NCBI RefSeq assembly: GCF_013371215.1
Contig: NZ_JABWMH010000005.1
Span: forward strand, 1-64,000
Direction: 5' to 3'
Source: Parasphingorhabdus flavimaris
GTDB taxonomy: Bacteria > Pseudomonadota > Alphaproteobacteria > Sphingomonadales > Sphingomonadaceae
Length of the DNA: 64,000 nt
Part shown: piece by piece, positions 1 through 64,000 of the stretch
How the letters are laid out: each line of letters opens with the position of its first letter
Position numbering within the stretch: the first letter of the stretch is position 1
Program-made: the position numbers and the translations under genes
Notes under the pieces: generated by a model
Database searches by the model: none
Seen by the model: the letters and a program-made list of their open reading frames with translations, nothing else
What the model was told of the DNA's origin: nothing

Positions 1-21
1 TCAGCACTCGCTTTGGGTTTT

Positions 22-76
22 GAGGATTTGGGTCTCATCTTCGTTCCTTCGTCACTACGACGAGACCCAAATCCTC
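22..76. repeat. 15-bp perfect inverted repeat upstream of the ATPase operon
   Basis: GAGGATTTGGGTCTC at 22-36 is matched exactly by its reverse complement at 62-76, leaving a 25-base loop. Inside the loop TCGT (41-44) and ACGA (57-60) could pair further. No T-run follows the right arm, so a classical intrinsic terminator is not supported. It ends about 46 bases before the likely start of the first operon gene. It could be a regulator site, an RNA leader hairpin or the edge of an inserted element. The repeat is certain; its role is unknown. Confidence 0.7.
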
Positions 77-122
77 CTTAACTTACAACATCAAATTTGT
101 GCCACAGGTGCTGACGGGGAAC

Positions 123-2063
123 ATGGCTTACAGTGTCCAGTTTCTTCCCAATCCGGCTCGCAAACCTGAGGGTTTGGGTGACGGTGGCATCGAGCAGTTC
201 CGAGGCAAACCCCATGTCAGCTGCGCCAGAGAGACTGGCCAGAACTCCAATGACGCCGGTTCCAAGGACGGCGACAAGCCGGTGGTGATGAAATTTAATC
301 TACATCATATCGACCGTGACGACCTGCCCTTCGCTGATGAACTGCATAAGGCGTGCAAGCATTGTCTCGCAGACAGTGAAGACAAGGCGAAGCGAATGGA
401 CAATGATCCTGAGGAAGACAGAACAGTTCAGTTTTTCCGCAGGGCGGTCAAGGAGACCGGGGAAGAAGCGATTTCTGTTTTGGAAATAGCCGATTTCAAC
501 ACGACCGGGCTGACTGGACCAATGGATGACTCGGAGAGCGTGTTCAATTCTCTAGTCAAAGCCGATGGTGTCAACAACAAGCGGAGTGATGATTCCGGCG
601 GCGCCTTCGGGATCGGTAAGAAAGCGGCCTTTGCCACGTCGAACGTCCAGACCGTCCTCTACTCGACACTGACAGAGGATCCGCAGGGAAGTGAGCTTTT
701 CGGAATCCAGGCAAGACTTCAGCTGCTCTCGCATGAACGCGAGGCCGAACCCTTCAGGGCAGAGGGGTACTGGGGAAACCCGAACTTCGCTCCAATAACA
801 GATCCAGCAGGTCTTCCCGACTGGATGGTTCGAAAGGAACGTGGAACCTCGCTCTTCGTGGTCTGTTTTCCTGCGCAAAAAAATTGGGCGCGGAAGATGG
901 AAATCTCGATCCTGACGAATTTCACCACCGCGATCTTCCGCGGAAAAATGGAGTTCGAGATCGATGACGGAGGGATCACGATCAACAAGGCCACGCTGAG
1001 TCAACGTTTAGGTTCTTCAGACATGGACGAGATCGCGAAAGACGTCGGGCTGACCGAGCAACTCGGTTACGCCCGCCATATCCTGAAATGCCTGTCATCA
1101 GGTGAGACGCAGAAGTTCACGTTCGAAGTTGAGGGCTACGGCGAGGCCGATCTGCGCATTCTGGTTGAACCGGAACTTCCCCGCCATATTCTCATGGTTA
1201 GGAACGGAATGTACATCACGAATCACCTCCGAGGCTTCGACCAGCCTCTCGTCCACTTTGCCCAGACGAGAGAATTCGTTGCCATTCTGGAGCCGGCCGG
1301 AAGTGAAGGAGGAAGGAAGTTTGGTGCCTTGCTCAAACGCCTCGAGAACCCGGAACATAACGCTTTCGAACCTTCCCGGATCATCAGCGATGAAGAACAG
1401 GGTCGAGTGGAGACGTCGATACAGCAGCTGGTCAGGGCCGCCCGAGAGAAAATTAAGGAAGCTGCAAAGGTGGAGACATCGGACAGCGACGACATCGATG
1501 AACTCGCCCATCTGTTTGCAGCTGAAGCTGGCGACGAAGATACGACTTCGTCCGGTGAGTCCGACCCTGAGCGCTTCACTTATGGTCAGGCCAAAACTAA
1601 AACACGAAAAATGCCGAACATACAAATCGACCCAGAAGGTGGCGATTTGGGCGGCAGCGGCGACAAGGACAAAACGACCGAGAAGGAAGGGGGCGGCGGC
1701 CAGGGCAAGGGATCGGGAACAGGTACAGGAGGGGAGGGCACCGGTTCTCCCAGAAAGCCCATCCAGCTTGCAGCAACCCGGATCTGTGATATCACGACTG
1801 GTGGGACCTATGTGCATGAGCTGCATTTCACGCCCGAAGGAACAGGACCTGCCGAGATCACGGTTGCGGCATCAGGGCTGACCACGGCATCCGAACTGCA
1901 AGTAGCGAAAGTCGGTTTGGGACAGATCGAAAAAGGCAAGATCCGACTGGAACTCGAAGCCGGCAAGCGGGTTTCGATCTGCTTCAATCTTGCCGAGAGT
2001 TTCCACGGTCCGATGGAGTTGTCTGCCATGACCATCAGTGAGACAGTGAAGTCTGCATCATGA
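123..2063 (+). CDS. GHKL (HSP90/MutL/histidine-kinase-like) ATPase, candidate defence protein
   Basis: A protein of about 646 residues with the three signatures of a Bergerat-fold ATPase. These are an N-box (RETGQNSNDA, near residues 36-45), a G1 box with the ATP-contacting Asp in ADFNTTGLTG (near 124), and a lid motif GGAFGIGKKAAF (160-171). There is no histidine-kinase phospho-acceptor domain. A long middle part follows, then a low-complexity Gly/Lys/Thr linker (about 510-545) and a C-terminal, probably beta-rich domain. I chose ATG at 123, behind GACGGGGA, over GTG at 99, which has no visible ribosome site. The stop overlaps the next gene (ATGA), so four genes appear translationally coupled. 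Proteins of this general type occur in defence islands, where the ATPase may act as a conformational sensor. That role is inference; I cannot match it to a named system. Confidence 0.8.
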   Translation: MAYSVQFLPNPARKPEGLGDGGIEQFRGKPHVSCARETGQNSNDAGSKDGDKPVVMKFNLHHIDRDDLPFADELHKACKHCLADSEDKAKRMDNDPEEDRTVQFFRRAVKETGEEAISVLEIADFNTTGLTGPMDDSESVFNSLVKADGVNNKRSDDSGGAFGIGKKAAFATSNVQTVLYSTLTEDPQGSELFGIQARLQLLSHEREAEPFRAEGYWGNPNFAPITDPAGLPDWMVRKERGTSLFVVCFPAQKNWARKMEISILTNFTTAIFRGKMEFEIDDGGITINKATLSQRLGSSDMDEIAKDVGLTEQLGYARHILKCLSSGETQKFTFEVEGYGEADLRILVEPELPRHILMVRNGMYITNHLRGFDQPLVHFAQTREFVAILEPAGSEGGRKFGALLKRLENPEHNAFEPSRIISDEEQGRVETSIQQLVRAAREKIKEAAKVETSDSDDIDELAHLFAAEAGDEDTTSSGESDPERFTYGQAKTKTRKMPNIQIDPEGGDLGGSGDKDKTTEKEGGGGQGKGSGTGTGGEGTGSPRKPIQLAATRICDITTGGTYVHELHFTPEGTGPAEITVAASGLTTASELQVAKVGLGQIEKGKIRLELEAGKRVSICFNLAESFHGPMELSAMTISETVKSAS

Positions 2064-2902
2064 GACTTTCCGACCACATGAACTTCCCACATCCGGTCCT
2101 GGCCGACTGGAGAGATGATCACGAGGACGGCATCCTTGCCGCTGAGATTGCCTATCAGGAAGACAAGAATAGCGACAGGATCTCGATTGCCTGCAATCTC
2201 TCTATTTCGAACGAAGAAATCGAGAAGCTCCTCGATCAAGGCAAGGCCGCCATCGGCATCTTTACGCTCTGCGTCTCGACCGGGCTTCGGGAATTGATAC
2301 CACTCACGACCGGAAAGTCAGTCCACACATTCTCCCCGGGCGCATTGCTGGGAACGGTAAATCTTCGGCCGCTAGTGTGGACCGTGCAGGAGCTTTTCAA
2401 CTGGAAGCCGAAGTACATTCACAAGGAATTCCCCGCAAGTTTCGATCTCAGGAAGGGAGAGATACTTGCGATGGGAGAGGAGCTTCACATCGATGTCGGA
2501 AACCTTCCGCTGCCGAACCTCGAAACGATCTTCTCGATCGAGGTTATGGAAGACCTCGATAATGGCAAGTTTGAGGTGAATCTCGATAAACCGAAGATCA
2601 CGATCCTAGCTGGGCGGGAAACATACGACTTGGTCGAGACACTGAGAGCCGACAGCCGGCTGGGGCCGGTAGTCATGAACGCGGTGTACGTTCCCGTTAT
2701 CATGGAAGTGCTGTCCCTTCTCCGGTCGGAAAAGGGAACCAGTCAGTATGAGGGCCAGCGTTGGGTAGCACCCTTCATCGAACGATGCGAAAAGCTTGAA
2801 GTCTCATATGACGACGATACTTCATCGCTGATCTCAGATGCCTGCAAGCTTCTTGCGATGCCTTTTCACGGTCTTGAGTCAATCGAGGGAGCGTCGACAT
2901 GA
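2060..2902 (+). CDS. uncharacterised protein of the GHKL-ATPase operon
   Basis: A 280-residue soluble protein with no motif I recognise. The N-terminal half looks beta-rich: it begins HPVLADWRDDH, and a stretch around residue 75 (FTLCVSTGLREL) is predicted to be strand-forming. The C-terminal half carries a likely helical region (VVMNAVYVPVIMEVLSLL, about 212-229). It overlaps the ATPase stop by four bases (ATGA) and the next gene by four bases (ATGA). Such packing argues for fixed stoichiometry or a complex with its neighbours. No signal peptide or membrane span is visible, so it should be cytosolic. It may be an adaptor or effector of the ATPase, which is inference from context only. Confidence 0.75.
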   Translation: MRLSDHMNFPHPVLADWRDDHEDGILAAEIAYQEDKNSDRISIACNLSISNEEIEKLLDQGKAAIGIFTLCVSTGLRELIPLTTGKSVHTFSPGALLGTVNLRPLVWTVQELFNWKPKYIHKEFPASFDLRKGEILAMGEELHIDVGNLPLPNLETIFSIEVMEDLDNGKFEVNLDKPKITILAGRETYDLVETLRADSRLGPVVMNAVYVPVIMEVLSLLRSEKGTSQYEGQRWVAPFIERCEKLEVSYDDDTSSLISDACKLLAMPFHGLESIEGAST

Positions 2903-3645
2903 TGCTGCCCCTGAAATATGTATCAGACAAGGTCGTTGAGCGGCTGTTCGACGGCGTTCCCGAAAACCTTGAACTCTACATCTCGGGTAATTTCGAGAAG
3001 AAGGCCGCCGAACAAGGATGGGGCCTTGAATTGAAACAGGTGACCTACGACCCCGAGTTTCCCAGCAAGCTCGATCCCAACAACTCTCCGGAAACGGAGA
3101 TCGGGAATTCTCTGCTGGTTCACTCCGCGATCAAGGGCATGACACCTGCTGTGGCGAGACAGGAACGCGTTTGGGTAAGGCTTTGCCATCTCGATTGTCT
3201 TGAATATTCGAGGAAGCGGTGGATCCGTTCCAATCCCGACAAGGATGTCGCCAATCACTTCTTTGCAAAAACACTGGACCAATGCAGGGACGACAATGCG
3301 ATCGCTCGTCTCTGGTGGAATGGACATATTGCCAGTCGCATCGACCCATCCAATCCCGAGCGTGTCCTCAAGCAGGTTCTTGCAAGGGCCAACATCCGCC
3401 TGCAGTTTCTGGATCGGTCGAATGCATCCTTCCGCCTTCCGATTGCGAAGGGCGTTGTCCGCTTGCTCGAAAAGGAACAGTGGCTTCACGAGCACGACCG
3501 CGCGTTCGAAGTCTTCATGCTTGTCATGGACAAACATGCTGGCGGTCTCCTGTTCGAAACGCTCAGCGAGGCCGAAATTGATGACATGCTGGCGGCCAAC
3601 CTTCCAGCTGCGAAAGCTGAGTTCAAGGCTCGATACGAGGATTGA
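2899..3645 (+). CDS. uncharacterised protein, possibly DUF6339-like, of the GHKL-ATPase operon
   Basis: A 248-residue cytosolic protein. The central part has an aromatic-rich block (ERVWVRLCHLDCLEYSRKRW, about residues 89-108) followed by an NAIARLWWNGHIA segment (about 138-150). That arrangement reminds me of the DUF6339 family, but this is from memory and unverified. The C-terminus is helical and charged. ATG overlaps the preceding stop (ATGA), and the next gene begins four bases after its TGA. No nuclease or transmembrane motif is evident. Its tight linkage to the ATPase gene is the main clue to function. Confidence 0.72.
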   Translation: MMLPLKYVSDKVVERLFDGVPENLELYISGNFEKKAAEQGWGLELKQVTYDPEFPSKLDPNNSPETEIGNSLLVHSAIKGMTPAVARQERVWVRLCHLDCLEYSRKRWIRSNPDKDVANHFFAKTLDQCRDDNAIARLWWNGHIASRIDPSNPERVLKQVLARANIRLQFLDRSNASFRLPIAKGVVRLLEKEQWLHEHDRAFEVFMLVMDKHAGGLLFETLSEAEIDDMLAANLPAAKAEFKARYED

Positions 3646-3649
3646 CGTG

Positions 3650-3967
3650 ATGGCAAAGCCACGAGGCGAGAGAGGTTCATGGTTTGCGGAGTGGAAAGGA
3701 GAGAAGCTTCCTTGCGTCCATCGCTGTTGGACAAGGGGCATTTGGCCACACCATTGTGACCCAGGGGTTAGCGACAAGCCGCAATGGGAGCCCTTCATTA
3801 ACGCATTGAAGGAAGGGCGCGCGATACTGACGGAAGATGAACTGGATAAAGATGGAGTTCCAATCAACCGAAACGGGTACGTGGCACTCTATCGAATCGA
3901 GAATGTAACGCTGCGAGGCAACGAACTGCATTTCGATTTCACGGAGCGCCTAGCAGACTTTCGCTGA
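3650..3967 (+). CDS. small Cys/His-rich protein, fourth gene of the operon
   Basis: A 105-residue protein whose real start lies inside a longer open frame. I place it at ATG 3650, four bases after the previous stop; GTG at 3647 directly before it is an alternative. The N-terminal third is basic and contains a compact Cys/His cluster (PCVHRCW then IWPHHCDPG, about residues 20-37) that could bind zinc. The remainder is probably a small beta domain. There is no signal peptide. As the last member of the coupled cassette it may be a specificity or regulatory subunit, which is inference. The family is not recognised. Confidence 0.65.
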   Translation: MAKPRGERGSWFAEWKGEKLPCVHRCWTRGIWPHHCDPGVSDKPQWEPFINALKEGRAILTEDELDKDGVPINRNGYVALYRIENVTLRGNELHFDFTERLADFR

Positions 3968-4130
3968 TTGGCCGAAACAATGAAAGGAAGATGCTTTAAG
4001 AATTCGAGACTCTGATTCCCGCATTACGAATGCTAGCATCCCGGCCAAAGCACCACCCACGCCATACCCAAGCGCGCACCCACGTTAGTGCACTTCCCGT
4101 AGGGAACTGATACACACTAAGCTTAACAAA
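3968..4130. other. junction between the accessory operon and tRNA-Thr
   Basis: This 163-base stretch has no convincing gene. It holds two adjoining small palindromes: GCATT-ACG-AATGC (4021-4033) and the 10-bp perfect palindrome ATGCTAGCAT (4030-4039). They could form a weak terminator or a recombination-related structure, but no T-tract follows. If the block is an integrated island, its right boundary should lie in this stretch or within the adjoining tRNA 3' end. Confidence 0.4.
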
Positions 4131-4205
4131 TGGTGCTGCTAGAGAGAATTGAACTCTCGACCTCGTCATTACCAATGACGCGCTCTACCACTGAGCTACA
4201 GCAGC
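4131..4205 (-). tRNA. tRNA-Thr (anticodon GGT)
   Basis: The reverse complement folds as a complete tRNA: acceptor GCTGCTG paired with TAGCAGC, discriminator A and an encoded CCA (4131-4133). The D-arm is GCTCAGTGGTAGAGC, and the T-arm carries the GTTCAATTC core. The anticodon stem GTCAT/ATGAC encloses the loop TTGGTAA, giving anticodon GGT (4171-4173), which reads ACC/ACT threonine codons. The 3' end points toward the accessory operon at lower coordinates, the usual orientation for island insertion into tRNA genes. Confidence 0.95.
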
Positions 4206-4336
4206 CGGACCATTTTGATGCGCTGGCGATTGCCGCCGCATTGGGCGGTTTCGACCGAACCGAGGCGCTAAGACCAAATGCTTGGCATCTTGTCAAGCGG
4301 AGTTGCGTTTTTCACTGGATAATGCCATCAGGCACC

Positions 4337-4489
4337 ATGCCGAAACCCCAGCCAAAATCCGAAAAACTCCGCAAGGAAAGCGAGAAAGCCGCGCGTCTCG
4401 CCGAGCAGTTGCGGGCCAATCTGCGCTTGCGCAAAGCGCAGGCAAAACAGATGCTACCCGGCGAATCCGACGCCAAGCAGCAACCCTGA
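4337..4489 (+). CDS. small basic helical protein (about 50 aa)
   Basis: A Lys/Arg/Ala-rich protein with the core RLAEQLRANLRLRKAQAKQ. Short proteins with this kind of AALRENLRRRKAQ-like helix are common hypothetical genes in sphingomonads as I remember them, which supports a real gene. The frame stays open upstream through the tRNA on the other strand, but that part is not plausible protein. ATG 4337 begins the natural product; ATG 4322 is possible. A weak AGG lies about five bases upstream. Function unknown. Confidence 0.6.
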   Translation: MPKPQPKSEKLRKESEKAARLAEQLRANLRLRKAQAKQMLPGESDAKQQP

Positions 4490-4498
4490 GGTCCAGCG

Positions 4499-4990
4499 CT
4501 AGGCGCTGACCACCGCGCGCTCGGGCCTGATTATCTCGAAATCACTGACCGCCTCGATGAATTTTGCAGATACCGGCGTAACCTGATCGGTTGCCGGATC
4601 AAACCAGACATAGGTCAGCTTGATCACATTGAGCAGCTCTTCCCCGCGCAGGATATGCACCAGCAACGTATAGCTGGTCCGGCCGAAACGGGTGATTCTC
4701 ACCGCGATGTCGAGCAGGTCATCGGCCTTTGCTGACGCACGATAATCGACATCGGCATGGCGCACCCAATTGTCGCCGCCAAAGTGCCGCGTGAAACTGC
4801 CAAGCATATCCTTTTCGTCCCGCGGACGGTCTGCCGCCACCAGCGCGCGCATATATTCGGTCATGCCGACATCGGCGAAGGCGAGATAATGGGCGTTGAA
4901 GACAATGCCCTGCAAATCGCATTCGGCGTAGCGCACACGCAGCGGGGTGATCAGGCGAAAGCCGTCGCGGGGGTTTTTCTGTTCTGTCAT
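4499..4990 (-). CDS. acyl-CoA thioesterase, 4HBT/YbgC-like hotdog fold
   Basis: A 163-residue hotdog-fold thioesterase. The signature RYAECDLQGIVFNAHYLAF (about residues 18-36) contains the Asp that activates water in 4-hydroxybenzoyl-CoA-type thioesterases. Later hotdog strands are recognisable in VDYRASAKADD and KLTYVWFD. The family hydrolyses acyl-CoA thioesters; the substrate here cannot be read from sequence. I start at ATG 4990, preceded by AAGGAAC, because the longer open frame upstream reads as Arg/Ser-rich junk. It lies 62 bases downstream of the aminopeptidase gene on the same strand. Confidence 0.88.
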   Translation of the reverse strand: MTEQKNPRDGFRLITPLRVRYAECDLQGIVFNAHYLAFADVGMTEYMRALVAADRPRDEKDMLGSFTRHFGGDNWVRHADVDYRASAKADDLLDIAVRITRFGRTSYTLLVHILRGEELLNVIKLTYVWFDPATDQVTPVSAKFIEAVSDFEIIRPERAVVSA

Positions 4991-5052
4991 GCGGCGGTTC
5001 CTTGCCGAGCATGGCTGGCCTGTCAACTGGCTTCGCCCTTGCCCCGGATCGT

Positions 5053-6840
5053 TCAGAGCGGCGCGGTTTGCGTTTCCAGCCACTGCAGCGCTTCGCCGAC
5101 CAGTTGCGGCGCGATCATGGCACGAACCCTGGCATGATAATCGTCGACCCACTGGCGCTGATTCTGCGAGAGCATGTCGACGTCGATCAGCTTGCGCTCG
5201 AGCGGTGCGAAGGTCAGCGTCTCGAAGCCGAGCATGGTCTGTTCGCCGCCTTCGATCACCCTTTCCTCGACGAGAAAGAGATTCTCGATCCGGATCCCGA
5301 ATTCGCCCGCCTTGTAATAGCCCGGTTCGTTGGACAGGATCATTCCCGGCTGCAGCGCCTCGTTGAGCCCGCCAAAGCTGGCGATCCGCTGTGGCCCTTC
5401 GTGGACGGAGAGATAGCTGCCGACGCCGTGACCGGTGCCGTGACCATAATCCACGCCATCGGCCCAGAGATATTGCCGCGCCAATATGTCGAGCTGGCCG
5501 CCGGTCGTGCCCTTGGTGAACACCGCCTGGTCGAGCGCGATATGGCCCTGCAGCACCTGTGTATAACGCTTGCGCATTTCCTCGGTCGGTTCGCCAACCG
5601 CGACCACGCGGGTGACATCGGTGGTGCCGTCGAGATACTGCCCGCCGCTGTCGACCAGATAGAGCGAATTCATCTCGATCGGCTGGTTGGTTTCCTCGTT
5701 CACGCTATAATGCGGCAAGGCGCCATGATCGCCGGCGGCTGAAATGGTGCGGAAGGACAGGTCCTTCAGCTCCGGATTTTCTGCGCGGAACTCCCGGAGC
5801 CGCGCGGCGGCCGACAATTCGTCCAGGCCACCCTTGGGCGCTTCGTTCGCCATCCAGTGCAGGAATTTGGTCAGCGCCGCGCCATCGCGCTTTTGCGCTG
5901 CCTTGTGGCCGGCAATTTCGGTTTCATTCTTTATCGCCTTGGCAAGGATGGTCGGGTCGCGGTCCTTGACGATCGTCGCTCCGGCCTTGTCGAGCGCTTC
6001 GAAAATCGCGGCCACGGAACGCTCCGGATCGACCGCAACGGTTTTGCCACCCATGTCCGACAGGGCTTCGGCCATTTCGTCATAGTCGCGGATCTCGACA
6101 TGGTTGCCGAGATGTTCGCGGACCGCGTCGGTCAGCTTCTCCGGCGCAACAAAGAGAGTCGCGGTCTCGTCCGCGCGCACGATTGCATAGGCCAGCGGCA
6201 CTGGCGTGTTGGCAATGTCCTTGCCGCGAACGTTGAAGAACCATGCAACCGAATCCAGCGCCGCGACGACGGTGGCATCATAGCCCTTGTCGTTGAGCCA
6301 AGCCGCAACATCCGCCCGTTTGTCCCGCGCCGATTTTCCGGCATATTGATCGCCGTGAACCGCCAGTTTCTCCGGCGATCGTTGCGGCTGGTCTTCCCAG
6401 ACGGCATCAATCGGATTGTTGCTGACGGCGATCAGTTCCGCGCCGGATTTGGCCAGCGCCTTACTCGCCGTCTCTGCCCATTCGCGGGTGTGCAGCCAGC
6501 TGTCATAACCGATTTTGGAGCCTTTTGGAGCATTGGCGGCCAGCCATTCATGCGGCTTCTGATCCGCCACATTGACATATTCGTAGAGCGTCCCGTCGAC
6601 CTGGTCGCGGACCTGGACGACATAGCGACCGTCGATGAACATCGCCGCCTTGTCCTTCAGCACGATCGCCGAGCCCGCCGAGCCGCCAAAACCGGTAAGC
6701 CAGCCGAGCCGCTGGGCATATTCGCCGACATATTCGCTCATATGCTCGTCACAGATCGGAACGACAAAGCCGTCGAGGCCGTCTTTTTGCATTTGTTCCC
6801 GCAACGCCTTGAGGCGGGCTTCGTAAGTAGACATCAACAT
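5053..6840 (-). CDS. pepP: Xaa-Pro aminopeptidase (aminopeptidase P family, M24B)
   Basis: About 595 residues with the three-domain build of long aminopeptidases P: two creatinase-like N-terminal domains and a C-terminal pita-bread M24 domain. The metal ligands are visible as Asp in LYLVDSGG (about 395), Asp in GTTDVTR (about 406), His in TGHGVGSYL (about 465), Glu in LSNEPGYY (about 503) and Glu in RIENLF (about 517). It cleaves N-terminal residues ahead of proline in the cytosol using a dinuclear metal centre, usually manganese. The start is ATG 6840, 11 bases after AAGGAG; ATG 6834 is an alternative. The annotation pepP follows the family; long forms are often left unnamed. Confidence 0.92.
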   Translation of the reverse strand: MLMSTYEARLKALREQMQKDGLDGFVVPICDEHMSEYVGEYAQRLGWLTGFGGSAGSAIVLKDKAAMFIDGRYVVQVRDQVDGTLYEYVNVADQKPHEWLAANAPKGSKIGYDSWLHTREWAETASKALAKSGAELIAVSNNPIDAVWEDQPQRSPEKLAVHGDQYAGKSARDKRADVAAWLNDKGYDATVVAALDSVAWFFNVRGKDIANTPVPLAYAIVRADETATLFVAPEKLTDAVREHLGNHVEIRDYDEMAEALSDMGGKTVAVDPERSVAAIFEALDKAGATIVKDRDPTILAKAIKNETEIAGHKAAQKRDGAALTKFLHWMANEAPKGGLDELSAAARLREFRAENPELKDLSFRTISAAGDHGALPHYSVNEETNQPIEMNSLYLVDSGGQYLDGTTDVTRVVAVGEPTEEMRKRYTQVLQGHIALDQAVFTKGTTGGQLDILARQYLWADGVDYGHGTGHGVGSYLSVHEGPQRIASFGGLNEALQPGMILSNEPGYYKAGEFGIRIENLFLVEERVIEGGEQTMLGFETLTFAPLERKLIDVDMLSQNQRQWVDDYHARVRAMIAPQLVGEALQWLETQTAPL

Positions 6841-6935
6841 CGCCGAGCAAACTCCTTGAATTAGCTTATAGTGGAACACATAGGGGTTCCGAGACCCATT
6901 CGCCACCTAAATCCGGCCGGAGATATAGAGAGAAT

Positions 6936-9002
6936 ATGACCAAAAAGCTGACTCGTCCGCCATTTGCAGAACAGCGCCCCCATAGCTACAAACGGCACGG
7001 ATATGTCGTCAATGACCCGTGGCACTGGCTGAAAGATGCGCGATATCCGGTGGTCGAGGACGAAGATGTGCTCGCTTATCTGAAGGCGGAAAACCAGTGG
7101 TTCGAGCAGAATATGGCGGATCGCAAGCCGCTTATCCAATCGCTGTTTCAGGAGATGAAGGCGCGGATCAAGGAAGACGACAGCTCGGTGCCGCAAAAGG
7201 ACGGCGACTGGCTCTACTGGGCCAAGTTCGAGGAGGGCATGCAATATCGCCAGCACTGGCGCAAGGCGGTCTCGGGCGGCGAAGACCAGCTGATGCTGGA
7301 CGAGAATGTTCTGGCCGAGGGCAAGGAATATTTCCGGCTGGGTGCGGCGTCGGTTTCACCCGACGGCCGGTTGCTGGCTTATGCCTATGACGACAACGGG
7401 TCCGAACGGTTCGAGGCGCGGATCAAGGACCTGTCGAGCGGCGAGCTGCTGCCCGACATCATCCCTGGCACCCTGTCGAGCCTGGTCTGGTCCGCCGACT
7501 CCAAAATGCTGCTCTACGGCCTCGCCAACGAGCAATGGCGCACCGACAATGCCCGGATCCATGTTCTGGGCACCGACATTATTGACGATGTCGAACTATA
7601 TCACGAAGATGACGAGGGTTTCCGTGTCGGCATCGGCCTCACCCATTCGGAAAAATATATCACCATTTCGACGGGTGATCACGAGACCAGCGAAGTGCGG
7701 CTGGTGCCGACGGACAATCCGCTGGCCAAGCCGATTTTGGTGTCTGCGCGGAAAGTTGGTCGCGAGTATGAAGTCGAGGAGCATGATGACATGCTCTATA
7801 TCCTGACCAACGACGAGCATGTGAATTTCCGGCTGGCGACGGCACCGATTGCCGACCCGGACAACTGGAAGACCCTGATCGCCGGATCGGATGAATTTTA
7901 TCTCACCGATGTCTGTACTTTCAAGGACTTCTACGTGACCGAAGGTCGCGAAAACGGTCTCGATCAGATCGAAATCCGTTCTTATGGCGACCCCGGCAAG
8001 GTCGGGCGCATCGCGTTTCCCGAGGCGAGCTACAGCGCCGGTCTCGACGACAATCCCGAATATGATGTCGACAAGCTGCGGCTCAGCTATGATTCGATGG
8101 TCACGCCAAGCACCGCCTTTGACTATCACCTCGACAACCAGTCGCTCGAAACGCTCAAGGTGCAGGAAATTCCTTCCGGCTATGATGCCAGTCAATATGT
8201 CACGGAACGGCTGATGATCGAGGTGCGCGACGGCACGGTCGTGCCGGTGTCGCTAGTCTATCGCAAGGATAGCAAGATCGACGGCAGCGCGCCGCTCCAT
8301 CTCTATTCCTACGGTGCCTATGGCTATGCCGTGCCGCCCAGCTTTTCCACCACACGGCTCAGTCTGGTCGACCGCGGCTTCGTCTATGCGATCGCCCATA
8401 TCCGCGGCGGCGACGATCTGGGCCGCAACTGGTATCTCGACGGCAAGCTGACCAAGCGGACCAACACGTTCAACGATTTCGTTGATGTTGCCAGGGGCCT
8501 GATTGCCAAGGGCTATACCAGCGAGGGACGGATCACCGCCTCGGGCGGTTCGGCCGGCGGCGAACTGATGGGGGCAATCGTCAACAGCGACCCCGAACTG
8601 TGGGGCGCCATCGTTGCTCATGTGCCATTCGTCGATGTGCTCAACACGATGCAGGACGAGAGCCTGCCGCTGACCCCCGGTGAATGGCCGGAATGGGGCA
8701 ATCCGATCACCGACAAGACGGCTTTTGAATATATCCGCAGCTATTCGCCTTATGATCAGGTCAGCGCGCAGGCCTATCCGCCGATGCTGATTACCGGCGG
8801 CCTCAACGATCCGCGTGTCACTTATTGGGAGCCGGCCAAATGGACGGCCAGGCTGCGCGCGACCAAGACGGACGATAATATCCTGTTGCTCAAGACCAAT
8901 ATGGGCGCGGGCCACGGTGGCAAGTCGGGGCGCTGGAATGCACTGGAAGAAACCGCCGAAGAGTTCGCCTTCATCCTGTGGCAAATGGGGATGGCCGAGT
9001 GA
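6936..9002 (+). CDS. ptrB: oligopeptidase B (protease II), serine peptidase S9A
   Basis: A protein of 688 residues, the normal length for oligopeptidase B. The N-terminal half is a seven-bladed propeller that restricts access to short peptides; the C-terminal half is an alpha/beta hydrolase. The catalytic triad is Ser in ASGGSAGGELMG (about 538), Asp in GGLNDPRV (about 624) and His in GAGHGGKSGR (about 662). It cuts after basic residues in oligopeptides in the cytosol. No signal peptide is present. It is divergent from pepP across about 95 bases. Its last four bases overlap the following thioesterase start. Confidence 0.93.
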   Translation: MTKKLTRPPFAEQRPHSYKRHGYVVNDPWHWLKDARYPVVEDEDVLAYLKAENQWFEQNMADRKPLIQSLFQEMKARIKEDDSSVPQKDGDWLYWAKFEEGMQYRQHWRKAVSGGEDQLMLDENVLAEGKEYFRLGAASVSPDGRLLAYAYDDNGSERFEARIKDLSSGELLPDIIPGTLSSLVWSADSKMLLYGLANEQWRTDNARIHVLGTDIIDDVELYHEDDEGFRVGIGLTHSEKYITISTGDHETSEVRLVPTDNPLAKPILVSARKVGREYEVEEHDDMLYILTNDEHVNFRLATAPIADPDNWKTLIAGSDEFYLTDVCTFKDFYVTEGRENGLDQIEIRSYGDPGKVGRIAFPEASYSAGLDDNPEYDVDKLRLSYDSMVTPSTAFDYHLDNQSLETLKVQEIPSGYDASQYVTERLMIEVRDGTVVPVSLVYRKDSKIDGSAPLHLYSYGAYGYAVPPSFSTTRLSLVDRGFVYAIAHIRGGDDLGRNWYLDGKLTKRTNTFNDFVDVARGLIAKGYTSEGRITASGGSAGGELMGAIVNSDPELWGAIVAHVPFVDVLNTMQDESLPLTPGEWPEWGNPITDKTAFEYIRSYSPYDQVSAQAYPPMLITGGLNDPRVTYWEPAKWTARLRATKTDDNILLLKTNMGAGHGGKSGRWNALEETAEEFAFILWQMGMAE

Positions 9003-9406
9003 CACCACCGGAAACATCCTTCGCTCTTGCGATTACCGCTCAGCCGGACGACATAGACGAGCTCGGCCATGTCAATAATGCGGTCTGGGTGCGCTGGATT
9101 CAGGACATGGCGACGGCGCACTGGAATGCGATTGCGCCGCAGGAGGCCATTGATCGCTATATCTGGGTCGTGACCCGGCACGAGATCGACTATCGCGGCA
9201 ATGTCGGGGCAGGCGAAACCGTGACCGGTCGGACCTGGATTTCAGAACCGCCCAAAGGCGCCCGTTTCTGGCGCAATGTCAGCTTCACAGGGCCCGATGA
9301 CAAGATCAAGGTTGTCGCCAAAACCAACTGGGCGATTATCGATCAGGCCAGGGGCCGCGCGGTGCGCGTCCCATCAGACCTCGCGGATCTGTTTCTGAAC
9401 GATTAG
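8999..9406 (+). CDS. acyl-CoA thioesterase (4HBT hotdog family)
   Basis: About 135 residues with the hotdog signature DIDELGHVNNAVWVRWIQD near the N-terminus; the Asp/Asn-rich GHVNN turn is typical of FadM/YbgC-like thioesterases. Strands in HEIDYRGNVGAGETV and SFTGPDDKIKVVAKTNW complete the fold. I prefer GTG 8999, which forms a four-base GTGA overlap with the ptrB stop, over ATG 8978 inside ptrB. Translational coupling to ptrB is likely. The end overlaps the convergent Mic60-like gene by four bases. The substrate is not known. Confidence 0.85.
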   Translation: MTPPETSFALAITAQPDDIDELGHVNNAVWVRWIQDMATAHWNAIAPQEAIDRYIWVVTRHEIDYRGNVGAGETVTGRTWISEPPKGARFWRNVSFTGPDDKIKVVAKTNWAIIDQARGRAVRVPSDLADLFLND

Positions 9407-10371
9407 GGCGCCGGTATCGGTGTCGTTGGTGCCAATGGCGAAGGCTGATCCACCCTTTCACCCTCGGATGTACGCAATTGCTGCGGCTCCAGAATGGCTG
9501 CGGTCTCGATAACGTCGAGCGCCCGCCGCGCTTCGTTATAGCGCCGGGCTTTTTCCATCCATATCGAGGCGTCTTCATCCTTTTCGAGTCCGGTCAGTTT
9601 TTCGACTTCCGCAATGGCAGCATCCACATTCCCCGTTTCAAGATAGCGCTTCGCCCGCAGCAGCCGCTGTTGCGGTGCTGGAGACGGCGTGCCCTGACGG
9701 CGAATCACGAACAGATCGGACAATTCGCGCTTGAATTCGGCCCAGAATCCTGCGCCACTGGAGCCGGACGCCAATGAAGGCCCGATATCATCCAGCCCTG
9801 CCTCCAACTCTTCCAGCGTAACCGGTTGCCGAGAGGCATTGACGATCGTCGTAACTGCCTTGGGCTGGGCATCGCCAAAGCGGAGCCGTAACTGGGGATC
9901 GATATAGCCAAGCGGCGAACCGCGATCCAGCGCGCGGCGCGCGGCAAAGGCAATCAACAGGCCCTCGGCACGGGCAGCGTTGCCCGATGCGGCCTGCGCC
10001 TGGACGTTGATCCGCGACAAGCGATCTTCCAGATCGGCGACCCGCACGGCCAGCGCACGTTCCAGCTCGGGTGTCAGGACCGGGGCGGCACCCTCGGTCG
10101 ATTGCGTTTGCGCGGGCAAGACACTGCCATCCGCATCAATCCGGTTCGCCAGCGCGGTCACCGGGTCCGGGCCCGTCGTTGCCGCTTTGTCGCCATTGGC
10201 GGCAGCGGCTATTTCCGCATCTGACTTGCTGTCAAAGGGATTATAGCGCGACAATATCCATCCGGTCAGGATAACGCCGCCGACGAAGGCCACGATCATC
10301 AATATCAGTACATTGCGCGTAAGGTTGCTCTTGCCAGCTGTCGGCGAATGCCTCTCGTAATCCCGGCTCAT
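9403..10371 (-). CDS. alphaproteobacterial Mic60 (mitofilin)-like inner-membrane protein
   Basis: About 322 residues. There is a short cytosolic N-terminus, one transmembrane helix (NVLILMIVAFVGGVILTGWI, about residues 19-38), an acidic Ala-rich linker, a coiled-coil region (AVRVADLEDRLSRINVQAQ) and a C-terminal mitofilin-like helical domain (RLLRAKRYLETGNVDAAIAE). Alphaproteobacterial Mic60 homologues shape intracytoplasmic membranes and are typically encoded next to hemD/hemC, exactly as here. The start is ATG 10371; upstream in-frame sequence is unlike protein and overlaps hemD. It was historically annotated as hypothetical (COG4223). Position and architecture make the assignment good, though sequence conservation is low. 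Confidence 0.75.
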   Translation of the reverse strand: MSRDYERHSPTAGKSNLTRNVLILMIVAFVGGVILTGWILSRYNPFDSKSDAEIAAAANGDKAATTGPDPVTALANRIDADGSVLPAQTQSTEGAAPVLTPELERALAVRVADLEDRLSRINVQAQAASGNAARAEGLLIAFAARRALDRGSPLGYIDPQLRLRFGDAQPKAVTTIVNASRQPVTLEELEAGLDDIGPSLASGSSGAGFWAEFKRELSDLFVIRRQGTPSPAPQQRLLRAKRYLETGNVDAAIAEVEKLTGLEKDEDASIWMEKARRYNEARRALDVIETAAILEPQQLRTSEGERVDQPSPLAPTTPIPAP

Positions 10372-10417
10372 TCCGGCTCCTTTTTTTCGGTTCGGCCGCC
10401 AAAAGGGCCAAATGCGC

Positions 10418-11104
10418 TCAATTTGACAGACATAGTGCGCTCGCCAAAGACAGTAAAGCGTCGTCATCCGGATGTTCCGCGCTTTGGACGCTTTTCCATC
10501 CCTGCCCTGCGGCTTCAGCCACTTTCTCCGAGAAGGCCAGCACATGGTGGATATGTGTAGGCAACCGCAATCTTTCCAATTCGGATACGAGATGGCTGGC
10601 AGCGCGGGCCGAATGCAGCACTATGATCGCTTCCTCGGCAAGGCAGGCTATCGCTTCCGGGCCCAGCGCCATCGCTTTGGACCGGTAGACCGGTATGATT
10701 TCCAGGTGTCGGCCTTCGACCGAAAGCTCCATATGCTGCTCGCCCGCCAGCCATAATATCTCTCGATATGCGGCGTCACCCAGCTGGTCCAGAAGATCGC
10801 GCGCATCCGTATTGCCGCTCTGTACAACTTGAAAGCCGGCCGCCATTGCTGCGACTGCCGTTTTCTCGCCTACCGCCAGCACCGGCAAGGACCGATATTC
10901 CGCCAGCCGAGGACCACCAAATCGCAGCGCATTGGCGCTGGTCAGCAGCAACGCATCAAAATCCTCCGCCGCCGGCCCCGACCAGGCAATCGATTCGACC
11001 GCAAACAATGGGTCGACAACCGCGGACAATCCCAAATCCTTCGCTCGCCGTTCGGTTTGCAATGCCCCGTCGAGCGGCCGAAGGATCAGCAGCTTCGGTG
11101 TCAT
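10418..11104 (-). CDS. hemD: uroporphyrinogen-III synthase
   Basis: A 228-residue HemD protein. It closes hydroxymethylbilane with inversion of ring D to give uroporphyrinogen III, the branch point for haem, sirohaem and cobalamin. Family features are the N-terminal LILRPLDGALQT, the DALLLTSANALRF segment (about 50-62) and the later IIVLHSARAASHLV segment. The sequence family is poorly conserved, so position is strong support: its ATG overlaps the hemC stop by four bases and the Mic60-like gene follows 46 bases downstream. Confidence 0.9.
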   Translation of the reverse strand: MTPKLLILRPLDGALQTERRAKDLGLSAVVDPLFAVESIAWSGPAAEDFDALLLTSANALRFGGPRLAEYRSLPVLAVGEKTAVAAMAAGFQVVQSGNTDARDLLDQLGDAAYREILWLAGEQHMELSVEGRHLEIIPVYRSKAMALGPEAIACLAEEAIIVLHSARAASHLVSELERLRLPTHIHHVLAFSEKVAEAAGQGWKSVQSAEHPDDDALLSLASALCLSN

Positions 11105-12054
11105 CGGCCAAATACGGCTTTCAGTTCCGCGCTCGCCTGCCCTAGCAGCGTGTCTGCCAATATGCCCGGAGCAGAAACATCTCCGGTATCAAAGCTGGAC
11201 TTACCATCAACGAATTGCGAACCGTCCGGCAGCAGGATTTCGGCGCGCAGATGGATCGTCGCACCGTCGACAGTCGCCATCGCGGCAACCGGACTGTGAC
11301 AATCTGCAGTCAATTGTTCCAGAAAAAGGCGTTCGGCGGTGACCGCGCGAAATGTATTGGTCGATGAGATGGCATGCATCAGGCGCCGGACATGGCTGTC
11401 CTCGGACCTGACCTCGACACCGATCGCGCCCTGTGCCGGTGCCGGAAGCATGATCTCGTTGGAAATTTCCGCGCCGATATCATCCATGTCCAGCCGTTTC
11501 AGACCGGCTGCAGCAAGCAATGTGGCGTCATATTCCCCGTCCTCGATTTTTTTCAGACGGGCCTGCACATTGCCGCGAATCAACCTTATATCCAGATCAT
11601 TCCTCTGCCGCAGAAGCTGGGCCTTGCGGCGCGGAGAGGCGGTCCCGACCACGGCACGCTCTGCCAAGGCATCGATCGAATCCGCTCCGATCAGCCGATC
11701 GTGCACGTCGGCGCGCTCCAGCATCGCGGCCAGAATGAATTCGCCCGGCCGGATTGTTTCGACATCTTTCATGCTGTGCACGGCGCAATCAATTTCGCCA
11801 TTGCCAAGCGCGCGGTCCAGTTCCTTGGTCCACAGCGCCTTGCCGCCGATGTCGGCCAGTGCGCGATCCTGTATCTTGTCGCCGCTCGCGATCATCGGCA
11901 CCAGCTCGACCTGATCCGGTCGCCATCCGTGGATTGACAATAGCGCATTGGCGACCATCGTGGCCTGCGCCATCGCTAGCGGGGACTGGCGTGTTCCGAT
12001 GCGCAGGGGCCGGTCAATGGCAGCCAGAATCTCTTTTTTGGTATCTTTGGTCAT
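11101..12054 (-). CDS. hemC: porphobilinogen deaminase (hydroxymethylbilane synthase)
   Basis: A 317-residue enzyme that condenses four porphobilinogens into hydroxymethylbilane. Clear motifs are IGTRQSPLAMAQA near the N-terminus, HSMKDVET (about 92-99), GTASPRRKAQLL (about 137-148) and TADCHSPVAAMA, whose Cys (about 250) attaches the dipyrromethane cofactor. It is the first gene of hemC-hemD-Mic60. Only 44 bases separate it from the divergent tsaD, so the two promoters must be very compact. Confidence 0.96.
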   Translation of the reverse strand: MTKDTKKEILAAIDRPLRIGTRQSPLAMAQATMVANALLSIHGWRPDQVELVPMIASGDKIQDRALADIGGKALWTKELDRALGNGEIDCAVHSMKDVETIRPGEFILAAMLERADVHDRLIGADSIDALAERAVVGTASPRRKAQLLRQRNDLDIRLIRGNVQARLKKIEDGEYDATLLAAAGLKRLDMDDIGAEISNEIMLPAPAQGAIGVEVRSEDSHVRRLMHAISSTNTFRAVTAERLFLEQLTADCHSPVAAMATVDGATIHLRAEILLPDGSQFVDGKSSFDTGDVSAPGILADTLLGQASAELKAVFGR

Positions 12055-12098
12055 GATAGCGCTTGTCCTAATGGCTTGAGCGCCTAAGTAAAAGCGTC

Positions 12099-13133
12099 AT
12101 GAGCCTCATCCTGGGAATTGAATCGAGCTGCGACGAAACGGCAGCCGCGTTGGTCACATCCGAGCGCGAGATACTGGCGCATAAACTTGCAGGCCAGGAA
12201 GCCGAACATGCCCCCTATGGCGGCGTGGTTCCCGAAATCGCAGCCCGCGCCCATGCCGAGATACTGACCCCGCTGATCACAGCCGCGATGGACGAAGCAG
12301 GAAAGTCGCTGGATGATGTCGATGCTATTGCTGCAACCGCGGGTCCCGGCCTGATCGGCGGTGTCATGGTCGGCTTGGTGACAGGCAAGGCCCTCGCGAT
12401 GGCTGCGGGCAAGCCGCTGATTGCGGTCAATCATCTCGAGGGTCATGCTCTGTCGCCGAGACTGGTCAATCCGGATCTGTCTTATCCCTATTTGCTGCTG
12501 CTGGTGTCCGGCGGCCACTGCCAGATATTGCGCGTCGAGGGCGTCGGCCAATATCGGCGACTGGCGACCACCATCGACGATGCTGCGGGCGAGGCCTTTG
12601 ACAAGACGGCGAAAATATTGGGTCTCGGTTATCCCGGCGGACCAAAGGTCGAAGCCATTGCGCGGGAAGGTGATCCCGAGGCGGTTCCGCTGCCGCGACC
12701 GTTGATCCGTTCTGCCGAACCGCATTTCTCTTTCGCTGGTTTGAAAAGCGCCGTGGTGCGGGCCCACAAGAGCGGCGCACATCGCCCCGAAGATCTCGCA
12801 GCTTCCTTTCAGCAGGCGGTGGTCGATTGCCTGCGCGACCGGCTCGAGAAAGCGATTCATGATCATGGCCGCTGCGCGCATCTCGTGGTCGCGGGCGGGG
12901 TCGCCGCCAACGGTCCGATCCGCGCCATGCTCGAACAGGTGGCGGAGGGTCACGACATGATCTTCACAGCACCACCCAACTGGCTGTGCACCGATAATGC
13001 CGCAATGATTGCCTGGGCTGGTGCCGAGCGTTTCGCAGCCGGTCTGACCGATTCCCTGGATTTTGTCGCGCGACCGCGCTGGCCGCTCGACCCGACCGCC
13101 GAGAAAGCGCGCGGCGCAGGGGTGAAAGCATGA
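12099..13133 (+). CDS. tsaD: tRNA N6-adenosine threonylcarbamoyltransferase
   Basis: A 344-residue Kae1/TsaD protein. With TsaB and TsaE it transfers the threonylcarbamoyl group to A37 of ANN-decoding tRNAs. The ASKHA fold is marked by [15 protein letters not shown] at the N-terminus, the metal-binding NHLEGH (about 110-115), [11 protein letters not shown] and [12 protein letters not shown]. No ribosome site is evident before ATG 12099, and the leader must be very short. Its last four bases overlap gpsA (ATGA), a tsaD-gpsA pairing common in alphaproteobacteria. Confidence 0.96.
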
Positions 13134-14125
13134 CCGGAATACATGCGAAAATCGGCGTAATCGGCGCGGGAGCATGGGGCACCGCATTGGCGCAAGTTCT
13201 CTCCGAAGGGCAGGACCAGTTACTATTGTGGGCCCGCGAGCCAGAGATTGTCGATCAAATCAACCAGTCCCACGAAAACAAGACTTTTCTCCCTGGCCAC
13301 CGGCTCCGCGAAAATATCCGCGCGACCCAAGACTGGGACGCGATAGCGGCCTGCGATATATTGTTGCTGGTCACGCCCGCGCAGCATCTGCGGGCGACAC
13401 TTCAGACTCTGCCCAAAACAAATGCCTCCCTGATTCTCTGCTGCAAGGGGATCGAGGCGCAGAGCCAGATGCTGCTCAGCGAAGTCGCCCGGCAAGTCCG
13501 GCCGGACAATCCGCTCGCGATATTGTCGGGGCCTACATTTGCCCATGAAGTCGCTCAAGGCCTGCCAACGGCTCTGACGCTCGCCTGCGAGAGTGAAACC
13601 CTGTGGGACAAGCTCAATCCGCTGATCGCAAAGCCGAGCTTCCGCCCCTATTATTCCGACGATGTCGCCGGTGCCGAAATCGGCGGCGCGGTCAAGAATG
13701 TGCTGGCGATCGGTTGCGGCGTGGTCGACGGTGCCGGCCTCGGTCAAAATGCGCGGGCATCGCTGATCAGTCGCGGCTTTGCCGAAATGCTTCGCTACGG
13801 CGCAGCACGCGGAGCCCGGGCGGATACATTGGCCGGCTTGTGCGGGCTGGGTGATCTGGTGCTAACCTGCTCCTCGACCAGCTCGCGCAATTTCTCGCTC
13901 GGCAAGGGATTGGGTGAAGGTATATCCGCTATAACACTTCTGTCGGACCGGAAGACCGTAGCCGAAGGAGCATCGACCGCGCCTGTTCTTCAGCAGGATG
14001 CGAGAGCGCGCCAGGTCGATATGCCGATCGTTGACGCTGTTTGTGCTTTACTTGCCGGCAAGGCAGACGTTCAGTCTGTGGTCACCCAGCTGATGAAAAG
14101 GCCGCTGGTCTCCGAAAGCAGATAG
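13130..14125 (+). CDS. gpsA: NAD(P)H-dependent glycerol-3-phosphate dehydrogenase
   Basis: A 331-residue enzyme that reduces dihydroxyacetone phosphate to sn-glycerol 3-phosphate for phospholipid synthesis. The Rossmann motif [14 protein letters not shown] is at about residues 10-23. The catalytic region is [13 protein letters not shown] (about 184-196), with the conserved Lys in [15 protein letters not shown] and [14 protein letters not shown] are typical downstream blocks. Cytosolic; coupled to tsaD by a four-base overlap. Confidence 0.96.
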
Positions 14126-14204
14126 ACCAGCAAGGCATGATGATGACAAAAAACCGAAACTGCTATAGACGGCTTACCCAGAAGCGGGCCAGCCGGAGAG
14201 CGAT

Positions 14205-15728
14205 TTGAACAGTCCTGAAACATCAGGTACGGCTGATGCAGCACCAATCGAAGGTGATGCGACCGCTGACAAGAGCAAGGACGACATTGCTGCGCTGGCG
14301 AAAGGTGGACGGACCAATATTTTCGGTTTTCTGCTTCGTCTGGCCGCTCGTCTGCCGTTTCTGTTCATTGCCGGTCGAATTTATGGAGCGGAAGCGCTCG
14401 GGCGCTTTGCCTATGCGATTTTGGTGGTGGAATTTGCAGCGCAGCTCGCGACCCTTGGCCTCAAGCGGGGACTGGCAGCGCAGCTCAGCAAGACCCAGCG
14501 CCCTCACGTCCACGTGGTCTGGGACGGCTTGCTGGTAAGTTTCCTGGCATCCGGCGTCGCGGCGGCTATCCTCATAGCCTTTCCGTTCATCATGTTCCCG
14601 AACAGCGAGATCAACGGACTCGACCGGTTCCTGCCGCTGGTCATATTTACCGTCGTAGGCGCCGATATTGCGCTGGCCGCCCTCGCCTATCGTTACGATA
14701 TCGCCTCAACTGTGCGCGCCCGGTCGGTTGTCGAGCCCTGGACAATCAGCATCGCCGCATTTCTCTTCTCATATTATTCGCTCCGTGACGGCCTGATCCT
14801 TTCCTATGTCGTGTCGATGATTGCGGCATTGCTGGCGTCGCTCTGGCCCTTGTTCAAAAGCTATGGCCTGCCCCACGGTTGGCGACCGAAACCGATGAAA
14901 ATCGCAAAAATCGCCCGGCGCAACATGCCGCTCGCCGCGGCCGATGCTGCCGAATGGGGATCACGCAGGCTCGATCTGGCCATTCTCGGCCTGTTCGCCT
15001 CGCCTGCGATCGTCGGAATCTATTATATCGCACAGCAGGTGGCGAGCCTGCCGCAGAAGCTGAAAACCAGTTTCGATCCGATTCTCGGCCCCGTCATCAC
15101 CCGCAATCTGGAAGCAGGCAATCTGAAAGCCATCGCCAGCCAGGTCAGCCAGGTCGGTTACTGGATCATTGCCGCACAGATCGGCATCGCGCTTGCACTG
15201 GCAATACCGGGGGAAGCCGTTATGGGCCTGGTCGGGCCCGGCTTCGTCGGCGGGACCGGTGCCCTCGCCTTCCTGCTGGCTGCAGAAGCCGTAGCCGCAA
15301 CCGCTGTGGTCAGCGAATCTGCGCTGGTCTATATCGCCCGGCATCGCAATTTGCTGATCTCGCTATCGATGTTGCTGTTACAGGCAGCGCTTAGCGTCGC
15401 CTTCATCCAGATTTGCGTCTTTCTGGGCTGGGGCCCGCTGTTCCAGGCAGCAGCCGTCGCCGCCGCCCTGATGGTCGCCCTTGCTTATGCTTCGGTGGTC
15501 AAGGCGATTTTCCTGTCAAAACTGCTCGACGCACCGGTCAACGGATGGCGCTGGACCCTGTTGATCGCGGTCGCCGTTGCGAGCGCGATCGGCTATCTTG
15601 CCACCTATCTGCCCGAGTGGATGGAACTGATCGTCGGCATCCCGATGATCCTCGGCAGCTACGCCTGGGTCATCTGGAAATGGGGCTTTGGACCGGAAGA
15701 CCGGAAATTGTTCAAAATGAAAGGCTGA
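14205..15728 (+). CDS. polysaccharide/lipid flippase-like membrane protein (MOP superfamily)
   Basis: A 507-residue polytopic protein with about 12-14 predicted helices and the LRLAARLPFLFIAGRIYGAEALGRFAYA-like start of Wzx/RfbX-type transporters (the motif lies at about residues 43-70). Such proteins flip lipid-linked sugars across the inner membrane. The start is TTG 14205, preceded by GGAGAG at a suitable distance; no better ATG lies nearby. An acidic, likely disordered cytosolic N-terminus of about 35 residues precedes the first helix. No glycosyltransferase cluster adjoins it, so the substrate is unknown. The stop abuts the convergent kinase gene. Confidence 0.75.
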   Translation: MNSPETSGTADAAPIEGDATADKSKDDIAALAKGGRTNIFGFLLRLAARLPFLFIAGRIYGAEALGRFAYAILVVEFAAQLATLGLKRGLAAQLSKTQRPHVHVVWDGLLVSFLASGVAAAILIAFPFIMFPNSEINGLDRFLPLVIFTVVGADIALAALAYRYDIASTVRARSVVEPWTISIAAFLFSYYSLRDGLILSYVVSMIAALLASLWPLFKSYGLPHGWRPKPMKIAKIARRNMPLAAADAAEWGSRRLDLAILGLFASPAIVGIYYIAQQVASLPQKLKTSFDPILGPVITRNLEAGNLKAIASQVSQVGYWIIAAQIGIALALAIPGEAVMGLVGPGFVGGTGALAFLLAAEAVAATAVVSESALVYIARHRNLLISLSMLLLQAALSVAFIQICVFLGWGPLFQAAAVAAALMVALAYASVVKAIFLSKLLDAPVNGWRWTLLIAVAVASAIGYLATYLPEWMELIVGIPMILGSYAWVIWKWGFGPEDRKLFKMKG

Positions 15729-16727
15729 TCAGCCAAGACGGTTTTTTACCAGCTCCCGCAGATCGGCTTCCGGCCGCGCGCCGTAATGCGAGATTACTTC
15801 TGCTGCGGCAATCGCGCCAATAGTCAGGCATTCTTCCATCGGACGCTGCTCGATATAACCGCTCAGAAAGCCAGCAGCAAAAAGGTCGCCGGCACCCGTC
15901 GTGTCGATGATCTTTTCGACCGGTTCAGCGGCTACCGCGGCTGTCTTGCCATCGCGCACGGCAATGGCACCCTGTTCGCTTCGCGTTACGACCAAGATTT
16001 CGACCTTCGCAGCCGTTTCCGCAACCGCCGCGTCAAAATCGTCGGTCTCGGCCAGCATCTTGATTTCCGCCTCATTGGCGAACAATATATCGATCTTGCG
16101 ATCATCGATCAGGCCGACGAATTCGGCCCGGTGCCGGTCGACGCAGAAAGTGTCGGACAGGGTGAACGCAACCTTGCGACCGTTTTCTCTGGCAATATCG
16201 ATACCCAGCGCCATCGCCGCCTTGGGTTCATCGGCGTCCCACAAATATCCCTCGAGATACAGGATCGCGCCGCTGGCGATCAAATCGGCATCGACCGCAG
16301 CGGGGGGCAGAAATTGCGAGGCACCGAGAAAGGTATTCATCGTGCGCTGCGCATCGGGCGTGACGAAAATCAGACAGCGTGCGGTCGGCGGTTCGATGCC
16401 CAGCGGTGGCACGTCAAAGTCGATCCCGGTGGCGCGAATATCATGGGCAAAAACCTCACCAAGCTGGTCATCCGCCACTTGCGCGATCAATGCACATTGC
16501 CGTCCCAATGTCGATGCGCCGGCCAACGTATTGGCACCCGAGCCGCCGCTGATTTCCCGCGCTGGGCCCATGTCCCGATATAGTTCCTGTGCACGCGCGG
16601 AATCGATCAGAGCCATGCTGCCCTTGACCAACTGCTCCTCATCGAGAAAATCATCACTGGCCTGGGAAATTACATCGACAATTGCATTGCCGATGGCGAC
16701 GATATCATAGCGGGCTTCCGTGGTCAT
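15729..16727 (-). CDS. adenosine kinase (PfkB family sugar kinase)
   Basis: A 332-residue ribokinase-fold enzyme. GNAIVDVI at the N-terminus and GGSGANTLAGASTLG (about 61-75) match the adenosine-kinase-like branch. DTTGAGDLFAAGFLSG (about 276-291) holds the catalytic Asp and the anion hole, and ANEAEIKML is a further PfkB block. It likely phosphorylates adenosine to AMP, although some relatives act on other nucleosides or sugars. Cytosolic, monocistronic by layout, convergent with the flippase-like gene. Confidence 0.88.
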   Translation of the reverse strand: MTTEARYDIVAIGNAIVDVISQASDDFLDEEQLVKGSMALIDSARAQELYRDMGPAREISGGSGANTLAGASTLGRQCALIAQVADDQLGEVFAHDIRATGIDFDVPPLGIEPPTARCLIFVTPDAQRTMNTFLGASQFLPPAAVDADLIASGAILYLEGYLWDADEPKAAMALGIDIARENGRKVAFTLSDTFCVDRHRAEFVGLIDDRKIDILFANEAEIKMLAETDDFDAAVAETAAKVEILVVTRSEQGAIAVRDGKTAAVAAEPVEKIIDTTGAGDLFAAGFLSGYIEQRPMEECLTIGAIAAAEVISHYGARPEADLRELVKNRLG

Positions 16728-16834
16728 AAAAATCCTTCTGGGGTAGATTGTCCGGTTGGGGGTGCGTTACGGCTTTGCCCCCATGCCATCAAGCAGAATT
16801 GACGCTGGCCGGGCAATCGTGACATGAAGCGCAA

Positions 16835-17515
16835 ATGTTTCAGGCCTTCACCCGCTCCCTCGCCCAGCTTGGCGACCGCACCATATTGGCGATCCTGCTG
16901 AAGGTCATATTGCTGAGCCTCCTGTTGTTCGCGATTTTCGGGGTGGCGGCATATTTCGGGCTGGTTTGGCTATTTGCCTGGCTTGGCTGGAATGATGGCG
17001 GTTTTGCCGCCGCTGCTGCTGCCGCGATCATTGCCATACTGACCGGATTGTTGCTGTTCCGCATTGTCGCCATCTTTGTCCTCAATATCTTCTCGGATGA
17101 TATTGTCGACGCCGTTGAACGCCGATATTATCCGGATCGGGCAGAGACTGCGAAACCGCCGGGCTATGTGCTCGGCATCAAAATGGGATTTGCTTCCGCT
17201 GGCCGCGCGCTCGGCTACAATATTCTCGCCGCGCCGCTCTACGCGGTGCTTCTTGTCACCGGTATCGGCGCGCCGATCGCCTTTTTCGCGGTCAACGCGA
17301 TCTTGCTGGGGCGCGATCTTCAGGATATGGTTGCGGCTCGCCACTTCCCCGACTTTCAGAATCCCGACCGATCCTGGGCCTTGGGGAAAGTCGAGCGCTT
17401 CATCCTCGGATTGATCGCTGCACTGTTGCTCGCAATACCTTTCGTCAATTTCCTTGCGCCGCTTTTGGGAGCCGCTATGGCTACCCATCTGGTGCATCGG
17501 AAGAAGGAAAAATGA
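16835..17515 (+). CDS. EI24-domain membrane protein (CysZ-like)
   Basis: A 226-residue protein with about four to five hydrophobic segments, including a long one at LLKVILLSLLLFAIFG (about 21-36) and an Ala-rich one around 52-80. The domain resembles the EI24/CysZ family, in which CysZ is a sulfate permease; most alphaproteobacterial members are uncharacterised. No sulfate-assimilation genes adjoin it, so a transport role is only suggested. It ends in a basic HRKKEK tail. Four bases overlap the following lipoprotein start (ATGA), implying co-expression. Confidence 0.8.
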   Translation: MFQAFTRSLAQLGDRTILAILLKVILLSLLLFAIFGVAAYFGLVWLFAWLGWNDGGFAAAAAAAIIAILTGLLLFRIVAIFVLNIFSDDIVDAVERRYYPDRAETAKPPGYVLGIKMGFASAGRALGYNILAAPLYAVLLVTGIGAPIAFFAVNAILLGRDLQDMVAARHFPDFQNPDRSWALGKVERFILGLIAALLLAIPFVNFLAPLLGAAMATHLVHRKKEK

Positions 17516-17886
17516 TCCGCATGAATGCCAAATTCCTGATATTGCTCAGCCTGCCCGCTCTGGCCGCCTGTGCTTCCACGACGACCTCCCGAAACACCAG
17601 CCTGCCGGCAGCACCGGCTTCTCCGCTCCAGTCCGTAACCGGCCTGGATATCGTCATGGGCAAGTCATCGGGTCAGCTGATCCGCTTGTTCGGCGATCCC
17701 CAGCTGGATATTTCCGAACCGCCGGCCCGCAAGCTCCAGTTCGCCAGCGGCGCATGCATCCTCGATGCATATCTCTATCCGCCCAAAGACGGCGGCGAGG
17801 GTCGGGTCACCCATATTGATGCTCGCCGGAGCGATGGCGCTGCAGTTGACCGGGTCAGTTGCGTCAATGCCCTAAGGTTGCGCTAG
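17512..17886 (+). CDS. small lipoprotein of unknown function
   Basis: A 124-residue protein with a lipoprotein signal: a hydrophobic stretch [12 protein letters not shown] whose lipobox LAAC places the acylated Cys near residue 20. A Pro/Ala-rich linker follows, then a compact domain starting [20 protein letters not shown]. That GKS..QL...FG-P pattern recalls small BamE/OmlA-type folds, but homology is not established. Cysteines in FASGACIL and RVSCVN may form a periplasmic disulfide. ATG 17512 overlaps the EI24 stop; ATG 17521 is an alternative. Its 3' end overlaps queG by 15 bases on the opposite strand. Confidence 0.75.
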
Positions 17887-18927
17887 CGCCAGCTGGTCAA
17901 GCGCCCAGCCGGCCGCCTCCCGTACCGCATCGTCACCATCGTTCAGGAGCGCCTGAACCGGCTCGACCAATGCTGCATCTCCGCTATTACCCGCGGCAAT
18001 GAGCGCATTGCGCACCATCCGGTCGCGGCCGGAGCGTTTGATCGGCGATCCTGAAAAAACCCGGCGAAAACTGGCATCGTCGAGCGCCAGCAGATCAGCC
18101 AGGGCTGGAGCAGCCAGTTCCGCCCGTGGCAGAAAGGCCTTGTTGGCGGCTCCCGCTCGGGCGAATTTGTTCCACGGACAGACCGCCAGACAATCATCAC
18201 AGCCATAGATATGATTACCCATCGCCTTGCGATACTGGTGCGGGATCGGCCCTTTGTGCTCGATCGTCAGATAGGAAATACAGGCCCTTGCATCGAGCTG
18301 ATAGGGAGCAGGAAAAGCGCCCGTCGGACAAATATCCTGACAGGCCGAGCAGCTGCCGCAACTGTCTTTGCCCGGCTTCGAAGCTTCGAGTTCGAGAGTG
18401 GTATAAATTGCGCCCAGAAACAGCCAGCTGCCATGTTCGCGGCTGACAATATTGGTATGCTTGCCCTGCCACCCGATGCCGGCAGCCTCTGCCAGCGGTT
18501 TTTCCATCACCGGCGCGGTATCGACAAAGACCTTCACTTCACAGTCCGCTTGCTCGATCAGCCAGCGTGCGGTCCGCTTGAGCGCGCCTTTCACGACATC
18601 ATGATAATCCTTGCCCTGCGCATAGACCGAAATGCGGCCGTGATCGGAAATATCTTCCAGCGCGAATGGATCCGTGCCCGGCGCATAGCTCATGCCCAGC
18701 ATGATGATTGAACGGACATCAGGCCACAAACGGGTCGGGTCTGACCGTTCGTCAGCGCGGCTCTCCATCCAGATCATGTCGGCATGACCGCCTTCCGCAA
18801 GCCACTGTTTCAGACGCTGCCGCGTTATCGGTGCCAACCGGCCAGGAGCAATGCCGACCGCAGCAAAACCCTCTTCTCTGGCCCTTTTTTCAAGTGCTTT
18901 GTCTGCTGTTAACTTGTCATTCGGCAT
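17872..18927 (-). CDS. queG: epoxyqueuosine reductase
   Basis: A 351-residue enzyme for the last step of queuosine synthesis, reducing epoxyqueuosine in tRNA using cobalamin and two [4Fe-4S] clusters. The clusters are bound by [16 protein letters not shown] (about residues 188-203) and by [14 protein letters not shown] (about 240-253). The N-terminal cobalamin-binding part includes MLGMSYAPG. The C-terminus carries a short HEAT-like repeat tail ([20 protein letters not shown]) that contacts tRNA in structures of the family. Cytosolic. Confidence 0.95.
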
Positions 18928-18971
18928 AGACTTTCCCTATCAAGCACTGTCGACAGATATGAAAGCCGTAA

Positions 18972-19934
18972 ATGCACGCGCCACATTCTCAATATGCCAT
19001 CGAAGCTCGCAATATCGTCAAGAGATTTGATGGCGAAGCCGCTGTCGACGGCATTGATCTGACGATCAGAAAAGGCAGTATTTTCGGGATATTGGGACCC
19101 AATGGAGCGGGCAAGACTACGACCTTGCGGATGCTCCTCGGGATCATCGACCCCGACGAGGGCGAGCGCTTCCTGCTCGGATCGCCGGAGCCGATTTCCA
19201 TGGCCCATCAGGTCGGCTATCTGCCAGAAGAGCGCGGCCTTTACCAATCAATGAAAGCCTTTGACGCGATCGCCTTCATGGGCGCGCTACGCGGATTGCC
19301 GCTGGCAGAAGGCCGCAAGCGCGGTCGGGCGATGATGGAAGACCATGGTCTTGGCGATGCCGCCGACAAGCAGATCCGCCAGCTGTCCAAGGGCATGGCG
19401 CAAACGGTTCAATTGCTCGGCACATTGGTGCACGACCCCGATCTGATCATCCTTGACGAACCATTTTCCGGTCTCGACGCGCTCAATCAGGGCAAGCTGG
19501 AACGGCTGATCCGGGCCCAGGCCGACAAAGGCGTCACGATCATTTTCTCGACTCATGTCATCGCTCATGCCGAACGCTTGTGCGAGGAAATCGCGATCAT
19601 TGCCGATGGCAAAATTTCCTTCAAAGGCAAGGTTTCGACCGCGCGCGACCGGCTGCGGCCGCAGGTGCATCTCGAGACCCGCAATCTCGACGGCCCCTGG
19701 CGCACGGCGATCCCCGCAGAATGCAAACCGCTGGGACATAATTGGCATTTCACCTTGCCGGAAAGCGGTGTCGAACCCTTGCTCCATGCACTGGTCGAAG
19801 GCGGCGCCGGGATTGAATCGCTTTCGATAGAACGCCCCGGCCTGCACGATGCCTTTGTCCAGATCGCCGGTGACGCGGCTGCCCGGAAAATGGAGGCCGA
19901 TGCCGGGAACAACAACGGGGATGAAACCGCATGA
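18972..19934 (+). CDS. ABC transporter ATP-binding protein (NatA-like, ABC-2 type)
   Basis: A 320-residue ATPase subunit. Walker A is GPNGAGKTTT (about 42-51), the signature is LSKGMAQ (about 137-143), Walker B is LIILDEPFSGLD (about 157-168), and the H-loop His is in STHVIAHAE. A C-terminal extension of about 100 residues after the core is typical of NatA/DrrA-like exporter ATPases. The stop overlaps the permease ATG by four bases. The pair should form a homodimeric or heterodimeric exporter; the substrate (Na+, drug or lipid) is not deducible. Confidence 0.92.
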   Translation: MHAPHSQYAIEARNIVKRFDGEAAVDGIDLTIRKGSIFGILGPNGAGKTTTLRMLLGIIDPDEGERFLLGSPEPISMAHQVGYLPEERGLYQSMKAFDAIAFMGALRGLPLAEGRKRGRAMMEDHGLGDAADKQIRQLSKGMAQTVQLLGTLVHDPDLIILDEPFSGLDALNQGKLERLIRAQADKGVTIIFSTHVIAHAERLCEEIAIIADGKISFKGKVSTARDRLRPQVHLETRNLDGPWRTAIPAECKPLGHNWHFTLPESGVEPLLHALVEGGAGIESLSIERPGLHDAFVQIAGDAAARKMEADAGNNNGDETA

Positions 19935-21130
19935 TCGAAACCATCCGCGCTGCCTTTGTCATCGCCCGCCGCGATTTCGCCGCGATCATATTTTCCAAAT
20001 CTTTCTTTTTCTTTTTGCTGGGGCCGCTGTTTCCACTGGGAATCGGCATTGCCGCTGGCGGGCTTGGGTCGCAGGTTTCCCGGGACATTGATAATCCCGT
20101 CATCGGTATAGCCCTGAGTCCAGCAGAAACAGAAATGTTGCTAGCGGCGCGCACGCGGCTATCCGGCAGCCTTGGCTCCCAATCCTTACCCGATATGGTG
20201 GTTTTGGAAGATTTTTCAGGGGAAGAAGCCGACATCCTTGCGAAACTCGATAGCGAGAAATCGCTGAATGCGATCCTCTCCGGATCACTGGCCAAGCCAG
20301 TCCTGACCGGCTCGAAGCGGGACGTCGACAAGTGGCGCGGCAAGATTACGCTGCTCGTGGAGACCGCTTCGTCGCAGCTCGCCGAGGTGGAAATCGAGAC
20401 AAGACTTGTCGGGCAGACCGGTAGCTCGAGCGAGCGCGGTCAGTTGCTGACGGCCCAGGCCGGCCAGGCGATCCTGATCCTGCTGACGATGATCCTCGCC
20501 GGCATGGTGCTGTCCAACCTCGTCGAGGAGAAGACCAACAAGATCATCGAAATTCTTGCCGCAGCCATCCCGATGGACGCGATATTCCTCGGCAAGCTTT
20601 TCGCGATGCTGGGCATGGCCCTCGTCGGAATAGCAGTATGGAGTACAGTCGGCTTTTCGATTGCTCTTCTGGTCGGCGGAAACTGGGCTGCCCTGCCTTC
20701 GCCTGCAGTCGGCTGGCCACTGTTCGGCCTGCTGATGATATTATATTTCTCAATGGCCTATCTCCTGCTGGGCTCGCTATTTCTCGGAATCGGCGCAATG
20801 GCGACCACCGTTCGCGAGGTACAGACACTCTCGATGCCGGTCACCATGGGTCAATTGCTGGTCTTTTTTCTCGCTTATTCCTCGATCACCAAATTGGGCG
20901 ACCCAGCGGAATGGCTTGCGGTCCTCTTCCCGTTCAGTTCGCCGTTCGCGATGATCGCGCGTGCGGCCCAGATGGACAATATCTGGCAACACGGGCTGGC
21001 GCTGGTCTGGCAGGGGATCTTCACCATGATCATCATCCGCTTTTCGGTCATGCTTTTCCGCCGCAACGTGATGAAGTCCGGACAGGCCGCGCGAAAAAAG
21101 AGCCTGCTTGCCAGAGTCACCGGTAAATAA
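19931..21130 (+). CDS. ABC-2 type transporter permease (NatB-like)
   Basis: A 399-residue membrane subunit. One helix lies near the N-terminus (IFSKSFFFFLLGPLFPLGIG, about 18-37), then a soluble extracytoplasmic domain of about 150 residues. About five helices form the C-terminal half, including the NLVEEKTNKIIEIL motif (about 196-209) of the NatB/ABC-2 family, where the coupling helix meets the ATPase. The large periplasmic domain resembles NatB rather than short ABC-2 permeases. It is co-transcribed with the preceding ATPase gene. Confidence 0.9.
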   Translation: MIETIRAAFVIARRDFAAIIFSKSFFFFLLGPLFPLGIGIAAGGLGSQVSRDIDNPVIGIALSPAETEMLLAARTRLSGSLGSQSLPDMVVLEDFSGEEADILAKLDSEKSLNAILSGSLAKPVLTGSKRDVDKWRGKITLLVETASSQLAEVEIETRLVGQTGSSSERGQLLTAQAGQAILILLTMILAGMVLSNLVEEKTNKIIEILAAAIPMDAIFLGKLFAMLGMALVGIAVWSTVGFSIALLVGGNWAALPSPAVGWPLFGLLMILYFSMAYLLLGSLFLGIGAMATTVREVQTLSMPVTMGQLLVFFLAYSSITKLGDPAEWLAVLFPFSSPFAMIARAAQMDNIWQHGLALVWQGIFTMIIIRFSVMLFRRNVMKSGQAARKKSLLARVTGK

Positions 21131-21161
21131 TCTCCGGATTCAGGACATTTGCCGAAAAGGC

Positions 21162-21179
21162 ATTGACATTACTGTCAAT
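21162..21179. promoter_or_regulatory. TetR-type palindromic operator overlapping a -35 box
   Basis: ATTGACA-TTAC-TGTCAAT is a perfect 7-bp inverted repeat with a 4-base spacer. TTGACA (21163-21168) is also a consensus -35 hexamer; a possible GACTAA -10 lies about 18 bases further on. The P450 start codon is 67 bases downstream. A repressor bound here would block the promoter. The TTGACA-N4-TGTCAA layout fits TetR-family operators, but no tetR gene lies in the window, so the regulator is inferred. Confidence 0.55.
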
Positions 21180-21245
21180 AGAGGCAGACTAAACAAGTTT
21201 TGAAACGCAACCGATTGCTGATACAAGCAACGGCAGGAGAGACCA

Positions 21246-22562
21246 ATGGCATCCGTTCCACAAATCGACCTCGATAATCTTACCACGTCCCCCACCGCCG
21301 ACGAGGCTCTGGAAGAATGGTACAAGCGCAATCCCCCGGTCGCAGACAGCGAAGCCAATCCCTGGGACGTCAGCCGGGCTGAACTGTACAGCAAGGACTT
21401 GTGGCGCAAGCCTTTTGCCGAAATGCGGGCAACCGCGCCGATCAACAAGGTTGAGGGCGGTGTCCACGGAGATTTCTGGAACATCACCACCTACAAGCCT
21501 ATCCAGCATGTCGAGGCACTGCCGGACATCTATTCCTCCGATGTTTCCCATGGCGGCATCACCATTGCCGAGCCGGATTTCGACGACTCCGATTTTCAAC
21601 TGCCGATGTTCATCGCCATGGACCGGCCCAAACATACCGGTCAGCGCCGCACGGTCGCCCCGGCTTTCACGCCAACCGAGATGAAACGGATGGAGGATGA
21701 AATCCGTCAACGCACGGGTGAAGTACTTGACAGCCTGCCTTGGGGTGAAAAATTTGATTGGGTAGACAAGGTTTCGATCGAACTCACTACTGGCATGCTT
21801 GCTATTCTTTTCGGCTTCCCATGGGAAGATCGCAGGCTGCTGACTTATTGGTCCGACTGGGCCGGCGATGTCGAACTGTCCTGCGCGGAAGATCTGACCG
21901 AGCAACGGCGGCATATTCTCTACGAAATGGGCGCCTATTTCACCAAGCTGTGGAATGAGCGGGTGGATGCGGAACCGACCCCTGACCTGATCTCGATGAT
22001 GATCCATTCCGAGCATATGCGCGACATGGATCCGATGGAATTCATGGGCAATCTGGTGCTGCTGATCGTCGGTGGCAATGACACGACCCGCAACACCATG
22101 TCGGGCGTCGCCTATGGTCTGGGCCAGTTTCCCGAGGAACGGGAAAAGCTGCAGCAGAACCCCGATCTCATTCCCAATGCGGTGCAGGAAATCATCCGCT
22201 GGCAAACACCGCTCGCCCACATGCGACGCACCGCGTTGGAAGATCACGACCTGTTCGGCAACCAGATCAAGAAGGGCGACAAGGTCGTCCTCTGGTATAT
22301 TTCCGCCAATCGCGACGAAGAAGTCTTTCCCGAAGCGGACAAGATCATTGTCGACCGCGACAATGCCAGACGCCATCTCGCATTCGGCTATGGCATCCAC
22401 CGCTGTGTCGGCGCCCGGCTTGCCGAAATGCAGATCAGGATATTGCTCGAAGAAATGCACAAACGCCGGATGCAGGTTAACCCAACCGGCAAACATCGCC
22501 GCGTTCATGCCTGCTTCGTTCACGGGTTCCGCGAACTGGAAGTCGAGCTCTCGAAATATTGA
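21246..22562 (+). CDS. cytochrome P450, CYP153-like alkane/fatty-acid hydroxylase
   Basis: A soluble bacterial P450 of 438 residues. The I-helix motif is GGNDTTRNTMSG (about 276-287), ExxR lies in VQEIIRW, and the haem loop FGYGIHRCVGARLAE carries the axial Cys at residue 387. The MFIAMDRPKH block and the GGNDTTRN wording are close to CYP153 enzymes, which hydroxylate alkanes or fatty acids at the terminal carbon. A ferredoxin and ferredoxin reductase are needed but none adjoins. Ribosome site GGCAGGAGAG precedes ATG 21246. Expression is probably inducible, given the palindrome upstream. Confidence 0.9.
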   Translation: MASVPQIDLDNLTTSPTADEALEEWYKRNPPVADSEANPWDVSRAELYSKDLWRKPFAEMRATAPINKVEGGVHGDFWNITTYKPIQHVEALPDIYSSDVSHGGITIAEPDFDDSDFQLPMFIAMDRPKHTGQRRTVAPAFTPTEMKRMEDEIRQRTGEVLDSLPWGEKFDWVDKVSIELTTGMLAILFGFPWEDRRLLTYWSDWAGDVELSCAEDLTEQRRHILYEMGAYFTKLWNERVDAEPTPDLISMMIHSEHMRDMDPMEFMGNLVLLIVGGNDTTRNTMSGVAYGLGQFPEEREKLQQNPDLIPNAVQEIIRWQTPLAHMRRTALEDHDLFGNQIKKGDKVVLWYISANRDEEVFPEADKIIVDRDNARRHLAFGYGIHRCVGARLAEMQIRILLEEMHKRRMQVNPTGKHRRVHACFVHGFRELEVELSKY

Positions 22563-22642
22563 TCAGCTTCCATTCAGGCATTTTTCTGTAACCAAAATGC
22601 TCCCTGTTGCGAATAGATCAGGGATGTTGAGAAGGATTGCAG

Positions 22643-23149
22643 ATGAAAACACTCGATCGGCGCACCGTCATATCCGGAACCCTAGTCGCTGCCGGTGCTT
22701 ATGGCGCGATCAGCCTCTCGGGCTTGTTCAACGACGCTAACGCCCGGCCCGGCGGAACGTTCAAGATCAATCGAACGCCCGAAGAATGGAAACGGCGGCT
22801 AGGCCCGGCCCGTTACCGAATTTTGCGGCAAGCCGGTACCGAACGCGCTTATTCGAGCCCGCTCAACAAGGAGAAACGCAAGGGCGTATTTGCCTGTGCC
22901 GGATGCAATCTCGCAGTCTATGGATCAGACGCGAAATATGACAGCGGGACCGGCTGGCCAAGCTTTTGGAAACCGATAGCCCCGGATCGGATCGGGACAT
23001 CGCGGGACCTGAAAATCGGTTATCCCCGCACCGAAGTTCATTGCGCGCGCTGTGGCGGACATCTCGGTCATATTTTCAATGATGGCCCCCGCCCGACCGG
23101 CAAGAGGCATTGTCTCAACGGACTCGCGCTCAAGTTTATCCCCGCTTAG
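22643..23149 (+). CDS. msrB: methionine-(R)-sulfoxide reductase with export signal
   Basis: A 168-residue MsrB. The start ATG 22643 follows GAAGGA by six bases. The N-terminus DRRTVISGTLVAAGAYGA looks like a twin-arginine signal, so the enzyme probably works in the periplasm. The zinc site is formed by CAGC and CARCGGHLGH; the catalytic Cys is in RHCLNGLALKF near the C-terminus; the substrate loop is GTGWPSFW. It reduces R-methionine sulfoxide in oxidised proteins. Exported MsrB forms are less common than cytosolic ones. No msrA or msrPQ is adjacent. Confidence 0.9.
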   Translation: MKTLDRRTVISGTLVAAGAYGAISLSGLFNDANARPGGTFKINRTPEEWKRRLGPARYRILRQAGTERAYSSPLNKEKRKGVFACAGCNLAVYGSDAKYDSGTGWPSFWKPIAPDRIGTSRDLKIGYPRTEVHCARCGGHLGHIFNDGPRPTGKRHCLNGLALKFIPA

Positions 23150-23158
23150 GTTCGACGA

Positions 23159-23548
23159 TCAGCTTTCCGGCGCTTCGACCTGCTGCCAGAATTCGAGCTT
23201 GATCCCGTCGCAATCGAGGATCCAGGCAAATTTGCCATAGCCTTCGTCAATCTGGCCGAGAATTTCGATGCCTTTGTCTTTGAGTTGCTCGACATAAGCG
23301 TCCAGATCGTCGACCCGGAGGTTGATCATGAACGAAGCCTCGCTCGGTTTCAGATAACCGCTGTCTTCGGCATAATGGCTGATCAGGCTGAACGGCCGGT
23401 CACTTTTGTCCTCCGCCCAGTTGAGCATCGGGCCATATTCTCCGTCCAGATTCAGAAATTCCTTATACCATTGACGTGTAGCCGCCGGGTCTTTCACCGT
23501 GTAAAAAACCCCTCCCAATCCGGTGACCGCTGCCATTCCATTCTCCAT
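23159..23548 (-). CDS. VOC-family (glyoxalase/bleomycin-resistance fold) protein
   Basis: A 129-residue vicinal-oxygen-chelate protein with paired beta-alpha-beta-beta-beta units. GGVFYTVKDPAATRQWYKEF opens the fold, and the second half has LRVDDLDAYVEQL and ILDCDGIKLEFWQQ, where the Glu in LEFWQQ is a usual metal ligand. Members are dioxygenases, isomerases or binding proteins; the substrate is unknown. The start may be ATG 23548 or the internal ATG four codons later. An AT-rich stretch upstream (23549-23592) probably holds its promoter. Confidence 0.85.
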   Translation of the reverse strand: MENGMAAVTGLGGVFYTVKDPAATRQWYKEFLNLDGEYGPMLNWAEDKSDRPFSLISHYAEDSGYLKPSEASFMINLRVDDLDAYVEQLKDKGIEILGQIDEGYGKFAWILDCDGIKLEFWQQVEAPES

Positions 23549-23592
23549 GGTTCTGATTTATTGCGACATTTTTATTTTTTACATAACAGCCT

Positions 23593-25413
23593 TTACATAG
23601 AGTTACTCAACTTTTTTGACCTTACCATCCAAATATCCAGATTGCTGTCCCGAATATGGACAGGCTTCAGCCAGTCCGGTTTTTGCCCGTCTACCAATTG
23701 TGCCCACAAGCCCTCCGGGTAGTTTTTCGCATATATGTTGAGTTCGGCTTCGTCGTAGCAGGCGACGATATAACGGATCGAATGCGCGTCCAGTATCCGG
23801 CGGGCCTCCTCGGGAGCCGATGTGAAAACCCTGATCTGATCAGCCATCGCCCTGTCGTTTCGATGGTGGCTTGTCGCGAGCACATTATGCGGAGTCAGCA
23901 GCAATATCCGCGGTCCGAAATTGAATGGAGCGACGATATTGGACTGCGGCAAACCATTGAGCCGTTCAAGTGAATCACCGTCACGGCACCCAGCGCCTTC
24001 GACCTTCCCGTCGCTCGTCTTGTCCTCTCCGGAGACTGCGTTGACGACAGCGATGGCGAGCGGCCCGGGCATGATCAGAAACACGACCGCCGCGGTTGCG
24101 AATATACGGGGCAGCGGACGTTTGACACCGCGTGCCTTTACAAATGCCTGATGCACGGCCCAAACCATGAGCGGTACGGCAAAGGCGGCGGCAACAGCGG
24201 TGGCGCGCTGTACAAACACCGAGAGCAGCAATGCCCAGAGAAACGCATAGCCGAGGATAAACAATTTCCCGCGATCAATTTGTTCAGGTTGCGACCGCAC
24301 GATATAAATCAGACTGCCCAAACCGACAACGATCGCGCCGCCGAGCAATCCAACCATCGTCTTCCATTTCTGATACCAGATCGGCAAGCCTTCGAGGACA
24401 TTGACCAGCCAATATTCGCGGACCAATGGATCGAGCGTATTGAATGCACCGCCCATGCACTGTGGAGCAAAAGCGTGGAGAACGGCCAGTCCGGCTACGG
24501 CGGCGACGGCGAGGCCGCCGGTCCGCACGGCCATATTGGCCGGGAGATATCTGATCGCCGGCAAAATGATCGCGGCAGCAGTGGTGCAGGCCCATAAATG
24601 CGCCGGAGAAATCGCGTCACAATAGTTGATTGCGCTGTCGAAGCTGCCCTGTGCGCCAAAATATAGCAGAAAACTGAATATCAGGAAGGACAAGAGCGTC
24701 CAGAACAGCCGAACTCCTTCTTCCGTCTGGAAGACCCATCGCCAGACCAGCAGCACGACAAATGCCGCCGACAGCGGCAATCCCTCCAGCGAAATCGAGA
24801 GCCAAAGCGCCAGGGCTGCACCCAGTGCAATTCCTGCCTTGCGATTGTCCGGCCAGAACATCGTCCACATTGCCGTCAGCGCAAGCACGATCTGCCAGCC
24901 ATGGTGATCCACGCGCATCGGCCGAATCTGGGCAAGAATAGGGACCGCGGTCGCCAGAAGCGCAGCGGCCAGAAGCGCGAGATTGCGATCGAAAACCTCC
25001 TCGGTGATTTTCGTGACCAGCCACATCGTGATGCCCAGAGTGACCAATGGCACGACGACCATCGCCGCGATTTCCGCGTTCGTCACACCTAGCAGTGGCT
25101 TGAGCAACAGGAACACCGATGCCAGCGGCAGTTCGATCCAGCGCGGCCAGTGCATCGGCTGGCTGTCCGGCGCGCCGATGCGATATTGTGTGGTGTCGAA
25201 CCAGCTCTGTCCGCTCAGCCAGTCCCGTAGTTGAACCATGCGAAGCTGATCGTCCGGATCCCAGCCGATACCCGTAATGATTTGGCTGTAGGTCACGGAT
25301 ATGAGTACCGCACAGACCGCGAGCCAGATCAGCAATAGTGGGATGTTACCGCGTAAACGTTCCAACAGATTTACCCCTCGGGCTGTGAGCCTTTGGCCTT
25401 CAGGTAAAGCCAC
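23593..25413 (-). CDS. large polytopic membrane protein, GT-C glycosyltransferase-like
   Basis: A 606-residue protein with about 11-13 predicted helices and a C-terminal soluble domain (about 480-606). The first periplasmic loop has ITGIGWDPDDQLRM (about 47-60) with an acidic DPDD cluster, and a later loop has PMRVDHHGWQ. Acidic residues in the first loop followed by a second His/Asp-containing loop resemble GT-C enzymes such as STT3/PglB and ArnT. A transferase using a polyprenyl-linked sugar is plausible but unproven. The likely start GTG 25413 lies 43 bases inside the upstream gene, an unusually long overlap. It is last of four co-directional genes that look like a surface modification cassette. 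Confidence 0.65.
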   Translation of the reverse strand: MALPEGQRLTARGVNLLERLRGNIPLLLIWLAVCAVLISVTYSQIITGIGWDPDDQLRMVQLRDWLSGQSWFDTTQYRIGAPDSQPMHWPRWIELPLASVFLLLKPLLGVTNAEIAAMVVVPLVTLGITMWLVTKITEEVFDRNLALLAAALLATAVPILAQIRPMRVDHHGWQIVLALTAMWTMFWPDNRKAGIALGAALALWLSISLEGLPLSAAFVVLLVWRWVFQTEEGVRLFWTLLSFLIFSFLLYFGAQGSFDSAINYCDAISPAHLWACTTAAAIILPAIRYLPANMAVRTGGLAVAAVAGLAVLHAFAPQCMGGAFNTLDPLVREYWLVNVLEGLPIWYQKWKTMVGLLGGAIVVGLGSLIYIVRSQPEQIDRGKLFILGYAFLWALLLSVFVQRATAVAAAFAVPLMVWAVHQAFVKARGVKRPLPRIFATAAVVFLIMPGPLAIAVVNAVSGEDKTSDGKVEGAGCRDGDSLERLNGLPQSNIVAPFNFGPRILLLTPHNVLATSHHRNDRAMADQIRVFTSAPEEARRILDAHSIRYIVACYDEAELNIYAKNYPEGLWAQLVDGQKPDWLKPVHIRDSNLDIWMVRSKKLSNSM

Positions 25414-26750
25414 GGAACCCGCTCTGGATCAAATTGTGAACGATGGTGCCGGTCATAGAACGGCGGCATGTGATCACCGACCAGCAATATGTCCGCCTCC
25501 GGAAAATCACGCGCCGTGATTTCCTTGATCAGCGCCTTGTCGATATCGTCAAAAATCGCGAACTGGCGGCAGATCATCGGATAGTCGCGGGCCAGTTCGG
25601 CCGACACTTGTTCGCAATTATCTACGTTGAGGTTCAGCTCGGTCGGAACCGGCAAATGGGTGTTCAGCGTCAGCCAATATTGAAAAACAGGCTGCTTCGC
25701 CCGCTTCAGGTTTTCGGCCAGCATTTTCGGCACCTGTCGGTCGCAGGCGCCGGCGAAAACTCCGCCGCACCATTCTGCGCCGCGTTCTTGGAGTTCTGCG
25801 GCAAATTCGCGCTTTTGAAAGCCGATTTTAGGATACCAGACATCCCGCTTGAAAAACGGGCCCTTGAAACTGTGCATTGCCTGCGTGACATAGCCTTTTT
25901 TGGCAAGTTGAGCGGGTAAGCAGTTCAATTTCTCGGGATCGGTGGTTTCGAGCAGTTCGTAATAATCACCCCAACGACCGCATAGTTCGCGCATTTCACC
26001 AGCCGTGGTGCTGTTATAATATTTGCTGTTGCCTTGGCTCACATGATAGCGCGCGTTGATCGCGCTATCATTATAGTAAGCGAACAGCTTGTCGGACATT
26101 GCCTGGTTCTCCCTGGGCAAGCCAAGCGATTCCACCATGATTATAACCAAATGGCGCTTGCCATCCGCGCGGGCGGCGAAACCGGATTTGCTGACGGCCG
26201 ATTCAAAGGCCGTGCCTGCAGGGGCCGGTCGGAAATAATGGCCGCGCATTCCCTCGCCCACCGCCGCATCCGCTCCAACAAGCCCGAAGATCAACGCGCC
26301 GCCGAGCAGAATATGCAGCGGTTTGGAAAAGTTGGTGTCGCGCTTGAGCAGAAACCAGCTGCCGATCAGGATACCGATAATCACGATTGTTGCGGCAATA
26401 TACTCGATCGAATTGCTCGGTTTGATCTCGGCAAAAAATTGCAGCGAATAGACCAGAGAATTCAGGGTCAGGTTGAACAGGCCCGATACAAACGAGAGGA
26501 GGGAAAAAATCATCACCCCGACGAAGGCAAGCCACTGCAAAGGGTGCGACATCCTCTTGGCGATCAGACCGGCAAATCCTGCCAGCGCGATAGGTAGCGC
26601 GCGCGGCGGCGCACCCACCATCCACATTGCCACGAAGGGAATATTGGCCAAGATGATCCAGACCAGAGCCCAGTTCATGAATTTTGCCAAATCCGGGGTG
26701 ATCAGACGAGCGGGTGCAGGCGCTTCGATGGCATTGTCCATGTAGCTCAC
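25371..26750 (-). CDS. sulfatase-fold membrane transferase (phosphoethanolamine/phosphoglycerol transferase-like)
   Basis: A 459-residue protein. Four to five N-terminal helices (about residues 25-170) precede an alkaline-phosphatase-superfamily domain. VIIMVESLG gives the first metal Glu (about 207). NSTTAGEMREL (about 246-256) has the Thr that would form the covalent intermediate. LLVGDHMPPF near the C-terminus gives further metal ligands. The layout matches EptA/OpgE/LtaS-type enzymes that move a phospho-head group to lipid A or glucans in the periplasm. GTG 26750 overlaps the GtrA stop; ATG 26741 is an alternative. The exact acceptor is unknown. Confidence 0.78.
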   Translation of the reverse strand: MSYMDNAIEAPAPARLITPDLAKFMNWALVWIILANIPFVAMWMVGAPPRALPIALAGFAGLIAKRMSHPLQWLAFVGVMIFSLLSFVSGLFNLTLNSLVYSLQFFAEIKPSNSIEYIAATIVIIGILIGSWFLLKRDTNFSKPLHILLGGALIFGLVGADAAVGEGMRGHYFRPAPAGTAFESAVSKSGFAARADGKRHLVIIMVESLGLPRENQAMSDKLFAYYNDSAINARYHVSQGNSKYYNSTTAGEMRELCGRWGDYYELLETTDPEKLNCLPAQLAKKGYVTQAMHSFKGPFFKRDVWYPKIGFQKREFAAELQERGAEWCGGVFAGACDRQVPKMLAENLKRAKQPVFQYWLTLNTHLPVPTELNLNVDNCEQVSAELARDYPMICRQFAIFDDIDKALIKEITARDFPEADILLVGDHMPPFYDRHHRSQFDPERVPWLYLKAKGSQPEG

Positions 26751-27199
26751 CGGAACACTCCGTATTTGCGGGTCAAATATACGCAGAAGAAACTGACGAT
26801 CACGGCCGCCGCTTTCGCAATGACCGGAAGTGCGCCCGCTTCAACCAGCCAGCTCACGATGCTGACGGTTATCCCCAGCCCGAGCACCGCAGTTCCGAGG
26901 AAACCGATCCGCTGCAATTGCAGCGCCGCGCCGTCGCGCGCCTTGCCCGGAAAAACGAAACTGGAAGAAATCAGCCAGTGCACGACAATCCCCGCACTAT
27001 AACCCGCCGCCGAAGCCCAGCCGGGGTCGAACAGGAAGGCAACCAGAACCATGAACAGGGCAACGTCAAAGGCCAGGCTGACGACGCTGGCCAGCAAATA
27101 GCGGGTAATCGAGAAACGGTTGAGCAGCGCCAGTGGAGCAGGCAGACTGCCCACCCAACCACCGACCGTCGACCGCCTGTCTGTACCGCTGCGTTCCAT
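26747..27199 (-). CDS. GtrA-family membrane protein
   Basis: About 150 residues with the four-helix GtrA/DPMS arrangement; RYLLASVVSLAFDVALFMVL begins the domain and the C-terminus ends in the typical VSFFCVYLTRKYGVF. GtrA proteins are thought to flip polyprenyl-phosphate-linked sugars for glycosylation of O-antigen or cell-wall glycans. I start at ATG 27199, directly after the stop of the upstream FAD enzyme, rather than at the longer frame inside that gene. Its end overlaps the sulfatase-fold gene by four bases. Confidence 0.85.
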   Translation of the reverse strand: MERSGTDRRSTVGGWVGSLPAPLALLNRFSITRYLLASVVSLAFDVALFMVLVAFLFDPGWASAAGYSAGIVVHWLISSSFVFPGKARDGAALQLQRIGFLGTAVLGLGITVSIVSWLVEAGALPVIAKAAAVIVSFFCVYLTRKYGVFR

Positions 27200-27200
27200 T

Positions 27201-28778
27201 TCAGGCAGCCCGTGACGCTGGTTTTTCTTCCTCGATCCGGGTCGGAACATCGCGCATGCTTTCGAGAGCGGCGGCACGGTCTTCACTGATTTCTTCGGCG
27301 ACTATCGTCTGCGCGCCTTCGTCGCCCGCTTCGTGATATTCGGCGTCTTCGTTGACATTCCAGACGTTCCACTTGCGGGTGCCGGCCTCGATATTTTCCA
27401 CTGTCAGCATCGCGGTCATCATCGCGTGATCCTGATTATTATAGCGGTGCATCCCGTTGCGGCCTACCATGTGCAGGGTCGGGAAGCGGCTTTCGAGATC
27501 ATCGCGCATCGTAGCGACATTGTCTTCGTAGCTGTCATCATAGACCGGATAGGCTTTTTCCTGACGGACAACCGCGCCGCCGACGACATCTTCGGGCTTG
27601 CACAGGCCAAGGATCGCCATTTCCTTCTTGGCCAGTTCGACCAGATCTTCGTCGGACGACGACCATAGGCCGTCATTCTCGAAGCAGAAATATTCCAGCC
27701 CGACGCAGGCGATATTCTCGTCCGGCACCATTTCCGGTGACCAGCTCCGAAAATTCTGCACGCGGCCGACTTGCACCCGGTCATCATGGATATAGATCCA
27801 GTTGTCGGGGAACAGGTCTTCCGACTTGACCATGATCGCCACGGTCAGGAAATCGCGATATTTGAGATCCTGTGCTTCCGGCAGGCTTTGCGGCAGCGGA
27901 TGAATCCGGGTCGCAAGCTCTCGCATCGGTGCGCTCGAAATCACGTGTTTCGCATTGATGATGGTCTCGCCGTCAGCGCTCGTCGCGCTCACGCGCCAGT
28001 TGCCGTCGGCATCCTGGGCGAGCTGCTTGAGGCTGTAACCCATCAGCACTTCATTGCCCTTGGCTTCGACATGGGCCTTGGCCGCATCCCACATCATGCC
28101 GGGGCCGAGGCGGGGATAGCGAAAGGTCTCGAGCAGGGTTTTGACTTCCTGTCCGTCATTGGGTTTCTTGTTGAGGCCGAGCGAGCGCTTCAGGCCATCG
28201 GTGACCGCGTTCCAGAGACTGAGGCCCTTGATCCGCTGCGCCGCCCAGTCCGCCGACATTTCATCACAAGGCATGCCCCAGACCTTCTCGGTGTAGGTCT
28301 TGAAGAAGATCGAATAGAGCTTGTAGCCGAACTGGTTGACGGTCCAGTCCTCGAAGCTCTTTACATTCCTGTTCGGGAAGACCTTGGCCTTGCCATAGCT
28401 TAGCATGCAAAGCGTCGAGCGCCAGATGCCGAGGTTCCACAGCGCTTCAAAGGCGCGCAGCGGGTAGCTGTAAAATTTGCCTTCATAATAGATGCGGCTC
28501 ATCCGCGGTCGCTGAATGAAGTCGTCGGGCAGGATTTCGTTCCACAGATCGACCACTTCCTGGCTCTTGGAAAAGAAGCGATGTCCGCCAATGTCAAAAC
28601 GAAAACCTTCATGCTCCACCGTCCGGCTGATCCCCCCGACATATTTGGGGTCTTTCTCGATAACGGTGACCTTGAGGCCCTTCTTGCTCAGCAAATAGGC
28701 AGCGGTCAGGCCAGCCGGCCCCGCGCCAATGATTGCCACATCTACCGGTGTGTCTGCGGGTTTTCCCTGCGTGGTCAT
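27201..28778 (-). CDS. FAD/NAD(P)-binding oxidoreductase (UDP-galactopyranose mutase/protoporphyrinogen oxidase-like)
   Basis: A 525-residue flavoprotein. The dinucleotide fold [20 protein letters not shown] (about 13-32) is followed by [15 protein letters not shown] and [11 protein letters not shown], typical of amine-oxidase-type and UDP-galactopyranose-mutase-like enzymes. Proteins with this GGHRFFSK wording are frequent in polysaccharide gene clusters. It heads a four-gene cassette with GtrA, a phospho-transferase-like protein and a GT-C-like protein, so it may make or modify an activated sugar. A role in haem synthesis is unlikely. The exact reaction is unknown. Confidence 0.82.
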
Positions 28779-28902
28779 AATTCTGGTCCCTGTCCATAAA
28801 GCGCCACTTGCAGACGCATTTCATGTTCCAGGAACCGGACTGAACGAAATTGGTTAGCAGATAGTTAATGGCAGGCCGAATTTTGCGGACGCAGGAAGCC
28901 GA

Positions 28903-30468
28903 TCAATGGTCACTAATCGGCGGAACAGGCTGGGGTGGCGCATCCGCATCCGATTCGTGGACTTCAATACTGCCGCGCCCGACATGGCTCTTTCGATATC
29001 CATAAGCGAAATAGAGCAACAGCCCGAGACCTCCCCAGACCGGCAACACCAGCTTCGCTTCCAGCGGCAGGTTATAGAAAAGCCCCAGACAGCCGAAAAT
29101 AGCCAACGGAGCAACGATCCAGACCAGTGGCGTACGAAACGGACGATGCCGGTCAGGATCGGTTCTGCGCAAGATAAGCACCGCGACGGCGACCATCAGA
29201 AAGGCGAACAAAGTTCCCGAATTCGAGATATCAGCCAGCTTCCCGACCGGCAGAAATGCCGCAAAGACCGAAACGGCAACGCCGGTTATGGCCGTCACGA
29301 TATGGGGCGTTTTCCATTTCGGATGGATGGTCGCAAGCTTTTCCGGCAGCAGGCCATCGCGCGCCATGACGAAGAAAATCCGGGTCTGGCCGAACAGCAT
29401 GATCAGGATCACCGAAGGCAGCGCAAGGAAGGCAGCGATGCCGATGACATTGCCCAGAGCAGGATGACCGATCGTCCGCAGGACAAAGGCCAGCGCTTCG
29501 TGGCTGCACACCAGCGGCTCTTTCCCGGCGGTCAGCAATGTCTGGCACTGTGCAGCAAATGCACTGCTTCCTGGAGCGAGCGTGTTACCCGCGGCGTCCA
29601 CAATCGGTTGCGCGCCGACCGTGCCAATGGCCCCGGCCGCGACCAGCAGATAGAAAATGGTGCAGATGGCAAGACTGCCGATCAGACCGATGGGTACGTT
29701 CCGCTGAGGGTTCTTGGTCTCCTCCGCCGCAGTCGAGACCGCATCGAAACCGACATAGGCGAAGAAGATCGAAGCCGCAGCGCCAACCGCGCCGAAACCA
29801 CGGCTTTCACCAAACCAGCCATTGGGCATGAAGGGATCGAAATTCTGCCCTTGCATCATCGGCAGGGTTAGCACGATGAACATGGTCAGCGCCGAAACCT
29901 TGATTGCGACCAGCACCGCGTTGACCTTGGCGCTTTCGCTGGTCCCGATCATCAGCAGAAAGGTAACCAGCAAAGCGATGATCAACGCCGGCAGGTTGAT
30001 CAGCCCGCCCGGCGCATAACTGCCAATAGTCAGCGCCGTGGGCAAATGGATATCCGCATTGGCCAGCAGGCCGACAAAATAGCCCGACCAGCCGACCGAA
30101 ACCGCGCTCGCCGCCACTGCATATTCCAGGATTAGCGCCCAGCCTACCATCCAGGCCAGCAGCTCGCCCATCACGGCATATGTATACGTGTAGGCCGAGC
30201 CCGACACCGGCACCATCGAGGCCAGTTCCGAATAGCAGAGCGCGGCAACCGCGCAGACCAGCCCGGCGATGACGAAGCTCCACATCATTCCCGGCCCGGC
30301 CTTCTGCGCCGCTTCTGAGGTCAGGACGAAAATGCCGGTCCCGATAATCGCTCCGACACCCAGCAAGGTGAGCTGAACCGGGCCGAGAGTGCGGGCTAGC
30401 GCCTTTTTCTCTGCTGTTGCCAAAATTGCGTCGAGGGGTTTGATACGTCCGAAAAAACTGAAAGCCAT
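28903..30468 (-). CDS. APC-family amino acid permease (CAT/YfnA-like)
   Basis: A 521-residue transporter with about 12-14 helices. The conserved helix-1 motif LLGVGAIIGTGIFVLTSEAA (about 36-55) includes the unwound GAIIGTGIF substrate site. Helix 6-7 has IFFAYVGFDAVSTAAEETKNPQRN, the signature of cationic-amino-acid-type APC transporters. A soluble loop with two Cys (about 310-335) is inserted between later helices. It probably imports amino acids by proton symport. It stands alone between non-related genes. Confidence 0.9.
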   Translation of the reverse strand: MAFSFFGRIKPLDAILATAEKKALARTLGPVQLTLLGVGAIIGTGIFVLTSEAAQKAGPGMMWSFVIAGLVCAVAALCYSELASMVPVSGSAYTYTYAVMGELLAWMVGWALILEYAVAASAVSVGWSGYFVGLLANADIHLPTALTIGSYAPGGLINLPALIIALLVTFLLMIGTSESAKVNAVLVAIKVSALTMFIVLTLPMMQGQNFDPFMPNGWFGESRGFGAVGAAASIFFAYVGFDAVSTAAEETKNPQRNVPIGLIGSLAICTIFYLLVAAGAIGTVGAQPIVDAAGNTLAPGSSAFAAQCQTLLTAGKEPLVCSHEALAFVLRTIGHPALGNVIGIAAFLALPSVILIMLFGQTRIFFVMARDGLLPEKLATIHPKWKTPHIVTAITGVAVSVFAAFLPVGKLADISNSGTLFAFLMVAVAVLILRRTDPDRHRPFRTPLVWIVAPLAIFGCLGLFYNLPLEAKLVLPVWGGLGLLLYFAYGYRKSHVGRGSIEVHESDADAPPQPVPPISDH

Positions 30469-30668
30469 GCAGCGATCCTGTCCCGAAAAACTGCGCTTGG
30501 ATTACGCCGATTTTTGCAATGCGCAAGAGGGATTCGGCAGGGATGTTCACAATTATTACGGGGGTAAATTTGGCTGGGTTTTTCGGCGGTTGGGCCGACA
30601 GCTTCCTCTTCTTTTCCAGGGAAGACAGGCGTGGAATAGCCCGCTGAACTCAGAAAAGTTCCAGTTCG

Positions 30669-32012
30669 TTATTCTTCAGCCAATTCGCCTAACAGATCCT
30701 CCGGCAACACCGGTTCGCTCAGCAACCGCTCCATCGCCTTCCAGCGCCACACCGGCGCGTCGCCCTGGGCTTCGATCCAGTCGCGGACCATTTCCATGCC
30801 GAGGCCATAGTTGATCACATAGCTGCGATATTGTTCGTTGAAGTCGGTCATCTGCGCCGCGCGTTCTGCCGAGACCAGCTGATATTTCTGATTGAGGGCA
30901 ATCGCCTGATCGCGAGTGATTTCACCATCCAGATATTGCTGTGCAATCGTCATCCGCGCGCCGCTCAATGCCTGTTTGGCGATCTGCAGCGCCCAATAGG
31001 CCGCCGCCGTGTCGGGATTTAGGCCGGCGAGCGGGTAAAGCACGTCGCGCTCGTAATCCAGCCGCTCCTGCCCGCTGAACGCCAGCTCGATACCATAATT
31101 GGCCGAGCCCTCGGCGATCAGGCTTTGCGGTGAATAGAGCGGATAGACGGAGAATTCCTGCCAGCCGCGGCCATTGGTCAGATTGCGCTCGAGCAGCATA
31201 TTAAAGACATGATGGCCGGGATAGCCTTCGTGACAACCGAGATCGACCGCGCGGCCGATGAAGATCGGCAGGTCGGTGTTGATCTGGATCAGGCTCTGAT
31301 AATTGCCCTGATAATAATTATACCCGCTCCAGCTTTTTCCGGTCACGAACTCCATCTTGAAATTCTCGCCGGCGGGCAGATCGAAATAGGCTGCGGTCCG
31401 TGCCTTGCACTCGGCGATCGCGGTGTCGAACACATTCTTCAGCCGGTCTTTGGGGATGATATAATCATTTTCAAAAGCCGCCACGCGCTTGCTCAGCGGC
31501 CCTTCGCCGGGGACTATATTCTCGATCTCCTCGAGGACGGGATCAAATTCGGCCAGCGGCCTGAGCTCCGGCGTCACTCCGAACAAGCCCTTGGCTTCCT
31601 TGGCAAATGGAAAGACCTCGTCCTGCATCATCGCATGGCGGGTGAGCGCGGCTTCGAGCTGGGCGGAGAGGAAGCGCTTGCGGGCCTCGAGCAGCGGATC
31701 ATCGCTGGTGGCGAGCGCGTCAAGCCGGAGCATCAGATCGACAATCGCATTGCCCAGTTCGCGCATATCGCGCGGATCGTTCTTGGCCGCTTCCGCCCAT
31801 TTCGGCGGGCCATAATATGCATCAACATAGCCGGCTTCCTTTTCGCCGAGAGCAAGCGTAAGCTTCACATAGTCAGCGGCGATATCGCCAAGTTCATTCG
31901 CTGCTTTCAGGCCGATCGTGTCGGTGACAACGGGGGCAGGCAATGGCTCGACAGCCGGCGCACAGGCCGAGATAGCCAGACAGGCAGCGGCAACAAGCCC
32001 GGTGTTTTTCAC
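30669..32012 (-). CDS. DUF885-like zinc metallopeptidase lipoprotein
   Basis: A 447-residue protein with a lipoprotein signal (LVAAACLAISAC, Cys near 17). The key motif is CHEGYPGHHVFN (about 259-270), the HEGxPGHH zinc site of DUF885 proteins related to thermolysin-like gluzincins. A downstream EGSANYGIELAF (about 301-312) could supply the third ligand Glu. It is probably a membrane-tethered periplasmic peptidase. GTG 32012 overlaps the nhaA stop (GTGA), so the two genes look coupled, although no functional link is obvious. Confidence 0.78.
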   Translation of the reverse strand: MKNTGLVAAACLAISACAPAVEPLPAPVVTDTIGLKAANELGDIAADYVKLTLALGEKEAGYVDAYYGPPKWAEAAKNDPRDMRELGNAIVDLMLRLDALATSDDPLLEARKRFLSAQLEAALTRHAMMQDEVFPFAKEAKGLFGVTPELRPLAEFDPVLEEIENIVPGEGPLSKRVAAFENDYIIPKDRLKNVFDTAIAECKARTAAYFDLPAGENFKMEFVTGKSWSGYNYYQGNYQSLIQINTDLPIFIGRAVDLGCHEGYPGHHVFNMLLERNLTNGRGWQEFSVYPLYSPQSLIAEGSANYGIELAFSGQERLDYERDVLYPLAGLNPDTAAAYWALQIAKQALSGARMTIAQQYLDGEITRDQAIALNQKYQLVSAERAAQMTDFNEQYRSYVINYGLGMEMVRDWIEAQGDAPVWRWKAMERLLSEPVLPEDLLGELAEE

Positions 32013-33340
32013 AGAGCGTCTTTCAGCTTCTGCGCTTCGCTATTCGGCAATGCCTCGAGCAGCTCCTCGGCTTCATCCTCGTCCAGCGATTCCAGATGCC
32101 GTCCCTGCGGCGCAAAGCGCAGGACACAGAAACCGACGACCGCGGAAAGCAGAGATCCGCCGAGCACGCCGATCTTGGCCTCCTCGATAAGGAGCTCATT
32201 GCCCGGGAAGGCCAGTGCCCCGATGAACAGGCTCATCGTGAAACCGATGCCGCAGAGCATCGCGACCCCATAGACCTGCAGCCAGCTCGCGCCGCCCAGC
32301 CGTCCGGCGAAGCCGGTTTTGACCGAAATCCAGACGCTGGCGAAAATCGCGATCTGCTTGCCGAAGAACAGGCCGGCAGCGATACCCAATGGCAAAGGTG
32401 CGAAAATCTGGTCCATGCCGATGCCCTGAAGCGAGACGCCGGCATTGGCAAAGCCGAATACCGGCACGATCAGGAATGCGCTCCACGGCGAAATCGCGTG
32501 TTCGAGCCGGTGAAGCGGAGAATTTTCGGCATCCGGCGAGGTCGGCGTGACCACGATCGGGATGACCATCGCCGCCAATACGCCGGCTATCGTCGCATGG
32601 ACGCCGGACATCAACACCGCATACCAGAGCAATGCAGCGAAAATCAGATAGGGCCAGAGCTTGAGTACGCCGTTGCGGTTCATCGTGTACATGATCGCCA
32701 GTATCGCCGCGCTGGCGAGGAGGGCAGCGCCGTTGATCTCCGCAGTATAGACCAGAGCGATAATCGCCACTGCGCCCATGTCGTCGACGATCGCGACGGT
32801 AACCAGAAACAATTTGAGCGAAGTCGGCGCGCGCGGTCCGAGCAGGGCCAGCACGCCGATTGCAAAGGCAATATCGGTCGCCGCCGGTATCGCCCAGCCG
32901 TTGTAGAGTGCGGGAAAATCCTTGACGATGACCAGATAGATCAGCGCCGGAACCGCCATCCCGGCCGCAGCAGCGACCACCGGCAGACGTCGGCGATCCC
33001 AGCTATTGAGCCGGCCGTCGACAAATTCCCGCTTGATTTCCAGTCCGACGAGCAGGAAGAAGATCGCCATCAACCCGTCATTGATCCACAAATGCGGGGT
33101 CATGGGACCCAGTTTTGCAGAAAGGACCGGCCCCTTAATTTCATGCAGGAAATGATGGTACATTTCATAAAGCGGGCTGTTGGCCACCACCATCGCCAGC
33201 GCGGCGGAAAACATCAGCAATATGCCGCCCGCTGCTTCACTTTTCAGGAAGTCTCTAAGCGCTGAATTTCTACCTGAACGTGGCAATATTTCTTCTCCCT
33301 CGGGGACGTCTATTCCGGATTTTTGATCGGCCAGAGTCAT
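32009..33340 (-). CDS. nhaA: Na+/H+ antiporter NhaA
   Basis: A 443-residue antiporter with the usual set of NhaA helices. The ion-binding pair is in VAIVDDMGAVAIIALVYT (two consecutive Asp equivalent to E. coli D163/D164). ATDIAFAIGVLALLG precedes it, and VPVFGFANAGVSL marks helix 9-10. An N-terminal extension of about 25 residues and an acidic C-terminal tail (LDEDEAEELLEAL) exceed the E. coli protein. It expels Na+ at alkaline pH, fitting a marine or saline life style. Coupled to the following lipoprotein gene by overlap. Confidence 0.95.
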   Translation of the reverse strand: MTLADQKSGIDVPEGEEILPRSGRNSALRDFLKSEAAGGILLMFSAALAMVVANSPLYEMYHHFLHEIKGPVLSAKLGPMTPHLWINDGLMAIFFLLVGLEIKREFVDGRLNSWDRRRLPVVAAAAGMAVPALIYLVIVKDFPALYNGWAIPAATDIAFAIGVLALLGPRAPTSLKLFLVTVAIVDDMGAVAIIALVYTAEINGAALLASAAILAIMYTMNRNGVLKLWPYLIFAALLWYAVLMSGVHATIAGVLAAMVIPIVVTPTSPDAENSPLHRLEHAISPWSAFLIVPVFGFANAGVSLQGIGMDQIFAPLPLGIAAGLFFGKQIAIFASVWISVKTGFAGRLGGASWLQVYGVAMLCGIGFTMSLFIGALAFPGNELLIEEAKIGVLGGSLLSAVVGFCVLRFAPQGRHLESLDEDEAEELLEALPNSEAQKLKDAL

Positions 33341-33388
33341 GCGCAGACCCGTTCATAAAATCAAGACTTGTGTGAAACGAAATTGGCC

Positions 33389-34390
33389 CTAGCCCGCGAT
33401 CTGATCGCGAATATCGGCGGCGATGGCATAGCTTTTTTCGCGGGCAGCCTGATCGAAGATCGACCCCGCTATGATCAACTCGTCGGCGCCGGTGCGTTCG
33501 ATGAACCGCTCGATACCCTGCTTCACTTCATCCGGCGATCCGACGGCGCTACCCTGAAGCGTCTGCTCGAGGATGGCCTGGGCCTGAGGCGGCAGGCTTT
33601 CGCGATAGCCTTCAACCGGCGGTGGCAGCTTGCCCGGATTGCCGGTGCGCAGCGCGACAAAGCTCTGCAGCATCGAAGTGGCATGAAACTCCGCTTCCTC
33701 GCTGCTATCTGCGGCAAAGATGTTGAAACCGCAGATCACATATGGCTCGGCAAGCTGTTCTGACGGCTTGAAGTCACGCCGGTAAATTGTCAGTGCATCA
33801 TCGAGCATCTGCGGCGCGAAATGGGATGCGAAGGCGTAAGGCAGGCCGAGAGCCGCTGCGAGTTGCGCGCCGAACAGGCTGCTGCCCAATATATATAGCG
33901 GAATATTCGTCCCCTGTCCCGGCGTCGCCTTGATGCCGAGCCTGTCATCCCCCGCGAGAAAGGCCTGCAACTCCAAGACATCACGCGGGAATTCATTCGC
34001 GTCGCTAGTCAGATTGCGGCGCAACGCCTGGGCTGTACGCTGATCGGAACCGGGCGCGCGACCGAGGCCCAGATCGACCCGTCCCGGATAGAGCGCTTCG
34101 AGCGTCCCGAATTGCTCGGCAATCACCATCGGCGCGTGGTTAGGCAGCATTATCCCGCCGGCACCAATCCGGATCGATTTGGTCCCCTGCCCGATATGCG
34201 CCAGAGCCACCGCCGTTGCTGCGCTGGCAATGCCTTCCATTCCGTGATGCTCCGCCATCCAGAACCGTTCGTAACCGAGAGCCTCGCCGTGTTGCGCGAG
34301 CGCCAGCGACCGGTCGAGTGCGCCTCTGACATCACCTCCCTGCAACACCGAGGAAAGATCGAGAATCGAGAATTTCAATTTGCCTGACAT
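33389..34390 (-). CDS. luciferase-like (LLM class) flavin-dependent oxidoreductase
   Basis: A TIM-barrel flavoenzyme of about 333 residues. FWMAEHHGMEGIASAATAV near residue 45, GAGGIMLPNHAPMVIAEQF (about 70-88) and RVDLGLGRAPGSD match the MsnO8/YhbW-like subgroup. These enzymes use FMNH2; no coenzyme F420 signature is seen. ATG 34390 follows AGGAG by about 12 bases; ATG 34417 upstream is a weaker option. The substrate is unknown. Confidence 0.88.
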   Translation of the reverse strand: MSGKLKFSILDLSSVLQGGDVRGALDRSLALAQHGEALGYERFWMAEHHGMEGIASAATAVALAHIGQGTKSIRIGAGGIMLPNHAPMVIAEQFGTLEALYPGRVDLGLGRAPGSDQRTAQALRRNLTSDANEFPRDVLELQAFLAGDDRLGIKATPGQGTNIPLYILGSSLFGAQLAAALGLPYAFASHFAPQMLDDALTIYRRDFKPSEQLAEPYVICGFNIFAADSSEEAEFHATSMLQSFVALRTGNPGKLPPPVEGYRESLPPQAQAILEQTLQGSAVGSPDEVKQGIERFIERTGADELIIAGSIFDQAAREKSYAIAADIRDQIAG

Positions 34391-34596
34391 TTTCCGGTCT
34401 TGCTCCTGAGGTTTCAAACGAGGTCTATAGCTTCTTGAATCAACTGTCTGGGACTATTCTGGCCCACCTGGAATAGCCACCTTGAATTGAGAACCGACCA
34501 GATGTAAACTGATGTAAAGGGTCGATTTTGAGCTAATGATTCGGAATACTCTATGACCAGAGGAGCAGTGCGAACATAGATAGAAGGAATCTAACT

Positions 34597-34890
34597 GTGC
34601 AAACACCCATCGGTTTGGCGCTCGTAATCAGTCTTTACATGCTATTGTCGTTTTTATTTACAGCCCTGCTAGTCCGCAAGACCAACCAATCCTCTGCATC
34701 GAGGCTTGTGCTGAAACATTTCTATATTTTTCCTCTTGTCCCGCCCGCAACAATCGGTTTGCTAATGGTAAAGACGGGAGGGTGGATGATCAATGTCCCG
34801 ATGCAAGGGCTGAGATCGCTGTTCGAAAAACTGTCCGGCAGAAAAACCCTCCGCAAAAAAAGATATAACCTTTATCACTATAGACGTTGA
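34597..34890 (+). CDS. possible small membrane protein (97 aa)
   Basis: A candidate gene with GTG 34597 seven bases after AAGGAA. The product has two likely membrane segments (LALVISLYMLLSFLFTALLV, about residues 7-26, and FPLVPPATIGLLMV, about 45-58) and a basic, tyrosine-rich tail. The surrounding 34418-34922 is visibly more AT-rich than its neighbours and has no other gene. I do not recognise a family. The ribosome site and clear helices argue for it; the odd composition argues for caution. Confidence 0.4.
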   Translation: MQTPIGLALVISLYMLLSFLFTALLVRKTNQSSASRLVLKHFYIFPLVPPATIGLLMVKTGGWMINVPMQGLRSLFEKLSGRKTLRKKRYNLYHYRR

Positions 34891-34922
34891 CGTGACGGGA
34901 GACTCCCCGCTGCTAATTGATG

Positions 34923-35642
34923 TCAACGGTTCAACCGGCCAGCCACCTTGATCGCATAGCCTCCCGGAACGTTGCGGAAGCCCAGCGTCGGCAATAGCAA
35001 TGTCCATGCACGGTCGCTACCCGACAGGAACAGCCGTGCGGTATAGAAGCCGTTGCCTTCGAGTTTCAGCGTCAACTGCTCCATGCCGGAACCGCTTTGC
35101 AGCGGCAGCACAAGCGCGCCGTCCTGACATTGTGCATTGCCTAGCAAGCCCTGCTTGAGGTCGAGTCCCGGAATATTCCCATCCAGCGACACCCGCACCT
35201 GGCCACTCGCCGACTGGCATCGACCTCCGGCAAAGCTGATGCTAACCCCGCGCAGGTCGATATCCGAGGCTGGCAGCGGCGCCAGTTGGCGGCCAACGCC
35301 AAGTACCGTTGTGACATCCTGCACCAGCAGGCTTTTGCCCGCCTTGCCGACAGTCGCGACCAGTCCGTCATCGCCGGGAGTCGCCGGTCGCTCCAGATCC
35401 ATCAGCAACCTTCCCGTGAGCAGCGGCAGGAACCGGACCCCGGCGTCTAGATCGCCGAGCGGAAACGGCCCAATCTGCGCGCCCTCGATCCGTCCGTTCC
35501 AGACCGATCCGGAGATGGCCTTCGCCGAGAAGCGCGAACCTTCCAGCCCGGCCACACCCACAGCAAGCCTCAGCGGCAAAAAAAATAGAGCCACGGCGAT
35601 TACCGCCAACAGGATCAGAACATAGGTCAATGCGCGGGGCAC
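34923..35642 (-). CDS. gspN: type II secretion system protein N (GspN)
   Basis: A 239-residue bitopic inner-membrane protein with one N-terminal helix (ALTYVLILLAVIAVALFFL) and a periplasmic beta-rich domain. FSAKAISGSVWNGRIEGAQIG and FLPLLTGRLLMDLE are typical GspN blocks, where the protein links the inner-membrane platform to the secretin. The start is GTG 35642. It is separated from other gsp genes, which are not in this window, and lies 15 bases downstream of the thioredoxin-fold gene. Two Cys (CQSASG, NAQCQDG) might pair. Confidence 0.8.
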   Translation of the reverse strand: MPRALTYVLILLAVIAVALFFLPLRLAVGVAGLEGSRFSAKAISGSVWNGRIEGAQIGPFPLGDLDAGVRFLPLLTGRLLMDLERPATPGDDGLVATVGKAGKSLLVQDVTTVLGVGRQLAPLPASDIDLRGVSISFAGGRCQSASGQVRVSLDGNIPGLDLKQGLLGNAQCQDGALVLPLQSGSGMEQLTLKLEGNGFYTARLFLSGSDRAWTLLLPTLGFRNVPGGYAIKVAGRLNR

Positions 35643-35657
35643 CTGCTTTCCTTCGGT

Positions 35658-36143
35658 TCAGAGTTCGGGAGAAAATTGTGCGAAATAGGTGAAGATATCC
35701 TCTTCCGTGCGGCTCGCGGCATTGCGCCATTTCGGTGCTGACCTGCGGTTGAGCAACGCCCCGTCCGCCGACAGCACCAGAACCGTCGGCGTACCCTTGA
35801 TCGCTTTCACACCAAAGCGCTTCGCGATATCGATATTCCGGTCCTTGTAGCCGACATCGACATAGACAATTTCATATTTGGGCTTCAGCATCGCGTCGAA
35901 ACGCGGCTCGGCGAACCATCCCGCCAGTCCGCGGCTGTCATGGCACCAGTTGGCCCCCATCACGGCAATCACCCGCTTTTCGGCAATTTGGGCACGCGCC
36001 AGCGCCGCATCGATCAGCGCCGAGGCGTCTGCTTCCTGATCGAACGGCCGGGCTTCGGGGTGATCACCACCATGCGGTTCTGCCGACACGGCAGACAGGG
36101 GAACAAGGGCCAGACCGGCCAGAGCAAGCAGCAAGAATCTCAT
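35658..36143 (-). CDS. exported thioredoxin-fold protein with a single-Cys active site
   Basis: A 161-residue protein with a signal peptide (LLLALAGLALVPLSAVSA) and a thioredoxin-like domain. The active-site position reads ANWCHDSRG (about residues 64-72), so the usual CxxC resolving Cys is replaced by Ser, and the cis-Pro motif is GTPTVLVL. Without the second Cys it cannot act as a classical dithiol oxidoreductase; a monothiol, chaperone or binding role is more likely. It lies between the AhpD-like membrane protein and gspN on the same strand with short gaps. Confidence 0.8.
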   Translation of the reverse strand: MRFLLLALAGLALVPLSAVSAEPHGGDHPEARPFDQEADASALIDAALARAQIAEKRVIAVMGANWCHDSRGLAGWFAEPRFDAMLKPKYEIVYVDVGYKDRNIDIAKRFGVKAIKGTPTVLVLSADGALLNRRSAPKWRNAASRTEEDIFTYFAQFSPEL

Positions 36144-36153
36144 CCACCGGCTA

Positions 36154-37089
36154 TTACACTTCCAGCGGCGTGAGGGAACAGGCTTTTGTCAGGCCAAGCC
36201 CGCGTTTCATCGCGGGAAAGGCGCGCACCATTGCAGCAGCCATCGCCAGCTCGAAACGGACATCACGGCCATATTGCGCCTCGATCCGGTCACCGAGTTC
36301 AAAGGCATCGATCGACTGCAAGCCAATCGCCCGGCCGAATTGCAGCGCCAGCGCCTCGTCTTCCGGCATATCCGGATCGCCTCTCAGCCAGCGATTGACC
36401 GTTTCCCGCGGCACATTGTCGAACAGCGCCCATTGCGCCGAACTCAGCGCACAGGGACCGCAATCCTCGACCATATTGGCGCCCAGGCGCGCCGCGTGGC
36501 AAAGATGCGCGGGAGCGGCATGGCGATGCAGGGACGCGGGCAGGAAATGGGCGAATTTTTCAAATGCACGACCGGGCGCGGCAGCGATTTCCTCAAGATA
36601 TTGCTTTTCGCTCTCATCGGCTCCCGCTGTCGAGGCCTTGAGCAATAGCGGTTTTGGAATACCCGCTGGCGCCACGCGCTGACGGACAAACAAGATGCCA
36701 AGCGCCAGGAACACCAGCAGTGGCGGCCCCAGCACACCGGGCGCATCGGCGACAAAGGCGTCGGGCGAGCAGATCCCGACCGAGACTTCGTAAATATGCA
36801 GAACCCCGTGCAGCGACAGCCATAATGCGCCCGCAAAAGCGGCGAGCCAGCGCATGTGGATATTGATGCTCGCGTAAAGCAGGATGACCCCGCAGGCCGC
36901 ATAGGCAATCCCGATATCGCGGATGAAATGCTGGTTCGGCGGTCCGGTGGTGATCACCGTTGGGATGGCGACATACCAGTCGAGCGGCCAAATGATCATG
37001 AACAGGCCAAACAACAAAGCGAACAGGCCCACACCCAGCACCAACATCTGCGCCACGCGGTCGAGCAAGTCGGGTTTTCCCATCAGCAT
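36154..37089 (-). CDS. membrane protein fused to an AhpD-like (CMD) helical domain
   Basis: A 311-residue protein. The N-terminal half has four predicted helices (about residues 12-140). The C-terminal half is a helical domain with MVEDCGPCALSS (about 212-223), matching the E-x-x-C-x-x-C arrangement of AhpD and carboxymuconolactone-decarboxylase-like peroxidase partners; the following conserved His is not evident. The fusion suggests a redox-active domain anchored on the inner membrane. It is divergent from an Rrf2 regulator with a shared palindrome between them and is followed ten bases later by a thioredoxin-fold gene. ATG 37083 is an alternative start. Confidence 0.65.
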   Translation of the reverse strand: MLMGKPDLLDRVAQMLVLGVGLFALLFGLFMIIWPLDWYVAIPTVITTGPPNQHFIRDIGIAYAACGVILLYASINIHMRWLAAFAGALWLSLHGVLHIYEVSVGICSPDAFVADAPGVLGPPLLVFLALGILFVRQRVAPAGIPKPLLLKASTAGADESEKQYLEEIAAAPGRAFEKFAHFLPASLHRHAAPAHLCHAARLGANMVEDCGPCALSSAQWALFDNVPRETVNRWLRGDPDMPEDEALALQFGRAIGLQSIDAFELGDRIEAQYGRDVRFELAMAAAMVRAFPAMKRGLGLTKACSLTPLEV

Positions 37090-37125
37090 GCAATTTTGTC
37101 CTTCAAATCAACCCGAGTCCATGTT

Positions 37126-37148
37126 ATTCGGATATATATTGTCCGAAT
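37126..37148. promoter_or_regulatory. palindrome in the divergent Rrf2/AhpD-like promoter
   Basis: ATTCGGA-N9-TCCGAAT is a perfect 7-bp inverted repeat centred on an AT-rich spacer (TATATATTG). It sits 18 bases before the rrf2 start and 36 bases before the divergent gene. A dyad with this position fits an operator through which the regulator controls itself and the divergent operon. Binding by the adjacent regulator is inferred from position. Confidence 0.55.
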
Positions 37149-37166
37149 TAAACAGAGAGTCAAATC

Positions 37167-37673
37167 TTGCAGATTTCCAAAGGGGTTGAGTGGGCCGCCC
37201 ATGCCGCGGTGATGATGATCGCATTGCCGGAAGGCCGCGGCCTGAAAGCCGAAGCGCTCGCCCGCTATCACGACGTGCCCACCGCCTATATGGCGAAGCA
37301 GTTGCAGGCGCTCAGCAAGGCCGGGATCGCGCAATCCTCGCGCGGCGCCCATGGCGGCTACCGGCTGGCAAAGCCCGCCACCGGCATCTCGCTCTGGGAT
37401 ATCACCGCGGCGATCGAAGGCCATGCCCCCGCTTTCCGTTGCACCGAAATCCGGCAGAACGGGCCCTGTGGCCTGAAGCGAAAGGACTGCAGGAACCCCT
37501 GCCAAATTGCTTCGGCTTTCGCTGTCGCCGAGCGCGCGTTTCGGGACAGTTTGAAGACAGTCACACTCGTGGATCTGGCGGCGCAGGTTTTACAGAATGC
37601 CCGGCCCGAGCAGCTGTCGGATGTCGGCAACTGGCTGGAGAGCGAGACCATGCCGCTAAGCGACACAAGCTGA
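37167..37673 (+). CDS. Rrf2-family transcriptional regulator
   Basis: A 168-residue winged-helix protein. The N-terminus QISKGVEWAAHAAVMM, LARYHDVPTAYMAKQLQ (recognition region about 32-48) and GAHGGYRLAKP (wing) are diagnostic. Four Cys in FRCTEIRQNGPC and KDCRNPC (about 91-112) could bind an Fe-S cluster or sense redox state, as in IscR and NsrR relatives, although the spacing is longer. The start is TTG 37167, since the family begins almost exactly there. Divergent from an AhpD-like/thioredoxin-like operon, consistent with redox or nitrosative stress control. Confidence 0.88.
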   Translation: MQISKGVEWAAHAAVMMIALPEGRGLKAEALARYHDVPTAYMAKQLQALSKAGIAQSSRGAHGGYRLAKPATGISLWDITAAIEGHAPAFRCTEIRQNGPCGLKRKDCRNPCQIASAFAVAERAFRDSLKTVTLVDLAAQVLQNARPEQLSDVGNWLESETMPLSDTS

Positions 37674-37689
37674 TTGCCCGCCTTGCCCG

Positions 37690-38586
37690 CTAGCCGCGCA
37701 GATGCGCAGCGAAAAAGGCCAGCGTCCGTTTCCACGACAATCTCGCCGCTTCCTCGTCATAGCGCGGCGTCGTGTCATTGTGGAAACCGTGGTTCACATC
37801 GGGATAGAAATGGACGCTATATTCTTTCTGATGCTCCGACAATGCGGCTTCATAGGCCGGCCAGCCGGCGTTGATCCGTTCGTCATTGCCGGCATGATGG
37901 ATCATCAGCGGCGCTTCGATCGCTGGGACATCCGCCGCGTCCGGCTGGCGTCCGTAATAGGGTACCGATGCGGCCAGATCGGGATAGGCCACGGCCAGCG
38001 CATTACAGACGCCACCGCCATAGCAGAAACCGACCGCGCCCACCTTGCCGGTCGATCCGTCATGATCGCGCAGAAATTCAAAAGCGGCGAAGAAATCTTC
38101 CATCAGTTTCGCGCCGTCGAGCGTCCGCTGCATCGTCCGCCCGTCGTCATCATTGCCGGGATAGCCGCCCAGCGGGGACAGGCCGTCGGGCGCCAGCGCC
38201 AGATAACCGGCCTTGGCCACCCGCCGCGCGACATCCTCGATATAGGGGTTGAGCCCGCGATTTTCGTGGATCACCAGAACCGCAGGCAGCTTATCAGTCG
38301 CCCCCGCCGGCTTGGCCATCAGCGCGTTGATTGTGCCATGGCCTTCGGGGCTGTCATAGCTGATCCGCTCGGCAATGATCGCCGGATCATCCGGCTCGAC
38401 CTGCGCCGCCCAGGCATAATTGGGCTGCAATTGATCAAGGATCATCGCCCCGGTCACTCCGGCGGCGGCAAATTTCCCGGCCTGCTTGATAAAATCGCGC
38501 TTCGAGATCACGCCATGGACATAACCGTCGAATATCTCGAGAATATGAGGGTGGAAGTCGGTTGCGCGTTTGCGGGTCGGGGTCAT
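37690..38586 (-). CDS. dienelactone hydrolase family protein
   Basis: A 298-residue alpha/beta hydrolase of the YghX type. The nucleophile is Cys in [12 protein letters not shown] (about 194-205), with Asp and His in [11 protein letters not shown] and VNHGFHND near the C-terminus. The N-terminus has a [16 protein letters not shown] stretch that resembles a degenerate twin-arginine signal, but it sits about 25 residues in, so export is uncertain. Substrates of this branch are unknown; classical members open dienelactones from aromatic degradation. No aromatic catabolic genes adjoin. Confidence 0.85.
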
Positions 38587-38651
38587 GATGGATCATCCGT
38601 CAGCTAAAATTGGCAGAATTGCTCTTTAGCACAAAATGAACTTCTCGTAAT

Positions 38652-38747
38652 CCCGTTCGTGCTGAGCCTGTCGAAGCACCTTGGCCCTCGCAACACCGAC
38701 AAAGCAATAGCCCGGAAAGGCCCTTCGACAGGCTCAGGGCGAACGGT
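38652..38747. repeat. intergenic palindromic repeat, copy 1
   Basis: The left arm starts CGTTCGTGCTGAGCCTGTCG and the right arm ends with its near-complement (CTTCGACAGGCTCAGGGCGAACGG). The arms are separated by about 45 bases and can form a long hairpin. Two further copies occur in this window. Such elements behave as REP-like sequences in sphingomonads and often lie at gene ends. Here it separates the dienelactone hydrolase and ispG genes. Confidence 0.8.
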
Positions 38748-38767
38748 CATTATGACCGCACAACCCT

Positions 38768-39895
38768 TCAAGCCGCCTCGCTAATCCCCGCCTCGATCTC
38801 CGCCGCCTTCGCTTCAACCAGCTTCACAATATGATCGACCATATCATCATCCGCCACATGATGGTCGGTGACGCCGGAGAGATAGACCATATGCTTGCCC
38901 TTGCCGCCGCCGGTGATACCGATGTCGGTCTCGCGCGCTTCGCCGGGCCCGTTGACGACGCAGCCGAGCACCGAGAGCGACAGCGGCGTGCGGATATGCT
39001 GCAGCCGTTCCTCCAGCGTCTGCACCGTGCGGATCACGTCAAAACCCTGCCGCGCGCAGCTCGGGCAGCTGACCACCCGGACGCCGCGCGTGCGCAGGCC
39101 AAGCGCCTTGAGCATTTCATAGCCGACGCGCACTTCCTCTTCGGGTTCCGCCGACAGGCTTACGCGGATCGTGTCGCCAATCCCGGCCCAGAGCAGATTG
39201 CCCATGCCGATCGAACTTTTCACCGTGCCGCCGATCAGGCCGCCAGCCTCGGTAATGCCGAGATGCAGCGGGCAATCGACTGCATCGGCAAGCTGTGAAT
39301 AGGCTGCAACCGCGAGAAACACGTCGGATGCCTTCACCGCCACCTTGAACTCGTGAAAATCATGGTCCTGCAATATCTTGATATGGTCGAGCGCGCTTTC
39401 GACCAGAGCCTCGGGACAAGGCTCGCCATATTTTTCCAGCAGGTCCTTTTCCAGACTGCCCGCGTTCACCCCGATCCGGATCGCGCAGCCGTTGGACTTC
39501 GCCGCATCAATGACTTCCTTCACCCGCGCCGCAGAACCGATATTGCCCGGATTGATCCGCAGACAGGCCGCGCCCGCCTCGGCGGCCTCGATCCCGCGCT
39601 TGTAGTGAAAATGGATATCCGCGACGATTGGCACATTGCTGGCACGCACGATCTCTTTCAGCGCAGCCGTGCTCTCGACATCGGGACAGGACACGCGGAT
39701 GATATCGACGCCCGCCTCTTCGCAGCGGCGGATCTGGTCGATCGTCGCCTTGGCGTCGGAGGTTAAGGTGTTGGTCATCGTCTGCACGGTAATCGGCGCA
39801 TCGCCACCGACCGGAACATCACCGACCATGATCTGGCGGGACTTGCGCCGATCGATATCGCGCCAGGGACGCAGCGATGGATTGTCTATGGTCAT
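38768..39895 (-). CDS. ispG: 4-hydroxy-3-methylbut-2-en-1-yl diphosphate synthase (flavodoxin/ferredoxin)
   Basis: A 375-residue GcpE/IspG enzyme of the non-mevalonate isoprenoid pathway. The N-terminal TIM barrel begins with [18 protein letters not shown] and contains [13 protein letters not shown]. The C-terminal cluster domain has [12 protein letters not shown] and [13 protein letters not shown], which supply the three Cys ligands of the [4Fe-4S] cluster. It converts the cyclic diphosphate MEcPP to HMBPP. Compact bacterial form without the plant insert. Divergent from the isoaspartyl peptidase gene. Confidence 0.96.
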
Positions 39896-39982
39896 ATCTT
39901 TGCTCTTGTCAGAAGGGCTGGTTTATCGGACATATACGCAATCGGCGACACAATGATAAGAGCCAATCGGGAGAGATGTTTA

Positions 39983-41089
39983 ATGATCCGGAATTTATTC
40001 GGCCTGTTCGGGTCGGCAATATTGTTTTCGACCATGACGGCAGCTGCAAGCGCGCAGGATGATATGGAAGAGGAAGCCAACTGGTCGATCGCCATTCACG
40101 GTGGTGCCGGGACCATCGACCGGGACAAGATAACACCTGAGAAAGACACGGAAATCAGGGCTGCGCTGAACAAGGCCCTGACCATCGGCTCCGACATATT
40201 GAAAGACGGCGGCACCGCCATGAATGCCATCACCGCCACCATCATCTCGCTGGAAAACAATCCCAATTTCAACGCCGGCAAGGGCGCGGTGTTCACCTGG
40301 GACAGGACCAACGAACTCGACAGCAGCATCATGGACGGCAGCGACCTGTCAGCCGGCGCGGTCGCCGGGATCAACGGCACCAAAAACCCGATCCTGCTGG
40401 CGCGCGCGGTCAAGGACAACAGCCCGCACGTCATGCTCTCCGGAGAAGGCGCCAACCAGTTCAGCCGCGAACAGGGGCTGGAGCAGGTGACACCGGATTA
40501 TTATGCCACCCCGCACCGGCTGCAGCAGATTGAAGCCGTTCTCGCCAGGGAAATCAGCGCCGCCGATGTCGACTATAAATTCGGTACGGTGGGGGCAGTA
40601 GCGCACGATCGCGGGGGCAATATGGCCGCCGGCACCTCGACCGGCGGCATGACCGGAAAGCGCTGGGGCCGGATCGGCGACAGTCCCGTGATCGGCGCGG
40701 GCACCTATGCCGACAACCGCAGCTGCGCGATCTCCGCCACCGGATCGGGCGAATATTTCATCCGCCTCGGCGTCGCCCACGAAATCTGCGCCCGCATCCG
40801 CATGCGCTGGCCGATTGCGATCGAGGAAGCACAACTAACCGTGCCAAAGGATGAGGATGGCAATTACACCTATATCATCCACGCCAGCGAATTCATGTTG
40901 TCCGACGCGGAAATCCAGCAGATCGCCGATGACGTGATCGCCGAACTCGGCGAACTGGGCGGCGACGGCGGCATCATCTACGCGACGCCCTGGGGTCAGG
41001 CCGGCTACAGCTTTAACACCGCCGGCATGTACCGCGGGCGCGCGACCAGCGAGGGCGAGCAGAGCGTCGCGATCTACGGGGATGAGTGA
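39983..41089 (+). CDS. isoaspartyl peptidase/L-asparaginase (Ntn hydrolase), exported
   Basis: About 368 residues. ATG 39983 follows GGGAGAG by eight bases and opens a signal peptide ending in AAASAQ, so the enzyme is probably periplasmic. WSIAIHGGAGTI starts the type-2 asparaginase domain. The autocleavage site is in FGTVGAVAHDRGGN, where the Thr becomes the N-terminal nucleophile, followed by GTSTGGMTGKRWGRIGDSP. It removes isoaspartyl residues from peptides and hydrolyses asparagine. The C-terminal GGIIYATPWG is also typical. Confidence 0.92.
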   Translation: MIRNLFGLFGSAILFSTMTAAASAQDDMEEEANWSIAIHGGAGTIDRDKITPEKDTEIRAALNKALTIGSDILKDGGTAMNAITATIISLENNPNFNAGKGAVFTWDRTNELDSSIMDGSDLSAGAVAGINGTKNPILLARAVKDNSPHVMLSGEGANQFSREQGLEQVTPDYYATPHRLQQIEAVLAREISAADVDYKFGTVGAVAHDRGGNMAAGTSTGGMTGKRWGRIGDSPVIGAGTYADNRSCAISATGSGEYFIRLGVAHEICARIRMRWPIAIEEAQLTVPKDEDGNYTYIIHASEFMLSDAEIQQIADDVIAELGELGGDGGIIYATPWGQAGYSFNTAGMYRGRATSEGEQSVAIYGDE

Positions 41090-41210
41090 GCCGTCATATT
41101 TTCTCGCTGAAGCGCAGCTTTGGGGTGGATGGAACCTCCTATCCCACTGCACAAGCACAGCAGATAATTTCCCGCTTCCCCTAGCTTAATCACTCGGTTA
41201 AACCCTTAAC

Positions 41211-42734
41211 ATGACATGGAAACCCGAACTTGAAGAACTGGCCGAGCGCCAGCGGCTGGCCGAAAAAATGGGTGGCGAGGAAAAAGTCTCCCGCCAGCAC
41301 GGGCGCGGCAAGCTGGATGCGCGGGCGCGGATTGCGGGAATCGTCGACGAGGACAGTTTTCGCGAGATCGGCAAGATCGCCGGGCGCGGGACCTATGCCG
41401 AGGATGGCACGTTCGAGGATTTTGCGCCGAGCAACCTGATTTTCGGCCGCGCGAATATCGACGGGCGGCCAGTGGTTGCCTCCGCCGATGATTTCACTGT
41501 GCGCGGCGGCGCGGCGGATGCGGCGCTGCACCGCAAGTTCACGCAATGCGAGAAGATGGCGCATACGCTGGGAATACCAATGATCCGGATGATCGACGGC
41601 ACCGGTGGTGGCGGGTCGGTTAAAAGCCTAGAGGATATGGGCTTCACCTATGTCCCGGCGGTACCGGGCTGGGAAGATATCATCAAGAACCAGGACACGG
41701 TGCCGGTGGTGGCGCTGGCGCTCGGACCAACGGCGGGCATGGGCGCGGCGCGCACCGTGGCCAGCCATTATTCGATCATGGTCAGGGGCCTGTCGCAGAT
41801 ATTCGCCGCCGGTCCCGCTGTTGCCGCCGCGATCGGCGATGATCTCAGCAAGGAGCAGCTGGGCGGTTCCGACATTCACACCACCAACGGCGTGGTCGAC
41901 GAAGAAGTCGCCAGCGAAGCGGAGGCCTTTGTCACCGCCCGCAAATTCCTGTCCTATCTGCCCAGCAATGTGAACCAGCTCTCTTCCCGTACCGAAAACT
42001 GGGACCCCGTCGACCGCCGCGACGAAAGCCTGCTTTCCGCCGTTCCGCGCGCCGACAAGCAGGTCTATTCGATGCGCAAGATCATGACATCGGTGTTTGA
42101 CGAAGGGTCCGTGTTCGAGATGGGCAAGCGCTGGGGCCGCGCCGCGATCACCGCCTTTGCCCGGCTCGACGGCTGGCCGGTGGCGGTTCTCGCCAATGAT
42201 CCGTCCTTTCTCGGCGGGTCATGGGAAGCCAAATCCTCGGAAAAGGTCGAACGCTTTGCCAAGCTGGCCGAGCAATTCCATCTGCCGGTCGTCCATCTCG
42301 TCGACAATCCCGGCTTCATGATCGGCGGCGAGGCCGAGCGCACCGGCACCATCCGCTATGGCGTACAGGCGATGAACGCGGTCTATCGGGCGACCGTGCC
42401 CTGGGCCAGCGTGATCGTGCGCCGCGCCTATGGCATCGCCGGCAGCGCGATGAGCAATGCCGAGAATTTCCAGTATCGCTTCGCCTGGCCGTCGGGCGAC
42501 TGGGGCTCGCTGCCGATCGCCGGCGGTCTCGAGGTCGCCTACAAGAGCGATATCGAAAGCGCCGCCGATCCGGCCGCGCGGCTGGCCGAGATCAAGGCCA
42601 AGCTCGACAAGGTCACCTCGCCCTTCCGCACCGCCGAGCAGTTCAGCGTCGAGGATATCATCGATCCGCGCGAAACCCGCCCGCTGCTCTGCGAATTTGC
42701 CGATCTGGCCTGGCGCAAGCTGGGCACAGGCTGA
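41211..42734 (+). CDS. acyl-CoA carboxylase beta (carboxyltransferase) subunit
   Basis: A 507-residue crotonase-fold carboxyltransferase with N and C domains. RGKLDARARIAGIVDEDSF opens the domain, DDFTVRGGAADAA follows, and the acyl-CoA pocket region shows GPTAGMGAARTV and, in the C domain, DNPGFMIGGEAERTG and RRAYGIAGSAMS. It transfers carboxyl from biotin to an acyl-CoA (propionyl-, methylcrotonyl- or similar). The partner biotin carboxylase is not adjacent, so substrate specificity is open. Family members are usually 510-540 residues. Confidence 0.88.
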   Translation: MTWKPELEELAERQRLAEKMGGEEKVSRQHGRGKLDARARIAGIVDEDSFREIGKIAGRGTYAEDGTFEDFAPSNLIFGRANIDGRPVVASADDFTVRGGAADAALHRKFTQCEKMAHTLGIPMIRMIDGTGGGGSVKSLEDMGFTYVPAVPGWEDIIKNQDTVPVVALALGPTAGMGAARTVASHYSIMVRGLSQIFAAGPAVAAAIGDDLSKEQLGGSDIHTTNGVVDEEVASEAEAFVTARKFLSYLPSNVNQLSSRTENWDPVDRRDESLLSAVPRADKQVYSMRKIMTSVFDEGSVFEMGKRWGRAAITAFARLDGWPVAVLANDPSFLGGSWEAKSSEKVERFAKLAEQFHLPVVHLVDNPGFMIGGEAERTGTIRYGVQAMNAVYRATVPWASVIVRRAYGIAGSAMSNAENFQYRFAWPSGDWGSLPIAGGLEVAYKSDIESAADPAARLAEIKAKLDKVTSPFRTAEQFSVEDIIDPRETRPLLCEFADLAWRKLGTG

Positions 42735-43081
42735 TACCGCTCGTGCTGAACGGAGGGTCGCGCAGGCCGCGCCTTGCGATCCGCTGAGTCGCCCGCAGGT
42801 TGAACCGGGCACCGCATTAACATTGTCCTTCAACCCTGCCCGTTAATCCCCTGGTTCAATTCGGGACTCGGTCGGGAAATTTTTCCCGCTCAAAATCAGG
42901 CATTTGAACACGATTGTGACAGAAATCACCGGGATATGTCGAATTACTCCTATCGATTCTGGACGAACCGATTATCATTTCATCTACCAAAACGAACGGT
43001 TCATCGCTGGTACAGCAACGAAATGCGAGTTGGTGCGAAGTAAGCGATGTAAGTTCGGCACAGCCAAGGAAGGAAGAAACG
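42735..43081. other. intergenic region with possible long leader
   Basis: No convincing gene lies here; short frames on both strands lack protein-like composition. The start (42741-42756) resembles one arm of the dispersed palindrome (CGCTCGTGCTGAAC) without a partner arm. Further on, GAACCG and CGGTTC (about 42964-43005) can pair around an AT-rich loop, giving a hairpin within about 120 bases of the zinc-ribbon gene. The last part carries its strong ribosome site. A structured 5' leader or small RNA is possible. Confidence 0.35.
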
Positions 43082-43342
43082 ATGTACTTATCTCCTAGAT
43101 CATTCATCAATCAGCCTGTTCAATCTTTGGCCGAGCAGGGACACGAGCGCGGCTATCAGCCACTTTATCATCTTGATATCGTCAATCGCTGCCCCGGCTG
43201 CGGCAAGTCGCACTGGCACGTCGGCCGGTTCAGCGCCGAATGCGCGCACTGCGAAACCGCTCTGCCGCTGGCGATGGTCGCCAGTCAGCCGATGCAGCCG
43301 CGCTTCACCGAACATTTCAGCAAGACCGCAATGGCGGCCTGA
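43082..43342 (+). CDS. small zinc-ribbon-like protein
   Basis: An 86-residue protein with a strong ribosome site AAGGAAGGAAG before ATG 43082. Two Cys pairs, RCPGCGKSHWHVGRF (about 36-50) and CAHCET (about 54-59), would bind one zinc in a rubredoxin-like ribbon. The HWHVGRFSAEC wording recalls small hypothetical proteins of sphingomonads. The role is unknown; zinc ribbons of this size often bind nucleic acid or protein. Cytosolic, with no neighbour in the same operon. Confidence 0.75.
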   Translation: MYLSPRSFINQPVQSLAEQGHERGYQPLYHLDIVNRCPGCGKSHWHVGRFSAECAHCETALPLAMVASQPMQPRFTEHFSKTAMAA

Positions 43343-43417
43343 GGAATCGTCGGCTGTTCAGGCTTGCGATAATTTCGATTTACAGTCATTCATGATCTCC
43401 TGACAGGGAGAATGCTT

Positions 43418-44956
43418 ATGACTGCGGCAGACAACAACCCTTTGATTGATCGCCGTCAGGCTATGCGCGGCGCGGCCATGGCTGGAGCGGGCGCAATGTT
43501 TCTTTCGCCCGCCATGGCGCTGTCGGCCAGTAGCGATATGTCCGCAATTCGCAGGGCTGCGGAAGCGGGTCGCCAAGCGTCAATTCAACGGATTCAGGAC
43601 TGGATCAAGCTCCCCTCGATTGCAGCGGAAGACCGCAACATGCCCGAAGGAGCAGACTATATGGCATCGCTGGCCCAGGATGCCGGATTCCAGCATGTCG
43701 AAATCGTTCCAACCGACGGGTATCCTGGCGTCTTCGCGACGCTCGATGCAGGCGCTCCACGGACGCTCGGCATCTATTTCATGTATGACGTCAAGCAATT
43801 TGACCCGGCGGAATGGTCTTCCCCTCCGCTAGCTGGAGCGATCGTCGACCGGCCCGGTTTTGGCAAGGCTATCATGGGCCGCGGGGCGGTCAACCAGAAG
43901 GGGCCGGAAGCGACCTTCCTTGCCGCGCTGCATGCGATCCGCGCCGCGGGCCGAAAACTTCCCGTCAATATTGTCCTAATCGCCGAAGGCGAGGAAGAGA
44001 TTGGCTCGCCGCATTTCAAGCAGGTCGCGACCAAGCCGAATGTACTCGCGGCGCTGAAAAAGTGCGAGGGCATCTTCATTCCGGCGAGCTGGCAGGACAA
44101 GAACGGCAATGTCAGCGTCAATCTCGGTTCCAAGGGCATCGTCGAACTCGAACTGGTAGCCAGCGGCGAAAAATGGGGCCGCGGACCAAAGGGCGATATT
44201 CATTCCAGCCTGAAGGCGATGGTCGACAGTCCGACCTGGCGGCTGGTGCAGGCGCTGCAGACTCTGGTCACGCCAGATGGTAACACGCCGGCGATCGACG
44301 GCTGGTTCGAGAATGTCCGGCCGCTGACCGCGCGCGAGAAGGCCCTGATCGCCGAGACCGCCCGCAATTCCGACGAAGCCCAGCGCAAGGCGATTTTGGG
44401 CGTCGAGACTTGGATTGACGACCTGCCGTTCGAGCAAGCGCTGCAACGCCTCGCCCAGGAACCAACAGTCAATATAGAAGGGTTGGTCGCCGGCTATACC
44501 GGACCCGGCGGCAAGACCATTCTGCCGGGCGCCGCCACCGCCAAGATCGACCTGCGCCTCGTTCCCAACCAGACCCGCGCAGAAGCCGAAACCAAATTGC
44601 GCGCCCATCTTGATGCCAGAGGATTCCCCGACGTCGAGGTCAATGTCAGCGGCGGTTATGACCCGACCGAGACCGATGAAAACAGCCGCCTGATCCGCAC
44701 CGAGCTGGCCACCTATGAACGCGCAGGCATTACGGCGACGCTCAATCCGCGGCTCGCCGGATCATGGCCGGGAGCCACCTTCACCGCGCCGCCGGTCTCC
44801 ATTCCCGCCGGTCATTTCGGCATGGGCCACGGCGCGGGCGCGCATGCGCCGGATGAATATTATGTCGTCGAGTCGACCAATGCCAAGGTCGCCGGCCTTG
44901 TCGACGCCACCATGGGCTATGCTGACTTCCTCTACCAGCTGGCGGCGATCCGATAG
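43418..44956 (+). CDS. M20-family metallo-hydrolase with altered metal ligands, Tat-exported
   Basis: About 512 residues. ATG 43418 lies eight bases after GGGAG, a better distance than ATG 43412. The N-terminus DRRQAMRGAAMAGAGAMFL is a twin-arginine signal. The body aligns with M20 peptidases: EWSSPPLAGAIVD, EGEEEIGSPHF and the C-terminal GAGAHAPDEYY. However, the usual GHYDV motif reads FMYDVKQFDP (His to Met) and the usual GRGxSDDKG reads MGRGAVNQKGP (Asp to Asn). Two of the expected metal ligands therefore appear replaced, while the catalytic Glu and the last His remain. It may be a divergent subfamily with an altered metal site. Function uncertain. Confidence 0.8.
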   Translation: MTAADNNPLIDRRQAMRGAAMAGAGAMFLSPAMALSASSDMSAIRRAAEAGRQASIQRIQDWIKLPSIAAEDRNMPEGADYMASLAQDAGFQHVEIVPTDGYPGVFATLDAGAPRTLGIYFMYDVKQFDPAEWSSPPLAGAIVDRPGFGKAIMGRGAVNQKGPEATFLAALHAIRAAGRKLPVNIVLIAEGEEEIGSPHFKQVATKPNVLAALKKCEGIFIPASWQDKNGNVSVNLGSKGIVELELVASGEKWGRGPKGDIHSSLKAMVDSPTWRLVQALQTLVTPDGNTPAIDGWFENVRPLTAREKALIAETARNSDEAQRKAILGVETWIDDLPFEQALQRLAQEPTVNIEGLVAGYTGPGGKTILPGAATAKIDLRLVPNQTRAEAETKLRAHLDARGFPDVEVNVSGGYDPTETDENSRLIRTELATYERAGITATLNPRLAGSWPGATFTAPPVSIPAGHFGMGHGAGAHAPDEYYVVESTNAKVAGLVDATMGYADFLYQLAAIR

Positions 44957-44960
44957 ATTT

Positions 44961-45031
44961 CGTTAGTGGTGAGCCTGTCGAACCACGCCTCCGGGACGAG
45001 AAGCACCCTTCGACAAGCTCAGGGCTAACGG
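44961..45031. repeat. intergenic palindromic repeat, copy 2
   Basis: CGTTAGTGGTGAGCCTGTCG on the left and CTTCGACAAGCTCAGGGCTAACGG on the right repeat the element at 38652-38747 with compensating changes (TTAG with CTAA), which supports conservation of the hairpin rather than of the bases. It lies between the convergent M20 and haloalkane dehalogenase genes, where it could stop transcription from both sides. Confidence 0.78.
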
Positions 45032-45057
45032 ATTCGATCCGAACATCACCGCCCGCC

Positions 45058-45969
45058 CTATATATCCCCGAATGCCTTGAGCGCAGCCGGCGCGACGACA
45101 TCGCCCCATTCCTGCACGAAATGCCCTGCCTCCTCGATCAGCAGCGGTTCGGGACAGCCCCTGATCAGACCATGCATCATCTTCATCACCGGCGGGCCGA
45201 GCACCGGATCGGAGCCGCCGATCGCCATGAAGCTGGGGCCTGAGAATTCGCCGCTCCAGAAGGCCGCCGCCTGCTGGCTGACCGCAACCCCGTCCATGTC
45301 CGGCTCGACCGGCACCAGCGCCGGAAAGGTCCTCGCGCCGGCCTGATAGCGGTCATCCGGATAAGGGGCATTATAGGCGGCAATCTCTGCCTCGCCCATC
45401 TCGGGCGTGCCGCGGGCGATAATCTGGCCGGCGTCAAATTCCGGCACGGTCAGCGCATATTGCTTCCACGCGTTGAAGCCGTCGCCCGCTCCGGTGCCGA
45501 GGCCGAGCGCGGTGTTCATGATGATCAGCCGCGACAGCCGCGCCTTGAACGCCGCGTCCACCGGCAGAGTCAGCCCGATCAGCCCGCCCCAGTCCTGCAC
45601 CACCAGGGTGATATTTTTCAGGTCGAGCCGCTCGACCAAAGCCAATATATGAATGCGGTGGAAGTCGAAGCTATAGGTCGCGAAATCGGTCGGCTTGTCG
45701 GAGCGGCCAAAGCCGAAGAAATCGGGGCACACCACCCGCGCGCCGGTGGCGGTGAAATGCGGGATCATCTTGCGATAGAGGAACGACCAGCTCGGCTCGC
45801 CGTGCAGACAGAGAAAAGTCTTCTCCGCATAAGCTGGCCCGGTATCGACCCAGGCGGCGCGCAATCCTTCATAGCCGGGCAGGTCATCGGCGTATTCCAC
45901 CGGATAATCAAAGTCGGGGAGATTGTTGAAACGGTCTTCCGGCGTGCGGAGGGCGGGGATTGCGGTCAT
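45058..45969 (-). CDS. haloalkane dehalogenase (HLD-I-like)
   Basis: A 303-residue alpha/beta hydrolase. CLHGEPSWSFLYRKM (about 53-67) supplies the oxyanion/HGEP motif with the halide-binding Trp. VVQDWGGLIGL carries the nucleophile Asp (about 125) and a second halide-stabilising Trp. The C-terminal EAGHFVQEWG has the catalytic His. These match DhlA/DhmA-type dehalogenases, which hydrolyse C-halogen bonds to alcohols. No signal peptide. Close relatives include epoxide hydrolases, but the HGEPSW and QDWGG residues favour dehalogenase. No other dehalogenation gene adjoins. Confidence 0.9.
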   Translation of the reverse strand: MTAIPALRTPEDRFNNLPDFDYPVEYADDLPGYEGLRAAWVDTGPAYAEKTFLCLHGEPSWSFLYRKMIPHFTATGARVVCPDFFGFGRSDKPTDFATYSFDFHRIHILALVERLDLKNITLVVQDWGGLIGLTLPVDAAFKARLSRLIIMNTALGLGTGAGDGFNAWKQYALTVPEFDAGQIIARGTPEMGEAEIAAYNAPYPDDRYQAGARTFPALVPVEPDMDGVAVSQQAAAFWSGEFSGPSFMAIGGSDPVLGPPVMKMMHGLIRGCPEPLLIEEAGHFVQEWGDVVAPAALKAFGDI

Positions 45970-46421
45970 GGCGGAGGCTCCTGTCTGTCTCTGCCCTGAC
46001 CTAGCAGAAGTCGGATAGGGGCGAAATGCGGCTTGTCGAAATAGCGCCCCAAATGGCCAAAGTTCGTCAAAGTTTGGGCCAAGGACCGGTTATTTTGCGT
46101 GATGTTGGATAGATAGTTGCGGAACCACGAAATTATCGTTCCAACAGATGGTCCAGACGGTGGCAGAGCCCTCGTTGCTCCAGCACCCTGACGGGGCGGC
46201 CTCGCCAGCCCGGCTCCACCATCAAAACGTGCTATTTTTGCAACTTTCCAAGCTTATCGAAATTTATCCGGTTTGTGATGGAACGACATTGGCCTGTGGA
46301 CCGTTCACCCTACTCGCCGATCAATTGCGCCCAGTATTTGGCCAGCTGTCGACGATAAAGCCGCAATGATAGCGGACATCACCGGAACGCTTTCGTTCCA
46401 TAGTTAGTTAATTGGAGTAAA
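45970..46421. other. 452-base non-coding region before the outer-membrane protein gene
   Basis: No gene is supported. A GC-rich segment at about 46157-46222 can fold (GGTGGCAGAGCC pairing with GGCTCCACC), and a CTATTTTTGC stretch follows at about 46230-46239. This might be a small RNA with a terminator, or a structured leader. A 73-codon open frame (46148-46369) overlaps it but has no ribosome site or recognisable features. The promoter of the barrel-protein gene should be in the last 100 bases. Confidence 0.35.
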
Positions 46422-47153
46422 ATGATGAAATCCCCCCTGATCACCCCCCTGATCCTCTCTTCCGTTGTTGGTGCCTTTGCCGTGGCCGCTCCTGCCGCCG
46501 CCCAGTCCGACTCCACCTTCACCGGTCCCCGCGCTGAAATCCTCGGCGGCTATGATACGCTGCGTTCGGGCAGCGACGTTGATGTCGACACCGACAATGA
46601 CGGCATTTTCGAAAATAACACGCTCGACCAGTCGGTCGACGGTTTCGCTTATGGCGTCGCTCTCGGCTATGACATTGACGCCGGCCCGGTCGTTCTCGGC
46701 CTCGAAGGCGAATATATGGACTCGACCGGCAGCCAGGAAGGCGATGAAGACGTCAACGCGCCGTTCGGATATCGCATCAACCTGAAGCGCGATCTCTATA
46801 TCGGTGCGCGTATCGGTGCCAAGGTCACCCCGACCACCCTGCTCTATGCCAAGGGCGGCTACACCAACACCGCGGTCGAATCCCGCTTCCAGGACCGCGC
46901 AGAAGCCGATGGCGTCGACCTGAACTTTGACGACAGCCAGCAGGTTGACGGCTATCGTCTCGGCGCGGGCGTCGAGCAGGTGATCGGCACCGGCGGCAAC
47001 GGCAATGGCTCCGGCGCGTTCGTCAAGCTCGAGTATCGCTATTCCAACTATAGCTCGCTCAAATATAACGACACATTGTTCAATGATAACAATGAAATCG
47101 GCGTCGACCTCGACCGCCACCAGGTCGTCGCGGGCGTTGGTTTCCGCTTCTAG
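46422..47153 (+). CDS. outer-membrane beta-barrel protein (OmpA/Omp25-like)
   Basis: A 243-residue protein with a signal peptide ending AAPAAAQ. GPRAEILGGYDTLRSGSD begins the barrel, with alternating strands such as YGVALGYDI, VLGLEGEYMD, RDLYIGARIGAKV and the terminal HQVVAGVGFRF, whose final Phe is the BAM insertion signal. It resembles the eight-stranded porin-like family of Omp25/31 in alphaproteobacteria. An acidic loop with DVDVDTDNDG could bind calcium. GGAG precedes the double ATG at 46422/46425. A strong terminator follows. Confidence 0.88.
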   Translation: MMKSPLITPLILSSVVGAFAVAAPAAAQSDSTFTGPRAEILGGYDTLRSGSDVDVDTDNDGIFENNTLDQSVDGFAYGVALGYDIDAGPVVLGLEGEYMDSTGSQEGDEDVNAPFGYRINLKRDLYIGARIGAKVTPTTLLYAKGGYTNTAVESRFQDRAEADGVDLNFDDSQQVDGYRLGAGVEQVIGTGGNGNGSGAFVKLEYRYSNYSSLKYNDTLFNDNNEIGVDLDRHQVVAGVGFRF

Positions 47154-47175
47154 GCTGGAGCTAGCCTAACCACAG

Positions 47176-47211
47176 AAGGGCGCGCCGTTCGATGGACGGG
47201 GCGCCCTTTTC
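47176..47211 (+). terminator. intrinsic terminator after the barrel-protein gene
   Basis: AAGGGCGC (47176-47183) pairs with GCGCCCTT (47201-47208), enclosing a 17-base loop, and the right arm runs into TTTTCTTG. This is a classical rho-independent terminator for the upstream gene and could also serve the convergent HMCES gene. Confidence 0.85.
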
Positions 47212-47242
47212 TTGTTTCAGGAAATGGTCTGCCGCGAACGAC

Positions 47243-47833
47243 CTATGCGTCCGCCATCGTCATCAATTGTGACGGAAAGGGCGTCGCCAGCGCTTCGGCA
47301 TCATCGCCAGCCAGCCAGCGGTCATAATCATCGGGCTGCAGGATCACCGGCATCGCCTTGGGATGGACGGGCTTGACCAGCGGGTTCGGCTCACAGGTCA
47401 GAAAAGCGAAGACATTGCCCTCATCCGATGGCCGCCAGATTCCGGCGAAGGCGGACACCGGCGCTTCCTTGACCGTGAACCAGCATTCCTCCCGCCCCGC
47501 ATTGGGCTTGGGCTCAGCAAAGCGGGTGAAGGGAACGAGGCAGCGCTGTTCGGGCCTTGTCAGCATCGATCGCCAGAACGGGCTGGACAGGTTGCGGACA
47601 TTGGTGATGCGCTTGGTTACCGTGGTTCCTGGCCGCTTGCCCTTCATGGTCAGCGGCACACCCCATTGCATGCTGTCGAGCATTTTCTGCCCCTGATCGA
47701 CCCTCACAACCGCGGCCTGATATTTCGGCCAGATATCGATCTTTATTTCGGAAAAGGGCGGAACAATGTCGCTGCCGATATATTCCTGCCATGTGGGAAT
47801 GGCTTCGGGATGATTTTGATAGTGGTTGCACAT
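47243..47833 (-). CDS. SOS-response-associated peptidase (HMCES/YedK family)
   Basis: A 196-residue SRAP-domain protein. After Met removal, Cys2 of MCNHYQ becomes the N-terminal nucleophile that forms a thiazolidine crosslink with abasic sites in single-stranded DNA. FTRFAEPKP holds the conserved Glu (about 107) and HPKAMPVIL the catalytic His (about 158). KRITNVRNLSS fits the DNA-binding Asn/Arg region. The protein shields abasic sites from cleavage during replication. No lexA box was identified upstream. Confidence 0.9.
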   Translation of the reverse strand: MCNHYQNHPEAIPTWQEYIGSDIVPPFSEIKIDIWPKYQAAVVRVDQGQKMLDSMQWGVPLTMKGKRPGTTVTKRITNVRNLSSPFWRSMLTRPEQRCLVPFTRFAEPKPNAGREECWFTVKEAPVSAFAGIWRPSDEGNVFAFLTCEPNPLVKPVHPKAMPVILQPDDYDRWLAGDDAEALATPFPSQLMTMADA

Positions 47834-48058
47834 GGGTGCAATGTGCCTGACTCCCGAGTAGCCACAAGCACTAAATGCCGTCAGATATAAATAGGGAGCG
47901 GAAGCGCTCGGCGATTTCCTGGTCGCACGGGGAATAACGGTGACAGTTTACCAAATGCACTAAATCGTTGCCAGCTGCCTGCATTGCGGCTTGATCTCAA
48001 CCCCCTCCCCGCAATTCCGGTAGCGTCCCGCCCCCGAATATGCCACCTTCGCTCCACT

Positions 48059-49513
48059 TTGAAAAACCCGGAACCCGCCCCCCTCCACCTGACCCTCCCC
48101 AACCGCCTGTCCTATGGTCTTGGCGGGGCGGTCTATGCGGTGAAGGAAGCGGCCTATGTCATGTTCGTGCTGCTGTTCTACACGCAGGTGCTGGGGCTGA
48201 GCGGGACGGCGACCGGGATCGTGCTGTCGCTCAGCCTGGTCTGGGACGCGGTGTCGGACCCGATGGTCGGCAGCTGGTCCGACCGCTACAAGAGCCGCTG
48301 GGGGCGGCGGCATCCGTTCATGATCTATGCCACCGTGCCGATGGGCCTGGGCTTTGTCGCGCTGTTTGCGCCGCCGGAATTCGTGCTCGACAGCCAGCTG
48401 TGGCTGGCGGCATGGCTGCTGGGCTGTTCGCTGTGGATCCGCACCGCGCTGACCTTTTTCTCGATTCCGCATTATACGCTGGTGGCGGAAATCTCGCAGG
48501 ATTATCACGAGCGCAGCGCCCTGATGGGACAGCGGACCGCCTTCCTGTTTCTCACCACGCTGCTGCTGCCCTCGGCCTGCCTCTATTTCCTGTTCGACGA
48601 GGGCGCGGGCGGCGATGGCCGCTTTGTCGCGAGCAATTACGTGACCTATGGCTGGCTGTCGGCGCTGATCGTCTGGATCACCGCGACGGCGTGCATCGCC
48701 GGGACTTGGAAATTCATCGGCCATACCAGGATCGACCCCAGGCGGGCGCCGTCGACGCCCGGATTTGCCGGACTGTGGCTTGATTTTCTCTCGACCTTCC
48801 AGAACCGCAATTTCCGCAACGTGCTCGCCTATGATCTGGGCGCGACCGCGGCCTATGGCATCACCGTCGCGCTCAATATCATCTTCTGGACCTATTTCTG
48901 GGAATTGCAGGCGACCGAGACGGGACTGGTGCTCGGCCTGTCCGTGCTGATCGCGGTGCCGATCGCGATGGTCTTCCTGAAGACCGCCGGCCGGCGGATG
49001 GCCAAGCATGACATTGTCAAATGGGCGGTGATCGTGATGCTGCTCGATCTGTCCTGGCCCTATCTGCTGCGCTGGTTCGCCCTGATCCCGGACAATGGCG
49101 ATCCGCTGATCTTCGCGATCCTGGTCATCCAGAACGCCATTTTCATGAGCTTCTTCATCCTGCGGATCGTGGCGATCACCTCGCTGACCGCCGACCTGAC
49201 CGACGAGCATGAAGCCGAAACCGGCCTCAGGCAGGAGGGCGGTTTCTACGCGGTGCTGCAGTTCACGACCAAGCTCGGCGGCGCGGTGGGGCCGCTTTAT
49301 GGCGGTTTCGCGCTCGACATGGTCGGGCTGGAAGAAGGCATGCGACCGGGAGCGGTTGAACAGTCGGCGCTCGACGCGCTGGTCTGGATCGGCGCCGCCG
49401 CGATCGTGCCGCTGATGCTGGTGGCCTTTTACTTCACCTTTCGCTTCTCGATGACCGAGGAACGCTTGCGGCAAATTCAGGCGCTGATCGCCCGACGGCG
49501 CCGGGACGAATAA
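48059..49513 (+). CDS. GPH-family cation symporter (MelB-like MFS transporter)
   Basis: About 484 residues, 12 predicted helices. LPNRLSYGLGGAVYAVKEA opens helix 1; DAVSDPMVGSWSDRYKSRWGRRHPFM (about residues 57-82) is the loop 2-3 signature of glycoside-pentoside-hexuronide symporters, including the MelB cation-site Asp equivalents. It probably imports a sugar or glycoside with Na+ or H+. I choose TTG 48059, because upstream in-frame sequence (from TTG 47984) is Pro/Arg-rich and lies in non-coding DNA. The leader seems very short. No sugar catabolic genes adjoin. Confidence 0.82.
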   Translation: MKNPEPAPLHLTLPNRLSYGLGGAVYAVKEAAYVMFVLLFYTQVLGLSGTATGIVLSLSLVWDAVSDPMVGSWSDRYKSRWGRRHPFMIYATVPMGLGFVALFAPPEFVLDSQLWLAAWLLGCSLWIRTALTFFSIPHYTLVAEISQDYHERSALMGQRTAFLFLTTLLLPSACLYFLFDEGAGGDGRFVASNYVTYGWLSALIVWITATACIAGTWKFIGHTRIDPRRAPSTPGFAGLWLDFLSTFQNRNFRNVLAYDLGATAAYGITVALNIIFWTYFWELQATETGLVLGLSVLIAVPIAMVFLKTAGRRMAKHDIVKWAVIVMLLDLSWPYLLRWFALIPDNGDPLIFAILVIQNAIFMSFFILRIVAITSLTADLTDEHEAETGLRQEGGFYAVLQFTTKLGGAVGPLYGGFALDMVGLEEGMRPGAVEQSALDALVWIGAAAIVPLMLVAFYFTFRFSMTEERLRQIQALIARRRRDE

Positions 49514-49541
49514 AAAGGGGGCCAAGAACGGCCCCCTTCTC
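49512..49541. terminator. bidirectional intrinsic terminator
   Basis: AAGGGGGCC (49515-49523) pairs with GGCCCCCTT (49530-49538) around a six-base loop; A-tracts precede it and TTCT follows. It sits between the convergent symporter and dcp genes, so it can serve both strands. Confidence 0.85.
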
Positions 49542-49590
49542 AAATTCCATCCGGACAACCGCGGCCTGTTTCGCCGCGACGCCCTCAACC

Positions 49591-51792
49591 TCACTCACCC
49601 GGTACAGGGAACCCGCGCTTCTTGAGGATATATTTGACCTCCGGATCGCGGCCGCGGAACTTGCGATAGGCTTCCTTGCGGTCGGTTTCATTGCCGGTCG
49701 CCAGCAGGATCGAACGGAAGCGCTCGGCGGTTTCCTGGTCCCACGGACTGCCAGCCTCTTCAAAGGCGGCCCAGGTGTCGGCGTCCATCGTTTCCGACCA
49801 GAGATAGCTGTAATAGCCGGCCGAATAGGCGTCCGACGAGAAGAGATGGTTGAACTGTGGCAGACGGTGCCGCATCACGATCTCTTTCGGCATGCCGATT
49901 TCGGTCAGGGTCTCGCGCTCGAACGCGTCCGGGTCGGTGACCGCTTCCGCACGGTTGTGCAGCTTCATGTCGACGATCGCCGAGGACAGATATTCAACCG
50001 TCGAGAAACCCTCGTTGAAGGTCTTGGACGCCTGGATCTTTTCAACCAGCTCCTGCGGGATCGGCTCTCCGGTCTTGTAGTGGAGCGCGTAGGTCGACAG
50101 GATATAGGGCGTCATCAACCAGTTCTCGTTCACCTGGCTCGGATATTCGACAAAGTCGCGCGGCGTGCCCGCGAGGCCCGGATAGGTGATGTCATAGTTG
50201 AGATAATGCAGCGCATGACCGAATTCGTGGAACAGGGTCGTCGCGTCATCGAGGCTGATCAGGGTTGGCTCACCGTCGCCGCCCTTGACGAAATTATTGT
50301 TGTTCGACGCGATCGTATATTCATTCTCGCCACCCAGTTTATAGGCGTCCTTGTAGGTGGTCATCCACGCACCGGAACGCTTGCCGTTGCGGGCAAAATT
50401 GTCGAAAAACTGGACGCCGATGACCTTGTCGCCGCGCTTGACTTCAAAGGTGCGGACCTCGGGATCGAAAACAGGGATGGTGCCGGTGGTTTCGGTGAAG
50501 GTCATGCCGTAGAGCTTGCCCGCTGCATCAAACAGCGCGTCCATCATTTTGTCGAGCTGGAAATAGGGTTTGATCTCGGCGGAATCGAGGTCATATTTCG
50601 CCTTGCGGACCTTCTCCGCATAATAGCGATAATCCCAGGGTTCGATGGTGATGCCGGCGCCTTCCGCGTCAGCAATCGCCTGCATGTCGGCAACTTCCTC
50701 ACCGACGCGGGCGACGGCGGCTGGCCAGACCTTCATCATCAGGTCCATAGCCGCTTCCGGCTCTTTCGCCATCGTGTCAGCCATGCGGTAATGGGCGTGG
50801 GTCTTGAAGCCCAGAAGCTTGGCGCGGTCGGCGCGCAGCTTCAGGATCTTGGCGATGGTCGCGTTGGTGTCGTTCTTGTCGCCATTGTCGCCGCGATTGA
50901 CATAGGCGTTGTAGACTTTCTCGCGCAGATCGCGACGGGTCGAATTCTGCAGGAAGGGCTGCATCACCGAGCGGGTGTTTTTCAGCGCCCAGCCGGTCTT
51001 GCCCTGCTCTTGCGCGGCCGCCTTGAGCGAGGCGACAAAACTGTCCGGCAGGCCAGCCAGATCGGCTTCGTCGGTCAGGAAGATGAAGCTTTCCTCGTCG
51101 GCCAGTACCTTGTTGGAGAAGTCGTTGAACGCCTTCGACAATTCGGTGTTGTAGGCGATCAGCTGTTCCTTGTCCGCACCACCCAGCAGAGCGCCATTGC
51201 GCACCAGCTGTTCGTAGTTGCGCTCGACCAGTCGGGTCTGCTGGGCATCGAGGCCGGCGGAAGCGCGATTGTCGTAAACCGCTTTGGTCTTGGCGAGCAA
51301 TTTGGGGTCGAGAGTCAGCTGGTCGAAGAAAGCGGAGACTTTCGGCAGCCATTCGCCCTGGATTTCGCGGACCTGGTCGTTGGACAGGTTGCTGCTGTGC
51401 ACGCCCCAGATGGCGAACAGATTATTGGCTTCATTGCCAACCAGTTCCATCGGAACGGTGAAATTTTCAAAGGTCGCGGGGGCCGGATTGTCGCGGATCG
51501 CGTTCACTTCGGTCTGGATCTTGTCCATTGTCTGCTGGAAGGCCTGCGGGAAGTCGGCAACATTGACTTCATCCCACGGCGGGACGCCATCATAGGGGCC
51601 GGTCCAGGGTTGGAGGACGCTGTTTTCGGTCGTCGCTTCGGGCGCCGACTGCATCGCGCTCATCTTGTTCAGTTCAGCTGTGGTCATTTTTTTCCCATGA
51701 TTGTCGGCTAAAGCGGGTGACGCGGTCGCGCCGATCAGCGCGGCGCTGGATACGCCCAGAAAGATTTTACGGCTGGTAATCGTGAATCGCAT
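49591..51792 (-). CDS. dcp: M3 peptidyl-dipeptidase (Dcp-like), exported
   Basis: A 733-residue M3 zinc metallopeptidase. A signal peptide (IFLGVSSAALIGATASPALA) suggests a periplasmic enzyme. The zinc site is LFHEFGHALHYL (about 523-534), with Glu as catalytic base, and the third ligand Glu lies about 25 residues later. FVEYPSQVNENW and the C-terminal AERFRSILLATGN and FRGRDPEVKYIL are typical Dcp blocks. It removes C-terminal dipeptides from oligopeptides. The length exceeds E. coli Dcp (about 680) mainly through the N-terminal extension. Confidence 0.93.
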   Translation of the reverse strand: MRFTITSRKIFLGVSSAALIGATASPALADNHGKKMTTAELNKMSAMQSAPEATTENSVLQPWTGPYDGVPPWDEVNVADFPQAFQQTMDKIQTEVNAIRDNPAPATFENFTVPMELVGNEANNLFAIWGVHSSNLSNDQVREIQGEWLPKVSAFFDQLTLDPKLLAKTKAVYDNRASAGLDAQQTRLVERNYEQLVRNGALLGGADKEQLIAYNTELSKAFNDFSNKVLADEESFIFLTDEADLAGLPDSFVASLKAAAQEQGKTGWALKNTRSVMQPFLQNSTRRDLREKVYNAYVNRGDNGDKNDTNATIAKILKLRADRAKLLGFKTHAHYRMADTMAKEPEAAMDLMMKVWPAAVARVGEEVADMQAIADAEGAGITIEPWDYRYYAEKVRKAKYDLDSAEIKPYFQLDKMMDALFDAAGKLYGMTFTETTGTIPVFDPEVRTFEVKRGDKVIGVQFFDNFARNGKRSGAWMTTYKDAYKLGGENEYTIASNNNNFVKGGDGEPTLISLDDATTLFHEFGHALHYLNYDITYPGLAGTPRDFVEYPSQVNENWLMTPYILSTYALHYKTGEPIPQELVEKIQASKTFNEGFSTVEYLSSAIVDMKLHNRAEAVTDPDAFERETLTEIGMPKEIVMRHRLPQFNHLFSSDAYSAGYYSYLWSETMDADTWAAFEEAGSPWDQETAERFRSILLATGNETDRKEAYRKFRGRDPEVKYILKKRGFPVPGE

Positions 51793-51962
51793 GTATTTTT
51801 CTCCAAATATCGAACCGCTGTCGCGGGTCTCTCAAAAGCACCTGATGTGTATTTGGGGATGGTCTAGCCAATGCGAAGCGGAAACGCAAAAAAGGTTTCG
51901 TTGGAAATCATCTTTTAGACGAACGACTATTAGCCGACGATGAACCGCAACGAAAAAGACCG

Positions 51963-52811
51963 CTATTCGGGTCTCTCCGCCAGCAAAGCGCGGACAAGAG
52001 GCTGGAGATTTTCGTCGTAGCGGGCGAGCAGGACATGCTCTTCGGCGGTCTCGAAATGGCTGATCAACTGGCGGCCGTTCCAGTAATGCAAGGCGATCGA
52101 CGGCGGATCGGCGACGATCATGTTGCGACCGTCGGGATGGTCCGGATCGATCGGGTTGAGGTCCAGCGCCACTTGCGGCGCGGTCGAGGCGCAGATCGCC
52201 AGGCTGATGTCCCGCCACCAGGTCGAGATATTGCGGTGAAGGTGGCCGGTGATCATGCCCTTGACATTGGGATGGCCGGCGACCGTGTCGGCCAGCCGCG
52301 ACACCCATGGCTCGTCGGGATGGGTGTTCATCCAGTCGATGCCGCTTTCCACCGGCGGATGGTGGAGGATCAGGATCGTCGGCTTGTCCTTGTTTTCGGC
52401 CAGCCGGTCGGCCAGCCATCGGGCCCGGACCTCGCAAAAGGCCCCGCCATGCCTGCCCTCTTCCAGCGTATCGAGGAACAGCAGGCGCAATTCCGGCGTG
52501 TCGACTTCATATTGGACAAAGCCGTCGACGGTCGGGACATCGGGAAACTGCCTGGAAAATGGTGCCCGCAAATCGTGATTGCCGAGACACATGTAGACCG
52601 GAAAAGGTACGGCTGACAGCGCGGATTCAAGCCGCCGGTAGCTTTCCTGATCGCCGCGGTCGACCAGATCGCCGGTAGCCAGCAGAAAGTCGGGCTGCGG
52701 TTTCATGTCGCATATCGTCTTGATCGCCTGATCAAGCCGCTTGCGGTTGAATTCCGCTGGATTATCCGGGTCGAAACCGAGATGAATATCCGTGATCTGC
52801 GCCATTAGCAT
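51963..52811 (-). CDS. metallophosphoesterase, class III cyclic-nucleotide-phosphodiesterase-like (CpdA-like)
   Basis: A 282-residue calcineurin-fold protein. All five blocks of the di-metal site are present: QITDIHLG (N-terminus), ATGDLVDRGDQ (about 45-55), LGNHDLR (about 74-80), LILHHPPVESG (about 147-157) and GHLHRN (about 188-193). The arrangement resembles CpdA/Rv0805-type phosphodiesterases for cyclic nucleotides, but related enzymes act on other phosphodiesters. It lies 27 bases downstream of the FHA-decahaem gene on the same strand. The operon's first gene has two cyclic-nucleotide-binding domains, which makes control of that ligand an attractive idea. Confidence 0.82.
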   Translation of the reverse strand: MLMAQITDIHLGFDPDNPAEFNRKRLDQAIKTICDMKPQPDFLLATGDLVDRGDQESYRRLESALSAVPFPVYMCLGNHDLRAPFSRQFPDVPTVDGFVQYEVDTPELRLLFLDTLEEGRHGGAFCEVRARWLADRLAENKDKPTILILHHPPVESGIDWMNTHPDEPWVSRLADTVAGHPNVKGMITGHLHRNISTWWRDISLAICASTAPQVALDLNPIDPDHPDGRNMIVADPPSIALHYWNGRQLISHFETAEEHVLLARYDENLQPLVRALLAERPE

Positions 52812-52838
52812 GGGCGGTTTCCCCTATCTTCCTTGGCC

Positions 52839-54644
52839 CTAACGACCGGCAATCTGTTTCTCCGGCTTGACTTGCTTGTCTTTCTTTTGATCCCTGACCA
52901 TCCAGGGCGCGCCATCATCGGCGTGATAATCATGACACATGGCGCATGATGACGGTACGTCGGACGATTTCTGGAACTCCCCGCCATGACATTCGCGACA
53001 GGTCTTGATGCCCGGCAGCAGCAGGTCTTCCGCAGCTTTCGATGTGGTTGCATTGTGGCAGCTCGTGCAATCCTCGTCATTATGCGCGTCATGGCTGAAC
53101 CAGCCTTTTTCCATATAGCGATCGGTCTGGGTCACCGGCTTGATGCCATAATCGACCCGCCCGCGCGCGGTCGGCGGCGTGACGCCATGACAGTCGAAAC
53201 AGGCCCCGCCACGCGAGAATACCTGGTTGATTGCCAGATTGGCGCGGCTCGGACGGAATTGCACGGCGCGGGCATAGTCGCTGGCGACCCGCACTTCGTT
53301 ATTCTCGCCCGGACGCCGCCGTTTCATGCCGCCGAGATTGATCGGGCGGTTGGGGCGGCTGGAGCGATAATAGGCCCTGAGATCAGCCTGGACCATCGCC
53401 GGTTCGCCGTGCCGCAAGGTCCGGACCGTGCCGCCGATTTCGTCAAAGGCGAGACTGTGGCACATGCTGCAGTCTTCCTTCATGTCGACCGGCTCGAAGC
53501 GCACGCCCTTGGGATCGACCGTGTGGCAATCCTTGCAGGCCAGCGCCGAACCAAAGCCGAATTCCTTCGACAGCCTCCGTCCCATTTGAGCGACACCGCC
53601 GGTCTTGGACAAATGCAGGTCATGCGGGAATTTCAGACCATTATATTCGGTCGGCTTCTGGTCGAGCGAGATGCGTTTGCGCTCCGGATTCTTGCCGCCC
53701 GGCGATACCAGAACGGCAGGCCGGAACTGCGGGTGTTCGATCCCGAAGTCCGATGCGTTCTCGAGTTTTGTATCGGTCAAACGTTCATCCATCCCATTGT
53801 GGCAATCCGCACAGAATTTTTGCGCAGTCGGTTGCATAGCACCGCCACCTTCATGCTCGCTGTGACATTCGACACACCTGCCCGGTGGCTTGTTGAAAGC
53901 CGAGGCAAAAGCGGCCCCGATTTTCTCCAGCCCCTCCGGCCCGCCGCGCGCGGTCAGCAACCGTGGTTTCGCGGCATGATCATGGGCGTCGTCTTCATGG
54001 CAAGTCAGGCAGGTATTGTCGGTGACGGTGACGAAAGCATCGACATGACAGGCCTGACAATCCTTTTCGAGCCCGTGGTGGGCCTTGCTCAAGGCGCCGG
54101 TCGACCACATGGTGTCGGCGTGGAACTGGTCGGGCCGTTCCTCGACACCGCGCCAGGTCGCCCAGGTGTAGATCGGCCAGACCAGAAATGCAGCCAGTAC
54201 CAGGGCGATAAAGCCCCAGGCCGTCATTCGCTTGCCCGGGAGCAAGCCCTTGAGCGTATAGAGCGTGGATTCGCTGCGCGTCTCGGCGGAATCGGACAGG
54301 GCCTCGACCCGCTTGACGGTGAGGACAATATCGTCGCCCTCTTCGCCGACGATGATGACATGCCCGCCAAAGCCCAGCTCCGCCCCGGCCGCCGGATCGA
54401 TGGTGACGGAAATCCGCTGCTTGCCATCGAGAGTGAAATTCTGGCCCGACGTGCTTTCGACGATGATCTGGCCGTCATCACGCTTGCTGATGACGGCATG
54501 GTCAGGATTGACCGCAAGATCGGGCAGATGGATCGGGTTGGTGGTGCTGCGACCGATGCCGATTTCGTTGGTCTGGAACGGATTGGACCGGATGATCTCC
54601 CGTCCGTCGGCGGTGGTCGCGATCTGGCGTACTATGAAGGTCAT
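52839..54644 (-). CDS. FHA domain fused to a membrane-anchored decahaem c-type cytochrome
   Basis: A 601-residue protein of striking design. The N-terminal FHA fold (about residues 22-100) has GIGRSTTNPIHLPD and NPDHAVISK, matching the GR...S/N..H phosphothreonine-binding pattern. One transmembrane helix follows (TAWGFIALVLAAFLVWPIYT, 141-160). The remainder is periplasmic with ten CxxCH sites: CQACH (196-200), CLTCH (212-216), CVECH, CADCH, CKDCH, CSMCH, CFDCH, CTSCH, CRECH and CAMCH. Extra His residues could be distal ligands. The topology places FHA in the cytosol and the haems outside. It should be an electron wire whose activity or assembly depends on phosphorylated partners. Lies 15 bases downstream of the cytochrome-b-like gene. 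Confidence 0.85.
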   Translation of the reverse strand: MTFIVRQIATTADGREIIRSNPFQTNEIGIGRSTTNPIHLPDLAVNPDHAVISKRDDGQIIVESTSGQNFTLDGKQRISVTIDPAAGAELGFGGHVIIVGEEGDDIVLTVKRVEALSDSAETRSESTLYTLKGLLPGKRMTAWGFIALVLAAFLVWPIYTWATWRGVEERPDQFHADTMWSTGALSKAHHGLEKDCQACHVDAFVTVTDNTCLTCHEDDAHDHAAKPRLLTARGGPEGLEKIGAAFASAFNKPPGRCVECHSEHEGGGAMQPTAQKFCADCHNGMDERLTDTKLENASDFGIEHPQFRPAVLVSPGGKNPERKRISLDQKPTEYNGLKFPHDLHLSKTGGVAQMGRRLSKEFGFGSALACKDCHTVDPKGVRFEPVDMKEDCSMCHSLAFDEIGGTVRTLRHGEPAMVQADLRAYYRSSRPNRPINLGGMKRRRPGENNEVRVASDYARAVQFRPSRANLAINQVFSRGGACFDCHGVTPPTARGRVDYGIKPVTQTDRYMEKGWFSHDAHNDEDCTSCHNATTSKAAEDLLLPGIKTCRECHGGEFQKSSDVPSSCAMCHDYHADDGAPWMVRDQKKDKQVKPEKQIAGR

Positions 54645-54659
54645 TTTTGGCTCTCCATC

Positions 54660-55541
54660 CTACCAGTAAAAGAATACGCTGATGATATGCGCGGTGAGCG
54701 AGGCGATCAGAGCGAAGGTCATCGGGACATGGACGAACAGCCAGACTTGCAGCATCGCCTTGAGCTTGAGATGGCGCCGGACCCGGGCCAGGGTCGCCTC
54801 CTTTTTCTCGAGCAGCGCATCGACCTTGTCGAGCGGATCATCGCCGCCCATTTTCGGCTGATAGGCCCGTTCGCGGCGCAAATCTGCCTGCGCCTGCCGG
54901 GTAGCACAATCGGGATAGCGACCGGATATCCGCTGGAAAAATCCGCCGCCAAACGGATCCTGTTCGAGCGACTGGAGCACCAGAGCGGCATGTTCTCCGG
55001 ACAGCGGCTGCGCTGCTTCATGCAATTGCCGGTCGAGTGAACGCAGATTCTCGAGCATCTCGGTCTCGGTCATCTCGTCACGATTGTCGGACAGCGCCTT
55101 AGGGATGGTGGCGTAGAAATAAATGCCGACAATGCCCGAAATGATCACGATCATCATGAAGACATAAGCGGCGGTGTGGATGTTCCAGCCGAGCTGGAAC
55201 CCGGTGTGCAGCGTGCCGATCACGATCAGGCTGAGCCCGAGATAGATATGCGCCGAGGTCCAGGCCTTGAGCGACCACTGGCCCGGCGTCATGGCGCGCT
55301 TGCGCACACCCAGCATGGTCAGCCACAGGATCAGCAGCGCGCCAATCGTTCCCAGCGTATAGCCGTACCAGCTGCCGCCATTGTGGCGCGGCGACACGTC
55401 GATGAACAGATAGCTGACGATGCAGATCAGCATGATCGCCGACGAAATCTTCAGCCAGCGGAAACCGGCGTGCTTGAGGAAGCCGTCGTGCATGGCGACC
55501 TTCTTGCGCCCGGCCTGTCCGGTGATGGCGGTGCTGGCCAT
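54660..55541 (-). CDS. b-type-cytochrome-like inner-membrane protein
   Basis: A 293-residue protein with about five helices. Helix His residues suited to bis-His haem b are H98 (TSAHIYLGL), H112 (TLHTGF) and H122 (NIHTAAY), plus H271 and H285 in the last helix (HVPMTFALIASLTAHII). A long cytosolic loop (about 150-255) is acidic and helical with no cofactor motif. It resembles no named cytochrome b that I can cite, but its place between a ferredoxin-bearing flavoprotein and a decahaem cytochrome strongly suggests it carries electrons across the membrane, possibly via the quinone pool. Confidence 0.7.
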   Translation of the reverse strand: MASTAITGQAGRKKVAMHDGFLKHAGFRWLKISSAIMLICIVSYLFIDVSPRHNGGSWYGYTLGTIGALLILWLTMLGVRKRAMTPGQWSLKAWTSAHIYLGLSLIVIGTLHTGFQLGWNIHTAAYVFMMIVIISGIVGIYFYATIPKALSDNRDEMTETEMLENLRSLDRQLHEAAQPLSGEHAALVLQSLEQDPFGGGFFQRISGRYPDCATRQAQADLRRERAYQPKMGGDDPLDKVDALLEKKEATLARVRRHLKLKAMLQVWLFVHVPMTFALIASLTAHIISVFFYW

Positions 55542-55584
55542 TATATGGTCCCCCCGTTGGCTGCGGGATCGGTGGCCAGTTTTG

Positions 55585-55653
55585 CCGTTCGTGCTGAGCT
55601 TGTCGAAGCACCGCGTCTTGTCATCTGTCCTTCGACAAGCTCAGGACGAACGG
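55585..55653. repeat. intergenic palindromic repeat, copy 3
   Basis: CCGTTCGTGCTGAGCTTGTCG and CTTCGACAAGCTCAGGACGAACGG form the same hairpin as copies 1 and 2. It lies inside the redox gene cluster, between the 816-residue flavoprotein gene and the cytochrome-b-like gene. There it could reduce read-through or protect the upstream mRNA, giving unequal expression of the two parts. Confidence 0.8.
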
Positions 55654-55674
55654 GGAATAGCCAAACCAACAACC

Positions 55675-58125
55675 TCACACCTCTTCCCCTTCCAGCTTGG
55701 AGACGGTCAGGAATTCTTCCGGCGCCACGCGGATGGCCGCGCCGGTCGGGCAAGCCCGGACGCAGGCGGGGCCGCCCTTGATCCCGGCGCACATGTCGCA
55801 TTTGATCGCTTTCTTGGGCTTTTCGACTGCAGGATCGCTGTGCTCGGCGGACCATTGCTTGTCGGGTTCGCCGGGCCCCGGACCGAAACCGAACAGCAAC
55901 CAGTTCAATATGCCCGGCTTCTTCGGCGGAACCTTGTCCATCCGGATCACGCCATAAGGGCAATAGCGCTGGCAATTGCCGCAGCCGATGCAGCTGTCGT
56001 CGATGAATACTTCGCCATCGGGACCGCGGTGGATGGCGTCGGGCGGGCAGTCGGACATGCAGTGCGGATGTTCGCAGTGCCGACAGCTGGTCGGCACGTG
56101 GAGATGGGCATAGGTGCGCCCGGCCTCGCGATCGAGACGCGACAGGCCTTCATGGCTGTCGGCGCAGGCCTTCTCGCAATTGTCACAGCCGACGCAGAGA
56201 TTCTCGTCGATCAGCAGCACGTCGGTGGCTTCGCCGATACCATTGTCGACGAGGAAATTGGCAATCCCCGAATACATGTCGACAACACCTGAGAAACTGT
56301 CCTTCTTCGCTTCGACGAAGGCGTTGATATCCTGCCGCGCGGCCATTTCCTTCTTCGCCTTGCGCATCAGGTCGGGATGGGCGTCGAGGACTTTCTTGAA
56401 CGCATCGCCATTGATCTTGATGACTTCCGACTTGATCGCGGCCTTGACCGTCGCGGTGCGATAGCCACCGGCGATCAGCGTCATTTCCCCGACATAGGAA
56501 CCGGCCGGCAGATAGGACAGGAACACCGGCTTGCCGCCGATTTCCTTCTCGACCACCATCGAACCGACGCGAATGACGTAAATGTCGTTGCCGTCCCCGC
56601 CTTCCTCGATGATCGTCTCGCCGGCACGGACGTTGACGATCTCGCTGGATTCGACGACTTCGGCAATATCTTCCTTGGTCAGGCCCGATCCGAACATCTG
56701 CAGCAATTGGCGCTCGGTCGAAATGCGGGTGATGGCGCGTTTTGCGGCGGGTACCGACGCTTGCAATTTCAGCGCGGCGGTGCGCGAGATTTCGACCACG
56801 ACCACGTCTTCGGCGGCCTTGATCGTCGCCCCGCGGCGGCGTCCGGAAATCAGACCGACTTCGCCGAAGATCGAACCCTGTTCGATCGGCACGGTGATCG
56901 AGGGATCGTCGGGGTTGATCTCCACTGCGACCGAGCCCTCGGCTATGGCAAAAAGCGAGCTTCCCGGATCGTTTTTCTCGAAAATCACCTCACCGCGGCG
57001 ATAGCTTTGCGGCTCGCTGTCGAGCATGAATTCGCGCATCTGCAGCGGCGACAGGTCGTTGAGGATGGTGACGTTGGAGCGGAAAAATTCCAGCCATTCG
57101 TCGACCGAGCGGCGTTTTGGCAGGCTGGCAAATTTGGCTTCGAGTATCGGTTCGTCGGCAGGTTTCAGGTCGGTGTTGCCGTTGATGAACTCGATAACAT
57201 CATAGCCCTGGTTCATGCAGTGCTTGATCAGCGGATAGCCGGCGAGCGCGCCGATGACATAGATGCCCTTCTTGGTGCTTTCGAATGCGGGCGACAATTT
57301 GGGATAGGCCTCGCGATCATCGCTGGTAAACTCGATGCCGCATTCCTCGACAAATTTGCGCGGCGGCGCGCTGCCCATGCGCGCGATGATCCGGTCGCAC
57401 TTGATCGTCTCTTGCCCGTCGCGGGTTTCCAGCACCAGTTCGCCGTCCCTGACCTCGGCCGGTGTGGTCTCGTTGCGGATCATCACCTTGCCCTGCTCGC
57501 CCGCTTCCATCAGCAGCTTCACATTGGCTTTCTTGGCCCGGGCAAATTCCGCCGAGCGGTTGAGAATGGTGACGACATTATTCTGCGCCGCATCGGCGGC
57601 GAGGCCGAGCGCATTCTCGATACCGGCGTCGCCCGAACCGATTACCGTGATATGCTCGTCATAATATTCGCCGGGATCGTCGAGCTGATATTGTACCAGC
57701 TTGTTGTCACCGCCGGGGCAGCGCATCAGATTGGGATTGCCCTGGGTACCGATCGCCATGACGATCGTTTCGGCCTGCACCGTATCGCCGTTTTTCAGGC
57801 TGATGGTGAAATTGCCTTCGTCGCCTTCGATCTTCACCGGTTCGGCATTATACATGACATTGACGCCGCGCTCGGCGGTCTGCTCGTCCCAGGTGCCGAG
57901 TATCGCCTCGCGCTTGCCCGCGTCGAAATCCATGTCCGAGCGCAACACCAGCTGGCTCGGCGTCGCCATGACATGCTTGCCCTTCTGATATTTGTAGATG
58001 GTATCGGAGAGATGGTCGGTCTTTTCGAGCAGCACGTGTTTCAGCTTCAGCTGGGCAGCGCGTCCGGCAGCGCTCATCCCCGCCGGTCCGGACCCGACAA
58101 TCACTACTCGAAATTTGTCCGCCAC
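55675..58125 (-). CDS. FAD/NAD(P)H oxidoreductase fused to two cyclic-nucleotide-binding domains and a four-cluster ferredoxin
   Basis: An 816-residue three-part protein starting at GTG 58125. Residues 1-330 form a pyridine-nucleotide oxidoreductase: FAD motif VGSGPAGMSAAG (10-21), NAD(P) motif VIGSGDAGIENALG (about 159-172) and a final GIYVIGALAG. Residues of about 355-475 and 480-600 are two cNMP-binding domains; both keep the phosphate cassette (SIFGEVGL...RRGATIK and SYVGEMTL...YRTATVK). Residues of about 640-800 hold four cysteine clusters: CVGCDNCEKAC, CRHCEHPHCMSDCP, CIGCGNCQRYCP and CDMCAG...CVRACP, as in DmsB/NrfC-type subunits. No CxxC redox disulfide is seen in the flavin part. Likely a cytosolic, ligand-gated electron input module. 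Confidence 0.88.
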   Translation of the reverse strand: MADKFRVVIVGSGPAGMSAAGRAAQLKLKHVLLEKTDHLSDTIYKYQKGKHVMATPSQLVLRSDMDFDAGKREAILGTWDEQTAERGVNVMYNAEPVKIEGDEGNFTISLKNGDTVQAETIVMAIGTQGNPNLMRCPGGDNKLVQYQLDDPGEYYDEHITVIGSGDAGIENALGLAADAAQNNVVTILNRSAEFARAKKANVKLLMEAGEQGKVMIRNETTPAEVRDGELVLETRDGQETIKCDRIIARMGSAPPRKFVEECGIEFTSDDREAYPKLSPAFESTKKGIYVIGALAGYPLIKHCMNQGYDVIEFINGNTDLKPADEPILEAKFASLPKRRSVDEWLEFFRSNVTILNDLSPLQMREFMLDSEPQSYRRGEVIFEKNDPGSSLFAIAEGSVAVEINPDDPSITVPIEQGSIFGEVGLISGRRRGATIKAAEDVVVVEISRTAALKLQASVPAAKRAITRISTERQLLQMFGSGLTKEDIAEVVESSEIVNVRAGETIIEEGGDGNDIYVIRVGSMVVEKEIGGKPVFLSYLPAGSYVGEMTLIAGGYRTATVKAAIKSEVIKINGDAFKKVLDAHPDLMRKAKKEMAARQDINAFVEAKKDSFSGVVDMYSGIANFLVDNGIGEATDVLLIDENLCVGCDNCEKACADSHEGLSRLDREAGRTYAHLHVPTSCRHCEHPHCMSDCPPDAIHRGPDGEVFIDDSCIGCGNCQRYCPYGVIRMDKVPPKKPGILNWLLFGFGPGPGEPDKQWSAEHSDPAVEKPKKAIKCDMCAGIKGGPACVRACPTGAAIRVAPEEFLTVSKLEGEEV

Positions 58126-58368
58126 GCGCTTGCTACCCCCCTTATGCTTTCCCCGACCGATGCACCCTCATACATCATTGCGATCCGGTTCAGCTATCTG
58201 TCCGGCTTTAGCGCGACCCAAAAGATTGAACTTTGGCAGTACCTTACCAAAATGGCTCTCCATTGCCAGTGCAAAATAAATCAGCCATCTCCGCGCTTGT
58301 CAGGCAGCGAACGGCTCCGTATCCCTGCGCGCATATGTGACGACAAGAAAACAGCTTGGGGATTGATC

Positions 58369-59331
58369 ATGGCAGAAACTGGTTCATCGATGAACGTCAA
58401 CCGTATCGCTCTGATAATAGCGGCTTTACTCGCGCTCGGCGCGATCGCCGTCCAGGTCTATCGCAGCATGAACGACGGTTCGGGCGAGGACATGACGCTC
58501 GCCGGCAGCACGGGCGAAGGCGAGGAAGCGCCAAGCGTCGGTGAAGTGATCGCCGGGCTGGAAAAGAAGCTGCAGGAAAGCCCCGATGACGCCGAAAGCT
58601 GGCGGATGCTGGGGTGGAGCTATTTCGAGACCGGCAAATTCCCCGAATCGGCGACCGCGATGAAACGGGCAACCACGCTTGATCCGGACAATCCCGAATA
58701 TTGGTCGATGCTGGGCGAGGCCCTGGTCATGTCGAGCGACGGGCAGCAGGTACCGGCTGATGCGGCCCAGGCCTTTCGCAATGCCCTGAAACACGATCCA
58801 AAGGATCCGCGCGCGCGTTATTTTCTGGCGGTCCAGAAGGACATTTCCGGCGACCATAGAGGCGCGATCGATGACTGGTTCACCCTGCTCGAAGACACGC
58901 CCGCCGACGCCCCTTATGCCGCCGATATCCGCCGGGTGATCGGGCAGGTCGCCGAGAATGAAGGAATTGATGTTGCCGCCCGCCTCGCCAAGGCAGCACC
59001 GGCCGCGCCAACCGGCGGCATTAGCACCAGCGGCCCCGCCGTCGCCACCGCCGCGATTCCCGGCCCCAGCCGCCAGCAGATGAAGGAAGCAGCCGCCCTG
59101 CCCGCCGGTCAGCAGGAAGCCATGATCGCGGGCATGGTGGACGGTCTGGACAAACGCCTGACGGCCAATCCCAATGACGCCAATGGCTGGATCATGCTGA
59201 TCCGCAGCCGCATGCAACTGGGCCAGACGGTTCAGGCCAAACAGGCGCTGGAGCGCGGCTTGAAAGCGTTCAGGAATGACGGAGCCGAAGCGAAGCGCAT
59301 CCGGGAAGCGGCAGCGGCTCTGGGTGTTTAG
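58369..59331 (+). CDS. TPR protein, cytochrome c biogenesis CcmI/CycH-like
   Basis: A 320-residue protein with one N-terminal helix (IALIIAALLALGAIAVQVY, about 13-31) and TPR units in the periplasmic part (WRMLGWSYFETGKFPESATAMKRA, about 83-106, then further repeats). GEVIAGLEKKLQESPDDAESW matches the start of CcmI/CycH TPR domains, which hand apocytochrome to the haem lyase. It is divergent from the cluster encoding a decahaem cytochrome, consistent with that role, but it lacks the second N-terminal helix of classical CcmI and no other ccm genes adjoin. The 243-base spacer upstream should hold divergent promoters. Confidence 0.7.
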   Translation: MAETGSSMNVNRIALIIAALLALGAIAVQVYRSMNDGSGEDMTLAGSTGEGEEAPSVGEVIAGLEKKLQESPDDAESWRMLGWSYFETGKFPESATAMKRATTLDPDNPEYWSMLGEALVMSSDGQQVPADAAQAFRNALKHDPKDPRARYFLAVQKDISGDHRGAIDDWFTLLEDTPADAPYAADIRRVIGQVAENEGIDVAARLAKAAPAAPTGGISTSGPAVATAAIPGPSRQQMKEAAALPAGQQEAMIAGMVDGLDKRLTANPNDANGWIMLIRSRMQLGQTVQAKQALERGLKAFRNDGAEAKRIREAAAALGV

Positions 59332-59413
59332 CGCAGAGACAGGCGTCTATAGAAACATCGGGTAATCGGCCAACGGCGTGACGGGAAGCAATCGGTCCCG
59401 GGGTCGTGGCAGC

Positions 59414-59581
59414 CTAACCGGCCCTGTCGCTATCAGCGCGATCATCTGACAGCTGCAGAGCCTCTATGGCCTCGGCTATTCTCAGCGCCGCGATCATCTC
59501 TCCTGCCTCGTCCAGCCGACGGAGCATCAGACTTAGCGCATCAACCATATCGGATATCTCGTCTCTCTGGTCGACCCGCAT
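59414..59581 (-). CDS. small acidic helical protein (55 aa)
   Basis: This short frame starts at ATG 59581 after AGAGAGAG. The product is strongly helical and acidic, with core DMVDALSLMLRRLDEAGEM and IAEAIEALQL, and ends in DDRADSDRAG. The regular amphipathic spacing and good ribosome site suggest a real small gene. The family is not recognised. Confidence 0.5.
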   Translation of the reverse strand: MRVDQRDEISDMVDALSLMLRRLDEAGEMIAALRIAEAIEALQLSDDRADSDRAG

Positions 59582-59888
59582 AAACTCTCTCTAGCCCATA
59601 TAGTTCTGGAAATTCGCTTTAAATTCAAATGGAAAAGCCAATCCGAACGTTCTTTTGAATCGGCAGCCTGTTAAGCCAACAGCAGAATCGCGGCAAGGTC
59701 CGTTCCGGCCCATAATACACGATTTTACGGGTGACGCCTTTCGGTAGCAGCAGCTATGCTATATCGACCGGCCCGAATGACGCGATTATCGCGTTTTCGC
59801 TCTACCCCCGAGCATTGGTACATGATAACGAAGTGGCAGATATGAAATCGATTATGACGATCATAGAACCAGCGACCGGTGAAGCCCC
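59582..59888. other. intergenic region with a palindrome upstream of the winged-helix gene
   Basis: No gene is supported in these 307 bases. CGCGAT-T-ATCGCG at 59781-59793 is a perfect dyad lying about 95 bases before the winged-helix gene; its one-base centre makes it a protein site rather than an RNA hairpin. It may be an operator. Confidence 0.4.
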
Positions 59889-60227
59889 TTGACTGATATG
59901 GCCGACCAACAGCTTGACCGCTTTGTGCGGACCGTCGCCCATACGCGTCGACAGATATCCAGGCATTTTTTCGACACTCTGAAGCTCCCGGCCGCGCCGT
60001 GCCTCGATATTCTGTTCGCATTATATGCCAGTGGCGACACGCCGATGGATATGGACAGCCTGTCGGAATATATCTCCAGCAGCGGCTCGATAACGGTCAG
60101 ATATCTCAACCTGATGGTCGGCAAAGGCCTGGTGGAAGTCAATGATGGCAGCGCGACGATCACATCCGACGGCAACCGGGAATTGCTGAACATCATGGCG
60201 CAATATCGCGAAGATTTTAACCAGTAG
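59889..60227 (+). CDS. MarR-like winged-helix protein
   Basis: A 112-residue protein. The central part MDMDSLSEYISSSGSITVRYLNLMVGKGLVE is a helix-turn-helix with recognition helix, followed by a wing (VNDGSATITSDG; about residues 52-97 in all). N-terminal helices would give the dimer interface. It resembles small MarR/PadR-like regulators of sphingomonads, one of which in related organisms is described as MarR-type. Start TTG 59889 or ATG 59898. No divergent partner; targets unknown. Confidence 0.72.
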   Translation: MTDMADQQLDRFVRTVAHTRRQISRHFFDTLKLPAAPCLDILFALYASGDTPMDMDSLSEYISSSGSITVRYLNLMVGKGLVEVNDGSATITSDGNRELLNIMAQYREDFNQ

Positions 60228-60453
60228 ATTTGGTGGCGCTGGCAATCAACGGCGGCTGGCAGACGGTCTGGCAAGTTCGCGGCGAGATGTGTTCGGTTAG
60301 CACAGAGGCGAAGCGAGCATCTGGGCTGTAGCGAGGGCGGGTGGCCGGGTTCGATGAGTGTGACTCTTGCTGCAGTCCCCCTCTACAGCGTCGACCAGAC
60401 AGCAAACTGCCACGGCTTTGCTATCCACTCCCCTTGAGGGAGAGGATATCTTC

Positions 60454-61896
60454 CTACCGGAATAACGGCTCGCCGAAGCTCCGCAGTTTGCGGCTGTGCA
60501 ACGTCCCGGCATCCGCCTCCTCTGCGAGCAGATCGATCGCGCGCAGGCCGATCGCCAGATGCTGGCCCACCCGTTCCTGATAGAAAGCATCGGCCATGCC
60601 CGGCAGCTTGATCTCGCCGTGCAGCGGCTTGTCGGAAGCGCAGAGCAATGTTCCGTAGGGCACGCGGTAGCGATAGCCGTTGGCCGCAACCGTCGCCGAT
60701 TCCATGTCGATGGCGATGGCGCGGGACTGGTTGAGGCGCCGGGCGATCTGTTCGAAGCGCAGCTCCCAGTTGCGATCGCCGGTGGTAACCACCGTACCGG
60801 TGCGCAACTGCTGCTTGAGTTTTGACTTGTCGATTCCGGTTTCCGCCTGAACCGCCTCGGTGAGCGCAAGCTGCACTTCGGCAATGGTCGGCAGCGGGAT
60901 GCTCGGTGGCAACACATCGTCGAGCACATTGTCGTCGCGCAAATAGGCGTGGGCGAGGACATAGTCGCCGAGCCGCTGGGTCCGGCGCAGCGCACCGCAA
61001 TGGCCGATCATCAGCCAGACATGCGGGCGGAGCACCGCCAGATGGTCGGTGATCGTCTTGGCATTGCTGGGACCGACGCCGATATTGACCAGGGTCACGC
61101 CGGGACGACCGTTGCTGCGAACCAGATGATAGGCCGGCATTTGCGGCGGCTTGGCGATCGGCGGAGCGGAGGGCTTGCCGTCCTTGCCGGTGATCCGGTT
61201 GCCCGGTTCGACCAGCATGGTCGCATTACCCGAAGTCACTTCCTTCAGGCCATATTCGATGAATTCGTCGACATAGCGCTGATAGTTGGTGAACAGGATG
61301 AAGGGCTGGAAATGCTCCGGATCGGTTGCGCAATAATGGCGGATACGGTGGAGTGAATAATCGACCCGCTCGGCGGTGAACAGGGCGAGCGCCGAGGCTT
61401 CCTCGCCCTGGAAAATCTGGCCGCCATCGACGATCTCGTCATTGGTCTTGACCAGATTGGGCGTGTGGAAATAATTGGGCAGCTTTTCCTTCTTCGCGCG
61501 ATCGAGACCGGCACCGGCATCCTCGAGCGCAAAGGCGAGCGGAATCGGCGTGTCGGACAATCCGACCCATATTTTCGCGGTAAAGGTCGCGTCGATCCGT
61601 TGCAGCTGGTCGAGCAGATAGAGCCGGTATAATTTCGGTTCGGTTATCGTCGTCCGATAGATGTTGATATCGGCAAGATGGCCCGCCGCCAAATGGCTGG
61701 TTTCGGTCGCCTGATCGGCCGGAATCTCGACGCTGATCTGCGGGTAGAGACCCTGCTGGCGGTCATCATAGGCCAGTGCGGATGTCGCATAGCGGCGGAA
61801 CCGGGCCGCCGTGATCTCAATTTGTTCGGCGTAGAGCTTTTCGAGCAGCGCGACCGCTTCGGCGGGCGTGGCGCAAAGAGTGGAATCGGTTGTCAT
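60454..61896 (-). CDS. amn: AMP nucleosidase
   Basis: A 480-residue enzyme splitting AMP into adenine and ribose 5-phosphate. The N-terminal regulatory domain is followed by a nucleoside-phosphorylase-fold catalytic domain: VTLVNIGVGPSNAKTITDHLA, PHVWLMIGHCGALR (about 294-307), and AIAIDMESATVAANGYRYRVPYGTLLCASDKPLHGE (about 404-439; the MESAT Glu binds ribose and the SDKP Asp protonates adenine). The length matches the family. Cytosolic, apparently monocistronic. Confidence 0.93.
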   Translation of the reverse strand: MTTDSTLCATPAEAVALLEKLYAEQIEITAARFRRYATSALAYDDRQQGLYPQISVEIPADQATETSHLAAGHLADINIYRTTITEPKLYRLYLLDQLQRIDATFTAKIWVGLSDTPIPLAFALEDAGAGLDRAKKEKLPNYFHTPNLVKTNDEIVDGGQIFQGEEASALALFTAERVDYSLHRIRHYCATDPEHFQPFILFTNYQRYVDEFIEYGLKEVTSGNATMLVEPGNRITGKDGKPSAPPIAKPPQMPAYHLVRSNGRPGVTLVNIGVGPSNAKTITDHLAVLRPHVWLMIGHCGALRRTQRLGDYVLAHAYLRDDNVLDDVLPPSIPLPTIAEVQLALTEAVQAETGIDKSKLKQQLRTGTVVTTGDRNWELRFEQIARRLNQSRAIAIDMESATVAANGYRYRVPYGTLLCASDKPLHGEIKLPGMADAFYQERVGQHLAIGLRAIDLLAEEADAGTLHSRKLRSFGEPLFR

Positions 61897-61951
61897 GCAG
61901 TCTCCGTTACAGTTTCAGTCCTCTAACGGAAAAATCGCATAAAGGGAAAAG

Positions 61952-62650
61952 CTAAGTACGCGACAGGTCGAGAAAACGCGTCGCAGCCTCGAATTCGGCC
62001 TGTTTCAGGTTGCGCATGGCCACCGCCACATCGTCGCGGCCCCATTGCTGCTCCTGCCAGAGCTCTTCCAGATTGACCAATGGCCAGAGCTTCGTGGCAT
62101 CATAGGCCTTCTCGACCAGCGCCAGCGTCGCGATCAGCGAACCGGACAGGCCGACCAGAGACAACATCGCGGCGACGGCAAAGCCATCCTGCGCCTCGAC
62201 GGCCTCGGCAAGTCGCTCGATCGTCTGCTCCGGCTGGGCTTCATAGCGGATGCCGTAGATCAGATTGAAATCGACATCATAACGTTGCCGCGCCCAGTCG
62301 AGCAAAGGGTCCCAGCGGTCTGCCTGATGATCGACCAGCGCCTGTTGCCCGGCATCGGCGCGATAATAGAGCATGTCGCTATCGGCAAAGGCCGCGATAC
62401 GATCGACAATCCTGCCGCGCTCGTTGGCGACCTGGTCCAGCGCCCCCTGCGCCAGACCGGTCAGTGGCATTGTCGCGGGATTGATATCCTCGCCTTGCGC
62501 CGCCCATTCGGCGGCAATCGCTTCGGCGAGACGGGCCGTGGGAAGGGCAAGCGGGTTGCGCTGCGGCGTCTTTACCGGGCGGTCGTCGAGCAGAATGGCA
62601 AAGGCGTCGCCGACCGGTGAAACCGATGCCTCTTTATAAAAGCGTTTCAC
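61952..62650 (-). CDS. ATP12-family F1-ATPase assembly chaperone
   Basis: About 232 residues. KRFYKEASVSPVGDAFAILLDDRPVKTP opens the ATP12 domain (residues 2-29), and AEWAAQGEDINPATMPLTGL (about 58-77) is the family's best conserved block. In mitochondria ATP12 binds the alpha subunit of F1 before assembly; homologues are essentially confined to alphaproteobacteria among bacteria. GTG 62650 overlaps the upstream stop (GTGA); the longer upstream frame reads as low-complexity Gly/Arg sequence and is rejected. Last of four overlapping genes. Confidence 0.88.
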   Translation of the reverse strand: MKRFYKEASVSPVGDAFAILLDDRPVKTPQRNPLALPTARLAEAIAAEWAAQGEDINPATMPLTGLAQGALDQVANERGRIVDRIAAFADSDMLYYRADAGQQALVDHQADRWDPLLDWARQRYDVDFNLIYGIRYEAQPEQTIERLAEAVEAQDGFAVAAMLSLVGLSGSLIATLALVEKAYDATKLWPLVNLEELWQEQQWGRDDVAVAMRNLKQAEFEAATRFLDLSRT

Positions 62651-62949
62651 TGTTCGTCCGTGCCTTCCGCCGCCCTGGCCATTTCTTCCTCGGCCACCCG
62701 GGCGCGAATATATTTGCGGATGATCCAGACCGGCGCGGCCCACATCTGGGCCAGACCCAAAAAGATCAGCGGATAGCCCGAAAGCGGAGGAACCGGCGGC
62801 AGGCGATCCAGCACGATAGCCAGTCCGAGCATCACCAGAATCACCCCGAGCAAACGCACAAAACTGACCAGAAAATGCACAGCTCTGGCCTGTTTTTCCT
62901 TTATCGGGTCAGGAATATATTCCGGTTCGTCGTCAATAGGGTCGCTCAT
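62647..62949 (-). CDS. small two-helix membrane protein
   Basis: A 100-residue protein with an acidic N-terminus, two hydrophobic helices (FLVSFVRLLGVILVMLGLAI, about 26-45, and LIFLGLAQMWAAPVWII, about 61-77) and a charged tail. Both ends overlap neighbours by four bases, so it belongs to the phosphatase-ATP12 operon. No family recognised; a similar small membrane gene next to ATP12 is common in sphingomonads as far as I recall. Confidence 0.75.
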   Translation of the reverse strand: MSDPIDDEPEYIPDPIKEKQARAVHFLVSFVRLLGVILVMLGLAIVLDRLPPVPPLSGYPLIFLGLAQMWAAPVWIIRKYIRARVAEEEMARAAEGTDEQ

Positions 62950-63602
62950 CGGTTCAATATTCCGTTCAAGTCGCTCATGGTTGCGGCAACCACTTCCGCG
63001 CCCGCGCTGATCAATTCATGCTCGTCATGATAGCCCCAGTCGACCCCCACCGCGCGCACCCTGGCGTTGACCGCCATTTCCATATCAAAGCTGGTATCGC
63101 CGATCATCGCGGTGGTCTCGGGCGCTGCGCCAGCCTCAAGAATCGCTAGCTCCACCATCGCCGGATGCGGCTTTGACGGATGGCGGTCGGCGGTCTGCAG
63201 CGTGACAAAACGGTCCGACAGACCGTGGGTTTCCAGCACATGGCGAAGACCCCGATCGGACTTGCCCGTGGCCACGCCCAGAACCCAGCCGGATGCTTCC
63301 AACGTTTCCAGTATTTCGAGCAAACCGTCATAAAGCGGCTCGTGAAGCCCGCCCGCCTGGCGCAGTTCCACGAACCCGTCCTTGTAGGACTGGGTGACCG
63401 CAGCGACAATCTCGTGATCGCCTTCGGGGTGGAGCTGGGCCACCGCTTCCGTCAGGCTGAGGCCGACGATCCGGCGCACCAGATGATGGTCGGGCGGGAC
63501 GAGACCGTGTTTCGTGAACGCCTGGTCCATCGAAGCGCAGATATTGGCCTGACTGTCGACCATCGTGCCGTCGCAATCGAACAGGGCGAGCTTGTTGGTC
63601 AT
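62946..63602 (-). CDS. HAD-family hydrolase, phosphoglycolate-phosphatase-like
   Basis: A 218-residue HAD phosphatase of the Gph/PGMB type. Motif I is LFDCDGTMVDSQ with the nucleophile Asp (about 9). Motif II is in GVATGKSDRGL. The motif III Lys is in SKPHPAMV, and motif IV is IGDTSFDMEMAVNA. A helical cap lies between motifs I and II. It probably hydrolyses 2-phosphoglycolate or a similar small phosphate. Overlaps both neighbours by four bases (ATGA). Confidence 0.88.
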   Translation of the reverse strand: MTNKLALFDCDGTMVDSQANICASMDQAFTKHGLVPPDHHLVRRIVGLSLTEAVAQLHPEGDHEIVAAVTQSYKDGFVELRQAGGLHEPLYDGLLEILETLEASGWVLGVATGKSDRGLRHVLETHGLSDRFVTLQTADRHPSKPHPAMVELAILEAGAAPETTAMIGDTSFDMEMAVNARVRAVGVDWGYHDEHELISAGAEVVAATMSDLNGILNR

Positions 63603-64000
63603 CTTGTCCCGAATTCCTTCATCAAATGCGCCATCGCCCGGCGACCGGTAGCATCCAGCGCAGCAGCGGCTTTTTCCCGCACCGCATCCGGTTTGTTCTG
63701 GCCCAGCTTGGCGGTCGGACGCCAGGCCAGTATTTCCATTTCAAAACCGACAATCGCGTTGACCATCTTGTCGAATTTTTCCGCATCCATCTTGTCCCGA
63801 TGCCACGGTTTCTTCGGTGCCAGCTTCGCTTCATTCTGCGCGGACAGATCGTCGAGCAGGCTGATCAACCCTTCGCGCTCCATCTTGCGAACCGGGCCTT
63901 CCAGCTCCAGTGCCAGATAATTCCAGGTCGGCACCTGATCTTCGATTCCGTACCAGTCGGGACTGATATAGGCATCGGGGCCGTTGATCACGCAGAGCGC
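63599..64000 (-). CDS. PaiB-like FMN-binding protein, cut by the window edge
   Basis: The C-terminal 133 residues of a protein that continues past base 64000. NGPDAYISPDWYG and VPTWNYLALELEG are the hallmark of the PaiB/FMN-binding split-barrel family, which is about 200 residues long, so roughly the first 70 are missing. AIVGFEMEILAW and AKLGQNKP (about residues 85-105 of this part) match its C-terminal half. PaiB was described as a negative regulator in Bacillus; the biochemical role is unclear. First visible gene of the overlapping four-gene operon. Confidence 0.85.
   Translation of the reverse strand, partial: ALCVINGPDAYISPDWYGIEDQVPTWNYLALELEGPVRKMEREGLISLLDDLSAQNEAKLAPKKPWHRDKMDAEKFDKMVNAIVGFEMEILAWRPTAKLGQNKPDAVREKAAAALDATGRRAMAHLMKEFGTR

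Follow-up and report, generated by a model that had tools for sequence, protein, structure and literature searches.

Four genes, all read from the minus strand and spanning positions 51963-58125 in the ORF listing of the window (the whole 64,000-nt stretch of DNA that was analysed), probably encode the inner half of an NAD(P)H-driven, cyclic-nucleotide-regulated electron conduit that crosses the cell envelope toward the cell surface. This reading is built on domain content, invariant ligands, gene order, a natural gene fusion and a near-perfect co-occurrence with an outer decahaem gene, and from these we infer the occupancy of the cofactor sites, the outward direction, the surface exposure, the regulation with its sign, and the acceptor. 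The make-up proposed by the initial annotation, namely a flavoprotein, a b-haem-type membrane protein, an FHA-decahaem cytochrome and a phosphoesterase, was borne out by domain searches and motif counts (Table 1). Electrons would pass from NAD(P)H to the FAD of the flavoprotein and on to its four [4Fe-4S] clusters. In the membrane protein they would move from a cytosolic b haem (H98/H271) to a periplasmic one (H112/H285); they would then reach the FHA-anchored cytochrome with its ten c haems, cross the periplasm and exit via an outer module made of a putative porin, a tetrahaem cytochrome and a decahaem LVIVD protein. Binding of cAMP or cGMP to the two cNMP domains would change the rate of electron flow, and in Sphingomonadales the co-transcribed phosphodiesterase may trim the cyclic-nucleotide signal locally.

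Table 1. Features of the cluster and its surroundings, in positions of the window.
Feature	Position	Strand	Basis
Flavoprotein with NAD(P)H/FAD, two cNMP and four-cluster [4Fe-4S] parts	55675..58125	-	Domain matches, conserved ligands
Inner-membrane protein, two predicted bis-His b-haem sites	54660..55541	-	Conserved His, profile homology
Cytochrome with FHA, TM and ten CXXCH	52839..54644	-	Domain match, motif count, alignment
Class III cyclic-nucleotide phosphodiesterase-like metallophosphatase (SpdA/CpdA-like)	51963..52811	-	Domain/model matches
TPR-repeat gene, divergent from the cluster	58369..59331	+	Weak NrfG-like match
Palindrome with 27-nt arms, between the flavoprotein and membrane-protein genes	55585..55653	.	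Dispersed repeat

The palindrome is a dispersed repeat and no component of the conduit, and the gap between the flavoprotein and membrane-protein genes has a median of -1 nt across 72 named loci. Scans of the locus for promoters and terminators gave no signal above chance level. Antisense ORFs of 621, 684 and 984 aa over the cluster genes were taken as shadow frames; the 984-aa frame contains the TPR gene at 58369.

The flavoprotein (816 aa) combines a pyridine-nucleotide-disulphide oxidoreductase domain (about aa 1-310, E 7.9e-30), two cNMP stretches (about aa 345-600, E 1.5e-33) and a C-terminus of Fer4 domains (about aa 637-800) with 16 Cys, enough for four [4Fe-4S] clusters; its PF13247 match (E 4.7e-11) is fused to the flavin and cNMP domains. 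All 16 of these Fe-S cysteines are invariant in the 111 aligned sequences, and the glycines of the FAD and NAD(P) motifs are kept in 110/111 with one gap, the exception being G168 (G in 91, A in 19). The hallmark of domains that bind cAMP or cGMP is a Glu and an Arg in the phosphate-binding cassette, and both such pairs are conserved here (E422, R431 and R556 in 111/111, E547 in 110/111 with one substitution); both cNMP sites are intact and likely serve as cAMP/cGMP sensors. Also in favour of the conduit reading, CcmH is encoded in the window's genome, as are three domains of class III cyclases. In two genomes of the same genus, the flavoprotein and the membrane protein form a single frame with all motifs kept (1125 aa in L186 and 1120 aa in L187).

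The membrane protein (293 aa) has a single, sub-threshold Pfam match, to cytochrome b561 (Ni_hydr_CYTB; E 5.1e-4, 20.3 bits, cut-off 30.1), and gave no match to PF01794 (NADPH oxidase/ferric reductase) at E up to 0.1. H98, H112, H271 and H285 are found in 120 of the 120 aligned sequences, together with W94, G136, G139, W267 and H122 (S135 is kept in 116, with T in 4), and these four predicted axial ligands are the only histidines invariant across 21 membrane-protein sequences of all types. They are placed two per helix and 14 positions apart, as in diheme cytochromes b, with the H98/H271 pair presumably on the cytosolic side and the H112/H285 pair on the periplasmic side. Counting against the conduit reading, four hydropathy peaks exceed the cut-off but the helix with H98 and H112 falls below it. 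The 14 matches of a PDB search with the membrane-protein profile (E 0.12 or worse) resembled coiled-coil chance matches and were set aside.

The cytochrome (601 aa) contains an FHA match (21.6 bits, cut-off 20.7), one TM segment at residues 140-158 and ten CXXCH motifs, nine of them present in 114/114 aligned sequences and the tenth in 111, with 3 gaps; the FHA domain is predicted to be cytosolic and the ten-haem part periplasmic. Among named models it scores highest with HmcA (41 bits, cut-off 400). FHA domains that bind phosphothreonine hold the phosphopeptide through an Arg, a Ser and further residues. Here the Gly-Arg is kept in 114/114 sequences (R32 in all of them) and H49 in 99/114, but the canonical Ser position is not (most often N 37, E 17, D 15, A 11, T 8 and L 7). 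Of the two cytosolic signal inputs originally proposed, that of cyclic nucleotides has intact sites, and that of phosphothreonine is weakly supported.

Co-conservation of the genes, which had been put forward as a check, holds for the flavoprotein, the membrane protein and the cytochrome. It goes beyond chance, since in all 35 class loci examined the genes of the cytochrome and the membrane protein are neighbours, and in 31 of these loci the flavoprotein gene also adjoins that of the membrane protein. In the best 80 named loci, which were selected by the membrane protein, the flavoprotein is found in 79 and the cytochrome in 78, and all the genes missing from these loci would fall past a contig end. 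Against the conduit reading stand the 4/35 class type-1 loci (type 1 being the window's type) with no adjacent flavoprotein, two from one genus (L027/L077 of G351 and L030/L071 of G178) and two from one family (L025 of G224 and L073 of G120). Twenty of the 23 class genomes with weak matches were also examined (left out: G221, G290 and G364); a cNMP/Fe-S gene is present in 17 of the 20, and in the other three (L033, L039 and L192) the cluster was not seen. The idea of a full, co-conserved path from NAD(P)H to the periplasm is sustained.

The phosphoesterase is a 282-aa metallophosphatase whose best named models are SpdA (140.9 bits, cut-off 400) and then CpdA (88.1 bits, cut-off 225). It does not reach these NCBIfam equivalog cut-offs, but it can be placed in the CpdA/SpdA superfamily and is predicted to act on a cyclic nucleotide. 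As a part of the cluster it stands in 75 of the 80 best loci, which are of the Sphingomonadales type, whereas among the mapped class loci it belongs to the cluster only in the family of the window. Outside that family, a homologue with 38% identity is encoded some 5 kb downstream in one class genome (L190). The TPR gene, present and divergent in 58/80 named loci, weakly resembles the haem-lyase subunit NrfG (31.5 bits, cut-off 306), and its product is possibly a haem-attachment factor. In L063, the flavoprotein gene is preceded by a gene for CcmI.

In the case of the outer module, a second locus in the window's genome encodes a tetrahaem cytochrome of 468 aa, an HbpS-like protein of 666 aa (PF03928), a barrel-like protein of 722 aa and a decahaem LVIVD protein of 1387 aa. 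This locus is unlinked to the inner cluster. The initial annotation had captured the inner half of the system and not the outer-membrane half. Because the genome has these partner genes, an extracellular acceptor is the likeliest of the three acceptors first offered, the others being a periplasmic reductase and quinone. The barrel of the window's genome has no Pfam match; a borderline Alginate_exp match in a relative (25.2 bits, cut-off 25.2), an aromatic C-terminus and the operon context point to a putative outer-membrane barrel or porin. The outer decahaem shows sub-threshold similarity to the MtrC/F domain (29.8 bits, cut-off 30), and no match with an E of 1 or less came from PDB sequence searches with the profiles of the barrel and of the outer decahaem. 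Single-sequence PDB searches returned only weak c-type cytochrome matches.

The co-occurrence of the inner membrane protein with the outer decahaem gene is nearly perfect. All 58 genomes with the membrane protein in the family sample of 159 also carry the LVIVD decahaem (Fisher p 4e-43), all 29 strong decahaem genomes in the class sample of 385 fall within the 37 type-1 genomes (Fisher p 1e-36), and all 11 decahaem genomes in the phylum sample of 398 fall within the 15 with the membrane protein, these being overlapping samples, with p-values that ignore shared ancestry and with weak matches excluded (family, 4/62 membrane-protein genomes; class, 6/35 decahaem genomes; phylum, 8/19 decahaem and 16/31 membrane-protein genomes). 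On the other hand, the LVIVD decahaem is absent from 8/37 class type-1 genomes, which counts against the conduit reading, and four of those eight have a PCC4-like porin and a pentahaem cytochrome instead; in the phylum sample it is absent from 4/15 membrane-protein genomes, in one of which (G670) the contig stops right after the barrel gene.

Those eight class genomes would fit a different arrangement, in which the inner module, as a complex of the Hmc/Tmc kind, would serve the redox poise of the periplasm or a periplasmic reductase, and the outer module would be a separate, co-inherited trait. Hmc, Tmc and Qrc, the transmembrane complexes of sulfate reducers, are precedents of this kind, with an Fe-S protein, a b-type membrane subunit and a multihaem c cytochrome all at the inner membrane, and HmcA is the top named model of the FHA cytochrome. 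The present system differs from them in its outer-membrane partner, in the flavoprotein for NAD(P)H and in the domains of cNMP and FHA type, and none of the four genes is of the NrfD or CCG type. We regard this periplasmic arrangement as unlikely, given that the decahaem accompanies every one of the 58 family genomes even though >15 kb or a contig boundary separates the inner and outer genes in 32 of them, that four genera (g4, g310, g353 and g354, genera not having been surveyed systematically) each hold a genome with both modules and one with neither, and that the inner and outer sets form one co-directional run in several class loci (e.g. L066 and L080).

The system was initially thought to be possibly undescribed and to match no named pathway, but a described relative exists, since its inner core shares homology with the PCC4 clusters predicted in PMC5566968. 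In that work (He et al. 2017), PCC4 is a predicted type of porin-cytochrome cluster with a membrane protein of five TM helices that carries SGxxG on TM4 and W-x3-H-x13-H on TM3 and TM5, with cytochromes of 4, 5 and 10 haems and a porin, and with no extracellular multihaem cytochrome; in its Subgroup II, the gene of the membrane protein has an Fe-S (PF13247) gene upstream of it. The window's membrane protein also has SGxxG and two W-x3-H-x13-H motifs, an Fe-S (PF13247) protein lies upstream and a ten-haem cytochrome downstream in both, and profile comparison shows the protein to be a homologue of the membrane proteins of type 2, the PCC4-like type (hhalign E 7.1e-25). Type-2 loci contain 4-, 5- and 10-haem cytochromes, a porin-like gene and an Fe-S gene, as in the PCC4 description, and type 2 is equated with PCC4 by gene content and motifs rather than by alignment to the paper's own sequences. 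A separate NAD(P)H reductase gene of another Pfam type (FAD_binding_6/NAD_binding_1/Fer2) is found in 13/17 type-2 loci. In contrast to PCC4, the window's type includes a decahaem LVIVD protein, an FHA domain on the decahaem cytochrome and an NAD(P)H/FAD domain in fused form; the window holds the 10-haem cytochrome only and the outer locus 4 and 10 haems, with no pentahaem at either, and the barrels of the two types lack detectable homology (hhalign probability 3.5%). The novelty relative to PCC4 lies in the outer module, in the fusion that makes up the flavoprotein and in the presence of FHA and cyclic-nucleotide domains. The words 'cyclic', 'FHA' and 'cNMP' do not occur in the main text of PMC5566968, although its Supplementary Figure 4 (domain architectures) may show cNMP, and at least one PCC4-like cluster among those examined (L035) has cNMP domains too. 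In the literature, we found no paper joining cytochrome c3, FHA and cNMP, none on a porin-cytochrome with LVIVD and none on extracellular electron transfer with sphingomonad and multiheme; by name, PCC4 was found only in PMC5566968 and PMC13264449, while PMC10654088 and PMC5585712, in the portions consulted, have a different subject and no relevance to this system, respectively.

PCC3 and PCC4 were modelled in iron-oxidising bacteria as passing electrons from extracellular donors to the quinone pool, possibly through a quinone-active cytochrome b (PMC5566968). By analogy with this published model of a relative, the present conduit could run inward, with electrons from an extracellular donor such as Fe(II) or Mn(II) entering by the outer module and ending in the quinone pool, which would leave the flavoprotein as a side branch or as a maker of NAD(P)H. 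This too seems improbable, as the flavoprotein gene adjoins and often overlaps the membrane-protein gene and is fused to it in two genomes, and electron transfer from Fe(II) or Mn(II) to NAD(P)+ is, by established thermodynamics, strongly uphill at neutral pH. Very doubtful is an assimilatory surface reductase, in which the HbpS-like protein that accompanies the outer module would bind haem or iron and NAD(P)H electrons would free surface iron, since HbpS-like domains have many roles.

The outward conduit shares with MtrCAB, MtoAB and OmbB-OmaB-OmcB a porin and multihaem cytochromes in a presumed outer-membrane wire; nevertheless, its barrel and outer decahaem match no solved structure by sequence profile, and it would be fed by NAD(P)H and not by quinol. 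ExtM, named in NCBIfam for a selenite/tellurite reduction operon, resembles the outer decahaem locally, with a score of 65.3 bits that is far under its cut-off of 800 and a best stretch of only 50 residues around haem motifs. In layout, NADPH oxidases and ferric reductases are similar, taking NAD(P)H through flavin to two b haems on two H-x13-H pairs, but the window's system places Fe-S clusters between flavin and haem and c haems beyond. Sphingomonadales are mostly aerobes and therefore have no obvious need for an extracellular acceptor. It is conceivable, though quite improbable, that the conduit spans both membranes as a bacterial equivalent of NADPH oxidase, with cAMP or cGMP as the switch at its cytosolic end, and passes NAD(P)H electrons to surface O2 (giving superoxide) or to metal oxides in aerobes. 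We know of no earlier allosterically gated trans-envelope wire, and, if the oxidase-like reading were true, this would to our knowledge be the first; it would also be a candidate for the unidentified extracellular superoxide sources in aerobic bacteria. A superoxide enzyme was known in marine bacteria, as of 2019, only for one Roseobacter strain, according to the part of PMC6414704 considered here, and the taxa that carry the conduit differ from that strain.

Compared with PCC4, the conduit is tied to NAD(P)H and carries conserved cyclic-nucleotide sites on the cytosolic end of the wire. Of the 159 genomes sampled from the window's family, 58 carry the type-1 membrane protein, and named carriers, presumably placed in that family, include isolates of Sphingopyxis, Novosphingobium, Sphingobium and Blastomonas. 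If the conduit works as read, electron export by aerobes would be a regulated and widespread trait.

The predicted trans-envelope electron conduit is encoded by four genes, for a flavoprotein, an inner-membrane protein, an FHA-decahaem cytochrome and a phosphoesterase. The flavoprotein (816 aa) carries a pyridine-nucleotide-disulphide oxidoreductase domain, for which YpdA is the top named model (121 bits, cut-off 340), and two cNMP domains, and it ends in a DmsB/NrfC-like region that contains 16 cysteines; its N-terminal half lacks CXXC, since the cysteines there (136, 243, 262 and 303) are all single. The membrane protein (293 aa) has four hydropathy peaks above the cut-off, and a putative fifth helix, at about residues 96-116 and containing H98 and H112, was assigned on the model of the five-helix membrane proteins described by He et al. 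2017 (PMC5566968). The cytochrome (601 aa) combines an N-terminal FHA domain, a transmembrane segment (140-158) and ten CXXCH motifs, and the charge flanking this segment, +2 before and -1 after, fits an FHA domain predicted on the cytosolic side and haems predicted in the periplasm. The phosphoesterase is a 282-aa metallophosphatase nearest to the SpdA model, followed by CpdA, both scoring below their cut-offs.

Features of the conduit, its surroundings and related loci (G000:C1, another contig of the window genome; L, fetched loci)
Feature	Location	Strand	Remark
Four-gene cluster	window 58125 to 51963	minus	
TPR gene	window 58369-59331	plus	divergent, beside operon; weakly like NrfG
Dispersed palindromic repeat	window 55585-55653, 38653-38746, 45008-45031
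Outer module: tetrahaem c554-like, HbpS-like, barrel-like, decahaem LVIVD	G000:C1 ~296.3-306.0 kb		tight run
Class III cyclase domain	G000:C1 324906-325418 (L196)		~19 kb from outer-module operon
HbpS-like protein	L086 14542-16542		in outer-module operon
Type-2 ten-haem cytochrome	L035 6090-8402
Distant membrane-protein relatives	L033 2788-3639; L039 4304-5158

Membrane-protein matches were found in 60 of 385 genomes of the class, 37 of which, including the window genome, are of type 1 (E < 1e-50), and the remaining 23 match weakly (E 1.4e-14 to 5.3e-4). Besides the window genome, loci from every type-1 genome except G274 (35 of 36) were examined; the membrane protein has the cytochrome beside it in 35/35 and the flavoprotein in 31/35. 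No flavoprotein lies beside the membrane protein in G178 and G351 (one genus) or in G120 and G224 (one family; upstream coverage in G224 is 1.5 kb), and a tetrahaem gene occupies its position in the latter two. A scan of titled genomes gave at least 580 relatives of the membrane protein; among the best 80, picked by that protein, 75 are named as Sphingomonadales and five more broadly, the flavoprotein is present in 79, the cytochrome in 78 and the phosphoesterase in 75, and every missing gene would fall past a contig end. The closest loci among the matches listed are from two Sphingomonadales MAGs (96% and 95%), followed by Sphingorhabdus sp. 109 (93%) and Parasphingorhabdus marina (90%). The divergent TPR gene adjoins the flavoprotein in 58 of these best 80 of at least 580 loci and is possibly a haem-attachment factor for the conduit. 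L063 has a CcmI gene upstream of its flavoprotein.

Flavoprotein and membrane-protein genes are separated by a median of -1 nt (72 loci) and by 133 nt in the window, where a copy of the palindromic repeat lies between them; elsewhere the two genes usually abut or overlap. Half-sites of 24 nt with at most 3 mismatches number five in the window, against a mean of 0 in 100 shuffles. In G669 and G564, of one genus outside the class, the two proteins share one open frame (1125 and 1120 aa) that keeps the Rossmann motif, both cNMP cassettes, the Fe-S motifs and both W-x3-H-x13-H motifs. Probably a single event, this fusion is nevertheless direct evidence that flavoprotein and membrane protein act as a unit.

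Candidate ligands were followed in alignments of relatives from 119 loci plus the window (query coverage at least 75%; loci may repeat a species), comprising 111 flavoproteins, 120 membrane proteins, 114 cytochromes and 79 phosphoesterases. W94, H98, H112, H122, G136, G139, W267, H271 and H285 are each present in 120/120 membrane proteins, and across 21 membrane proteins of all types H98, H112, H271 and H285 are the sole invariant histidines, with a spacing of 14 in both pairs (H98/H112 and H271/H285); H98 and H271 would face the cytosol and H112 and H285 the periplasm, provided that helix orientation follows charge. All 16 Fe-S cysteines are found in 111/111 flavoproteins, and the Glu and Arg of both cNMP domains are kept with the single exception of E547 (110/111). 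Nine CXXCH motifs occur in 114/114 cytochromes and the tenth in 111, with gaps in three. The FHA domain retains Gly-Arg in 114/114 and His49 in 99/114. Phosphothreonine-binding FHA domains usually have Ser at a position that in these 114 cytochromes is mostly Asn, Glu, Asp, Ala, Thr or Leu, and for this reason the domain may serve in docking.

Many class loci hold, downstream of the cytochrome, genes for an HbpS-like protein, a barrel-like protein and a protein with ten CXXCH motifs and LVIVD repeats (decahaem), and the window genome carries this set on another contig. Strong decahaem matches (E < 1e-60; weak matches are left out of all co-occurrence counts) occur in 29 of 385 class genomes, and each of these 29 is also one of the 37 genomes of type 1 (Fisher p 1e-36, a test that ignores ancestry). 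Among 159 family genomes, 58 have the membrane protein, 59 the decahaem and 58 both (p 4e-43, likewise ignoring ancestry), the only decahaem without the membrane protein being in G405, a 67% complete genome; the two genes lie within 15 kb in 26/58 and farther apart or on different contigs in 32/58. In the phylum sample, strong decahaems (11/398) all fall within the 15 strong membrane-protein genomes, and 8/11 are from the family. Four genera each include one genome positive and one negative for both genes, which partly answers the ancestry objection. The decahaem was not found in eight class type-1 genomes, and in four of these (L056, L057, L060 and L073) a pentahaem and a porin-like gene of the type-2 kind lie beside the core; the inner core is thus paired with one or another of two or more outer modules. 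The HbpS-like protein of L086 matches four PF03928 stretches, and its N-terminus resembles, by eye, a lipoprotein signal.

Homology links the membrane proteins of type 1 to those of type 2. A cNMP and Fe-S protein occurs in 17 of 20 weakly matching loci examined and, being only 540-603 aa, lacks room for a Rossmann domain; a domain scan of the L035 protein matched two cNMP stretches and Fer4 and found no flavin domain. The type-2 cytochrome has ten CXXCH in 16 of the 17 loci and six in L037, where the contig ends within the gene; no FHA was found in the domain scan of the L035 cytochrome, which has a cysteine-rich N-terminal stretch at the FHA position of type 1. Of these 17 loci, 15 also contain a complete tetrahaem gene, 14 a pentahaem gene that is whole or truncated, 13 a porin-like gene and 13 an FAD/NAD/2Fe-2S reductase gene, L035 being the one covered by domain scans; this content agrees with PCC4 Subgroup II (4-, 5- and 10-haem cytochromes, porin, PF13247 gene and redox genes) as described in PMC5566968. 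A predicted NAD(P)H-oxidising capacity is common to the two types, as a fused domain in type 1 and as a separate gene in type 2, and its retention argues for NAD(P)H as partner over quinone alone. The distant relatives in L033 and L039 have the same four histidines, and no cNMP/Fe-S gene or decahaem lies beside them in the loci examined.

Electrons would pass from NAD(P)H to FAD, four [4Fe-4S] clusters, two b haems, ten c haems and the outer module; outward flow is suggested by NAD(P)H having a low potential and by the cluster including a flavoprotein. The conserved cNMP cassettes and three cyclase domains in the window genome, where one Ser/Thr kinase was also found, suggest that cAMP or cGMP would gate the conduit. 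A literature search limited to main texts in one library found no publication on this gene combination, and the conduit would be a previously undescribed variant of a kind so far known by prediction only.
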